Assembly: GCA_021791195.1 (NCBI GenBank)
Contig: JAJYXB010000017.1
Coordinates: 77,422 to 120,218, forward strand
Reading direction: 5' to 3'
Length of the DNA: 42,797 nucleotides
Origin: Actinomycetes bacterium
GTDB lineage: Bacteria > Actinomycetota > Thermoleophilia > BMS3ABIN01
Of the stretch, positions 1 to 42,797 are shown in pieces. The notes below the pieces were generated by a model. That model was not told the origin of the DNA. It did not search any database and worked only from the letters and a program-made list of their open reading frames with translations. Both the position numbers and the translations under genes were made by a program. Position 1 is the stretch's first letter. Every line of letters begins with the position of its first letter.

Positions 1-411
1 CAGCCGCCGGCTCAATCCCCAGTTCTCTACCCGGCCGCCGGCGGTATACCGCGAGCCGAGCACGAGGTCAGCCTGCTGGATGGCTTCCAGGAACGCCGGA
101 ATAGAGGCGGGGTCGTGCGAAAAGTCGCAGTCCATCTCGAAGATGTAATCGGTGCCGGTCTTGAGCGCCTCGCGGAACCCGGCGATGTAGGCGGGGCCGA
201 TGCCCTGTTTCCCGGCGCGGTGCACCACGGACAGGTTCGGGTGGCGGCCGGCCAGCCCGTCGGCGATGTCGCCGGTGCCGTCGGGGGAGTTGTCATCCAC
301 GACCAGGATGCGGCCGTCGAGACTGTTGTTCTCAAAGACTTCCTGCAGCGCAGAGACGAAACGCGCCAGGTTCTCTCGCTCGTTATAGGTTGGGATGATT
401 ACGGTAAACAT
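1..411 (-). CDS. Family 2 glycosyltransferase, DPM1-like (3' end outside window)
   Basis: Translating the minus strand from the ATG at 411 gives an open frame of 137 codons that runs off the window edge. It begins MFTVIIPTYNERENLARFV and contains VVDDNSPDGTG and an EMDCDFSHDP segment. These are the GT-A nucleotide-binding and D-x-D-like motifs of dolichol/polyprenyl-phosphate mannosyltransferases (GT2). The likely role is transfer of a sugar from a nucleotide donor to polyprenyl phosphate at the cytoplasmic membrane, for cell-envelope glycan or lipoprotein work. An AAGGA-like ribosome site lies upstream of the ATG. Whether a C-terminal membrane domain follows cannot be seen. The family call is firm; the substrate is not. 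Confidence 0.85.
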   Translation of the reverse strand, partial: MFTVIIPTYNERENLARFVSALQEVFENNSLDGRILVVDDNSPDGTGDIADGLAGRHPNLSVVHRAGKQGIGPAYIAGFREALKTGTDYIFEMDCDFSHDPASIPAFLEAIQQADLVLGSRYTAGGRVENWGLSRRL

Positions 412-552
412 TTGGTATCGATCCTTCGGTTGCGCCCGGCGCCCCTAACAATTTAGCGGTTTTTGACTGTAAATGCGAAGTGGGACGCGGCGATGCTGGC
501 GGCCCGGCTGCCGGCATCCGCTCCCGGAGTTGATCGGCGCCGGTCCATCCGG

Positions 553-1329
553 TTACGTCACCAGCCGGCGGAACATGCTGCGCACCGCCAGCTCCGTGAA
601 GATTAGCGTCGTCGCCAGGGCGTAGGCCGCTTCCGGCAGCAGATGCCAGGAGTAACGGCTCAGCATCAGGGATCGGGTGATGTCGATGTAGCTCGTGAAG
701 GGGATCACCCAGGCGAACAGCTGCACCGGCTCGGGAAAGCGGGAGATGGGGAAGAAGGTGCCGCAGAGGAACTGCGCCGGCAGGACGAAGCCGGCGAAGT
801 AGAAGCGGAAGTACTCCATCTGGGCGATGCGGCTGGTGACCAGGATGGCGATGGCGGCGAAATTGAACGCCGCCAGAAACATGATCACCGGCGCGAACAC
901 TGCCGCCCAGTGGTCGATAACGCCGATGGCCAGCAGCGCGATCAGTACCAGCACCGAATTGACGAAGCCGCGCGTGGCGCCCCAGAGGATCTCCGCCAGA
1001 CTCACCTCGCCGGCGCTGATCGGCGTTGAGATCATCCCCTCGAAGGTGTTCTGGATCTTCATCCGGAAGAAGGAGCCGTAGGTGCACTCGAAAGTCGCCT
1101 GCATGATGGCGGCGCTGCCGAGGATGCCGGCGGCGACGAACTTTACGTAGGGGACACCCTCGATGTCGGAGATGTATGAGCCCAGCCCCAGCCCGAAGAC
1201 GAAGATGAAGAGCATCGGCTCCACCAGCGCCGGGATGATATTGAACTTCAGCAGCGCAACATAAACCTGCGCATTACGCAACCAGACGCGCAGGAAGGCC
1301 GGCGTTACGGAGAGCAGCCCCTCGTTCAT
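553..1329 (-). CDS. ABC-2 type transporter permease
   Basis: A 258-residue integral membrane protein with about six hydrophobic segments, of the DrrB/NodJ type of ABC-2 permease. The N-terminal half has VEPMLFIFVFGLGLG and the C-terminal half has LCGTFFPISRFPEPVQ, a typical periplasmic-loop region of this family. Its start overlaps the stop of the upstream ATPase gene by 4 nt, so the two are translationally coupled and form one exporter. The cargo (drug, lipid or polysaccharide) cannot be told from sequence. The nearby polyprenyl-phosphate glycosyltransferase makes envelope glycan or lipid export one possibility, but this is only inference. Confidence 0.88.
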   Translation of the reverse strand: MNEGLLSVTPAFLRVWLRNAQVYVALLKFNIIPALVEPMLFIFVFGLGLGSYISDIEGVPYVKFVAAGILGSAAIMQATFECTYGSFFRMKIQNTFEGMISTPISAGEVSLAEILWGATRGFVNSVLVLIALLAIGVIDHWAAVFAPVIMFLAAFNFAAIAILVTSRIAQMEYFRFYFAGFVLPAQFLCGTFFPISRFPEPVQLFAWVIPFTSYIDITRSLMLSRYSWHLLPEAAYALATTLIFTELAVRSMFRRLVT

Positions 1330-2231
1330 GCCCGGATCTCCCGGCCGGTCAGCTTCATGAAGACATCTTCGAGCGAAGCCGGCCTGAGCACCCGCTCCAC
1401 GCCGGGCCAGGCGCGCAGCAACCCGTCGAAATCTGCCGCCGCGCCCGAATAAAAATAAAGATTCTGGCCGCTGTCCTGGTGGCTCAGGTGCGGGAACTGC
1501 TGCAGGATCCGGCGCCGGAGCTCGCCGCCGGCGCGCAGCTCCAGCACGAAAGCAGGCACGTGCTTGCGGATCAGCTCCGGGGGGCTGCCCTCATCGATGC
1601 GCCGCGCTTCATCCATGATGATGATGTCATCGCAGAGCTTCTGCGCCTCATCCATGTAATGCGTGGTGATCAGCAGCGTGATGCCGCGGTCCTTCAGCTC
1701 CAGCAGCCTGTCCCAGATGAGGTGCCTTACCTGCGGGTCGAGGCCGGTGGTCGGTTCGTCGAGGATGATCAGCTCCGGGTTGTTGATCAGCGCCCGCGAC
1801 AGGATCAGCCGCCGCTTCATGCCTCCCGACAGCGACGGCACGGGTGCGTCCGCGCGGTCGCTCAGGTGCATGAACTGAAGCTGTTCGAGGCAGCGTTCGC
1901 GCGCCAGCCGCCGCGGCAGGCCGAAATAACGTGCATAGACCATCAGGTTCTGCCAGGTGGTCAGGTCAGGGTCGAGATTGTTCTCTTGGGGGACGACTCC
2001 CAGCCGCGCCTTGATCTGCCTGGGCTGATCCGTCACGTCCATGCCGAAGACTTTCAGCGTACCGGAAGTGGGCCTGACGATGCAGTAGATCATCTTCATC
2101 GTCGTGGTCTTGCCGGCGCCGTTGGGGCCGACGAGGCCGTAACAGCGCCCGCGGCCGACCTCGAAGCTGAGTGAGTCGACCGCCACGAGATCTCCGTAGC
2201 GCTTGCTCAGCGATTGCGCTTCGATGACCAT
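1326..2231 (-). CDS. ABC transporter ATP-binding protein (DrrA/NodI type)
   Basis: A 301-residue ATPase. Walker A is GPNGAGKTT near residue 34, the signature is LSGGMKRR near 135, Walker B is LIILDEPTTGLDP near 155, and the H-loop is ITTHYMDEA. A C-terminal extension of about 80 residues after the nucleotide-binding domain matches the DrrA/NodI subfamily that partners ABC-2 permeases. It energises the permease encoded directly downstream, which it overlaps by 4 nt. The start ATG at 2231 gives the normal family N-terminus (VIEAQSLSKRYGDLVAVD). The divergent copA begins 120 bp away, so both promoters must lie in that gap. Confidence 0.92.
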   Translation of the reverse strand: MVIEAQSLSKRYGDLVAVDSLSFEVGRGRCYGLVGPNGAGKTTTMKMIYCIVRPTSGTLKVFGMDVTDQPRQIKARLGVVPQENNLDPDLTTWQNLMVYARYFGLPRRLARERCLEQLQFMHLSDRADAPVPSLSGGMKRRLILSRALINNPELIILDEPTTGLDPQVRHLIWDRLLELKDRGITLLITTHYMDEAQKLCDDIIIMDEARRIDEGSPPELIRKHVPAFVLELRAGGELRRRILQQFPHLSHQDSGQNLYFYSGAAADFDGLLRAWPGVERVLRPASLEDVFMKLTGREIRA

Positions 2232-2351
2232 TGATCAGCTCCCGGTTTGTCAATTCGGGCGGGCGGATGAAGCTTTTGGCGCCACCGCCAGTCCAACTAA
2301 TGGGCGATTCCAGCAGCCTTGGCCGGTCGGAATAATCTAGAATATACATTG

Positions 2352-4793
2352 ATGGAAACTGCCACCAAAAAGATAACCTTACCCATCGAGGGCATGACCT
2401 GTGCATCCTGCGTGGAGCGCAACGCGCGGGCGCTGCGCGCGCTGCCGGGTGTGGCCTCCGCCGAGGTCAACTTCGCCACGGAAAAGGCCGCGGTCGAGTA
2501 CGACCCCGCGCGGATCAGCCCCGCCGAGCTTGTCAACGCCGTGGAGCGCGCCGGCTATAAAGTCATCACCGAGAAACTCGACATCGCTGTCGCCGGCATG
2601 ACCTGCGCCTCGTGTGTCGAGCGGGTCGAGAAAGCGCTGCAGCGCGCTGACGGCGTAGTGGCGGCGTCGGTCAACTTCGCCACCGAGCGCGCCACCGCCC
2701 GGATCATCGCCGGCGAGACATCGCTGGAAGAGCTGGCCCGGATCATCGAACAGGCCGGTTACAAAGTGATCGGGACCGGTGAGCCCGGCGCCGCCACGGG
2801 CGAGGGGGCCGAAGATGCGGAGGCGCGGCTCCGGCGGCGTGAATACCGCCGCCTGCAGTTAAAGGTGCTTGCGGGCGCCGTCATCTCCGTGCCCGTGTTT
2901 CTGGGCAGCATGTTCGACCTGGGACAGCTCAGCAACCCGTACGTCCTCTGGGCGCTGACTACGCCCGTGCAGTTCTGGGTCGGCTGGCAGTTCATCTCCG
3001 GCGCCGTCGCAGCCGGCCGTCACCGCTCGACCAACATGAACACCCTTGTTGCCGTCGGCTCGCTGTCGGCATATCTCTACAGCCTTTCGGGCGTGATCTT
3101 CAGCTCGTTCTATGAAAGCAGGGGTCTGATGGTGCCGATGTACTTCGACACCGCCGCCGTCATCATCACCCTGATCCTGTTCGGCCGCATGCTCGAGGCG
3201 CGCGCCAAGGGCCAGACCTCGGCGGCGATCAGGAAGCTGATGGGTCTGCGGCCGAAAACGGCGCGGGTGGTGCGCGGCGGCGCCGAGCTGGACGTTCCCG
3301 TGGATGAGGTCGCCGATGGCGACATCGTCGTCGTGCGTCCGGGGGAGAAGGTGCCGGTGGACGGTATCGTCACCGAGGGCGAATCGAGCATCGACGAGTC
3401 GATGATCAGCGGCGAGAGCATGCCGGTCGACAAGCAGGCCGGCGACGAAGTCATCGGCGCCACCATCAACAGGATGGGCAGCTTCCGCTTTCGCGCTACC
3501 AGGGTGGGCAAGGAAACAGCACTGGCACAGATAATCCGTCTGGTCCAGGAAGCGCAGGGGTCGAAGCCGCCGATCGCCCGTCTGGCGGACGTGATCGCCG
3601 GCTACTTCGTCCCGGCGGTCTTCGGCATTGCCGCGCTGACGTTCGCCATCTGGATCATCTTCGGGCCGCCGCCGGTTTTCACCCATGCGCTGCTCAGCTT
3701 TGTAGCTGTGCTGGTGATCGCCTGTCCGTGTGCGCTGGGTCTGGCGACGCCGACGGCCATCATGGTTGGCACCGGCAAGGGCGCTGAGGCGGGTGTGCTC
3801 ATCCGCGGCGGCGACTCTCTGGAGACGGCACACAAGATCGACACCATCGTACTGGACAAGACCGGCACGCTCACGCGCGGCGAACCCGCCATCACCGACA
3901 TCATCACCGATGGTTGGGACGAGCGCCAGGTGCTGCGGCTGGCCGCCGCCGCCGAACGCGGCTCCGAGCACCCGCTGGGCGAGGCGATTGTCACGGGCGC
4001 GTTCGAGCGGGGCATCCCCCTGGAGGAAGCTGAAGGGTTCCGCGCCCTCGCCGGTCAGGGGATCGAGGCCACTGTCGCCGGGCATTCGGTACTGATCGGC
4101 AATGTGGGCCTGCTTGCCGGCAGCGGGATGGCGCTGGACGGACTCCAGCAGCATGGACACGTGCTCTCCGGCCAGGGCAAGACGCCGATGTTCGTCGGCA
4201 TCGACAATAACGCCGTGGCCGTGATCGGCGTCGCCGACACGCTCAAGGAGGGTTCGCGCGACGCGGTGGCTTCGCTCAGGAAACTGGGCCTGGAAGTCAT
4301 CATGCTCACCGGCGACAACCGGCGCACCGCTGAAGCCATCGGCGCCGAGGCCGGTGTGGACCGCGTTCTGGCGGAGGTGCTGCCGGAGGAAAAGACAGGC
4401 GAGGTCAAACGGCTGCAGGCGGAAGGCAAGAAAGTAGCAATGGTCGGCGATGGTATCAACGATGCTCCGGCGCTGGCACAGGCGGATGTCGGCATCGCGA
4501 TCGGCACCGGCACCGATGTCGCCATGGAGGCAGCCGACGTCACCCTGATTTCGGGCGACCTGCGAGGCGTGGTTACCGCGATTGCGCTCAGCCGCCGCAC
4601 GATCCAGGTCATCAGGCAGAACCTGTTCTGGGCCTTCTTCTACAACACGGCGCTGATCCCGGTCGCGGCCGGCATCCTCTTCCCGTTCTTCGGCATCCTG
4701 CTGAACCCGATCTTCGCCGCCGGCGCCATGGGGCTTTCCTCGGTGACGGTGGTCAGCAACTCGCTGAGGCTGCGGCGGTTCAAATCATCCTGA
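2352..4793 (+). CDS. copA: Copper-translocating P1B-type ATPase
   Basis: An 813-residue heavy-metal ATPase that exports Cu(I) across the cytoplasmic membrane. Two N-terminal HMA domains each carry GMTCASC (about residues 15 and 83). They are followed by the eight-helix core, the TGES-like actuator loop (SGESMPV), the membrane metal site ACPCALG, the phosphorylation site DKTGTLT, the SEHPLG motif and the hinge [11 protein letters not shown] with these flanks is typical of Cu(I) pumps (P1B-1). I chose ATG 2352 because it puts the first HMA at the usual distance. No good ribosome site precedes it, and a TAGAAT hexamer ends only 8 nt upstream, so the transcript may be leaderless. TTG 2319 and TTG 2349 are alternatives. 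No CsoR-type regulator is seen nearby. Confidence 0.95.
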
Positions 4794-4795
4794 CG

Positions 4796-4872
4796 GGGAC
4801 GTTGTTTTCCTGATTTTCCTAAATGTTTCGTTGGGGGATTGGGAATCAGGAACTTTAGGAAAGCAACGTCCC
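4796..4872. repeat. Palindromic repeat element, copy 1
   Basis: Left end GGGACGTTGTTTTCCTGA faces right end CTTTAGGAAAGCAACGTCCC as an imperfect inverted repeat, 77 bp overall, 2 nt after the copA stop. The same ends occur at 27626-27718. This is the form of a REP-like or MITE-like dispersed palindrome. It can fold into a long hairpin and may also act as a transcript end for copA. Confidence 0.8.
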
Positions 4873-4934
4873 TCTGTTTTCTCGCGGCGCCGTTCGGGGT
4901 AGACTAACCTCAATATTGACTCCGGAGGTGCTCC

Positions 4935-5744
4935 TTGGCCGAAGCGCGAGAACACTATACCATCGCCCACTTTTCCGACATTCATTGTGGCGATCCGCGC
5001 TTCGACGCTTCGTTGATGGAGGAGACCATTGCCGGCATCAACGGCGCCGCGCCGGACCTGGTGATTCTTGCCGGCGATCTTACCGCTGCCGGCTACCGCG
5101 AGCAGTTCGAGGAGGCGAAGCGTTATTTCGACCTGATCGGATGCGGCGAGAAGATCGTCATCGCCGGCAACCACGACACCCGCAACGTCGGTTACCTCCA
5201 CTTTGAGGAGCTTTTCGGCGAGCGGCACACCACGCGCCAGCTGGATTTCAGCGTGCTGCGCGCCGGCGATGGCGAGGAGATCCAGGAACACATCCGGATC
5301 CTGGCGCTTGATTCCACCAAGCCGGACATGAACGACGGCGAGATCGGCCGGCGCAACTACAAGACGATCCGGCAGGAGTTTGCCGAGGAGGAGCCCTACA
5401 AGATATTCGTGCTGCACCATCACTTGGTGAGCATCCCCAACACGGGCCGCGAGCGCAATGTCGTGTGGGATTCGGGCGACGTGCTCCAGCAGCTGAAGGA
5501 CATGAAATGCGATCTGGTCCTGCACGGCCACCGCCACGTCCCTTACAACTGGCCTGTCGGCAATACGCTGATCGTCAGCAGCGGCACGGCCAGCACCTGG
5601 CGCACGCGCGGCTATGTCCAGCCTTCCTACAATCTGATTGAAATCAACTCCGAGACGGTTACCATCACGAACAAGCAGCCCGGCGGCGGCGAAGCCAGGC
5701 GCGAGCGCTTCCACCGCCGCCCGCGGCCGCCGGTAGCCGAGTGA
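4935..5744 (+). CDS. Calcineurin-like metallophosphoesterase
   Basis: A 269-residue protein with the full set of dimetal phosphoesterase motifs: FSDIHCGD (D-x-H), ILAGDLTAAG (G-D), IAGNHDTRN (G-N-H-D), LHHHLV and LHGHRHVP (G-H-x-H). Order and spacing resemble the CpdA/class III cyclic-nucleotide phosphodiesterase branch, but the substrate cannot be fixed from motifs. The start is TTG 4935, seven nt after GGAGGTG. No ATG would preserve the N-terminal beta strand that leads into the D-x-H motif. It lacks a signal peptide and should be cytoplasmic. The gene stands alone between the palindromic repeat and the rhodanese lipoprotein gene. Confidence 0.88.
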   Translation: MAEAREHYTIAHFSDIHCGDPRFDASLMEETIAGINGAAPDLVILAGDLTAAGYREQFEEAKRYFDLIGCGEKIVIAGNHDTRNVGYLHFEELFGERHTTRQLDFSVLRAGDGEEIQEHIRILALDSTKPDMNDGEIGRRNYKTIRQEFAEEEPYKIFVLHHHLVSIPNTGRERNVVWDSGDVLQQLKDMKCDLVLHGHRHVPYNWPVGNTLIVSSGTASTWRTRGYVQPSYNLIEINSETVTITNKQPGGGEARRERFHRRPRPPVAE

Positions 5745-5868
5745 TGCGCCGCGCACGCATGCCTTGCCTTCCTTGGCACTTTACTTAGGTGAGGATAATC
5801 TCTTGCCGCCAGGAGGGGGCATTCTCGACTCCACACGCAGCAGCAACCTGCATCAGGAGGAGAGGCTT

Positions 5869-6903
5869 ATGTCGGGAATTCTGAAGTATTCACTGATAAT
5901 CATGGCTGCCGCCGCGGTGATGCTACCGGCTGCCGTGGCGCTTCCGGGCTGTGGCAGCAGCAGTAGCACTTCTGCGCAGACAGCCACGACCGCGCCGGCC
6001 GGCAACGTCATCGGCGATCGCGCCCAGAACGTGCTGGCTTCCATCGCCAGCACCGGCGACTACGCCGGCAACATGGTCACCGCGAACGTGCTGCAGCAGA
6101 ACCTCTCGCAGGTCTACGTGCTCGACATCCGCCGTAAGGCCGATTACGTCAAGGGCCACATCCCGGGCGCGAAGCAGGTCGAGTTCTCGCAGTGGGCCGC
6201 TCCTCAGAATCTGGCCAGGCTGCCGAAGAACCAGAAGATCGCAGTCGTCTGCTACACCGGCTCTACCGCTGCCGAGGCCACCGCCGGCCTGCGCATGCTC
6301 GGCTACGACGCGGTTGCGCTCAAGGGCGGCATGAACGGCTGGGCGCCCAACGAGACGCAGAGCCAGGTCGCCAGCGAGCTGAGCAACACCAATTATTCGG
6401 ATGTGACTACAGCTTCGCCGGTTTTCGGGCTGCAGGCGGCGCCGGCGACCTTCCGGACGCCGAGCGTCACGGATTACCGGGTTCTGGCGGAGAAGGCCAA
6501 CAAGGTGTTCAGCCAGATGCCAACCAGCGGTGATTTCGCCAACAACATCGTCAGCGCGGCGGGCCTGAGCGCGCTGCTGAACGACGCGACGAAGAAGGAT
6601 ACCGTTTTCGTGCTCGACGTGCGTCAGAAGGCCGATTTCGACAGGGGCCATATCGCCGGCGCCGTCAACATCGACCTGAATGCGGTTGCCGTTCCCGGGA
6701 ACCTGCGGCAGTTGCCGATGAACAAGAAGATCGTGGTCGTCAGCCATTCGGGCAATACCGCCGATCAGGTGGTCACGGTGCTGCGGATGCTCGACTTCGA
6801 CGCCGCAGGGCTGAAGTTCGGCATGATGGGCTGGGATGGCACCGGCAAAGCCGACTATCTGAAGTACATCAAGGCCGCCAACAGGCAGGTCACAACCCGG
6901 TAA
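5869..6903 (+). CDS. Twin-rhodanese lipoprotein, second domain lacking the catalytic Cys
   Basis: A 344-residue protein. The N-terminal hydrophobic segment ends in a lipobox (AVALPGC), so it is probably a lipoprotein on the outer face of the membrane. Two rhodanese-like domains follow. The first has VLDIRRKADYVKGHIPGA and an active-site loop CYTGSTA with Cys128. The second has VLDVRQKADFDRGHIAGA but SHSGNTA, with Ser292 at the Cys position. Both end in the G-G/M-M-x-GW motif. Rhodaneses move sulfane sulfur from donors such as thiosulfate to acceptors; the Cys-less second domain is presumably regulatory or binding only. The start ATG 5869 has AGGAGGAGAGG just upstream. A paralogue follows at 7170 and a hairpin terminator separates the two. 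Confidence 0.88.
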   Translation: MSGILKYSLIIMAAAAVMLPAAVALPGCGSSSSTSAQTATTAPAGNVIGDRAQNVLASIASTGDYAGNMVTANVLQQNLSQVYVLDIRRKADYVKGHIPGAKQVEFSQWAAPQNLARLPKNQKIAVVCYTGSTAAEATAGLRMLGYDAVALKGGMNGWAPNETQSQVASELSNTNYSDVTTASPVFGLQAAPATFRTPSVTDYRVLAEKANKVFSQMPTSGDFANNIVSAAGLSALLNDATKKDTVFVLDVRQKADFDRGHIAGAVNIDLNAVAVPGNLRQLPMNKKIVVVSHSGNTADQVVTVLRMLDFDAAGLKFGMMGWDGTGKADYLKYIKAANRQVTTR

Positions 6904-6931
6904 TCAGGCATGACAGAAATAGTGCCTCCAG

Positions 6932-6968
6932 GCGGGAGCGGGTTGAAAAAGCCTGCTCCCGCTCTTAT
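6932..6968 (+). terminator. Probable intrinsic terminator after the rhodanese lipoprotein gene
   Basis: The 8-bp stem GCGGGAGC (6932-6939) pairs with GCTCCCGC (6955-6962), followed by the T-rich stretch TCTTATATTT. It lies 29 nt past the stop codon. Confidence 0.7.
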
Positions 6969-7124
6969 ATTTGAACGATGTATGGGGCCGCGATTTGTTG
7001 AATCCGCGGTGCCGGGGCCGCGTCTTAAGTAAAAAGCGCGGCGGTGGGGACGGAGGCCGCCCGGGGGGAAAGGGCTGCGCGACCCGCACGATCGTGGATA
7101 TTGTCATCAGGGGGAAATGTTTTG

Positions 7125-7150
7125 GGCGGCCGGCTGACGGGCCGCCTTTT
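7125..7150 (+). terminator. Terminator-like hairpin just upstream of the second twin-rhodanese gene
   Basis: GGCGGC (7125-7130) pairs with GCCGCC (7141-7146), extendable by one base pair, and is followed directly by TTTT. It ends 19 nt before the ATG at 7170, so it would act as an attenuator or insulating terminator rather than as the end of a gene. It is short, and its role is uncertain. Confidence 0.4.
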
Positions 7151-7169
7151 GATACCTGAACGGAGCTTT

Positions 7170-8243
7170 ATGTCAATGGAGCTGACACCATTTGAGAATC
7201 TTGCCGGGCCGCAGGATCACGGAGCGCGGCTTGCCGGCGCGCGGGCCCGTCCGGCCGGATTCGAGGCGCTGCTGGGCCGGGCGCGCCGGGTGCTGGCCTC
7301 GGTTCCCTGGGAAGGCGATTTCATCGCCAACGGCATCTGGGGAATCGATCTGGCGGCGCTGATGGCGTCGCGGCGGGATGAACTGTTCGTGCTGGACGTC
7401 CGCGCGCGCGAAGACTACGATGCCGGGCATATCGAAGGCGCCGTCCACGTCGAGTTCAGCGAGCTGGCGCTCGCGGAGGGTCTCGGCATGTTCCCCAAAG
7501 ACAGGAAGATCATCGTCGTCTGCCAGGCCGGCAGCCTGTCGGCACAGGCGGTGTCCAGCCTGCGGCTGCTGGGTTACGACGCGGCGATGCTGAAGACCGG
7601 CATGAATGGCTGGGCGCCGGGTCCCGGCCGGGAGGAAGCGCTGGCGGTGATCGAGGCGGCGGCATATCCCGTGATCCAGGCTCCGCCGCTGCCCTGCGCG
7701 GCCCCGGAAGCGGCGGGCGCATTCGACCAGCCTGCGCCCGATGAGCGTGAAGCTGTCCTGGCGCGGCTGCAGGAGCAGATGCAGCTGGCGCGGACGGCCA
7801 GTGCGCGTGTGCCGGCGGCGGATCTGGCTGGCGCCGACGGGGCCGGATTTGTGCCGGTGACTGACAGTGCTGGCGTCATCAGCCCGGAGCAGCTGCACAG
7901 AGCGCTGGTGGATCCGGATGCAAGCGAGCGGCTCTTCCTGCTGGACCTGAGGCGCGAAGAAGATTTCGAGGGCGTGGGACATATCGATGGCGCGGTGCGG
8001 ATGGACTTCGACGCCGCGCTGCTGCCGGAGAACCTGGAGCAGTTGCCACACGGCAGGACGATCGTCACCATCTGTTATTCGGGCAACATGGCCGCCCAGC
8101 TGGCGCAGGTCTTGCGGCTGCTCGGTCACGACGCCGCGGTGCTGGCGTATGGCATGGTCGGCTGGAAGCGGACGCCCACCACTTATCTTTATCTGAAGGA
8201 TCTGCAGAAGGGCGACAACCCGGTGGTCAGCCGCCGCCCCTGA
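7170..8243 (+). CDS. Twin-rhodanese protein, cytoplasmic, both Cys present
   Basis: A 357-residue paralogue of the lipoprotein encoded at 5869, but without a signal peptide. The first rhodanese-like domain has FVLDVRAREDYDAGHIEGA and the active loop CQAGSLSA (Cys118). The second has LFLLDLRREEDFEGVGHIDGA and CYSGNMAA (Cys302). Both close with GM-x-GW. A linker of about 90 residues rich in Ala and acidic residues separates the domains. The expected chemistry is sulfur transfer through a Cys persulfide; donor and acceptor are unknown. The open frame extends upstream, but ATG 7170 with CGGAGC in front is the best start. ATG 7176 is also possible. Confidence 0.85.
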   Translation: MSMELTPFENLAGPQDHGARLAGARARPAGFEALLGRARRVLASVPWEGDFIANGIWGIDLAALMASRRDELFVLDVRAREDYDAGHIEGAVHVEFSELALAEGLGMFPKDRKIIVVCQAGSLSAQAVSSLRLLGYDAAMLKTGMNGWAPGPGREEALAVIEAAAYPVIQAPPLPCAAPEAAGAFDQPAPDEREAVLARLQEQMQLARTASARVPAADLAGADGAGFVPVTDSAGVISPEQLHRALVDPDASERLFLLDLRREEDFEGVGHIDGAVRMDFDAALLPENLEQLPHGRTIVTICYSGNMAAQLAQVLRLLGHDAAVLAYGMVGWKRTPTTYLYLKDLQKGDNPVVSRRP

Positions 8244-8493
8244 CGTCCGGATCATCGCCGTTGCTTTCCCGGCCGGGTTCCTCGCCGCCGCCCCTGACGC
8301 CCTTGTCCTGGCCGCTGTCCGCTCCGAGGCCAGGCTCGTAGCCGGTCTCTATTTCTTCCTGCTCGCGGCGGCGTTCCTTCTTGCCGTACTTGGCCTCCTC
8401 ATGGAAGCCGGCACCCGAGCGCGGCCGTCCGGCGAAAGGGTTGCGCGGCTTTGCCGGCCTGGCCGGCCTCGGTTTTTTACGGCGCTGCGACAT
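8227..8493 (-). CDS. Small highly charged hypothetical protein
   Basis: An 88-residue frame on the minus strand that overlaps the tail of the twin-rhodanese gene by 17 bp. The N-terminal half is Lys/Arg/Pro-rich (MSQRRKKPRPARPAKPRNPF), the middle is KYGKKERRREQEEIE, and the tail is Gly/acidic. It has no cysteine-containing or catalytic motif. GGAGGA lies upstream of the ATG at a rather long distance. The composition looks like a small disordered nucleic-acid- or ribosome-associated protein, but no family is recognised, and it could be a chance frame in GC-rich DNA. Confidence 0.42.
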   Translation of the reverse strand: MSQRRKKPRPARPAKPRNPFAGRPRSGAGFHEEAKYGKKERRREQEEIETGYEPGLGADSGQDKGVRGGGEEPGRESNGDDPDVRGGG

Positions 8494-8668
8494 TTTCCGG
8501 AAGAATTCCTCCGCTTGCCCTCGTCACTTTTTGTACGGCTGCCCGCACCGGCACAAGTCTAATCCTGCCGGCTGCAAGTTGAAAGCAGCTTGTGGATGCC
8601 GCAAAATTAAGACAAGATGCGATCAGGCCCCCGGCAGGCTCAGACCATGAAGGATTTTGACATCAATC

Positions 8669-10162
8669 ATGAATGTTGACAACAACCAGCCCCGGCGCGG
8701 CATTCTGGATGCGGCCGGCCTGTATCTTCTGCTGGCGGCGCTGCTCACCGGCCTGCTCCTCAATGGTGGCTACTTCCCCACCGCCAAAGTGCTGCTTTCG
8801 CTGCTGTTCATCGCTGCCGCGGCGGTGGAGCTGCTGGCGGCGCTGGTAGGGCGCAAAACTCTTGTGCTGCCGGCTCCCTTCTGGATCCTGGCTGTGCTCA
8901 CAGGTCTGGGCGGCGTAAGCATTATCTGGAGTGTCTCGGCGAGCGACACCGTGCGGGAGTCGCTGGCGCTGGCAGGCCTGCTGGCGGCATTCCTCGTTGC
9001 CGCGAGCCAGTTGCGCCATCCGGGAACGCCCGGGAAACTGGCCAGCTGGCTGGCATACAGCGGCGCTTTTGTGGCCGCCTGGGGGATAGTCACATACATC
9101 CTGCGCATGGCGCCGTACAGCGGCGAGGTCGACGGGCTGCTCCGGGCCGGCTCCACCCTTCAGTATTCCAACGCCCTCAGCTGCTTCGCCCTGATGTCCC
9201 TGCCTGTCACGGGCGCCCTCCACCGGCAGGCGGCGCCAGGCGACCGGCCGCTGCTCGCCCTGGGCATCACCCTGGAGACCGCCGCCGTCCTGCTGACTTT
9301 CGCGCGGTTTGGCTATTTTGCCTTGCTGCTTGTGGTCGTTTATCTGGTGGTTGCCGGCCGCCGGCGCTCCGCGGGCCGGGCTGCCGGCCTGGCGGCAGGG
9401 ACCGGCCTGGCCGTCGCGGTGGCGGCGGCGCTGAGTGAGGAAGCCGGCCTGGCGCTGGTCGGACTGGCGGCGGTCGTGGCGATCCTGGGGGCCGCCTGGA
9501 TGGCGCAGTCGTTTCTCGAACCCCCCCGGACTGAGCTTTGCCGGGATCCCCGGAGTTCGACGGCACATGGCTGCCGCCGTGATTCGCGCGCCGTCGCGGG
9601 GGCGTTTGCCTTCGTGCTCCCCGCGGCGATGGTGGTGTTTGCGGATCGCAGTCTCAGGCACATCGCCTGGGAGAGGTTTGGAGCGGGCCTCAGCCCCGCC
9701 AGCCTGCTGCCGAACCGGCTGGATACATTTGCCGGCGCAGTCGACGCCTTTCGCGTGCGGCCGCTGACCGGATCCGGCCTGGGCACCTTTGCAATCACGT
9801 TTCAGCGCTACGCCATCGCCTCGTATACCAGATTTGCCCACAACCTGGTGCTGCAGACAGCGGTGGATACGGGCGCGATCGGCGCGGCGCTGATGACGGC
9901 ATTTCTGATCTGGGCCGCGGCGCTGGCCCTGCGCCGGTTGCTGGCGGGTGCGGAACCGCTCTGCCTCGCGTTCGCCCTCACATCCCTGATCTTCATCGCG
10001 TACAACATGTTCGACTGGGAATGGTATTCGACGGCGCTGGCCGGCTGGTTTGTCGTAGCGGTGGCGGTCACGGCCGGAAAAACCGGGGACACCTTAGTTC
10101 CAGAAAATCTCCGCCGGTCTATTTCACCAGCAGATCCACTGTCAGGAAGAAGACGTAGATGA
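8669..10162 (+). CDS. O-antigen ligase/polymerase-like membrane protein
   Basis: A protein of about 497 residues with roughly a dozen hydrophobic segments. Near the C-terminus it has the Wzy_C/WaaL-type signature: GSGLGTFAITFQRYA followed by TRFAHNLVLQTAVDTGAIGA. Members of this family polymerise or ligate lipid-linked glycans on the outer side of the cytoplasmic membrane. A hydrophilic loop of about 35 residues (around residues 285-320, with two Cys) interrupts the helices. The start is uncertain: ATG 8669 lacks a clear ribosome site and TTG 8657 is in frame. The last 15 codons overlap the 3' end of the convergent mqnP-like gene. Confidence 0.72.
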   Translation: MNVDNNQPRRGILDAAGLYLLLAALLTGLLLNGGYFPTAKVLLSLLFIAAAAVELLAALVGRKTLVLPAPFWILAVLTGLGGVSIIWSVSASDTVRESLALAGLLAAFLVAASQLRHPGTPGKLASWLAYSGAFVAAWGIVTYILRMAPYSGEVDGLLRAGSTLQYSNALSCFALMSLPVTGALHRQAAPGDRPLLALGITLETAAVLLTFARFGYFALLLVVVYLVVAGRRRSAGRAAGLAAGTGLAVAVAAALSEEAGLALVGLAAVVAILGAAWMAQSFLEPPRTELCRDPRSSTAHGCRRDSRAVAGAFAFVLPAAMVVFADRSLRHIAWERFGAGLSPASLLPNRLDTFAGAVDAFRVRPLTGSGLGTFAITFQRYAIASYTRFAHNLVLQTAVDTGAIGAALMTAFLIWAAALALRRLLAGAEPLCLAFALTSLIFIAYNMFDWEWYSTALAGWFVVAVAVTAGKTGDTLVPENLRRSISPADPLSGRRRR

Positions 10163-10997
10163 TGCCGATGAAGCCGTTCAGGTTCATGAAAATACCGATG
10201 CGTGACAGATTTCGGGCTGAGACCAGGGAATTCTCAAAAGCGAGCAGCACCGCCACTACCAGCACGCCGGCGAAATAGACTGCTCCTCGCTGCCGGACCA
10301 GGCCTTCGGCCGCCAGCAGCGCCACCGCCAGCACATGAAAAACGCGCATGACCAGCAGCGAGCGGCCCACTCCCAGCAAGACCGGCAGTGAATGTCCGCC
10401 CTCGCGCCGGTCGAAATCCAGATCGAGGCAGGCATAGGCGATGTCGAAGCCGCCGATCCAGAAAGTGACCACGCCCATCAGCAGGAACGGTTGCCATGAC
10501 AGCTGTCCCGTGACAGCGACCCAGGCGCCCACCGGAGCCAGACCGATCGTCGCGCCCAGAAAGACGTGACACAGGGACGTGAACCGCTTCGTGTACGGAT
10601 AGATGACGAACGCCGCCACCACGATCGGTGACAGATACCAGGTCAGCGGCGGCAGGTTGGCCAGCGCCAGCGCCAGCGCCGCCAGCGAGATCCCGCAGAA
10701 CAGGTATGCCTGGCCCGCGGACAGCCTGCCGGCGGGCAGTTCGCGGCCGGCGGTGCGGGGGTTGCGGGCATCGATCTCCCGGTCGATGATGCGGTTCAGC
10801 CCCATTGCCAGGCTGCGGGCCGCCACCATCGCCAGGGTGATCCACAGCAGTGTGGCGGCCGGCGGGATGCTGTTCCTGGCCAGGAAGGCGCCGGCGAAAG
10901 CGAACGGCAGCGCGAAGACGCTGTGCTCGAGCTTGACGAACCTGGCAAACAGCGCCGGCAGACGGACGATCGAGGTGGTTTCATTACCGTATGACAT
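10119..10997 (-). CDS. mqnP: UbiA-family prenyltransferase, probable futalosine-pathway MqnP
   Basis: A 292-residue polytopic membrane enzyme. The first Asp-rich motif is NRIIDREIDARNPRTAGRELP near residue 68 and the second is LDLDFDRREGGHSLPVLLG near 191. Together they define UbiA prenyltransferases that attach a polyprenyl chain to an aromatic ring using Mg-diphosphate. The gene lies 27 nt downstream of a UbiD-type decarboxylase gene and close to a HepS-like gene. I therefore read it as the menaquinone enzyme MqnP, which prenylates 1,4-dihydroxy-6-naphthoate or its carboxylate. A 4-hydroxybenzoate substrate cannot be excluded by sequence alone. Confidence 0.82.
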   Translation of the reverse strand: MSYGNETTSIVRLPALFARFVKLEHSVFALPFAFAGAFLARNSIPPAATLLWITLAMVAARSLAMGLNRIIDREIDARNPRTAGRELPAGRLSAGQAYLFCGISLAALALALANLPPLTWYLSPIVVAAFVIYPYTKRFTSLCHVFLGATIGLAPVGAWVAVTGQLSWQPFLLMGVVTFWIGGFDIAYACLDLDFDRREGGHSLPVLLGVGRSLLVMRVFHVLAVALLAAEGLVRQRGAVYFAGVLVVAVLLAFENSLVSARNLSRIGIFMNLNGFIGIIYVFFLTVDLLVK

Positions 10998-11024
10998 TCA
11001 GATCAGTAAAGTCTTCCCGGGCTG

Positions 11025-12458
11025 TTACAATTCGATGCCGTATTCCCGCCAGCGCCGGTCCACCAGTTCGCTGACCTCCGCGCTCATGGCGATATCGTCG
11101 GGCCACTCGCGCGGATGCCCTTCCTCGGGCCATTTCCTGGTGGCGTCGATCCCCATCTTGGCGCCGTAGTTGGCGGTGGGGCTGGAGTGGTCCAGCACAT
11201 CCAGCGGTCCTTCGGTGATGAGGATATCCCGTCCCGGATCCACATTGTTGAACACGCGCCAGGCGACTTCGCTTTCGTTGTGCACGTCGACATGCTCGTC
11301 GACTACCACCACGAACTTCGTCAGCGACAGCATCCCCAGGCCCCAGACGGCGCTCATCATCTTGCGCGCGTGCATCGGGTAGCTCTTTTTGATTGAGATG
11401 ATGGCACAGTTGTGAAAGACGCCTTCCAGCGGCAGGTTCATGTCAACCAGCTCCGGCAGCGTCATCTTCAGCAGCGGCAGGAACAGGCGCTCGGTGGCCT
11501 TGCCCAGGTAGCAGTCCTCCATTGGCGGTTGCCCGACGATGGTGGTGGCATAGATCGGATCCCGCCGGTGTGTGATGCAGCTCAGGTGGAAAACGGGATA
11601 ATCTCCTGCCAGCGAATAATAGCCCGTGTGGTCGCCGAACGGCCCCTCGCGCCTCAGCTCACCCTGCTCGACGTACCCCTCGAGGATGATCTCCGCCGCT
11701 GCCGGCACCTCCAGGTCGACCGTCCGGCAGCGCACCATCTCCACCGGCCCGCCCTTGAGAAACCCGGCCAGGAACATTTCGTCCACGCCCTTCGGCAGTG
11801 GCGCCGTGGCCGCGTATGTCGTTGCGGGGTCCGTGCCAATGGCGACCGCCACCGGCATCCGGCCGCCGGCATCGCGGAAGTTGGCGGCGCCGTCCTTGTG
11901 CACATGCCAGTGCATGCCGGTTGTGGCGGCGTCGTATTTCTGCAGCCGGTACATGCCGGCGTTGCGCCGCCCCTGGCGGTCCTTGGTGAAGATCACCGGC
12001 AGGGTGATGAAAGGACCGCCGTCGCCGGGCCAGGTCTTGAGGATGGGAAGGGCGTCCAGGTCGGGCTTCTCCATCACCACCTCCTGGCAGGCGCCGGTTT
12101 TGACGATCTTCGGCGCCGCGCCAGCGAGGTCTTTCAGCCTGCCGAGGGCGCGCAGCTTTTCCATCAGGCCATGTGGCGCCTCCATCTCCAGCACCCGGCC
12201 GAGGCGGCCGGCGACCTCGTCCAGGCCGTCGCCGCCCAGCGCCATGCTCATCCGCTTCATGCTGCCGAACTGGTTGATCAGCACAGGCATGCGCGAGCCC
12301 TTCACGTTCCTGAACAGCAGCGCCGGCCCGTGCGCCTTGCTGACGCGGTCGGTGATCTCCGAGATCTCCAGCTCCGGATCGACCTCGGCTTCGATCTCGA
12401 TCAGCTCGCCTTCACGCTTCAGCAGCTTGATGAATTGTCTTAAGTCGTCGATTGCCAA
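11025..12458 (-). CDS. mqnL: UbiD-family decarboxylase, probable menaquinone MqnL
   Basis: A 477-residue UbiD-type enzyme. It shows an N-terminal DLRQFIKLLKREGELIEI, ALLFRNVKGS, the central GTDPATTYAATAPLPKGVDE and the conserved REGPFGDHTGYYS motif. This family uses prenylated FMN for reversible decarboxylation of an aromatic acid. Pairing with a UbiA-family gene 27 nt downstream supports MqnL, the futalosine-pathway decarboxylase, rather than ubiquinone synthesis. The prenyl-FMN synthase (UbiX/MqnM) is not in this window. A HepS-like gene ends 85 bp upstream in the same direction, so the three probably share a transcript. Confidence 0.85.
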   Translation of the reverse strand: MAIDDLRQFIKLLKREGELIEIEAEVDPELEISEITDRVSKAHGPALLFRNVKGSRMPVLINQFGSMKRMSMALGGDGLDEVAGRLGRVLEMEAPHGLMEKLRALGRLKDLAGAAPKIVKTGACQEVVMEKPDLDALPILKTWPGDGGPFITLPVIFTKDRQGRRNAGMYRLQKYDAATTGMHWHVHKDGAANFRDAGGRMPVAVAIGTDPATTYAATAPLPKGVDEMFLAGFLKGGPVEMVRCRTVDLEVPAAAEIILEGYVEQGELRREGPFGDHTGYYSLAGDYPVFHLSCITHRRDPIYATTIVGQPPMEDCYLGKATERLFLPLLKMTLPELVDMNLPLEGVFHNCAIISIKKSYPMHARKMMSAVWGLGMLSLTKFVVVVDEHVDVHNESEVAWRVFNNVDPGRDILITEGPLDVLDHSSPTANYGAKMGIDATRKWPEEGHPREWPDDIAMSAEVSELVDRRWREYGIEL

Positions 12459-12543
12459 CTCGTCACCATCTCCCGCATCAGTGGTAGCGGTTTGAATAAA
12501 ATCCGGCTGCGGCTCCGGTGCTCACCATATCAAATATCACCGG

Positions 12544-13230
12544 TTACGCGCCCGGTGCGTCCGGGCGCGCATCGCGCTGGCACAAAGTTTCCAGCTCATC
12601 AAACCAGCCGGAAAGATCGACCTGCGGGAATCCGGACTTCAGCCAGCAGCTGAAGGAATCTCCCGCCGGTTCCACTTCGCCCGCATCCCGCCCGCCATAA
12701 TTCTGAAATATATCATCCCGGTACCGGTCCATCTGCTGCCGGTACTCACCAAAATCTTCGTCTCCGAAAACCGCCCGCCTGGCCAGGCAAAGCGTGGTCA
12801 GCAGCCAGGCGCGGGTGGTTTCGCGGCCGTTGCCGGCAGCGCCGGCACGGCCGGCAACGGAATCGATATGGGCGCAGAGGCTGATCAGGTCGGCGAGCAG
12901 CCGGATGCACTGGGCGTCCTTGAGCGCCGCCATGTGGGTCAGCCCCCTGGCATACATAAAGTCGCCAGCCAGCAGATTGAACTCCGGTGTATCCGGCGCC
13001 AGCAGCCGCCCGGGGGGCCTGTAGTGCAGCAGGAAGCCTTCAAAGATGTATTCGAGCCCGAAGCAGTACTCATCGCTGACGGACGCGCTGCCGCACGCCT
13101 CGGCAAACAGGTCGGCGATGCCCCGTCCGGCCCGGCCGGACGGGGGCCCGATCCTGCCGGCCAGCAGCTCGTTGTCCGCCGCGACGTGGCGAGAGATCTC
13201 ATCAAGGGTCTGTTGGGTCCGGGGTATCAC
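12544..13230 (-). CDS. HepS-like protein (possible heptaprenyl diphosphate synthase component 1)
   Basis: A 228-residue, probably all-helical protein with no catalytic DDxxD motif. The segment FNLLAGDFMYARGLTHMAALKDAQ, continued by IRLLADLI, resembles the LAGDY...KD...IR.LA stretch of HepS, the non-catalytic subunit of two-part long-chain prenyl diphosphate synthases. It sits between rex and the mqnL-mqnP pair on the same strand. A part in making the menaquinone side chain is therefore sensible, though the catalytic partner is not in the window. The match is by eye and short, so it may instead be an unrelated helical protein. Confidence 0.5.
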   Translation of the reverse strand: MIPRTQQTLDEISRHVAADNELLAGRIGPPSGRAGRGIADLFAEACGSASVSDEYCFGLEYIFEGFLLHYRPPGRLLAPDTPEFNLLAGDFMYARGLTHMAALKDAQCIRLLADLISLCAHIDSVAGRAGAAGNGRETTRAWLLTTLCLARRAVFGDEDFGEYRQQMDRYRDDIFQNYGGRDAGEVEPAGDSFSCWLKSGFPQVDLSGWFDELETLCQRDARPDAPGA

Positions 13231-13293
13231 CGAAAGAGCGCCTCCTGCCGGGCCGGTCTGTTCCCTGCGCCCTGGCCCGGAAATGGAATTCGC

Positions 13294-13929
13294 CTAAGAA
13301 TTCAAATAGAACGAGAGTATCATCAGCTCAGTGGAAAGATCGACCTGCCGCAGGATCGCCGGTTTGTCCACATGCGCGCGGATCGGCGCAAAGTTGAGCA
13401 CCGAGGGGACGCCGGCGGCGACTGCGCGGTCGATGATGTTCTGGGCCACGCCCGCCGGGGTCGTGACGATGGCGATGTCGATGCCATGCTCCCTGATAAA
13501 CTGCTCCAGCTGGTCCGTCGGCAACACCGGGCCGACGCCGCGGTTCTTGCCGATGACGCTTTTGGAGGCGTCGAACATCGCCAGCAGGTTGAAGCCCTGT
13601 TTCTCGAAGCCCCGGTAGCGCGCCAGCGCCGTGCCCAGCTTGCCGGAACCGATGATGATCGCGTTCCAGCTGCGGTCCAGCCCCAGGCACTTCTTCAGCT
13701 CGTCGATGAGGTGGTCGATCTCGTAACCGACGCCGCGAATGCCGAATTCGCCGAAATAGGACAGATCCTTGCGGATCTGCGCCGGGTTGGTGCCCACCTC
13801 TTCCGCCAGCTGGCGTGACGAGACAGTCGTCGTCCCGCGCGCCTGCATCTCCTGCAGTTTGCGCAGGTACTGCGACAGCCGCGGCACCGTCGCCGACGGC
13901 ACTGAATGTTTTTTCGAGTTAGCGGGCAA
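13294..13929 (-). CDS. rex: Redox-sensing transcriptional repressor Rex
   Basis: A 211-residue protein with an N-terminal winged-helix domain (VPRLSQYLRKLQEM, SSRQLAEEVGTNPAQIRKDLSYFG) and a Rossmann NAD(H)-binding domain (AIIIGSGKLGTALARY). It ends with the swapped C-terminal helix ILRQVDLSTELMILSFYLNS. Rex represses respiratory and fermentative genes when NADH is low and releases DNA when NADH rises. It lies directly after hemL and before the HepS-like/menaquinone genes, so it is placed amid haem and quinone supply genes it might control. I did not see a clear Rex palindrome in the flanking gaps. Confidence 0.95.
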   Translation of the reverse strand: MPANSKKHSVPSATVPRLSQYLRKLQEMQARGTTTVSSRQLAEEVGTNPAQIRKDLSYFGEFGIRGVGYEIDHLIDELKKCLGLDRSWNAIIIGSGKLGTALARYRGFEKQGFNLLAMFDASKSVIGKNRGVGPVLPTDQLEQFIREHGIDIAIVTTPAGVAQNIIDRAVAAGVPSVLNFAPIRAHVDKPAILRQVDLSTELMILSFYLNS

Positions 13930-13960
13930 GCAGTACTATCCTGATGTTATAACTCCCACC

Positions 13961-13979
13961 GGCCGCCACTTTAGCGGCC
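13961..13979. promoter_or_regulatory. Inverted repeat between hemL and rex
   Basis: GGCCGC (13961-13966) pairs with GCGGCC (13974-13979) around a 7-nt loop, in the 52-bp gap between hemL and rex. Reading in the direction of the genes no T-run follows, so it is not a standard terminator. It might influence relative expression of hemL and rex. Confidence 0.3.
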
Positions 13980-13981
13980 TT

Positions 13982-15262
13982 TCATCCCTGGTGAAACGCT
14001 GTTGCGGCCGCCACCGTCTGCTCCAGGTCGGCGTCGCTGTGTGCCAGCGACAGGAAGGCGGCTTCGAACTGCGAAGGCGCCAGATACACGCCGTGTTCGA
14101 GCATATGCCGGTAAAATCCGGCGTAGCGGCCGGTGTCACTCGTCTTCGCGGACTCAAAATCGGTCACCGGACCGCCGGTGAAGAAGCAGGTGAACATGGA
14201 GCCGGCGCGGTTGAGGCACAACTGTCCGCTGCTTCCGCGGGCGGCCGTTTCCAGCCCATTCGCCAGCCGCGCCGATTTCTCCTCCAGCGCTTCGTACACG
14301 CCCGGCTGCTTCAGCTCCCTGAGCGTTGCCAGGCCCGCGGCCATCGCCAGCGGATTTCCGGAGAGGGTGCCGGCCTGGTAAGTGCTGCCCGCCGGGGCCA
14401 CCGTCTCCATGATCTCGCGCCGGCCGCCGAAGGCGCCTACCGGCATGCCGCCGCCGATCACCTTGCCCAGGCAGGACATGTCCGGGGTGACGCCGTAGCG
14501 TTCCTGGGCGCCGCCGTAGGCCACCCGAAAGCCGGTCATGACCTCATCAAAGATCAGCACAGTATCAAACTCGGTCGCCAGCTGCCGCAGGCCTTCGAGG
14601 AAGCCCGCCGCCGGCGGCACCGTCCCCATGTTGCCGGCCACCGGCTCGAGGATGATCGCCGCCACCTGTTCGCCTTCGCGTTCCATGATGGCGCGCACCG
14701 CCTCCAGATCGTTATATGGCGCGAGGAGGGTGTCGGCGGAGGTGCCCCTGGTGACGCCGGGGCTATCCGGCAGCGACAGCGTCGCCACGCCGGAGCCGGC
14801 GTGCACCAGCAGGCTGTCGACGGCGCCGTGGTAACAGCCCATGAACTTGATGATCTTCTCGCGGCCGGTGTAGCCGCGCGCCACCCTGAGCGCGCTCATG
14901 GTGGCTTCGGTGCCGGAGCTGACCATCCGCACCATCTCGACCGAGGGGACCGCCGCGACTACCTCGCGGGCCAGTTCCACCTCCAGCGCGCAGGGAGCGC
15001 CGAAGCTGGTGCCGTCCCTGAGTGTCTTTTCCAGCGACTCGACGACGGCTGGATGGCTGTGGCCCAGGATCAGCGGCCCCCACGATCCGACGTAATCGAT
15101 GTAACTGTTGCCGTCGACGTCAAACATGCGGCTGCCTTCGCCGCGGCTGATGAAGAGGGGGTCCCGCCCGACCGCCCGCATCGCCCGCACGGGGCTGTTG
15201 ACGCCGCCGGGCAGCAGCTCAAGCGCTTCCTGATAAAGTTTCTGTGATTTCGTGGTTTCCAG
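13982..15262 (-). CDS. hemL: Glutamate-1-semialdehyde 2,1-aminomutase, probable CTG start
   Basis: A PLP enzyme that converts glutamate-1-semialdehyde to 5-aminolevulinate in the C5 haem route. Seen: [46 protein letters not shown] and the PLP lysine in [17 protein letters not shown]. The first in-frame ATG (15190) would cut off the conserved [19 protein letters not shown] stretch. That stretch is present in frame upstream and starts after the hemB stop. Between that stop and the motif the only plausible initiator is CTG at 15262, giving 426 residues, the normal family length. An AAGG lies about 12 nt before it. GTG 15199 is an alternative but would lose most of the motif. hemB ends 24 nt upstream in the same frame. 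Confidence 0.9.
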
Positions 15263-15286
15263 GGAGCCGCAACCTTGCCTGTAGCG

Positions 15287-16312
15287 CTATCCGGCCAGCC
15301 AGCCGGCAACTTCCTTGGCGTGATAAGTGATGATGATGTCGGCGCCGGCGCGGCGGATTGCCGTCAGCGCTTCCAGCACGGCGCCCCGCTCGTCCAGCCA
15401 GCCCTTTTCCGCGGCCGCCTTGATCATCGAGAACTCGCCGCTGACGTTATACGCCGCCAGCGGGAACTTCGTCTCCTGCTTGACGCGGCAGATGATGTCC
15501 AGGTACGGCAGCGCCGGCTTGACCATGATGATGTCGGCGCCTTCATCGATATCCAGCAGGCATTCGCGCACCGCCTCGTCGCTGTTGCGCGCGTCCATCT
15601 GGTAGGAGCGGCGGTCGCCGAACTCCGGCGTCGAATCCGCCGCCTCGCGGAAAGGACCGTAAAACGAAGACGCGTATTTGGCGGCATAAGACATGATCGG
15701 CGTGTTTGTGAAGCCCTCGTTGTCGAGCGCCGAGCGGATGGCGGCCACGCGGCCGTCCATCATGTCGGAGGGGGCGATGATGTCGGCTCCGGCCTCCGCG
15801 TGCGACAGCGCCATCTTGGCCAGCATCTCCAGCGTCAGGTCATTGTCGACATCGCCGTCCTGGACGATGCCGCAATGGCCATGGCTGGTGTACTCGCACA
15901 GGCAGACATCCGTGATCACCAGCAGGTCGGGCACCTCATCCTTCAGCGCCGCCACTGCCATCTGGACGATCCCCTCCCCGTCGTATGCCGATGTGCCGGC
16001 TTCGTCCTTCTCGGCGGGAATGCCGAACAGCAGGATGCCGGGGATGCCGAGCTCCCGGACCTCTTTGGCTTCCCGCACCAGGTTGTTGATCGACAGCTGG
16101 TAGCAGCCGGGCATCGATCCCACCGGAGCCCGCACGTCCTTGCCGTGTGTCACAAAAAGGGGATAAATCAGCCTGCTGGGCAGGAGGTCGGTCTCGTGCA
16201 CCAGCTGGCGCATCTGGCTGTTTTGCCGCAGCCGTCGCATTCTGTAAGCGGGGAAATACAATCGGGACTCCTGTCGGATCATCGGGGGCCGCTGCCGCGG
16301 CCGGGTAACCAC
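15287..16312 (-). CDS. hemB: Delta-aminolevulinic acid dehydratase (porphobilinogen synthase)
   Basis: A 341-residue cytoplasmic enzyme that condenses two 5-aminolevulinates to porphobilinogen. It has the zinc-site cysteines in DVCLCEYTSHGHCG and the two active-site lysines in SYAAKYASSFYGPFR and MVKPALPYLD, so this is the Zn-dependent type. It is upstream of hemL and in the same direction. The frame can start at GTG 16312 or ATG 16282. Neither has a strong ribosome site, and a GATAATAT sequence lies just upstream of the GTG, compatible with a promoter close to the start. Confidence 0.95.
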   Translation of the reverse strand: MVTRPRQRPPMIRQESRLYFPAYRMRRLRQNSQMRQLVHETDLLPSRLIYPLFVTHGKDVRAPVGSMPGCYQLSINNLVREAKEVRELGIPGILLFGIPAEKDEAGTSAYDGEGIVQMAVAALKDEVPDLLVITDVCLCEYTSHGHCGIVQDGDVDNDLTLEMLAKMALSHAEAGADIIAPSDMMDGRVAAIRSALDNEGFTNTPIMSYAAKYASSFYGPFREAADSTPEFGDRRSYQMDARNSDEAVRECLLDIDEGADIIMVKPALPYLDIICRVKQETKFPLAAYNVSGEFSMIKAAAEKGWLDERGAVLEALTAIRRAGADIIITYHAKEVAGWLAG

Positions 16313-16392
16313 GTTTAATATTATCCTATATGACGGGCATCGGGAAACGTTTCACATGGCGGCGCCACCGCCGCAAAACATAAACCTGGACT

Positions 16393-17172
16393 TCAGCCTC
16401 GTTCTTCCAGGCGCGCCAGGACCGTTTCGACCTGGCGGACGTACTCCGGCGCCGCGTCGAAAGGCGCCGCTTCGTTCAGGTCCGCCTGGCGCACTTCCTC
16501 GCTGAACGGCAGGCAGCCGAGCACGTCGAAATCCTGCTCGAGCCGGCGGCAGAAATCCGCATCCGCCGCGGTCACCTTGTTCACCACCAGCGCCACGCGC
16601 GCGATGCCGATGTCGCCAGCCAGGCGCCGGATCGCCTCCGCTGTCTGCACGCTGCGGCGCCCCGGCTCAACGACCACCAGCATGGCGTCAACGCCCCTGG
16701 CGGTGGCGCGGCCGAGGTGCTCGATACCGGCTTCCATGTCGGCGATGACCACATCCTTTTCATGCAGCAGCAGATGTGTCAGTAGCGATCTGAGCAGCGC
16801 CGATTCCGGGCAGACGCAGCCGCCGCCGCCTTTTTTCACGGTGCCGAGCCTGAGCAGGTGGACGCCGTGGGCTTCCACGGACATGTTCGCGGGGATGTCG
16901 TCCACCCGCGGATTCATCTTGTATACGGGAGCGCTGGAGCCGGGCTCGGCGCCGGTGCGCTCGCGGATCAGCTGGCTCATCTCGGAGATGGGAGTCAGCG
17001 CTTCCACTGCCGCCGCCGGCATGCCGATGGCCGAGGCCAGGTTGGCGTCCGGGTCGGCGTCGACGGCGTAGACGCGCAGGCCGCGTGCCGCCAGCAGCCG
17101 CGCTAGGGTGCCGGCAACGGTTGTCTTCCCGACGCCGCCTTTGCCGGTGACTGCCAGTTTCATCCCTGCCAT
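16393..17172 (-). CDS. cooC: CooC-type nickel-insertion ATPase
   Basis: A 259-residue deviant Walker-A ATPase of the MinD/ArsA class. The P-loop is VTGKGGVGKTTVAG at the N-terminus, followed by VDADPDANLASAIG, the C-x-C metal motif GGCVCPESALLRSLL and a DMEAGIEHLGR switch region. CooC/AcsF proteins dimerise through the C-x-C pair and load nickel into CO dehydrogenase or acetyl-CoA synthase. No such enzyme is in the window, so the partner must be elsewhere. The start at ATG 17172 has AAAGGA six nt upstream; an in-frame TTG at 17193 is less likely. It may head the minus-strand haem/Rex/menaquinone cluster. Confidence 0.85.
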   Translation of the reverse strand: MAGMKLAVTGKGGVGKTTVAGTLARLLAARGLRVYAVDADPDANLASAIGMPAAAVEALTPISEMSQLIRERTGAEPGSSAPVYKMNPRVDDIPANMSVEAHGVHLLRLGTVKKGGGGCVCPESALLRSLLTHLLLHEKDVVIADMEAGIEHLGRATARGVDAMLVVVEPGRRSVQTAEAIRRLAGDIGIARVALVVNKVTAADADFCRRLEQDFDVLGCLPFSEEVRQADLNEAAPFDAAPEYVRQVETVLARLEERG

Positions 17173-17428
17173 CGCCGTTCCTTTCAATGTCAAATTTCAG
17201 CAGGACAGCAACATCGTCCCGCCGCGCACCACCTTCAGTCTATCACCGCTTCCGCCTGCGAAAAAACGGCTTTCCCGGCTTCACAAAAATTCATAAAAAT
17301 CGTAAAAAGCAGTGCTTATGGCTATACCCCCCGGGGGCTTATACATGCCCGAAATTAAATCGTACTAACCATGAATATGGATAATACGCATCATGTTAAT
17401 TGCTGATATTGGAGTAAACTACTTGCAT

Positions 17429-17452
17429 ATAAGTGTCTATATAAGTGTCTAT
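17429..17452. repeat. 12-bp tandem direct repeat upstream of the locus
   Basis: Two perfect copies of ATAAGTGTCTAT stand head to tail. The related string AAGTGTCTATA recurs at 24968-24978, just beyond the end of the same locus. Tandem spacing of 12 bp could serve a regulator that binds on neighbouring helix faces, but this is inference. Confidence 0.6.
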
Positions 17453-17571
17453 GTCAACCATCCAGGGGAGTTGGGAAAGCGCGAACGGTCGTTGGGCACC
17501 GAGCTCAAATCAATGACCGGCTGACGCGGAAGCTGCAGCTCAGGCGGAGTCAACGGTCTTTCCAGTCATCA

Positions 17572-17602
17572 GGGTAACTCATTTATTTGAGGCCCGTTTT
17601 TT
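17572..17602 (+). terminator. Terminator-like hairpin in the leader
   Basis: GGG (17572-17574) plus CTCA (17578-17581) pair with TGAG (17588-17591) plus CCC (17593-17595), around a TTTATT loop. The hairpin is followed after one base by TTTTTT. It lies about 180 nt upstream of the propeller start, so it would stop transcripts before the gene unless bypassed. It could also be the end of some upstream RNA. Confidence 0.5.
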
Positions 17603-17780
17603 ACCGCTGGCCGTTTCGTGGACCCCACATCTCCGGATTCGGACACTTTCCAAGGCTTTACCCATCTCGTACCCAGGGGGGGTTGAAATGGAGGTGATAG
17701 CGGGATCCACTAGGCAGGGATGCGAGGAATGTAGTTTGACCCAGACCGAATCTCCATAAGCGAAGGAGGAAGGTGAAGGA

Positions 17781-20657
17781 ATGAAGCACATTATCAATAA
17801 GAGCCGGAAGCTCAGGATCGCCGCGATTCTGGCCCCCCTGGCTCTGCTGGTTGTGCTGGCGATTGCCGTTGCCGGATATGCCAGCGCCGGGAGCTCCGTT
17901 TATTGCACGTATGGCAATTGCGGCAGCAGCCTGGCTCCCAACGCATCTTATGGCATCAGCAATCAGCTTCTATATGTAGCAAACGGCCTTTCCAGCAACG
18001 TGAAGGTGATCGACGTCGGCACCATGAATATCGTCGATACCATTCCGGTACCCAACGAAGCGGCTCCTGCCGGCATTCACGCGTTGAATCCGAGCCTGAT
18101 GAATTGGGAGATCCACGGAGTGGTACCTTCCGCTGACCACAAGGACATCTATGCGGTTGGCGCTCTCAACGGTGGCAGCTGGTCTACCACCGCTGATACG
18201 TCGTCAACCTTCCAGATGGGCGTCTACAAGGCGTACAAGATCAACACCGCCACCAAGACGCTTGACGGCACTGTCCCGCTGGAGCAGATCGCACAGGCGA
18301 CTGATCCTAACATGGGCGCTCCCAAGGTCGACAAGAACGGCAATCCCGTCATGGCGCCGACCAACAGCATGAACCCGGTCGGCTACTGCGGCCTTCAGTA
18401 CAACCTGAACGACGTCAACTCGAACTACCTGGTCGCCGCTTCGATGAACGCCGATGACGCGACGCTGTCGACGGCGCTGAAGGATCCGAGTACCGGTCAG
18501 CCGGTCAATCTGGGGCGGCCCGCTGCCGATCAGACGGGTGGCTGGACCACGGTCAACCTCTCCACCGGCCAGTTCTCGAGCTTCATGAGCGCTGACTACA
18601 ACGGCAATCTCGAATCCAGCACCTGCGGCATCGCCTGGAACGCCAACGGCACCCAGGCCTATGCCTCGCAGATGTTCGAGCCGTTGATTGACACGGTCAA
18701 CTGGAATGCAGCGGCCGCTACCGGCACGCTCACCGGCTCGATTGGCGCACTCCCGAACACCATGTACCACCAGGAGACCACGGACAAGGCCAAGGGCCAT
18801 CTGTTCGTCTCCGAAGAGAACAACATCGACGTCTACGACATGAGCACCAACACCCAGGTCGCCACCATCAATGTCTACGGCCTGCTGGGCGCCACCAAAG
18901 GCGTGCACACGCACAGCGTCGCATTCACCAACGCTGGTGGAAAAGACGTTCTCTACGCGACTGTGCGCAACTTCCCCGTGGGAAGCGCAAGCGAGATCGT
19001 TTTGGATGTATCCAACCTGAGCAGCCCGGTCCTCATCGGCTCAATATCCGGCCTCGATCCGGAAGCCTGCGGCGTCTACGCCGACACGGACAAGAGTCAG
19101 TACTATGAGGCCTCCGGCCTGACCGCCAATGCTCAGGTGGCACCGGAAGCGCCGCATAATGCTCTGAACAATGACCTGCTGTTCGTGGCCAACGGCCGCT
19201 CGAGCAACGTCAAGGTCCTGGACCCGGGCTCGCTGAAGATCGTCGACACCATTCCGGTGCCGAACGAGCAGACGCCTGCCGGCCTGCACGCCATGAACCC
19301 CGGTCTGATGAACTGGGAGGTCCATAGCATCGTCGTCTCGAAGGACAGGACGAAGATCTACACCGCGGGCGCTCTCTCCGGCGGCAGCTACCAGACTCCG
19401 GGCGACACCAGCTCTCCGTTCCAGCTGGCCGATTATCAGCTCTACACGATCGGCACCGCCAACAAGACGCTGGAAGCGCATGCGCCGCTTGCGGGTCCGA
19501 ACGATCCGGTCAACCTCGTGGGTTACTGCGGCATGGAATTCAATCTCAACAACGAGAACTCCAACATCCTCGTTGCGTCTTCCATGAACGCCTCGAACGC
19601 CACGCTGAAGACCGCGCTGAAGAATCCTGACGGTACGCCGTTTGATGCCGGCAGCGCCCGCGGCTCGGGTCACTCCGAGCTCGGCGGCTGGTCTTCGTTC
19701 AACCTGAGCACGGGCCAGAACATCGGCTTCGTCTCGGGTGACGGCTCCAATCTGGTCGACGCGTTGGGCAACGTGATCAGCGCTGACACCAACTCGCCAG
19801 AGTCCAGCACCTGCGGCATCACTTGGAACGCTGCCGGCACTGAGGGTTATGCCTCGCAGATGTTCCAGCCGCTGGTCAACAAGATCAACTGGGACGGCGC
19901 TACCGGTACCGGTACTTCCGCTGGCGTAGCCTTCCCGGCTTCAACGGTGCCTGGCACCATGTACCATCAGGAGGCGATGGACAAGGCTACCGGCATGCTC
20001 TTTATCGCCAGTAGCTCCGGCAACATCGACGTGATGGATTCGAACACCGGCGCGATAGTGGGCGCGATTGACGTCAGTTCGCTGGTTGGCACCCAGCCGG
20101 ATGTGCACGGCGTCGAGCTGTCACCGAGTGATCCGAGCATCCTCTATGTTACCGCGCGCAACACGCCGTCGGTGAATCATGCCACTGAGCTGATCCTCAA
20201 GGTCGGGAATGAGCAGAATCCCGCGACGACTACGACTCTGCTGGGCGCAATCCCGAATCTCGACATGGCCGCCTGCGGCGTCTATGCCATCGGGGACAAG
20301 GCGACCTGGCAGGCGGTGCAGGACACGACCGCTCCGAGCCTGGCGCTGTATCAGAACCGCGTCTACTGGGGCAGCATGGCGGACTACCAGGCTGGCAAGC
20401 TGTCGGTTGACTGGAGCATCAGCGCCGGCGCCACCAGCTCCGCGGCCTCCGGCGTCACCGTCGTCGGTGCGCATAGCACTAACGGCGTTTCGCTCGCCTC
20501 GGCGATGCCTCTGAATATCGGCGACATCGGCGCCACCGGCAGTGCTGGATTCACCCTCCAGTACAATGTGCCCAGCGGTGTCTCCGTGTTCATGACATCG
20601 ACATACGCGACTGCTGATGGCGGTACGTTCACCTATCCGGGCCCGTACACGCCATAA
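17781..20657 (+). CDS. Exported duplicated beta-propeller protein with shared C-terminal domain
   Basis: A 958-residue protein. A signal peptide probably ends at YASA (residue 36); the mature N-terminus carries a C-x4-C (Cys42, Cys47). Residues about 61-446 and 463-840 are two copies of one YVTN/LVIVD-like propeller unit. Matching pairs include LLYVANGLSSNVKVIDVG with LLFVANGRSSNVKVLDPG, and MNWEIHG with MNWEVHS. Each copy keeps three Cys (YCG, STCGI, A-CGVYA) and His in NWE-[IV]-H, MYHQE and near VH. Residues about 848-958 are a separate domain (WGSMADYQAGKL ... LQYNVPSGVS) also found in the protein encoded at 22821. The start has AAGGAGGAAGG upstream. The function is unknown; the conserved Cys/His suggest metal binding or disulfides. 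A 41-codon peptide gene follows 38 nt later. Confidence 0.85.
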   Translation: MKHIINKSRKLRIAAILAPLALLVVLAIAVAGYASAGSSVYCTYGNCGSSLAPNASYGISNQLLYVANGLSSNVKVIDVGTMNIVDTIPVPNEAAPAGIHALNPSLMNWEIHGVVPSADHKDIYAVGALNGGSWSTTADTSSTFQMGVYKAYKINTATKTLDGTVPLEQIAQATDPNMGAPKVDKNGNPVMAPTNSMNPVGYCGLQYNLNDVNSNYLVAASMNADDATLSTALKDPSTGQPVNLGRPAADQTGGWTTVNLSTGQFSSFMSADYNGNLESSTCGIAWNANGTQAYASQMFEPLIDTVNWNAAAATGTLTGSIGALPNTMYHQETTDKAKGHLFVSEENNIDVYDMSTNTQVATINVYGLLGATKGVHTHSVAFTNAGGKDVLYATVRNFPVGSASEIVLDVSNLSSPVLIGSISGLDPEACGVYADTDKSQYYEASGLTANAQVAPEAPHNALNNDLLFVANGRSSNVKVLDPGSLKIVDTIPVPNEQTPAGLHAMNPGLMNWEVHSIVVSKDRTKIYTAGALSGGSYQTPGDTSSPFQLADYQLYTIGTANKTLEAHAPLAGPNDPVNLVGYCGMEFNLNNENSNILVASSMNASNATLKTALKNPDGTPFDAGSARGSGHSELGGWSSFNLSTGQNIGFVSGDGSNLVDALGNVISADTNSPESSTCGITWNAAGTEGYASQMFQPLVNKINWDGATGTGTSAGVAFPASTVPGTMYHQEAMDKATGMLFIASSSGNIDVMDSNTGAIVGAIDVSSLVGTQPDVHGVELSPSDPSILYVTARNTPSVNHATELILKVGNEQNPATTTTLLGAIPNLDMAACGVYAIGDKATWQAVQDTTAPSLALYQNRVYWGSMADYQAGKLSVDWSISAGATSSAASGVTVVGAHSTNGVSLASAMPLNIGDIGATGSAGFTLQYNVPSGVSVFMTSTYATADGGTFTYPGPYTP

Positions 20658-20695
20658 AGGCCAATACTGACTTGCAAGCTGAAAAGGAGAACGGC

Positions 20696-20821
20696 ATGGC
20701 ACAGAAAAGCCAGCGTGAACCTTACGCCAAGCCGGCGCTGGTCAAGCACGAGAACCTGAAAGAGATCACGTTTGAGTGCGCCAACTGGCAGTGCAGCGTA
20801 GTGGTTCCGCAACAGCCGTAG
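20696..20821 (+). CDS. Cys-containing precursor-like peptide, copy 1
   Basis: A 41-residue open frame with a good AAGGAG site six nt before the ATG. The N-terminal half is hydrophilic and leader-like (PYAKPALVKHENLKEIT); the C-terminal half is TFECANWQCSVVVPQQP. A second gene at 24731 encodes nearly the same peptide after the next large exported protein, which is the main evidence that it is real. Tyr10, Pro13, Leu15, Glu19, Leu21 and Thr25 fall in the register of lasso-peptide leaders (Y-x2-P-x-L-x3-G-x5-T). However, the would-be core has no Asp or Glu at ring positions 7-9, so a lasso product is unlikely. No signal peptide. Possible roles: RiPP precursor, peptide-derived cofactor, or small partner of the propeller. 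Confidence 0.8.
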   Translation: MAQKSQREPYAKPALVKHENLKEITFECANWQCSVVVPQQP

Positions 20822-20851
20822 GCTGACGGCAAACGGACGATAGCTGAAATA

Positions 20852-20885
20852 CCGGGAGGACCGCCCGGATGGGCGGTCCTCCCGG
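20852..20885 (+). terminator. Perfect 15-bp hairpin after peptide gene 1
   Basis: CCGGGAGGACCGCCC (20852-20866) pairs perfectly with 20871-20885 around a GGAT loop. It starts 31 nt after the peptide stop. No T-run follows, so it may be a transcript-stabilising or processing hairpin, or only a partial terminator between the two modules. Confidence 0.65.
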
Positions 20886-20976
20886 ACCAAGCTTGAAATC
20901 CGGGCAGAAATGGCGGAGAAGACGTACAATATCGTTACGTGTTTTTTCCGCAAACAAGACAAGGAGAGCATGAGGA

Positions 20977-21558
20977 ATGAAGAGAGCTGTAGCTAGAACG
21001 TTCAGCGGGCCGCGGGGAAGGGAGAAGACCACAGCAGCGATTGTGATTCTGACGACGTTGATACTGACGCTCATATTGGGAGGATGCGGCGGCTCAGGCA
21101 GTCAGAGCACCGGCACTGGCTCTCAGCTTGATCAGCGGGCAGCGGGGGCATCGGCAGCCGGTAATACCGGCACAAATGCAACGGGCACCGCGACGGCGCC
21201 CGCGGTCAGCGGCAACGAGCAGGTACTGGCCGGGTACACGGCGGATCAGTGTCTTGCCGACATGGCCGCCCGTTATGGCACCAGCAGCGATGCCCAGCGG
21301 GTCTGCGCCCAGGTCCACCAGGACTTTGGCGCGAACGCACCCAAGACGCAGCTGCCGGCTGCGCTCACGCAGACTGAAAGCAAACTCGGCGTCAAACCGG
21401 TTGCCGGACAGCCGCCGGCGGCGAACGTATCCGCTGGCAACGGCGGAGGGGCGCCGGCAGGCGGCGGCACAACGGGTGGCGGGTCGGGCGGCACGAGCTC
21501 GGGCTGGGATAACGGTGGCATCGTCATCACGGTGCCGCAGGGACCAGCCGGACCGTAA
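20977..21558 (+). CDS. Small lipoprotein of the peptide locus
   Basis: A 193-residue protein with a basic N-terminus, one hydrophobic helix and the lipobox LILGGC (Cys near residue 37), so it should be anchored to the outer leaflet. After a Ser/Thr/Gly/Ala-rich linker comes a short helical core, VLAGYTADQCLADMAARYGTS then AQRVCAQVHQDFG, with two Cys that could pair. The tail is Gly/Ser/Thr-rich and ends IVITVPQGPAGP. I do not recognise a family. It lies between the two peptide modules on the same strand, 18 nt before the HPrK-like frame, and probably shares a transcript with it. GAGGA sits just before the ATG. Confidence 0.8.
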   Translation: MKRAVARTFSGPRGREKTTAAIVILTTLILTLILGGCGGSGSQSTGTGSQLDQRAAGASAAGNTGTNATGTATAPAVSGNEQVLAGYTADQCLADMAARYGTSSDAQRVCAQVHQDFGANAPKTQLPAALTQTESKLGVKPVAGQPPAANVSAGNGGGAPAGGGTTGGGSGGTSSGWDNGGIVITVPQGPAGP

Positions 21559-21596
21559 CCGCCCGGCAGATACAAGTGAAAGACGAAAGAGAATTC

Positions 21597-22622
21597 ATGC
21601 CAGGGAAACTCAGCCAGCGCATCGGGCAGCGTTTTAGTGACGCCAGGCCGAATGCGGCGACATACGACGTGCACGGCGTAGTGACCAAAGTGTATGCCGA
21701 CGATCATCTGCTGGCCCTGGCAGTTCAGGACTTTCTGCGGCCTTTCCGCGGACAGCCGGATGCGGCGCCGGACATTGAATTCTATCTTTTGACCAAGGAC
21801 AGCGGCTCCGCCGGCGCCCCCAGCGATTACTTTGCGGGCGCCGAGCTGCTTTATGACTGGCAGGTCCTGCGCTACAGCAGGGAAGGCCAGCTGCGTTACC
21901 AGGAGGTCCCGGGGGCGGGATCGATTGTGGCCGATCTGGACCAGGGCATTGCGGTGGCATTCGTCGAAAGTGAAATCGCCGCCTGCACCTGGTCGGTGAC
22001 TCACGTCGTCTTCTTCCCCATCTGGGCGCAGTTGCTGAAAACCCGGGGGATATTCCCGGTTCATGCCGCCGGCCTGGAACGTGGCGGCAAGGGCATCCTC
22101 TTTCCCGGAAAGAGCGGTTGCGGCAAGTCTACACTTTCACTTCATCTGCTCCACAACGGCTTCAGGCTGCTGGGGGACGATACCGTTTTTGTCAGGCAGG
22201 CAGGCGGGGGAGCAGAGATGCTCTTCTTTCCCGAGGAGGTCGACGTCTGCCCGGAAACAATCGACCTCTTCCCAACGCTGGCGCTGGCACGCAATCTTGC
22301 CGACGACCGCTGGCAGCCGAAACAGAGGGTGAACCTCAACGCGGTTAAGTCGAGCAAGGTCGTCGAGGCATCGCCGGTCGATCTGCTTGTATTTCCCGTG
22401 ATCGCCGCCGACGGCGTCACCCGTTGCGAGCGCGTCAACCAGACCGAAGCGCTCGCCGAGCTTATCCTCTATGCATTCCTGTTTATGGATCCGCAGACCA
22501 GCAAGGAGAACTTCGCGCTCCTTGCGGGCCTGGTGCAGTCGGTGGCCTGCTTCCGGCTGCACATGGGCCTTGACGGCGCCGCCCTGGCCGGCACCATTGA
22601 CGAAATTATCGCGGCGACGTAA
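21597..22622 (+). CDS. HPr kinase-like P-loop protein
   Basis: A 341-residue soluble protein. The N-terminal half is unassigned (about 155 residues, ending WSVTHVVFFPIWAQLLKTRG). It is followed by FPVHAAGLERGGKGILFPGKS and the P-loop GKSGCGKSTLS (about residues 171-181), then LLGDDTVFV, the family's aspartate pair after the P-loop. This is the HPrK/P fold seen as stand-alone proteins in lasso-peptide and other peptide clusters, where characterised members phosphorylate the precursor peptide. No HPr or PTS gene is nearby, which argues against a classical HPr kinase. The likely substrate here is one of the adjacent peptides (inference). The start could be GTG 21576; ATG 21597 has an AAAGAG upstream. 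Confidence 0.8.
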   Translation: MPGKLSQRIGQRFSDARPNAATYDVHGVVTKVYADDHLLALAVQDFLRPFRGQPDAAPDIEFYLLTKDSGSAGAPSDYFAGAELLYDWQVLRYSREGQLRYQEVPGAGSIVADLDQGIAVAFVESEIAACTWSVTHVVFFPIWAQLLKTRGIFPVHAAGLERGGKGILFPGKSGCGKSTLSLHLLHNGFRLLGDDTVFVRQAGGGAEMLFFPEEVDVCPETIDLFPTLALARNLADDRWQPKQRVNLNAVKSSKVVEASPVDLLVFPVIAADGVTRCERVNQTEALAELILYAFLFMDPQTSKENFALLAGLVQSVACFRLHMGLDGAALAGTIDEIIAAT

Positions 22623-22820
22623 TATTAGATGCCGCAATACCGGTTGTGGCTTTTTCCCCGGCCGGCAGGTGGGTGATTGCATGCCTCATCTGCCGGATGG
22701 ATCTGCAGTTGTGGGACTGCGGACGGGGCAAAGGTAAGGGGGATGGGGTCCGCGATGAGCGGCCCGACAATAGGTCCGCACAAAGCGGAAAATCACTAGG
22801 TGAGGATGAAGGGAGGAAGG

Positions 22821-24683
22821 ATGCAAACAAGATCGAAATTTCTGCTTCGATCGACAGTCATTGTACTGGGTCTGATGCTGGCGCTGGGGTTGTATTTAAG
22901 CCTGAGTTACAGCAGCAGGGCCAACGGCATCGGCGTCAGCGACTGGACAAAGCTGCAGCAGTACGTAGACGCTTACATCCAGCGTCAGTACACACCCAAC
23001 GGTGAAGGTGAGGGCAGCGTCACCCAGAACAAGGAGGGCTTTTACGTCAACCAGGCGGGTCTGCACGGCATGCTGGACTCAAATGGTGACGGCACCATCC
23101 TGGGTGAGGGTGACGACCTGGCGAAAGCGCCGGTGCTGATCGACAATCTCAGCGGCTTTACCACCCTCATTCCGGGAACGAGCTTCCGCTGCAACTGGAA
23201 CACCAGCTGCTTCGGTGCCAGCGCGGTCGCCGATATCAGGGGTGAGGTAGACGCGCACGAGGCGGCAACAGGACTCGTGCCCGACGTGATCAATTACTGC
23301 CTGACCGATCACACCGCCGCACCGACCACCGGCGCCCTGGGCTACATCGCCCAGACTGGCGCCCTGGCCAGCGACGGTTCCATACCGTACGTCTACGGCT
23401 TCACCTGGGGCCGCGACGGCTGGACCAACACGCCGGCAAACGGCGGCGCCACCACGACGGGCGGCATCTACACCTACGCCAAGTCCAATCCCGTTGCCGC
23501 TCCGGCGGCTTTGGGCACGTATACCGAGCCGTCGACGGTTCCCGGCTCATGTACCAGCGGCTCCGGCGACGCCGAACTGGTGCGTTGCGCGGCCGCATGG
23601 GCGATCGGTTCCACCGCCGGCAACGTTGGCAACGGCCAGATTCCGGGAGGCGCCAGCCCCGCCCAGACGCTCACCGGCGGGCAGATCGTGGACATCAGGT
23701 CGGATATGCCCGGCCAGACAGTGCAAGCCGGATCGGTGACGGCAAACGAGGTGCCGATCAACACCATCTTCAACACCGGTCTGCTTAACGTGAACCCCAG
23801 CGCCACTGGCGGCGTGCTGATCGCCAGCGCCTCGCAGGGCCCGGGCGGCATCGTCGCCGAGGGCCTGAAAATGCTGGGCTATGCGACGGCGACCGGCGGC
23901 TACATCCACAGCGGCGTGCCCTACTGGAACAACACCATGTCGGTGAGCCAGGGGCAGCCAAACACGGGCGTCTCCTATGCGCTGCTGACAGGTGTCAGCG
24001 CATCAGTGCCCGGAACCTCAGCCGCCACCGGCTTCAGCGATGTGGATTCCAGCGGCGTGGCTTGCGCTACCTGCGCGGGCCCGACGATCAGCAGCCCCAG
24101 CGCTACCGCAACCAGCAGCACCACAGCGACGGTCAGCAGGACGACCTCGGTGCCGTCTACCACCAAGATCGATCTGAACGGCAGCGACGGCTCTTCGGTG
24201 CACGTCAACAACACCATCCTGCATGCCAGTGACACGGAGAACCTGACCGGGCTGCATGCGGGTGTCACCTACACTGGCACGCTGACCGCGTACAACGGGC
24301 TGGCATACCCCAGCAGCACGCCGATCAGCTTCAGCACATGCGCCGGCGGCCAGCCCGGCCTGTCACTCGCGGTTACGGGCGCGACCTGGGGCTCGCTGGC
24401 CAACTACAATGCCGGCCTGCTGACTGTTTCGTTCAAGATGAGCGACTCGGTCAACGCCGCGTATAATGTGCAGATAACGGCTGTGTCCGGCACCAATGGC
24501 GTTACGCTCAATACGGCACTGCCGTATACGGTCGGTTCCGGTTCCATCGCCGCCGGCGGCTCGCTCGGGTTCTCGCTCCAGTACAATGTACCGTCGGGCG
24601 TGAGCCTGTTCCACACGTCGCTGTCCGCCAGCGCCGCGGATGTGTGCGGTAGCACGTACACATACGGTCCTCCGGCAGCCTAA
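22821..24683 (+). CDS. Exported divergent twin-rhodanese/FN3 protein with shared C-terminal domain
   Basis: A 620-residue protein with one N-terminal hydrophobic helix (signal or anchor). A divergent rhodanese-like domain follows, with VLIDNLSG near 104, the loop NYCLTDHTAAPTTGALGYIA with Cys160 at the catalytic place, and WGRDGW near 199. A second one has IVDIRSD near 291 and AGSVTANEVPIN, but SASQGPGG with Ser336 in place of Cys, and GLKMLGY. Then comes an FN3-like segment (TSSTTATVSRTTS ... LTGLHAGVTYTGTLTAYNG). The last 105 or so residues (TWGSLANYNAGLL ... LQYNVPSGVS) match the C-terminus of the propeller protein. Start ATG 22821 has GGGAGGAAGG in front; GTG 22800 is in frame. A peptide gene follows 47 nt later. 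Role unknown; export and the sulfurtransferase fold are the solid parts. Confidence 0.8.
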   Translation: MQTRSKFLLRSTVIVLGLMLALGLYLSLSYSSRANGIGVSDWTKLQQYVDAYIQRQYTPNGEGEGSVTQNKEGFYVNQAGLHGMLDSNGDGTILGEGDDLAKAPVLIDNLSGFTTLIPGTSFRCNWNTSCFGASAVADIRGEVDAHEAATGLVPDVINYCLTDHTAAPTTGALGYIAQTGALASDGSIPYVYGFTWGRDGWTNTPANGGATTTGGIYTYAKSNPVAAPAALGTYTEPSTVPGSCTSGSGDAELVRCAAAWAIGSTAGNVGNGQIPGGASPAQTLTGGQIVDIRSDMPGQTVQAGSVTANEVPINTIFNTGLLNVNPSATGGVLIASASQGPGGIVAEGLKMLGYATATGGYIHSGVPYWNNTMSVSQGQPNTGVSYALLTGVSASVPGTSAATGFSDVDSSGVACATCAGPTISSPSATATSSTTATVSRTTSVPSTTKIDLNGSDGSSVHVNNTILHASDTENLTGLHAGVTYTGTLTAYNGLAYPSSTPISFSTCAGGQPGLSLAVTGATWGSLANYNAGLLTVSFKMSDSVNAAYNVQITAVSGTNGVTLNTALPYTVGSGSIAAGGSLGFSLQYNVPSGVSLFHTSLSASAADVCGSTYTYGPPAA

Positions 24684-24730
24684 GGCCCAGGAGAAAGGCA
24701 AACGACAAAATGAACATAGGAGAAACCGAT

Positions 24731-24853
24731 ATGACAAAGGACATACGGCAGCCCTATGCGAAGCCGGAACTGGTTAGGCACGAGAACCTGAAGGATGTCA
24801 CCTTCGAGTGCGCCAACTGGCAATGCAGCGTAGTGGTTCCGAAGCAGCCGTAG
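24731..24853 (+). CDS. Cys-containing precursor-like peptide, copy 2
   Basis: A 40-residue frame with AGGAGA eight nt upstream. From PYAKP to the end it differs from copy 1 at only five positions (A/E, K/R, E/D, I/V, Q/K), and TFECANWQCSVVVP is identical. The last 12 shared codons differ by one silent base, while the leader codons carry many silent changes. This means the C-terminal half is under tighter constraint or was recently converted. The ATG at 24710 is in frame and would add seven residues, but its ribosome site is poorer. The order large exported protein then peptide repeats that at 17781-20821. Confidence 0.8.
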   Translation: MTKDIRQPYAKPELVRHENLKDVTFECANWQCSVVVPKQP

Positions 24854-24885
24854 CGATAACCTGCTTATAGCAACGGCAGAAACAC

Positions 24886-24923
24886 CGGGGGCGGCCTGCA
24901 AGGGCCGCCCCCGTTCTGTTCTT
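24886..24923 (+). terminator. Intrinsic terminator closing the peptide locus
   Basis: CGGGGGCGGCC (24886-24896) pairs with GGCCGCCCCCG (24903-24913) around TGCAAG, followed by TTCTGTTCTT. It begins 32 nt after the second peptide gene. It lies between convergent genes and may also stop the diguanylate cyclase transcript from the other side, though less well. Confidence 0.85.
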
Positions 24924-25019
24924 GGAAGTCAATTGGCAGGAAACAGGGCGCATCGCGAAACACCCCCAAGTGTCTATACCCTGACCTCCAAAAACCTGTA
25001 AAGCGGAGCTGTGCTGCCG

Positions 25020-26018
25020 CTAATCCTGGTAAGTCCCGGTCCTTCCCAGCTGGGCGCCGCCAAGTCCGAGAAACTCCTCCGGATGCGGCAGCCTGCCGAT
25101 GCGGCCGTGCGCCTTGCCATCCTTCATCTCGTACATGCGCTTGTCCGCCAGGTCCATCAGCTCGTCGGCGTTGGCCGTCTCCTCCGGATAGCTGGCGAAA
25201 CCGATCGATGCCCCGAGCGGGCCGACCTTCGTCTTGGCCAGCAGTACGCCCTCATGCGTCCGGAACGGGAATTCGCTGATTGTCTTCTGAAGCCGGCCGA
25301 CCAGCAGCTTCGCGCCGGCTGCGGAAGTATGTGGCGCGATCACCACGAACTCGTCCCCGCCGAAGCGATAATGTTTCAGCGCCGCCAGCGTCGTGTCGGT
25401 CTTGCGCAGGCTGCGCATCAGCAGCGTGGCCATGTCCTTTAGCACCTCGTCGCCGGCCAGATGACCAAAGGTGTCGTTGATCTCCTTGAAGTTGTCCAGA
25501 TCGATGATCAGCACCGAGAAAGCCGCGGGCATGTTCCGGCCGTAACGGTCGATGCGGGCGATTTCGGTCTCCAGACCCTGATGCAGCGCCCTGGTGTTGC
25601 CCACCTCGGTCAGGGGATCGATCAGTGACAGCTTCTCGATCATGCCCCGGTCTTCCTTGATCCGGGCCAGCATGGCGTTATAACTGTCGACGAGCTTTGC
25701 TACCTGGCGGTCGGCCGGGATGAAATCTGCCTCCGACTCCAGATTGCCGTGCTGTACCTGTTCCATCGAGCCAGCCAGCCGCCGCAGCGGTGACAGCGCC
25801 AGGCGCGTGGCAACATAATTTACCGGCAGGCTGATCAGCAGGCCGCCGGTAAACAGGACCGTGCCAAGCACGAAGCTGGGCTGATCGGAGTAGCTCTGTG
25901 AGAACCATGTGCCGGCAAAGGAGCCGACGGCGACGATGGCACAGTTGGCGAACAGGATCTTTCCCGCGATTGTGAAGCCGACTTTCCGTGACTTTCCAGA
26001 AGCAACGTCAACCGACAT
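25020..26018 (-). CDS. Membrane diguanylate cyclase (GGDEF)
   Basis: A 332-residue protein. Two hydrophobic helices (about residues 16-38 and 46-66) lead into a HAMP-like linker (LALSPLRRLAGSMEQVQHGN). A GGDEF domain follows with LSLIDPLTEVGNTRAL, IIDLDNFKEINDTFGHLAGDE and the intact active site YRFGGDEFVV. It should make cyclic di-GMP from two GTP. An RKTD resembling the inhibitory site is present, but six extra residues separate it from GGDEF, so product inhibition may differ. No sensor domain beyond the short periplasmic loop is seen. The ATG at 26018 has a GGGGAT site at a good distance; ATG 26027 is also possible. It converges on the peptide locus. Confidence 0.9.
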   Translation of the reverse strand: MSVDVASGKSRKVGFTIAGKILFANCAIVAVGSFAGTWFSQSYSDQPSFVLGTVLFTGGLLISLPVNYVATRLALSPLRRLAGSMEQVQHGNLESEADFIPADRQVAKLVDSYNAMLARIKEDRGMIEKLSLIDPLTEVGNTRALHQGLETEIARIDRYGRNMPAAFSVLIIDLDNFKEINDTFGHLAGDEVLKDMATLLMRSLRKTDTTLAALKHYRFGGDEFVVIAPHTSAAGAKLLVGRLQKTISEFPFRTHEGVLLAKTKVGPLGASIGFASYPEETANADELMDLADKRMYEMKDGKAHGRIGRLPHPEEFLGLGGAQLGRTGTYQD

Positions 26019-26164
26019 CTTAGCCATCCCCCTCAGGGAAAATCCTAGGTTTGACAAGTGAAACAATAGTCGGCAGCAACGAAAAAATCTGTAGCGCCGC
26101 CGCCGGATTTTGCGGTGGCAAGCGCCATTTTACAGCCGGGGCTGTGTCCTGTAAGCTAGTTTCG

Positions 26165-26836
26165 ATGGCATCTTCACTCATAGAGTTCCTCGCCAATTTC
26201 GTCAAGGACATCATTTCCACGCTTGGCTATCCGGGAGTTTTTCTGGCAATGGCGATCGAGTCTGCCTGTATTCCGCTGCCTTCCGAGGTGATCATGCCCT
26301 TTGCGGGCTTCCTGGTCTATCAGGACGGCAGGGGCCTGCTGGCGCTTTTGCTGGTGGCGGTGGTCGGCGCTCTCGGTAATCTCGCGGGCTCGCTGCTGGC
26401 CTACTGGGTAGGCGCCCGGGGCGGCCGGCCGCTGGTGGAGCGGTATGGCCGTTACGTGCTGCTTTCACATCACGACCTTGACGTCGCCGATCGCTGGTTC
26501 GCCCGCTATGGCAAGGGGACGGTCTTTTCCACCAGGTTGATGCCGGTCATCCGCACCTTTATTTCCTTCCCGGCGGGGATCAGCCGCATGAAGCTCCCTA
26601 CCTTCAGCATCTACACCTTTCTTGGGGCGTTGCCATGGTCGCTGTTCCTGGCCTTCGTCGGTTTCAAGCTGGGCGCGAACTGGGACACGCTGGGCGGCTA
26701 CTTCCACAAGGCGGACATCTTCATCGCCATCGCCGTCGTTGCGGGCGTCATCTGGTACGTGGCGCGCCACATCAGGAACCTGCGCCGCGACGGCGGCTCC
26801 GGCACCGGCGTCCAGCCTCGCGGGGAAAATCAATGA
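26165..26836 (+). CDS. DedA-family membrane protein
   Basis: A 223-residue protein with about five hydrophobic segments and DedA/SNARE-associated motifs: IPLPSEVIMPFAGFL, LGNLAGSLLAYWVGARGGRP, then FSTRLMPVIRTFISFPAGISRM. DedA proteins are linked to undecaprenyl-phosphate or phospholipid translocation and membrane homeostasis. The gene overlaps the uppP start by 4 nt (ATGA), so both act in the same lipid-carrier cycle. The frame is open further upstream, but ATG 26165 gives the family N-terminus. No strong ribosome site precedes it. Confidence 0.9.
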   Translation: MASSLIEFLANFVKDIISTLGYPGVFLAMAIESACIPLPSEVIMPFAGFLVYQDGRGLLALLLVAVVGALGNLAGSLLAYWVGARGGRPLVERYGRYVLLSHHDLDVADRWFARYGKGTVFSTRLMPVIRTFISFPAGISRMKLPTFSIYTFLGALPWSLFLAFVGFKLGANWDTLGGYFHKADIFIAIAVVAGVIWYVARHIRNLRRDGGSGTGVQPRGENQ

Positions 26837-27624
26837 CACTCCTGCAGGCCCTGGTACTCGGGATCGTGCAGGGCCTGACCGAGTTCCTCCCGGTCAGCAG
26901 CTCCGGACATCTGGTGATCGTCCCCGACCTGCTGGGCTGGAGCGAGCCGTCCATTTCTTTTGACATCGTTCTTCATCTTGGTACCATGGTCGCGGTGATC
27001 GCGTATTTCTGGCGGGATCTGGTGGCAATCGTCTCCGCATTCTTCGAACCCTACAGCGGCCCGGTGCGAGCCAGGCGGCGGCTGGGTTCGCTGATCATCA
27101 TCGGCACCATCCCGGGCGCCATCGCCGGGGCGGCGCTGGAGAAAAAATTCGCGGAGGTGTTCGACCGGCCTTCCGAGGTGGCGGTCTTCCTGCTGCTCAC
27201 CGGCGTGATCCTGGTTGCGGCTGAGGCAGCCGCGCGGCAGCAGCGGGGCATCGGCAAGCTGAAGGTGGTTGACAGCCTTATCATCGGTGTTGCTCAAGCA
27301 GTTGCCATCCTGCCGGGGATCTCGCGCTCAGGCGCTACCATCTCCTCCGGACTTTTCCTTGGCCTGAAGCGCGAGGCGGCGGCGCGCTACTCCTTCCTGC
27401 TGAGTATCCCCATCATCGCCGGCGCCGCGCTGCTGAAGCTCAGGCATGGCTTTGACGGTAGTGAGAGCCTTCTGGCCCTGCTTACGGGTTTTGCCGCCGC
27501 GACAGTGTCAGGCATTCTCGCGGTGAGATTCCTGCTCGGTTTTGTCCGCCGCCACAGCCTGCGAGGCTTCGCCTATTACTGCTGGATCGCCGGCGCGATC
27601 GTAATCGTTTATCACGCGCTATAG
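26833..27624 (+). CDS. uppP: Undecaprenyl-diphosphatase (BacA/UppP)
   Basis: A 263-residue polytopic enzyme that removes a phosphate from undecaprenyl diphosphate to recycle the carrier for cell-wall synthesis, and which gives bacitracin resistance when abundant. Motifs: GIVQGLTEFLPVSSSGHL at the N-terminus and LPGISRSGATISSGL near residue 160. Both belong to the BacA/UppP active site with its Glu, Ser, His and Arg residues. It is translationally coupled to the DedA gene through an ATGA overlap. A palindromic repeat begins 2 nt after the stop. Confidence 0.96.
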   Translation: MTLLQALVLGIVQGLTEFLPVSSSGHLVIVPDLLGWSEPSISFDIVLHLGTMVAVIAYFWRDLVAIVSAFFEPYSGPVRARRRLGSLIIIGTIPGAIAGAALEKKFAEVFDRPSEVAVFLLLTGVILVAAEAAARQQRGIGKLKVVDSLIIGVAQAVAILPGISRSGATISSGLFLGLKREAAARYSFLLSIPIIAGAALLKLRHGFDGSESLLALLTGFAAATVSGILAVRFLLGFVRRHSLRGFAYYCWIAGAIVIVYHAL

Positions 27625-27625
27625 A

Positions 27626-27718
27626 GGGACGTTGCTTTCCTAAAGTTCCTAATTTCTGCATCTCAGGAAATTTCCAGCGAATCTGCATAAATCCGGAACT
27701 TTAGGAAAGCAACGTCCC
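27626..27718. repeat. Palindromic repeat element, copy 2
   Basis: Left end GGGACGTTGCTTTCCTAAAG and right end CTTTAGGAAAGCAACGTCCC are perfect inverted repeats over 20 bases, 93 bp overall. It starts 2 nt after the uppP stop. It is the same family as 4796-4872, which also sits 2 nt behind a stop codon. The inner part differs in length and sequence between copies. Confidence 0.85.
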
Positions 27719-27763
27719 CGTCCCCGGGTTGCAGGCGGAGCTGGCGCGTGATAAAAAAACCTC

Positions 27764-28777
27764 GTGGACAGTTCCCACCTTCTCCTCCTGGTCGTCGTCG
27801 CCGCCATCGCCTTCGACCTCATGAACGGTTTCCATGACGGATGTAACGCCGTCTCAACCGTCATTTACACCAAGGCTCTCAAGCCGCACACCGCCATCTT
27901 CATCTCCGCCGCGTTCAACTTCGTCGGTCCTTTCCTCGGCATCCAGGTGGCCAAGACGATCGGCGGCGTCATCAACTTCGGAGCCGCCGATCCCAACATG
28001 ATGGCGCGGCTGGTGATCGCGGCGATGATCGGCGCGTTGGTCTGGGATCTGCTCACCTGGCTGTGGGGCATGCCAGTGAGCTCGTCACACGCGCTCGTGG
28101 GCGGACTGCTGGGCGCGGGCTTCATGGCGATGGGCGCGGACGGCATCAAGTGGGCCAAGCTGACCGAGGTGGTGATGGCGCTGGTGACCTCGCCGATGAT
28201 CGGCATGCTGATGGGCTTTATCCTGATGATGATTTCGCGGCGGATCCTGGCAGCCATCCGTCTGGACATCGAGCGCGCGGATGGCTTCTACCGCAAGATG
28301 CAGATATTTTCTTCCAGCTTCGTCTCCTTCACTCACGGCTCCAACGACGCCACCAAGGTCATGGGGATCATCGCCCTGTTCCTGGCGGCGCACTACGGCT
28401 ACTCGGAGATCACCGTACCGGTCTGGGTCATCCTGGCATGTGCCTTAGCGATGGCGATTGGCACGTACCTGAGCGTGATGTCGATGCGGCTGGTGCGCAC
28501 CCTGGGCGAGGGGCTGACGACGCTGCACCCGGTCAATGGCTTCTCGGCGGAAACCGGCGCGGCGCTGGTGATTTTCACCGCTTCGCGGCTGGGGCTGCCC
28601 GTGTCGACGACGCATGTGGTCACTTCTTCGGTTACCGGAACAGGCCTCGCATCGGGGCTCAGGTCTGTAGGATGGAGGACGTTCCGTGATATAATCCTGG
28701 CCTGGCTGATCACTTTTCCGTTCTGTGCAGCGGTAGCCGCCACGGCCTACTACATCCTGTCAATCATTTCGGGGTAG
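27764..28777 (+). CDS. pit: Pit-family inorganic phosphate transporter
   Basis: A 337-residue polytopic protein. Near the N-terminus it has FDLMNGFHDGCNAVSTVIYTKAL and in the second half SFTHGSNDATKVMGIIAL, the two PiT signature repeats (G-x-[HND]-D-x-x-[NAT]). These carriers take up metal-phosphate with protons or sodium. The start is probably GTG 27764, because the first ATG lies inside the conserved motif. No good ribosome site is visible. The DUF47 gene begins 8 nt after the stop, the usual Pit partner arrangement. Confidence 0.93.
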   Translation: MDSSHLLLLVVVAAIAFDLMNGFHDGCNAVSTVIYTKALKPHTAIFISAAFNFVGPFLGIQVAKTIGGVINFGAADPNMMARLVIAAMIGALVWDLLTWLWGMPVSSSHALVGGLLGAGFMAMGADGIKWAKLTEVVMALVTSPMIGMLMGFILMMISRRILAAIRLDIERADGFYRKMQIFSSSFVSFTHGSNDATKVMGIIALFLAAHYGYSEITVPVWVILACALAMAIGTYLSVMSMRLVRTLGEGLTTLHPVNGFSAETGAALVIFTASRLGLPVSTTHVVTSSVTGTGLASGLRSVGWRTFRDIILAWLITFPFCAAVAATAYYILSIISG

Positions 28778-28785
28778 GTAAAGCG

Positions 28786-29496
28786 ATGGCATTCTTTAGG
28801 AAGCTGAAGGAAGCACTCACCGGCGCCGGTGTCCAGGGGACGGTCAGAGACCTGGGCATGGCCAGCGAACAGCGCTCGCTGGACCAGATTCTGGAGATGG
28901 TGGACCTGGTGGTCACCATCACCGAGCGCCTGGTAGACGTCGTCAAATTCTACTGCGCCGACGCCGCCGAGGCGATGGACAGGGCCGCCGGCGAACTCGA
29001 CCAGCTGGAAAGCAACGCCGACGCCAAGAAGCGCCAGATCCTTGCCGGCCTCGCCGCGGGCGGGTTCTTCCCCATCAGCCGCGCCGACCTTTTCCGGCTG
29101 ACCGTCGGGCTGGACCGCATCGCCAACTTCGCCACCGGTGCCGCCGACCGCATCGTCATGCGCCGTTTTGATCTTCCCCCCGAAGTCAACCACCTGCTGG
29201 AAGAAATGGCCAAGACCGACCTGAAAGCGGTGCGCAAGCTGCGCGACGCGGTGCTGACCATGCGGCCGAACATGCGTGAAGCCGAGGCGCTGTCGGAGGA
29301 AGTGGACCGCATTGAGGGCGAGGTCGACGACATCTACGTCAGGATATACGGCATCCTTTTTGAAATGGATACCGATTTCAAGACTTTCCATCAGTTGAAA
29401 GCGATCATCGAGCGGCTGGAAGAGGTCGCCGACCGGGCCGCCGACTGCGCCGAGACGATCAGGCTGATCGCGGTGCGGCACCTGGAAATCCAGTAG
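28786..29496 (+). CDS. DUF47/PhoU-like Pit accessory protein
   Basis: A 236-residue, mostly helical cytoplasmic protein of the DUF47 family (TIGR00153-like), a relative of PhoU that is co-encoded with Pit transporters and thought to regulate them. Typical stretches are QILEMVDLVVTITERLVDVV, LDQLESNADAKKRQI, GLDRIANFATGAADRIV and KAIIERLEEVADRAADCAETI. It follows the transporter gene by 8 nt in one operon. Confidence 0.88.
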   Translation: MAFFRKLKEALTGAGVQGTVRDLGMASEQRSLDQILEMVDLVVTITERLVDVVKFYCADAAEAMDRAAGELDQLESNADAKKRQILAGLAAGGFFPISRADLFRLTVGLDRIANFATGAADRIVMRRFDLPPEVNHLLEEMAKTDLKAVRKLRDAVLTMRPNMREAEALSEEVDRIEGEVDDIYVRIYGILFEMDTDFKTFHQLKAIIERLEEVADRAADCAETIRLIAVRHLEIQ

Positions 29497-29541
29497 CCGG
29501 CCGGCGCCTGAGCAGATGGATTCCCCTGGCGCCGAGAGCCA

Positions 29542-30414
29542 GTGTCTGACCGGCTGACACCGCTGGAGCGGCTGCGCCAGAGCGGCGTTACGCCGGACCG
29601 CGCACTGGGCCAGAATTTCCTCATCGACCCGAACATCCTCGATGTCATCGAGCGGATGGCGGGGCTGTCGCAGGAAGATGTGATCCTCGAGGTCGGTCCC
29701 GGCGCCGGCGTGCTCACCGAGCGCCTGATCGAACGCTGCGGTTTCGTGCACTCGGTGGAGGTCGACCGCCGGCTGGCCGCACTGCTCGAAGCGCAGTTCG
29801 CGGTGATGCCCAACTTCAGCCTGCATGAGGCCGACGCCGTGCGGCTGCCGCTGGGGAGCCTCGATCCCGCGCCGACCAAATTCGTCGCCAATCTGCCTTA
29901 CAACGTCGCTACGCCGCTGGTGATCAAAAGCCTTGAGGAGCTGCCGGCGTTGCGGCTATGGTGCCTGATGGTGCAGCGCGAGATAGCCGACCGGCTTTTT
30001 GCCCGTCCGGGCTCGGCCGCATACGGCGGCGTCTCGGTCATGACCCAGCTGATGACGCGCAAGCTGGCGGCGCGCGCCGTGCCGGACACCGTCTTCTACC
30101 CGCGGCCGCGCATCCGCTCCAGCCTGCTGGCATTTGCCCGCCGCGACGACGCCGCGGGGTTCGCCGACCGCTTTGCCGCCATCAAGGCGGTCGTGTACTG
30201 TTCGTTCAGCCACCGGCGCAAGACACTGGTCAACAGCCTGGCTGGAGCTGAGGCCAGGCTGTTGCCGCCGGCGCTGGCGGGCCTGTCGCCGCCGCAGCGA
30301 AAGCAGCTGGCGCAGGAGCTGCTGGCGGGCATGGGCCTGGCGGCGAACATCCGGCCGCAGCAGCTGACGCCCGAACAATACTCGCGGCTGGAGCAGGCCT
30401 TCGCCCAGACGTAA
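29542..30414 (+). CDS. rsmA: 16S rRNA adenine dimethyltransferase
   Basis: A 290-residue SAM-dependent enzyme that dimethylates two adjacent adenosines near the 3' end of 16S rRNA during 30S assembly. Motifs: ALGQNFLIDPNILD, the SAM site ILEVGPGAGVLTERL and the catalytic NLPYNVATPL. The start is GTG 29542. ispE follows 35 nt later, the pairing common in actinobacteria and firmicutes. Confidence 0.95.
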   Translation: MSDRLTPLERLRQSGVTPDRALGQNFLIDPNILDVIERMAGLSQEDVILEVGPGAGVLTERLIERCGFVHSVEVDRRLAALLEAQFAVMPNFSLHEADAVRLPLGSLDPAPTKFVANLPYNVATPLVIKSLEELPALRLWCLMVQREIADRLFARPGSAAYGGVSVMTQLMTRKLAARAVPDTVFYPRPRIRSSLLAFARRDDAAGFADRFAAIKAVVYCSFSHRRKTLVNSLAGAEARLLPPALAGLSPPQRKQLAQELLAGMGLAANIRPQQLTPEQYSRLEQAFAQT

Positions 30415-30449
30415 AAACTCCGGCACACCATGGATTTCGATAACGCCAA

Positions 30450-31379
30450 ATGCGGATAACAGCATCAGATAACATGTACCAGGTCAAAGCACCGGCGAAG
30501 ATAAATCTCTTTCTTCTGGTCGGACCGCCCCGCAGCGGCGGCTATCATCCGGTCTGCTCGCTGATGGAAGCGGTATCGCTTTACGATACGCTGCGGGCGC
30601 GGCGGGCGCCGGGCGCCGGCATAACGCTCAGGATCCTCGCGGGCGAGGCCGGCGGCTCTGACGCGGCAGCCATCGGCGGCCTCCCGCCGGAGAAGAACAC
30701 GGTGCTGCGGGCGGCGCGGGCGCTGGAACGGGCCGCCGGCATCAGTTTCGATGCCGAGCTGGAGCTGGTCAAGCAGATACCGGTGGCAGCCGGGCTGGGC
30801 GGTGGCAGCTCCGACGCCGCCGCGGCGCTGCGGCTGCTGACGGCGATGTATGAACTTGACATTCCGGAAGAGGAGATGTCACGTTTGGCGCTATCCGTGG
30901 GGGCCGACGTGCCTTTCTTCCTGGAAGAGGGGGTCAGACTCGCCGAGGGCGTCGGTGAGCGTCTGACCGCGCTGCCGCCGCTTCCCGGTCACGCGATCGT
31001 GCTGGTGGCGCCCGGCTTCGCGCTGGCCGCCTCCGCTGCCTATCAACGGTTCGACGAGCTGTCGGCGGTCACCGCAGCCGGTTTCCACAGCCGCTGCGCC
31101 GCGGTGCGCCGCTCGCTCTCTTCCCTGGATGATTTTGACGCCCTGGCGGCCATGCTGGAAAACGACCTGGAGCTGCCGGCAACAGCTATCTGTCGCGACA
31201 TCAAAGAAGCGAAGCAGCAGCTGGCAGCGGCAGGCTGCGCCGCAGTGCTGATGAGCGGCAGCGGTCCCACGGTGTTTGGGCTGTTCCCGGATGAAGCCGC
31301 CGCACGCACCGCCGCTGCCAGTCTGCAGCTGGACAGCAGCCGCATCCTGGTTGTCAAACCGCACGTTACTGCTAATTAA
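30450..31379 (+). CDS. ispE: 4-diphosphocytidyl-2-C-methyl-D-erythritol kinase
   Basis: A 309-residue GHMP kinase of the MEP isoprenoid pathway, phosphorylating CDP-ME. Seen: VKAPAKINLFL, the phosphate-binding loop IPVAAGLGGGSSDAAAAL, and the C-terminal MSGSGPTVFGLF. ATG 30450 is the first start; ATG 30474 would give the shorter N-terminus MYQVKAPAKINL more usual in the family. Neither has a clear ribosome site. The stop codon overlaps the transposase remnant on the other strand, so mobile DNA has landed exactly at the gene's end. Confidence 0.94.
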   Translation: MRITASDNMYQVKAPAKINLFLLVGPPRSGGYHPVCSLMEAVSLYDTLRARRAPGAGITLRILAGEAGGSDAAAIGGLPPEKNTVLRAARALERAAGISFDAELELVKQIPVAAGLGGGSSDAAAALRLLTAMYELDIPEEEMSRLALSVGADVPFFLEEGVRLAEGVGERLTALPPLPGHAIVLVAPGFALAASAAYQRFDELSAVTAAGFHSRCAAVRRSLSSLDDFDALAAMLENDLELPATAICRDIKEAKQQLAAAGCAAVLMSGSGPTVFGLFPDEAAARTAAASLQLDSSRILVVKPHVTAN

Positions 31380-31429
31380 GACTTTTTCTTGCCTTTGTAA
31401 GCCAGAGTGGCGAAACCGGGTTGCTTCAA
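31376..31429 (-). pseudogene. N-terminal remnant of an IS5-like transposase
   Basis: A frame starting at TTG 31429, behind GGGAGGTCTCC, reads MKQPGFATLAYKGKKKS and then stops in the ispE end. This resembles the first residues of IS5-family transposases (...FA-x-L-A-Y-x-x-KKK-x-TRRE...). Everything after residue 17 is missing, so it is a broken end left by an insertion and deletion. The match is short and by eye. Confidence 0.5.
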
Positions 31430-31520
31430 GGAGACCTCCCTGGTTGACGCCGCGCCTCGCCCCGACCTCACTACCCGGGGATTAGAGCCGAAAGCCAGAA
31501 GCTCTGCCTTTTGGTGGCAG

Positions 31521-31569
31521 GCTGCCTGATCAATGAGGTGTCATACACCGGAATTGACTTTAACTCTAA
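31521..31569. repeat. Left terminal inverted repeat of the cassette
   Basis: Begins GCTGCCTGATCAATGAGG and runs to about 31569. It contains the stop codon of the cytochrome gene (31566-31568). Confidence 0.8.
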
Positions 31570-32450
31570 TGGCGTGGGGGCCACGTAGGAGCAATTACAA
31601 CTTCCTCTGGAACATTTGAGTTATAAACACCCATCTTATCCGGAGAAGGTAAATGCTCTTTTAGCACAAAGTTGGGTCGAGGCTGAGAGTCAACATACGC
31701 TGCAACATCAATTGCTTCCTGTTCGCTTAGATCGGGATTACCAAGAGGCATAGCCACTTTTAGCCAGCTAGCTAGCGGGACTAAGTTTGGTTTTGCCAGT
31801 CCAGCACCTGCATTGTAGGATTCTGGCCCCCAGACTGGCGGGTATTGTGCTACCCCCCGGCCATCCATACCATGGCAATTTGCACATTTGTTCTCGTATA
31901 CCCGCTTACCCAGACCTGTATCTACCTTGGAAAGATCAACTTTTAACTTTGGAACGGCATAGGGTCCGAGCGTTTTTTCGGGGTTCATCTTCATACGATT
32001 GTTTTGCGATAACCAGGTAATATATGCAGCTATAGCTACTACAGGTTTGCTTCCATCCGGCGGTCTTATGCCGTTATCACTGCGCATGAAACAGTTTTGA
32101 ATTCTATCTTCCAGAGTAATTACTGCCTTTTCCCTGGACGAATAAGCTGGATACGCACTGGCTGTACCAATAAACGTGCCTGCCTTAGGGTCCGTTCCGG
32201 CGTTGAGGTGACAGGAAGAGCATCGCAAAGCGTTGCCTGCGTATTGTTTAGTCAATGGCTGCGTATTGGTCTGCTCAACCAGCTCCTTACCTAGCTTCAC
32301 CATTTCTCCCAGTTCGCCCGGAGGAAATTCCTTGGGCGGAGAAATGGCTGTCGGCGCTGCAGTGGTCGTTTGCACAGCTTCTTTTGCCGCGCATCCCGCA
32401 GAAATCATTCCCACTACGATTATAAAAATTAGAAAAAGTTTTTTGCCCAT
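31566..32450 (-). CDS. tsdA: Dihaem cytochrome c lipoprotein, TsdA-like thiosulfate dehydrogenase
   Basis: A 294-residue protein with lipobox GMISAGC near residue 18 and two haem sites, CSSCH (near 78) and CANCH (near 190). The first domain has RCSSCHLNAGTDPKAG, YPAYSSREKAVITLEDRIQNC and MRSDNG, the pattern of TsdA/SoxA-like thiosulfate dehydrogenases. The second has GKRVYENKCANCHGMDGRG, PPVWGPESYNAGAG and a typical class I cytochrome c end. TsdA joins two thiosulfates to tetrathionate outside the membrane (or the reverse). ATG 32450 has GGAGGA at ideal spacing. Base composition is lower in GC than neighbours, and the gene lies wholly within the inverted-repeat cassette, both signs of transfer. 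A generic dihaem cytochrome is the alternative. Confidence 0.8.
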   Translation of the reverse strand: MGKKLFLIFIIVVGMISAGCAAKEAVQTTTAAPTAISPPKEFPPGELGEMVKLGKELVEQTNTQPLTKQYAGNALRCSSCHLNAGTDPKAGTFIGTASAYPAYSSREKAVITLEDRIQNCFMRSDNGIRPPDGSKPVVAIAAYITWLSQNNRMKMNPEKTLGPYAVPKLKVDLSKVDTGLGKRVYENKCANCHGMDGRGVAQYPPVWGPESYNAGAGLAKPNLVPLASWLKVAMPLGNPDLSEQEAIDVAAYVDSQPRPNFVLKEHLPSPDKMGVYNSNVPEEVVIAPTWPPRH

Positions 32451-32496
32451 TTTTTCCTCCTCAGAACTCAAGTTAATCGGGAAGTTAATCAGGACT

Positions 32497-32544
32497 TAAA
32501 GCTAAAGTCAATCCTGGTGTATGACACCTCATTGATCAGTCAGC
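32497..32544. repeat. Right terminal inverted repeat of the cassette
   Basis: Reverse complement of the left repeat with about five mismatches; contains GGTGTATGACACCTCATTG. Confidence 0.8.
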
Positions 32545-32600
32545 GCTCCTGTCTGGTTCCTCTATCCCGATTCCGTCTTTGAACTTTCCTCCCGTGATTA

Positions 32601-32741
32601 TCAACGGGTCATACCGAGAGCCGCCGCCACATCGCAGACGCAGAGTTCTTGCTGAGCCAACAAGGAAATGATGCGGAGCCGTGAGGGGTCGGCCATTTGA
32701 CGCCCTTGATCACCTCCGCCAGCATATCTGACTTGCTTCAA
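32601..32741 (-). pseudogene. Truncated ArsR-family regulator
   Basis: A frame from TTG 32741, with GAGGAGGA upstream, encodes 46 residues. The middle, ADPSRLRIISLLAQQELCVC followed by DVAAALGMT, is the start of an ArsR/SmtB winged helix, including the C-V-C metal-type motif. The recognition helix and all that should follow are gone; a stop comes right after GMTR. The break lies 56 bp from the cassette's end. It is probably a dead gene left by the rearrangement. Confidence 0.65.
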
Positions 32742-32972
32742 GACGTTCCTCCTCAGGGATTCTCCCGCCGCCTAATCGGCGTTTTCCCCGATTCAATTTT
32801 TTTACCGGTTGGGTAGGATGGCAGCAGTAAGTTCGGGGCGGATTCCCTTTTTTCCGGAGACCGCCTCTTTTGTTCGGTTTTTTTTTTCGTTTGGGCAATC
32901 GCACGATCATCGAATCAGCGACGTTATCCGGCAGTGACCCGGAGCGGGACTCGAGCCGGTGGCAGGTTAAGG
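32742..32972. other. Gene-free stretch with long T runs
   Basis: About 230 bp between the arsR remnant and the DUF2267-like frame, with several T runs including ten in a row at 32878-32887. No start site, hairpin or repeat of note is seen. Confidence 0.5.
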
Positions 32973-33443
32973 ATGCCTGAAAAAGTTTTCAAAGTTGGGT
33001 ACCCCCACCCTGGCGGGCAGGGCCAGGCAGAGAGATCCGGGCGGGATGTCTCTGCAGCTGGCCTTGTCCGCCCCCCGCTTTTCCAGGCGCCCGCGCATTT
33101 CCGGGCGTCTTTGCCCGGGCCGCGAACTTCTGAGGCGATGCGGCGGGCGCTGCCGCAGGACGCGGCGCAGCTCTGGGCCAGCGCGCCGCTTGAGTTCCGC
33201 ACCAGCCGCCAAGGCCTGGAAAAGGGCCGGGCGGGCGCATCCACAGGTGCTTTTCGCCACTTTGTTTTAAGAGTCCAGCAAGTGGGCAGGTACAAGACAA
33301 CCCTGGAAGCACAGAGGGCTGTGATCTCGGTGCTGGCGGCTCTTGCTCACGAGCTTCCGGGGGAGTCAGACAGGTTTCTGTGGCGCATGTTCCCGTCTGA
33401 ACTGATTGGAATCTGGCGCGCTCAGGCAGGCTGGGCAGCCTGA
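32973..33443 (+). CDS. DUF2267-like protein, N-terminus doubtful
   Basis: The last 60 or so residues (FRHFVLRVQQVGRYKTTLEAQ, then RAVISVLAALAHELPGESDR and FLWRMFPSELIGIWR) look like one DUF2267 repeat, a helical module common in small stress-type proteins. The upstream part is Pro/Arg/Gly-rich and does not look like a folded domain, apart from a possible half repeat (ALPQDAAQLW). The gene may therefore be decayed, or may begin later. I list ATG 32973; the frame is open from 32934. The stop is 15 nt before the PRC-barrel gene, which suggests a two-gene unit. Confidence 0.5.
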   Translation: MPEKVFKVGYPHPGGQGQAERSGRDVSAAGLVRPPLFQAPAHFRASLPGPRTSEAMRRALPQDAAQLWASAPLEFRTSRQGLEKGRAGASTGAFRHFVLRVQQVGRYKTTLEAQRAVISVLAALAHELPGESDRFLWRMFPSELIGIWRAQAGWAA

Positions 33444-33458
33444 ACAATGGAGGTGGCT

Positions 33459-33803
33459 ATGGATAAAGTCATCAAGGTAACAAGCAGGCAAGGCGAGCGG
33501 ATCCCGAACGAAAGGCCGGCGACGATCTGGCAACGGCGGCTGGAGAACACCACATGCGCCACCCTGATGGGCTTTAAGGTCCAGGCCACCGACGGCGATG
33601 CCGGCCATGTGGATCAGGTCGTCTACTGGACTGACGTTCGCCGCCCCGATTATGTCGTGGTGGAAAAGGGCCGTTGGCTGTTTAACCGCAAGGCGGTTCT
33701 CCGCGTCGATACGATCGAAGACGTGGATATGCACAACCGCAGCCTGAAGGTCACGCTCAGCCGGGAGCAGATCCGGCAGTCGCCCGAGCAGGTGCCGGTG
33801 TGA
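33459..33803 (+). CDS. PRC-barrel domain protein
   Basis: A 114-residue protein. The core GFKVQATDGDAGHVDQVVYW, continuing DYVVVEKGRWLFNRKAVLR and VDTIEDVDMHNRSLKVTLS, is a PRC-barrel fold, with the following REQIRQSPE tail seen in many small PRC-barrel proteins. Such proteins are often stress-linked and bind RNA or other proteins; a precise role cannot be given. ATG 33459 has GGAGGT upstream; ATG 33447 is in frame. Confidence 0.78.
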   Translation: MDKVIKVTSRQGERIPNERPATIWQRRLENTTCATLMGFKVQATDGDAGHVDQVVYWTDVRRPDYVVVEKGRWLFNRKAVLRVDTIEDVDMHNRSLKVTLSREQIRQSPEQVPV

Positions 33804-33898
33804 ACGGCGCCGGCCACTGCAGGACGCTGGTGTAAGCGCCAACGATCTTGAGGCAGATGTCAGGCGGAAAATCCGCGCAGCACTTCCTTGAAGCAAGA

Positions 33899-33927
33899 CG
33901 GCCGGCTCTCCCCGGGAGGGTCGGCCG
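33899..33927 (+). terminator. GC-rich hairpin after the PRC-barrel gene
   Basis: CGGCCG at 33899-33904 pairs with CGGCCG at 33922-33927, with a further CTC/GAG helix inside. A weak T stretch (GATTTT) follows a few bases later. A possible terminator for the DUF2267/PRC pair, about 95 nt after the stop. Confidence 0.45.
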
Positions 33928-33965
33928 CACGATTTTGAGCCGGCGGCCGTTCTTGAGCCATCCTC

Positions 33966-33994
33966 TTGAAGTTTTCATGCTGCTACAATATACT
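33966..33994 (+). promoter_or_regulatory. Sigma-70-type promoter for tRNA-Gln
   Basis: TTGAAG (33966-33971), a 17-bp spacer, then TATACT (33989-33994). The expected start near 34001 is about 18 nt before the mature tRNA. Confidence 0.6.
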
Positions 33995-34018
33995 TTTTCA
34001 GCCTTCGCTGGCTGCCCA

Positions 34019-34093
34019 TGGGGCGTAGCCAAGTGGTAAGGCAACGGGTTTTGGTCCCGTGATTCGGAGGTTCGAATCCTCCCGCCCCAGCCA
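34019..34093 (+). tRNA. tRNA-Gln (anticodon TTG)
   Basis: A full cloverleaf. Acceptor arm TGGGGCG pairs with CGCCCCA. The D arm is AGCCAAGTGGTAAGGC. The anticodon stem ACGGG/CCCGT holds loop TTTTGGT, giving anticodon TTG. The T arm is GGAGG-TTCGAAT-CCTCC, and the discriminator is G with an encoded CCA end. It lies between ispE and glmU, a spot used for tRNA-Gln in several actinobacteria, and is flanked by a promoter and a terminator of its own. Confidence 0.97.
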
Positions 34094-34143
34094 GAAAACA
34101 TACCTGACGCGAGAGATCGGGTGCCTCGCATTAAGTGACTTTC

Positions 34144-34168
34144 GAGCGAGAATTCGCTCCCTTTTTTT
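34144..34168 (+). terminator. Intrinsic terminator after tRNA-Gln
   Basis: GAGCGA (34144-34149) pairs with TCGCTC (34154-34159) around GAAT, then CC and seven T. A clear factor-independent terminator that separates the tRNA from glmU. Confidence 0.88.
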
Positions 34169-34231
34169 GTCTCGATCGAACCTGGCGCGACAAGGTTGAC
34201 CGGGCGCGGGAAAGAGCGGTTCCGGAGGGAC

Positions 34232-35650
34232 ATGGCTCCAGTAGATGAATCCAAGCGAAGCCTGGCAGCCGTCATCCTGGCGGCGGGGCTGGGTACGCGC
34301 ATGAAGTCCAAGACAGCGAAGGTGCTGCATGAAGTCTGCGGCCGGCCGATGATCACCTGGGTCAGCGCCGCTCTTCAGGAGGTTTCACCGGAGCGCACGC
34401 TGGTCGTGCTGGCGCCGGACGCCGCTGACGAGGTGCACAGCCTGCTCCCGCAGCGCGTGGAGCTGGTGTTGCAGGAGCAGCAGCTCGGCACCGGCGATGC
34501 CGTACGCGCCGCCGGCAGGGCACTGGAAGGCTTCGACGGCGACATACTGGTGCTCTACGGCGATACGCCGCTGGTGACCGGGGAAGCGCTGGCGAGCCTG
34601 ATCCGGGCGCATCGCGAACACGAGCCTGCCTGCACCCTGTTGACGGTGGAGGTTGGCGACCCGTCCCACTACGGGCGCGTCTGCCGTGACAGCGACGGCC
34701 GCGTCACCCGGGTCGTCGAGGACCGCGACGCCGGGGCGGAAGAGAAAAAGATTTGCGAGATCAATGGCGGCGTGTATGCCTTCGAAGCAGCGTCGCTGTG
34801 GGAAGCGCTGGCGCTGGTGGACAGCGAAAACGCGCAGGGTGAGATCTACCTTACCGACGTGATCGGCATCCTGGCCTCGCGGGGCATGGCGGTGCTGGCG
34901 CACAAGGTGGATGATCCGGCCATGGTTCTGGGGGTCAATTCCCGCAAGGAACTGGCGGCCGCCAGCGGGATCATGCGGAGCCGGATCCTGGAGCGGCACA
35001 TGCTGGCCGGGGTCACGATCACGGATCCGTCCTGCACATATGTCGAAGCCGGTGTCACCATCGGCAGAGACACGGTGCTGGAGCCCATGACGGTTCTCAC
35101 CGGCGAGACGGCCGTGGGGGAAGACTGCGTTATCGGTCCGTCCTCGCTGATTGCCGATTCCGTGATCGACGATGGCTCCAGCGTGGTTGCTTCCCACGTG
35201 ATCGGGGCGGAGGTCGGCAGCGGTGTCAGCGTTGGACCGTTCGCCTATCTGAGGCCGGGCACCAGGCTGGCGGCTGGCTCCAAGGCCGGCACGTTTGTCG
35301 AGATCAAGAACAGCGATGTCGGTGAAGGGGCCAAGGTCCCCCATCTGAGCTACATCGGGGACAGCGAGGTTGGCGCCGGGACCAACATCGGCGCGGGTAA
35401 CATCACCGCCAACTACGACGGCGTCGGCAAGTTCCGGACCGTGATCGGCAGCGACGTCCACACCGGCGCCGATACGGTATTCGTCGCGCCGGTCGAGGTC
35501 GGGGACGGCGCCATGACCGGCGCCGGGTCGGTGATCACCGGCGACGTGCCCTCCGGCGGGCTGGGTATCGCCCGTGCGCGGCAGAAGAACATCGAAGGTT
35601 ATGCCAGCAATAAATTCGGGCCCAGGCGGGAGGAAGAAAAGGAGAAATAA
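34232..35650 (+). CDS. glmU: Bifunctional UDP-GlcNAc pyrophosphorylase/GlcN-1-P acetyltransferase
   Basis: A 472-residue enzyme giving UDP-GlcNAc for peptidoglycan. The N-terminal nucleotidyltransferase has LAAVILAAGLGTRMKSKTAKVLH and LYGDTPLVTG. The C-terminal left-handed beta helix has hexapeptide repeats (AGVTIGRDTVLEPMTVLTG) and the acetyltransferase stretch RPGTRLAAGSKAGTFVEIKN followed by GAGNITANYDG. ATG 34232 has GGAGGGA upstream; an earlier in-frame start at 34196 is less likely. The stop overlaps the prs start by one base (TAATG), so the two are coupled. Confidence 0.97.
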   Translation: MAPVDESKRSLAAVILAAGLGTRMKSKTAKVLHEVCGRPMITWVSAALQEVSPERTLVVLAPDAADEVHSLLPQRVELVLQEQQLGTGDAVRAAGRALEGFDGDILVLYGDTPLVTGEALASLIRAHREHEPACTLLTVEVGDPSHYGRVCRDSDGRVTRVVEDRDAGAEEKKICEINGGVYAFEAASLWEALALVDSENAQGEIYLTDVIGILASRGMAVLAHKVDDPAMVLGVNSRKELAAASGIMRSRILERHMLAGVTITDPSCTYVEAGVTIGRDTVLEPMTVLTGETAVGEDCVIGPSSLIADSVIDDGSSVVASHVIGAEVGSGVSVGPFAYLRPGTRLAAGSKAGTFVEIKNSDVGEGAKVPHLSYIGDSEVGAGTNIGAGNITANYDGVGKFRTVIGSDVHTGADTVFVAPVEVGDGAMTGAGSVITGDVPSGGLGIARARQKNIEGYASNKFGPRREEEKEK

Positions 35651-36645
35651 TGGCCCCAAGCAGCATCCTGACTCCGAAGAGCAAGCGGCTGATGGTATTC
35701 TCCGGCCGCAGCGTGCCGGAACTCGGCCAGAAGATCGCCGAACACCTGCAGATCCAGCTCGGTGATATCGAGACCAAGACTTTCAGCAACGGTGAGATCT
35801 ACGTGCGCTACCGCGAGAACATCCGCGGCAGCGACGTGTTCCTGATCCAGTCGGCCAGTTCCCCGGTGAATGACAACCTGATGGAACTGCTGATCATGAT
35901 CCAGGCGGCGCGGCTGGCATCGGCGCGGCGGATTACCGCGGTCATGCCCTGGCTGGGCTACTGCCGCCAGGACAAGAAATCCGCCGGCCGCGAGCCGATC
36001 AGCGCCAAGCTGGTCGCCGACCTGGTCCAGGTCGCCGGCGCCGACCGGGTGCTGACGATGGACCTGCACACCGGCCAGGTGCAGGGATTTTTTGATATTC
36101 CTGTGGATCACATGACGGCGCTGTCGATCCTGGCCGGACATTTCCGGATGAAGCAGATCCCTTCCGAAGAGCTGGTGATCGTGTCACCGGACGTTGGCGG
36201 TGTCAAGCGCGCCAAAAAGTTCGCCGACAAGCTCGGCGACAGCGTCGATCTGGCGATCCTGACCAAGACCCGGCCCAAGCATAACGTGGCCGAAATCATG
36301 GAGATCATCGGCGACGTCAGGGACAGGGTGGCGATCATGGTCGACGACATGATCGATACCGCCGGCACCATCACAGCCGGCGCTGAGGTGATCATGGAGA
36401 TGGGCGCGCGCGAGGTCTACGCCGTCTGCACTCATCCCGTGCTTTCCGGGCCGGCTTACGAACGCCTGGAGGCCTGCCCGGTCAAGGAAGTGGTCGTAAC
36501 CGACACGCTGCCCTTGAATCCTGAGAAAAAGACCAGCAAAATAAGGGTTCTGTCGACAGCGGTCACCCTGGCGGACACGATTCAGAGCGTTTTCAGGGAT
36601 GAGTCGGTCAGCCGCCTGTTCGAAGGCGACGACCAGCTGTTCTAA
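35650..36645 (+). CDS. prs: Ribose-phosphate pyrophosphokinase
   Basis: A 331-residue enzyme making PRPP from ribose-5-phosphate and ATP for nucleotide, His and Trp synthesis. Seen: FSGRSVPELGQKIAEHL, FSNGEIYVRYRENIRGSDVF, the PRPP/ATP flexible-loop region GYCRQDKKSAGREPISAKLV, DLHTGQVQGFFDIPVDH, and the ribose-phosphate loop VDDMIDTAGTI. A class I enzyme by these motifs. Coupled to glmU and followed 26 nt later by rplY. Confidence 0.97.
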   Translation: MAPSSILTPKSKRLMVFSGRSVPELGQKIAEHLQIQLGDIETKTFSNGEIYVRYRENIRGSDVFLIQSASSPVNDNLMELLIMIQAARLASARRITAVMPWLGYCRQDKKSAGREPISAKLVADLVQVAGADRVLTMDLHTGQVQGFFDIPVDHMTALSILAGHFRMKQIPSEELVIVSPDVGGVKRAKKFADKLGDSVDLAILTKTRPKHNVAEIMEIIGDVRDRVAIMVDDMIDTAGTITAGAEVIMEMGAREVYAVCTHPVLSGPAYERLEACPVKEVVVTDTLPLNPEKKTSKIRVLSTAVTLADTIQSVFRDESVSRLFEGDDQLF

Positions 36646-36671
36646 AACGATTATCCGGGAGTTGAGGTTTG

Positions 36672-37325
36672 ATGAAAAAAGTTGAGCTGATTGTCAGGGA
36701 GCGCGAGAGCTTCGGCAGCGCCGAATCGCGGCGGCTGCGCAGGAGCGGCTGGATCCCCGGCGTGCTATATGCCAAGGGCGACAGCAGCACGCCGCTGGCG
36801 GTGGAGGAAAAGTCGCTGAAGCGGGCGCTTGGCAGCGACGGTGGCAGCGCCATCCTCACCCTTACGTTCGAGGGGAAGAATAAAGAGCATCCGGCGATCA
36901 TGAAGGAGTATCAGGCAAATCCGCTGGGTCGCGGAGTGATGCATGTCGATTTCATGGAAGTGCGGATGGATCAGCCGGTCGAGGCTGTCGTCAGGCTGGA
37001 GCTGGAGGGCAACCCCGCCGGCTTGCGCGAAGGCGGCATTCTTGATCATACGCTCCGCGAACTGCATGTGCGCTGCCTGCCGGGAGACATCCCGGAGAGC
37101 ATTCATCATGGCATCGAGGAGATGCAGATCGGCGATTCGCTGAAAGTGGGCGACATCGCTGTGCCGGCGAATGTCGAGATCCTGAACGAGCCGGAATCGC
37201 AGGTGGCCAGCATCATGGCGCCGACGCTCGTCAAGGAAGAGGCCGCCGGTGGCGAAGAAGGCGCGGAAGCCGCCGCCGCGCCGGGGGAGAAGCCTGCCGA
37301 GGGCGAGGCCGAAGCGGAGGCCTAG
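36672..37325 (+). CDS. rplY: 50S ribosomal protein L25 (general stress protein Ctc type)
   Basis: A 217-residue long-form L25/TL5. The N-terminal 5S-rRNA-binding domain has RRLRRSGWIPGVLYAKG and the C-terminal TL5 domain has GRGVMHVDFMEVRMDQPVEA and HVRCLPGDIPESIHHGIEEMQ. An acidic Ala/Glu-rich tail follows, common in this branch. ATG 36672 has GTTGAGG upstream. A strong hairpin follows the gene at 37384. Confidence 0.95.
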   Translation: MKKVELIVRERESFGSAESRRLRRSGWIPGVLYAKGDSSTPLAVEEKSLKRALGSDGGSAILTLTFEGKNKEHPAIMKEYQANPLGRGVMHVDFMEVRMDQPVEAVVRLELEGNPAGLREGGILDHTLRELHVRCLPGDIPESIHHGIEEMQIGDSLKVGDIAVPANVEILNEPESQVASIMAPTLVKEEAAGGEEGAEAAAAPGEKPAEGEAEAEA

Positions 37326-37383
37326 ATTTTCACCGCCGGTTGAGCTCTCAAGGGCCGGGCCGGCACCAGAGAAGAAGTCATCG

Positions 37384-37405
37384 GGGCGCGCCTTGCGGCG
37401 CGCCC
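37384..37405 (+). terminator. Hairpin terminator after rplY
   Basis: GGGCGCGCC (37384-37392) pairs with GGCGCGCCC (37397-37405) around TTGC, with a modest pyrimidine run after it. It separates glmU-prs-rplY from pth. Confidence 0.75.
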
Positions 37406-37473
37406 TTCACTTCCCTGGCCCTTTGTCCGGGCCGCAAGTTTCGTCCGGGGCCGCCGGCGGGTTATGCTATGGC

Positions 37474-38097
37474 ATGCAATTTCGTGGACGCAACATCCGG
37501 CGCCGCCGCAGCCCCAACCGGCTCTTCCTGGTGGTGGGCCTGGGCAATCCCGGAGAAGAGTACCGCCGCTCGCGCCACAACGCCGGTTTCATGACGGCGG
37601 AGCGCGTGCGCCGTGACCACGATCTGCCGCGGCCGCGGGGACGCTACCAGGGGCGCTACTGCGAGGGCAGCGTTGGCGGCCACGATACGGCGGTGCTGTT
37701 TCCGCTGACTTACATGAACCTCTCCGGGGAAGCGGTGGCCGAGGCGGCCCAGCGCAAGCACGTTCCCGCGGGGGGCATCATCGTCATCCACGATGACCTC
37801 GATTTTCCATTCGGCGTCGTGCGCGTGCGCCAGGGCGGCGGGGACGGCGGCCACAACGGCCTGAAAAGCATCATCGCCAGGCTGGGCAGCCCTGACTTCA
37901 TCCGCGTGCGGGTGGGGATCGGGCGGCCGGAAGCCCCGGGGACCGAACCGAGCGAGTACGTGTTGGCGCCGTTCAGCGAAGCCGAGGACGAGGTCGAGGC
38001 GGTGATGGCGGAAGCGGCCGCCTGCGTCGAGGCGATCATCGTCTACGGCACCGAAGCGGCCATGGCCAGGTGCAACCGCCGCGAGAAAACCTCGTGA
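37474..38097 (+). CDS. pth: Peptidyl-tRNA hydrolase
   Basis: A 207-residue enzyme that frees tRNA from stalled peptidyl-tRNA. Motifs: VVGLGNPGEEYRRSRHNAGF with the catalytic His, FPLTYMNLSGEAV, VIHDDLDFPFGVVRVRQGGG and GGHNGLKSI. The frame is open far upstream through the rplY tail, but ATG 37474 gives the family length plus a short basic extension (MQFRGRNIRRRRSPN). The ribosome site is weak. mfd lies downstream after a leader with hairpins. Confidence 0.95.
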   Translation: MQFRGRNIRRRRSPNRLFLVVGLGNPGEEYRRSRHNAGFMTAERVRRDHDLPRPRGRYQGRYCEGSVGGHDTAVLFPLTYMNLSGEAVAEAAQRKHVPAGGIIVIHDDLDFPFGVVRVRQGGGDGGHNGLKSIIARLGSPDFIRVRVGIGRPEAPGTEPSEYVLAPFSEAEDEVEAVMAEAAACVEAIIVYGTEAAMARCNRREKTS

Positions 38098-38181
38098 ACG
38101 TCCTGAGATCTTACGCATGTTATTGACCGAAAAACGGGCGCATAAAAGTTTCCCCCTGCAAGTTTAAATCCATCAGATATT

Positions 38182-38253
38182 CCACAGACTAAATTGTGGG
38201 ACGCCAGCCGCGGTTCCGGCCTTTTTGAAATCGGGAGGTGTCCCGGGTTTTTT
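38182..38253 (+). promoter_or_regulatory. Hairpin-rich leader of mfd with two T-tracts
   Basis: Three small inverted repeats follow one another: CCACA/TGTGG (38182-38199), GCCG/CGGC (38207-38220) followed by CTTTTT, and CGGGA/TCCCG (38232-38245) followed by GG and six T. The last hairpin holds the only good ribosome site (GGGAGG, 38233-38238). This could form an attenuator or a translation-blocking structure for mfd. The stems are short, so this is tentative. Confidence 0.4.
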
Positions 38254-38256
38254 CAT

Positions 38257-41200
38257 TTGGATTATTCCGCATACATCGAAGATAACGACGAATTCCGCCG
38301 GCTTGCCGCGGCGCTTGGCGCCGGGCCGGCGCGCGCCTACGCGCCCTCGTTCTTCCAGGGATTTCTGCTCTCGGCGCTGGCCGCGACGGCCTGGTCTGGC
38401 CGGGCGGTCATGCTGGTGGCGCCCGACGCCGCTTCGGCGTCCCGGCTGGCGACGGAGCTGCGCGCCTATGCGCCGGTGCCGGTGTGCCTGCTGCCTGCCC
38501 GCGGCGTGGCGCGCGGCACCGGTCTGACGCCTTCGCGCCAGGTGGTGGGATCGCGTCATGCGGCGCTGGCCGCGCTGGCGCAGGGCAGCCCCTGTTTCGT
38601 GGTGGCTGACGTCGCGGCCTTGATGGAGCGCGAGTCCGGCCAGAGCGTCTGGCCCGAGCCGCTGCTGGTACGGCTCGATAACGCGCCGCGCTTCGACGAT
38701 GCCGTCGAAGCGCTGGCGCTGCTGGGCTACGAGCGGATCGACCAGGTGGAGGATCCGGGGCAGTTTTCGGTTCGCGGCGGCATCATCGACGTATACCCCT
38801 CCGACGCCGCGGCGCCGGTGCGCCTGGAATACTGGGGCGATGAGCTGGAGTCGCTCAGAAGGTTTTCGCCGTTCACGCAGAAATCGCTGGCGGCGCTGGA
38901 GTCGGTGACCATTTATGCGGCGGCCGAGCCGGAAGGCGGGGCGGCGGAAGCGGGTGAGACGCCGGGGGCAGGCGAGGCCGCGGGGGCCGCGGCAGCAGGT
39001 GATGACGTGGCAGGCACCAGCCTGCTGGACCGGCCGTACGCGTCCGCCCTCTGCCGCCTGGATCCATCACAGGCCGCAGGTACGATTGCTTCGTTATGGG
39101 ATGACGCCGTCGATCAGCTCGAAGACGGCGCCGGCCGGCTATATCTGGACCCGGAAGAAATGAAGGAGCGGCTTGAGGCGGCCGCGGCGCTGACGCTGGA
39201 AAGCCTGCCGGCGGATCAGCCGCACCGCTTTGCCATTTCCGGCGTAGAATCGGGCTCCCGCCGCTTTCCTGAGGCGGCCCGGCGGCTGGACGGCCTGATC
39301 CGCTCTGGCCTGCGCGTATTTGTACACTTCGCCACCGAAGGCGCCGCCCGGCGTGCCGAGCACGGACTCGAGGGAAAGGCAAAGATGCTCGAGGCGGGAA
39401 AGCCGCTGCCGGTGGAGCCGGGCGCCTGGCTGATGGTAGCGCCGGCGCCGCTGGGCTTTTCCAGCCGCGAGCTGAAGCTGGCGGTCATGGGGGAGCGGGC
39501 GCTGCTGCGGCCTTCGCGCAGCGTCCGTAGCCAGCAGCTGGCGCTGGGCGGGCGCGCCGTGCTCAGTTTCCGCGATCTGCGCCCCGGGGATTACGTCGTG
39601 CATGATGATCATGGCATCGGCCTGTTTGACTCGATCCAGACACGGACCGTCGCCGGTGTCACGCGTGACTATCTGCTGCTGATCTTTCGCGGCGAGGACC
39701 GCCTGTTCGTTCCCCAGGAGCAGATCGCCAAGGTTTCCCGCTACATCGGAGCGGGCGCCGGTTCGCCGACCCTGAACAAGCTGGGCGGCCGGGCCTGGCA
39801 GTTGACGCGGGCTCGGGCGCGCTCGGCGGCGCGGGAGATGGCCGGCGAGCTGCTGCAGCTGTACGCCGTGCGCCAGAGCCTGCCCGGCGTAGCCTTCAGT
39901 GCCGACAACCAGTGGCAGCTGGAGCTGGAAGCCGCCTTCCCGTACGGCGAGACCCCCGATCAGGCGGCTGCCATCGACGATGTCAAGGAAGACATGGAAT
40001 CGCCGCATCCGATGGATCGCCTCGTCTGCGGCGACGTTGGTTACGGCAAGACCGAGGTTGCCCTGCGGGCGGCCTTCAAGGCGGTCTCACAGGGGAGGCA
40101 GGTGCTGATGCTGGTGCCGACGACGATCCTGGCGCTGCAGCACTACAACACTTTCAGCAGCCGCTTCGAAAGATTCCCGGTGACGGTCCAGATGATCTCC
40201 CGCTTCCGTTCGCCGGCGCAAAGCCGCCGCATCGCCGCCGATTTTCATGCGGGCAAAGTGGACATGCTGATCGGCACGCACCGGCTGCTGTCGTCCGATG
40301 TGGCGCCCCGCGACCTGGGGCTGGTGATCGTTGACGAAGAGCAGAGGTTTGGTGTAGCGCAGAAGGAGGCGCTCCGGCAGCTGCGGCTGAAGGTCGACGT
40401 GCTCAGCCTCTCGGCCACACCGATTCCGCGGACGCTGCAGATGTCGCTGTCGGGCATCCGTGACATCAGCATCATGGAGACGCCGCCCCCGGGCCGCAAT
40501 CCGATCCGCACCTATGTCGGCGAGTATGACGACAAGCTGGTGGGGCAGGCGATCGACCGCGAGATCCGCCGTGGCGGGCAGGCCTTCTTCCTCCACAACC
40601 GCGTGGAGACGATCGAGGCCAAAGCCGATGAGCTGCGGGCGCTGTTCCCGCAGGTGCGCTTTCTGGTGGCTCACGGTCAGATGCCGGAGGGCCAGCTGGA
40701 AACGGTGATGGTCTCGTTCCTGAGCCGCGAGGCCGATGTGCTGGTCTGCACCTCGATCATCGAGAGCGGCCTGGACATCCCCACCGCCAATACGCTCATC
40801 GTCAACTACGCCCAGCTGCTGGGGCTGTCGCAGCTGTACCAGATCCGGGGCCGCATCGGCCGCTCCGAGACCATCGCCCACGCCTATCTGTTCTATCCGC
40901 CGGAGGCGGAGCTGACGCACGAGGCTATGGCGCGCCTCTCCACCCTGAGCGATTACACCGAGCTCGGGTCCGGCTTCAAGATCGCCATGCGGGACCTCGA
41001 GATCCGCGGCGCCGGCAACCTGCTGGGCGACGAGCAGTCGGGCCACGTGGCTGCGGTCGGTTTTGACATGTACTGCGATCTGATCAGGCGGGCGGTCGCC
41101 GAACTGAGGGACAAGCCGGTTGAGGACCTGAGCGTTGCCAGGCTTGACATCGACGCCGACGCCTACATTCCGGCTGACTATATTTCTTTCGAAGCGGCGC

Positions 41201-41577
41201 GCATCGATGTGCATCACCGCATCGCCGCCGCGCGCGACGAACAGGAGCTGGAAGAACTGCTCAAAGAGCTGCGCGACCGTTTCGGGGAACCGCCGGAGAT
41301 GGTGTATAATCTCATGAGTATGCAGGAAATTCGCCTCCGTGCCGCCGTTCTTGGCGCGGCCACGGTCACCTACCGGCGCAACCGGCTGGAACTGGGGGAC
41401 ATCAGGCTTGATTCCGGCCAGCGGACCGCGCTGGAAAAATCCGGACTCAAGTTTGCCTTCCATCCGCTCAAGCGCACGTTGACAATATGGCCTGGTGAAG
41501 AGGAAGGCCTTTCTGTTGTAAAGAGAACGCTGGATGTTATAATTGATAGTCTTTTGACTCCAGTTGCCAAGCTCTAG
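38257..41577 (+). CDS. mfd: Transcription-repair coupling factor
   Basis: A 1106-residue ATPase that removes stalled RNA polymerase and recruits UvrA. N-terminal UvrB-like region: FSVRGGIIDVYPSDAAAPVRLEYWGDELESLR. An Ala/Gly/Glu-rich insert follows (around residues 228-248). Then the RNA-polymerase-binding module (LRPGDYVVHDDHGIGLF), the translocase with Walker A GDVGYGKTEVALRAAFKA and DEEQRFG, motif VI region QIRGRIGRS, the TRG motif GAGNLLGDEQSGH, and the C-terminal D7 domain. TTG 38257 gives an N-terminus (M-DYSAYIEDNDEF) that lines up with Bacillus Mfd; TTG 38194 is in frame but less likely. Confidence 0.95.
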   Translation: MDYSAYIEDNDEFRRLAAALGAGPARAYAPSFFQGFLLSALAATAWSGRAVMLVAPDAASASRLATELRAYAPVPVCLLPARGVARGTGLTPSRQVVGSRHAALAALAQGSPCFVVADVAALMERESGQSVWPEPLLVRLDNAPRFDDAVEALALLGYERIDQVEDPGQFSVRGGIIDVYPSDAAAPVRLEYWGDELESLRRFSPFTQKSLAALESVTIYAAAEPEGGAAEAGETPGAGEAAGAAAAGDDVAGTSLLDRPYASALCRLDPSQAAGTIASLWDDAVDQLEDGAGRLYLDPEEMKERLEAAAALTLESLPADQPHRFAISGVESGSRRFPEAARRLDGLIRSGLRVFVHFATEGAARRAEHGLEGKAKMLEAGKPLPVEPGAWLMVAPAPLGFSSRELKLAVMGERALLRPSRSVRSQQLALGGRAVLSFRDLRPGDYVVHDDHGIGLFDSIQTRTVAGVTRDYLLLIFRGEDRLFVPQEQIAKVSRYIGAGAGSPTLNKLGGRAWQLTRARARSAAREMAGELLQLYAVRQSLPGVAFSADNQWQLELEAAFPYGETPDQAAAIDDVKEDMESPHPMDRLVCGDVGYGKTEVALRAAFKAVSQGRQVLMLVPTTILALQHYNTFSSRFERFPVTVQMISRFRSPAQSRRIAADFHAGKVDMLIGTHRLLSSDVAPRDLGLVIVDEEQRFGVAQKEALRQLRLKVDVLSLSATPIPRTLQMSLSGIRDISIMETPPPGRNPIRTYVGEYDDKLVGQAIDREIRRGGQAFFLHNRVETIEAKADELRALFPQVRFLVAHGQMPEGQLETVMVSFLSREADVLVCTSIIESGLDIPTANTLIVNYAQLLGLSQLYQIRGRIGRSETIAHAYLFYPPEAELTHEAMARLSTLSDYTELGSGFKIAMRDLEIRGAGNLLGDEQSGHVAAVGFDMYCDLIRRAVAELRDKPVEDLSVARLDIDADAYIPADYISFEAARIDVHHRIAAARDEQELEELLKELRDRFGEPPEMVYNLMSMQEIRLRAAVLGAATVTYRRNRLELGDIRLDSGQRTALEKSGLKFAFHPLKRTLTIWPGEEEGLSVVKRTLDVIIDSLLTPVAKL

Positions 41578-41596
41578 CCTGATGGGAGATTCTTTG

Positions 41597-42733
41597 ATGA
41601 TGAAAAAAATGATTATTGCGCTGCTCGCCGTGGTCGTGGCGATCGCGGCTGCATTGCTGGTCGCGGGCTGTGGCAGCTTGCCGAAAAGCGCCGTGGCGGA
41701 AGTGAACGGGAAGGTCATCACCAAGGAAGATCTCGACAATAAAATCCAGGATCTGCAAGCGCAGTACGGCAGTCAGGGCGGTCTGCCCCAGCCGGGTACG
41801 CCGGAATACGCCGATTTTCAGAAACAGGTCGCTGAGGAGCTGGTGACCGAGGAGGTCATGTGGTTCGAGGCTGACAAGATGGGCATTCAGGTCACGAATG
41901 ACGATGTCAACAAGCAGATTGACCAGATCAAGCAGTCAGTCGGTGGCGACAAGCAGTTCCAGCAGGCGCTCAGTCAGCGCAACATGACGCTGGACCGGCT
42001 CAAGGACAACGTGCGCAAGGGGCTGATCTACCAGAAGCTCTTTGATCAGGTCACCAAGAACCAGGGGCAGGTCACCGACCAGCAGGCCCAGGATTACTAT
42101 AACCAGCACAAGAGCGACGGCACCTTCCAGCAGCCGGAACAGCGCCAGGTGCGCCATATCCTCGTGGCCGACCAGGCCACGGCGCAGAAGATCGAGGCGC
42201 AGCTCAAATCCGGCGCCGACTTCGCGGCGCTGGCCAAGCAGTATTCGACCGACACCGCCTCCAAGGACAAGGGTGGCGAGCTCGGCACGGTGCCCAGCCA
42301 GAACAGCGGTTTCGTGCCCGCGTTCGAGCAGGCGATGGACAAGCTGGCTGCCGGCCAGATCTCCGATCCGGTCAAGACCCAGTTCGGCTGGCACATCATC
42401 CAGGTGGAGAAGATTATCCCGGCCGGCACGCAGAGCTTCGACCAGGCCAAGAGCCAGATCAAGCAGCAGATGCAGCAGGACAACCAGCAGCAGGTCTTCA
42501 TGAGCTGGCTCAATAAAACCAAGGCAAACTATGACATCAAATATGCCGACGAGTTCAATCCGGCGATCACGACGCCGGTGACCGGCGGCACGGGGACCGC
42601 GGCGCTGCCGGGAACCAGTACGGCTCCCGCGGCAGCCGGTTCAGCGCCGGCCGCCAGTTCGGCGCCGGCCGCGGCCCCGGCACAACAGCCGGCCGCACCA
42701 GCTCAGCAACCCCAGGCGCCGCCGCAGCCATAA
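41597..42733 (+). CDS. PrsA/SurA-like peptidyl-prolyl isomerase lipoprotein
   Basis: A 378-residue exported foldase. Signal with lipobox LLVAGC (Cys near residue 24). A SurA-type N-terminal helical domain follows (AVAEVNGKVITKEDLDNKIQ ... EELVTEEVMWFEADKMGI). The parvulin domain has EQRQVRHILVADQATAQKIEA, FAALAKQYSTDTASKDKGGE, LGTVPSQNSGFVPAFEQA and FGWHIIQVEKI. The tail of about 60 residues is Pro/Ala/Gln-rich and probably disordered in the cell wall. ATG 41597 has GGGAG eight nt upstream. It follows mfd by 19 nt. Confidence 0.92.
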   Translation: MMKKMIIALLAVVVAIAAALLVAGCGSLPKSAVAEVNGKVITKEDLDNKIQDLQAQYGSQGGLPQPGTPEYADFQKQVAEELVTEEVMWFEADKMGIQVTNDDVNKQIDQIKQSVGGDKQFQQALSQRNMTLDRLKDNVRKGLIYQKLFDQVTKNQGQVTDQQAQDYYNQHKSDGTFQQPEQRQVRHILVADQATAQKIEAQLKSGADFAALAKQYSTDTASKDKGGELGTVPSQNSGFVPAFEQAMDKLAAGQISDPVKTQFGWHIIQVEKIIPAGTQSFDQAKSQIKQQMQQDNQQQVFMSWLNKTKANYDIKYADEFNPAITTPVTGGTGTAALPGTSTAPAAAGSAPAASSAPAAAPAQQPAAPAQQPQAPPQP

Positions 42734-42781
42734 GCGGCGGCGAGCCCGGCAAACACCAGTGAATTGACGGAGCCAGCGTTG

Positions 42782-42797
42782 ATGAAGAAGAAAGCCA
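42782..42797 (+). CDS. Start of a further gene (partial)
   Basis: ATG 42782 is preceded by GACGGAG and reads MKKKA to the window end. Too short for identification; a basic start like this could be a signal peptide. Confidence 0.35.

Follow-up and report, generated by a model that had tools for sequence, protein, structure and literature searches.

Two described groups of phosphorylated RiPPs come closest to the system presented here. Linear polyphosphorylated peptides (LPP) occur in Bacillota (PMC13381572, 2026), and phosphorylated lasso peptides of the paeninodin type are represented by Bsf of Bradymonas (PMC10368454). In LPP and Bsf biosynthesis, HPrK-like kinases phosphorylate a Ser residue of the core with the assistance of an RRE (PMC13381572, PMC10368454), and lasso leaders are recognised at positions Tyr-17, Pro-14, Leu-12 and Thr-2 (PMC10368454). 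For LPP and paeninodin-type phosphorylated RiPPs, the LPP paper describes the biological role as unknown and notes a hint toward capsular polysaccharide loci (PMC13381572).

The peptides analysed here resemble both groups. As in LPP (PMC13381572), an HPrK-like kinase and a discrete RRE occur without a cyclase (here in the K2-PqqD operon), the leader has a YxxP motif and the enzyme loci lie amid polysaccharide genes. The PF14907 NTP transferase found here may correspond to the NTP transferase of LPP loci, for which the LPP paper gives no Pfam accession. The leader consensus, however, is Y.KP.LVKHDNLK.ITFEC (94 copies) here and YxxPxVLxHQxIxFETxxS in LPP, with only YxxP and a few positions shared, and in the operon a lasso B2 takes the place of the SpI-like leader peptidase LppS; by the tests made, the system is therefore not a member of LPP. 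Further differences concern the MsbA-like exporter of LPP, not found here in the part of the locus examined, the precursors, which unlike those of LPP are scattered in 4–12 copies beside exported proteins with a common C-terminal domain (CTD), and the core, which is short and near-invariant here and has variable C-termini in LPP. LPP are patchily distributed in Bacillota, whereas this system occurs in every one of the 19 genomes from a single family of Actinomycetota.

With the phosphorylated lasso peptides, the system shares the leader residues Y-17, P-14 and L-12, a conserved residue at -2 and the combination of B1, B2 and HPrK-like kinase; a discrete RRE (B1) and a B2 leader peptidase are encoded in the genome. 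In contrast to them, it has neither a lasso cyclase nor a ring acceptor at core positions 7–9, and the precursors are not clustered with the enzymes. As two defining lasso features fail, the system does not belong to the lasso peptides by these tests either. The conserved Ser lies at core position 8, while Ser3 is the target of the kinases characterised from Bsf and LPP. An earlier sequence-only reading had proposed a candidate new peptide-modification system, with further enzymes encoded elsewhere. The RiPP-type leader and enzymes agree with this, but the system is not wholly new, being a cyclase-less relative of lasso and LPP systems. What is new is the coupling to a surface-protein domain; the peptide further differs in being fixed family-wide, multi-copy and near-invariant. 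No RiPP linked to surface proteins emerged from the literature library that we searched.

Two peptide modules and their common C-terminal domain

The window is the whole analysed stretch of 42,797 nt from an Actinomycetes bacterium (contig JAJYXB010000017.1). Its region 17781–24853 encodes, on one strand, exported protein 1, peptide 1, a lipoprotein, the HPrK-like kinase K1, exported protein 2 and peptide 2 (Table 1). The layout first described from the letters alone stands in all its parts. The two exported proteins, said to differ in architecture and to share a C-terminal domain, are about 50% identical over their last ~100 aa, the sole shared part, and have different N-termini. The nearly identical peptide genes, placed within 50 nt of the exported genes, begin 38 nt (peptide 1) and 47 nt (peptide 2) after the respective stop codon, each preceded by a ribosome site of the AGGAGA type, and their products are 73% identical. 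The lipoprotein and K1 lie between the two modules as described, and a terminator hairpin closes the block. Since peptide 1 has a hairpin of its own, a hairpin terminates each module. A promoter scan gave no match above chance.

Table 1 Features of the peptide region (positions in the window) and of the enzyme operon (positions in locus L144, at G000:C17 of the source genome). A slash marks the predicted cleavage.
Feature	Position	Strand	Evidence
Exported protein 1, 958 aa: two YVTN/YncE-like beta-propeller halves and CTD	17781..20657	+	TIGR02276 beta_rpt_yvtn, 1.4e-10; orthologous partners in cluster 1
CTD of exported protein 1, predicted Ig-like beta-sandwich	20319..20654	+	AlphaFold2 mean pLDDT 94.9; CTD alignment
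Precursor peptide 1, 41 aa, MAQKSQREPYAKPALVKHENLKEITF / ECANWQCSVVVPQQP	20696..20821	+	
Perfect 15-bp hairpin 3′ of peptide 1, without T run	~20852..20886	+	
Lipoprotein, 193 aa: lipobox LGGC, Gly/Pro linker, conserved C-terminal tail GW..GGI.I.VP..P	20977..21558	+	
HPrK-like kinase K1, 348 aa	21576..22622	+	TIGR04352 and PF07475 matches; kinase motifs
Terminator-like hairpin 3′ of K1	22631..22650	+	Hairpin count in region not above shuffles
Exported protein 2, 620 aa: degenerate rhodanese-like N-terminal part, Fn3-like part, CTD	22821..24683	+	Cluster comparison
CTD of exported protein 2	24345..24680	+	Similarity to CTD of exported protein 1; CTD alignment and profile
Precursor peptide 2, 40 aa, MTKDIRQPYAKPELVRHENLKDVTF / ECANWQCSVVVPKQP	24731..24853	+	
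Terminator hairpin closing the block, 12-bp G+C stem, T-rich tail	24886..24913	+	-37.7 kcal/mol for 24870-24925
K2, second HPrK-like kinase	8122-9282 of L144		Operon
PqqD/RRE	9279-9581 of L144		Operon
B2 leader peptidase	9550-10020 of L144		Operon

For exported protein 2, the start at 22821 was adopted in place of 22800, where the listed ORF begins. Its own Pfam scan was negative; member L066 of its cluster matches the rhodanese family PF00581 (5.9e-23), and a YC motif is conserved. An AlphaFold2 model of this protein from 8 sequences reached a pLDDT of 48 and was not used.

The CTD is confidently predicted to fold as an Ig-like beta-sandwich. Foldseek returned general Ig-like matches, none of them at E ≤ 0.001, and a search of PDB sequences with the CTD profile gave nothing significant. 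The predicted fold is shared with the CARDB and DUF11 Ig-like repeats, and 10 of 37 CTD members show weak CARDB matches, but the best E-values are only 0.0009–0.0025, and the CTD differs in being mostly C-terminal and nearly confined to one bacterial family. Genomes of this family have 11–38 copies each, compared with one marginal match in 41 other genomes.

The lipoprotein tail is kept in 10 of 10 orthologs. Compared by eye and without statistics, it resembles the W.CSV.VP..P of the peptide core; this resemblance of sequence would fit a docking partner common to lipoprotein and peptide.

A conserved peptide family and its genomic neighbours

A profile built from three copies of the source genome yielded 149 matches in 19 of 19 genomes of the source genome's family, each with 4–12 of them, whereas 80 further genomes from the same class had no match. 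A pattern scan of contigs from 84,980 species found 77 peptide loci, all with titles naming actinobacterial/Thermoleophilia MAGs, an uncultured bacterium or bacterium BMS3Abin01. For conservation, leader and neighbour counts we used the 94 copies available with flanking DNA. Eight positions (P13, T25, C28, W31, C33, S34, V37 and P38) are invariant throughout this set, and among moderately diverged copies 73% of the codons with a single difference are synonymous, where 22% would be expected in the absence of selection. The peptide genes are under purifying selection and form a real, strongly conserved paralogous family; the conservation in relatives that the sequence-only reading had made its test is thus present. 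Stable hairpins stand behind 75% of the peptide genes, compared with 5% of the control stretches, so that the peptide gene is usually the end of a transcription unit. Pfam and NCBIfam offered no usable family for the peptide, and a weak match to the Ogr_Delta zinc finger was judged to be due to chance.

Judged by its sequence, the peptide carries a RiPP-type leader. The motif Y..P.[LIV].{9}T..C..W.CS fits 92 of the 94 copies. If residue 27 is taken as the first of the core, a start itself inferred from the lasso leader spacing, these copies place Tyr, Pro, Leu and Thr at -17, -14, -12 and -2, as in lasso leaders. The predicted core, mostly 15–17 residues long, reads ECxxW[Q/S]CSVxVPxxP(A), and the invariant Ser34 corresponds to core Ser8. 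At core positions 7–9, none of the 92 cores has Asp or Glu, which makes the usual lasso ring closure impossible.

The peptide co-occurs with the CTD far beyond chance. In the source genome, four of the five copies lie directly behind a CTD match, with a chance probability of ~3e-8 (17 CTD matches, assumed 2000 genes); across genomes, 69 of the 94 copies lie 13–199 nt downstream of a CTD gene, although these are not independent events owing to shared ancestry. Two of the remaining copies are cut off by a contig start, and three others (two in L064, one in L089) lie upstream of a gene with the CTD nearer to its N-terminus, so that the pairing survives a changed order. The partners are of unrelated types and include beta-propellers, rhodanese-like proteins, c-type cytochromes, an EB_dh protein and repeat proteins. 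With 17 CTD matches to five peptide matches in the source genome, most CTD proteins have no adjacent precursor. The expectation that the peptide accompanies exported proteins thus holds for most copies and fails for conserved copies between a TIGR00725-like gene and hemC, which have no exported CTD partner. Co-occurrence with the kinase gene, expected as well, is more limited, as K1 adjoins only two of the 4–12 precursor copies per genome.

Putative leader-processing enzymes and kinases

As the first description had supposed, enzymes are encoded elsewhere in the genome. An operon of a second HPrK-like kinase (K2), a PqqD-type RRE and a B2 leader protease, followed by a gene for a DUF2079 membrane protein in the source genome, is syntenic across the family beside hemW-hrcA-dnaJ-type genes and lies at one edge of a polysaccharide locus, which contains an NTP transferase as well. 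PqqD was found in 19, a lasso B2-type Transglut_core3 protein in 16 and an HPrK-like kinase in 18 of the 19 family genomes. The PF14907 NTP transferase occurs in 11 of the 19; in most of these it shares the operon's contig and lies within ~33 kb of it, in the polysaccharide locus. The PqqD protein, the only one in the source genome, has the lasso RRE TbiB1 as its best PDB match and is also near the solved lasso RRE TfuB1; its closest NCBIfam model is NF033536, and it scores under the cut-offs of the lasso-specific PqqD models. B2 scores 36.9 bits against NF033537 (lasso B2), above the cut-off of 33, has no sequence match in the PDB and keeps Cys81 and His128 in 17 of 17 sequences. It carries Glu at a position that is Asp in McjB.

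Among the ORFs listed around the operon, taken from stretches of genomes with a simple longest-ORF picker and therefore approximate, no RiPP-type exporter, including the MsbA-like kind, was recognised. The operon contains the lasso B2, and no SpI-like leader peptidase of the LppS kind was seen in it. A small peptidase-like gene lies in another cassette of some relatives. Because the operon is unlinked to the precursors, the pairing of both relies on the fit of the leader and on co-occurrence. CTD genes adjoin 10 of the 18 K2-PqqD-B2 loci examined.

K1 shares 35% identity with K2, and the His, P-loop and Asp-Asp motifs are retained in each of the two, the P-loop of K1 being GKSGCGKST. TIGR04352 is the best NCBIfam model for both, with 65.6 bits (3.9e-18) for K1 and 51.6 bits for K2. 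These scores are far under the cut-off of 200, which none of the 19 family genomes exceeds, so that by this model the kinases are not members of HprK-related kinase A. Against PF07475, K1 reaches 33.2 bits (4.5e-8; cut-off 33.3). The K1 operon with the lipoprotein and the two modules recurs across the family.

Proposed product and alternative explanations

We consider it probable that the peptides are RiPP precursors served by a cyclase-less lasso-type machine, and that their product is a shared accessory of the CTD surface proteins. The cyclase would have been lost or never present. Residues 1–26 would be the leader, read by the PqqD-type RRE via Y-17, P-14 and L-12, and the B2 transglutaminase-fold peptidase would cut after residue 26, with Thr at -2, and free a linear core. 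K2 and/or K1 would then phosphorylate the core, most likely at the invariant Ser8, and the NTP transferase may extend the phosphate as an optional step in genomes that have one. All these steps are drawn from homology to LPP and Bsf biosynthesis, and by this analogy the product is most likely a linear, leader-cleaved, Ser-phosphorylated peptide related to LPP and paeninodin-type RiPPs. Once exported, it might act on or together with the CTD-bearing cell-surface proteins, as a tail ligand, anchor or cofactor; at the surface, the W...V-x-VPxxP tail would probably serve as ligand or anchor. As the majority of precursor genes immediately follow a CTD gene, synthesis of the product would keep pace with that of the CTD proteins. 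It is also possible, if rather doubtful, that a RiPP pathway has turned housekeeping, with a near-invariant processed (phospho)peptide that is produced in quantity along with each exported CTD protein and completes, anchors or caps it at the cell surface, and with the lipoprotein tail as a membrane-bound mimic of the peptide.

An ordinary lasso peptide, with its cyclase encoded elsewhere, would account for a leader, RRE and B2 that are all of lasso type, and Asn_synthase proteins occur in 19 of 19 family genomes. Yet the two Asn-synthase-like proteins at G000:C24, the candidates considered, score only 247 and 256 bits with NF033535, the lasso cyclase model (cut-off 525), exceed the asparagine synthase cut-off and are unlinked to the RRE-B2 operon, and they were rejected as lasso cyclases. 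The full-length Asn-synthase candidates of the source genome are asparagine synthases only, and scoring its Asn-synthase-like proteins against NF033535 revealed no lasso macrolactam cyclase. With the ring acceptor missing from 92 of 92 cores as well, we regard this explanation as highly unlikely. Could the small peptides instead be left unmodified and unprocessed, with an accessory or regulatory function and translated together with the exported proteins? Their tight coupling and the strong conservation of both halves would agree with this, and the leader would then reflect convergence or titration of the RRE. The exact spacing of four lasso determinants in 92 of the 94 copies and the fitting RRE and B2 in the same genomes speak against it, while a purely cis role is hard to reconcile with a conserved copy that lies far from exported genes; we find this explanation improbable.

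The invariant Cys28, Trp31 and Cys33 (94 of 94 copies) allow for another fate of a cleaved peptide, namely a redox or metal cofactor formed on CxxWxC by oxidation or cross-linking, without phosphopeptide, which would serve electron or sulfur transfer. Several of the partners belong to the cytochromes c, EB_dh or rhodanese proteins, and some family genomes have an RRE and radical SAM/SPASM cassette beside a CTD gene. However, many partners are non-redox, the single PqqD of the source genome sits with the kinase and B2 and not with a radical SAM enzyme, and a cofactor of this kind offers no explanation for two HPrK-like kinases whose motifs are intact, so we give this idea little credence. Finally, K1 might serve only the proteins of its operon or HPr-like carriers, its place beside the peptides being coincidental, as its adjacency to just two precursor copies per genome would allow. 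Its relatedness to K2, the kinase of the RRE-B2 operon, and the recurrence of its operon make this unlikely; it would be compatible with a cyclase-less lasso-type machine if K2 is the RiPP kinase.

For that machine, the near-invariant core, the many copies and the family-wide presence point to a fixed role at the surface. Its occurrence in all 19 genomes and the wiring of the precursors to CTD proteins, together with the nearly invariant core, argue for a structural or cofactor role over an antimicrobial one, which suggests that a modified peptide is a standard accessory of surface proteins and not an antibiotic. The named CTD partner proteins are targets for testing its function. Lasso-type RRE and B2 genes can evidently occur unlinked to a cyclase or to likely precursors, and cluster-based genome mining would therefore miss such systems.

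Some relatives have a second RRE system, of the radical SAM/SPASM type, with a CTD gene beside seven of seven cassettes examined. The family consists of little-known, uncultured bacteria of subsurface and sediment.

Second RRE cassette in family genomes

The own genome encodes a single PqqD, a lasso-type RRE; a second RRE cassette is seen in other family genomes (loci L160, L161, L162, L163, L262, L263 and L264). This cassette consists of genes for PqqD, a radical SAM/SPASM protein, an HPrK-like protein, a small peptidase-like protein and an exported protein with the ~100-aa Ig-like C-terminal domain (CTD), which ends in FPGPPP or similar, and is adjoined by genes of the 2-oxoacid:ferredoxin oxidoreductase type. 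At none of these seven loci was a precursor peptide found for it.

Arrangement of CTD and peptide genes

In the own genome, ~11 kb of locus L034 hold four CTD genes, only one of which is followed by a peptide gene. The usual order is reversed at L064 and L089, where the peptide gene lies upstream of a gene for a CTD-like domain; these partner proteins extend 249 or 350 residues beyond that domain, and the L064 partner is propeller-like. At L099 (G005:C30), the exported gene and peptide occur as two neighboring, nearly identical copies, apparently through recent tandem duplication. Another conserved peptide copy lacks an exported partner and is flanked by a TIGR00725-like gene and hemC.

Lipoprotein tail and tRNA gene

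The lipoprotein and its orthologs carry a C-terminal tail, GW..GGI.I.VP..P, preceded by a Gly/Pro linker, and this tail and the peptide core look alike. The tRNA gene is the sole Rfam match within the window.

Positions of features and loci
Feature	Location	Strand	Basis
Lipoprotein gene	window 20977-21558	+	
tRNA gene	window 34019-34090		Rfam match
Four-CTD-gene locus L034	G000:C14:182000-200000		
hemC-side peptide copy	L036, L058, L059, L062, L063, L069, L072, L079, L080, L082, L085, L086, L093, L113
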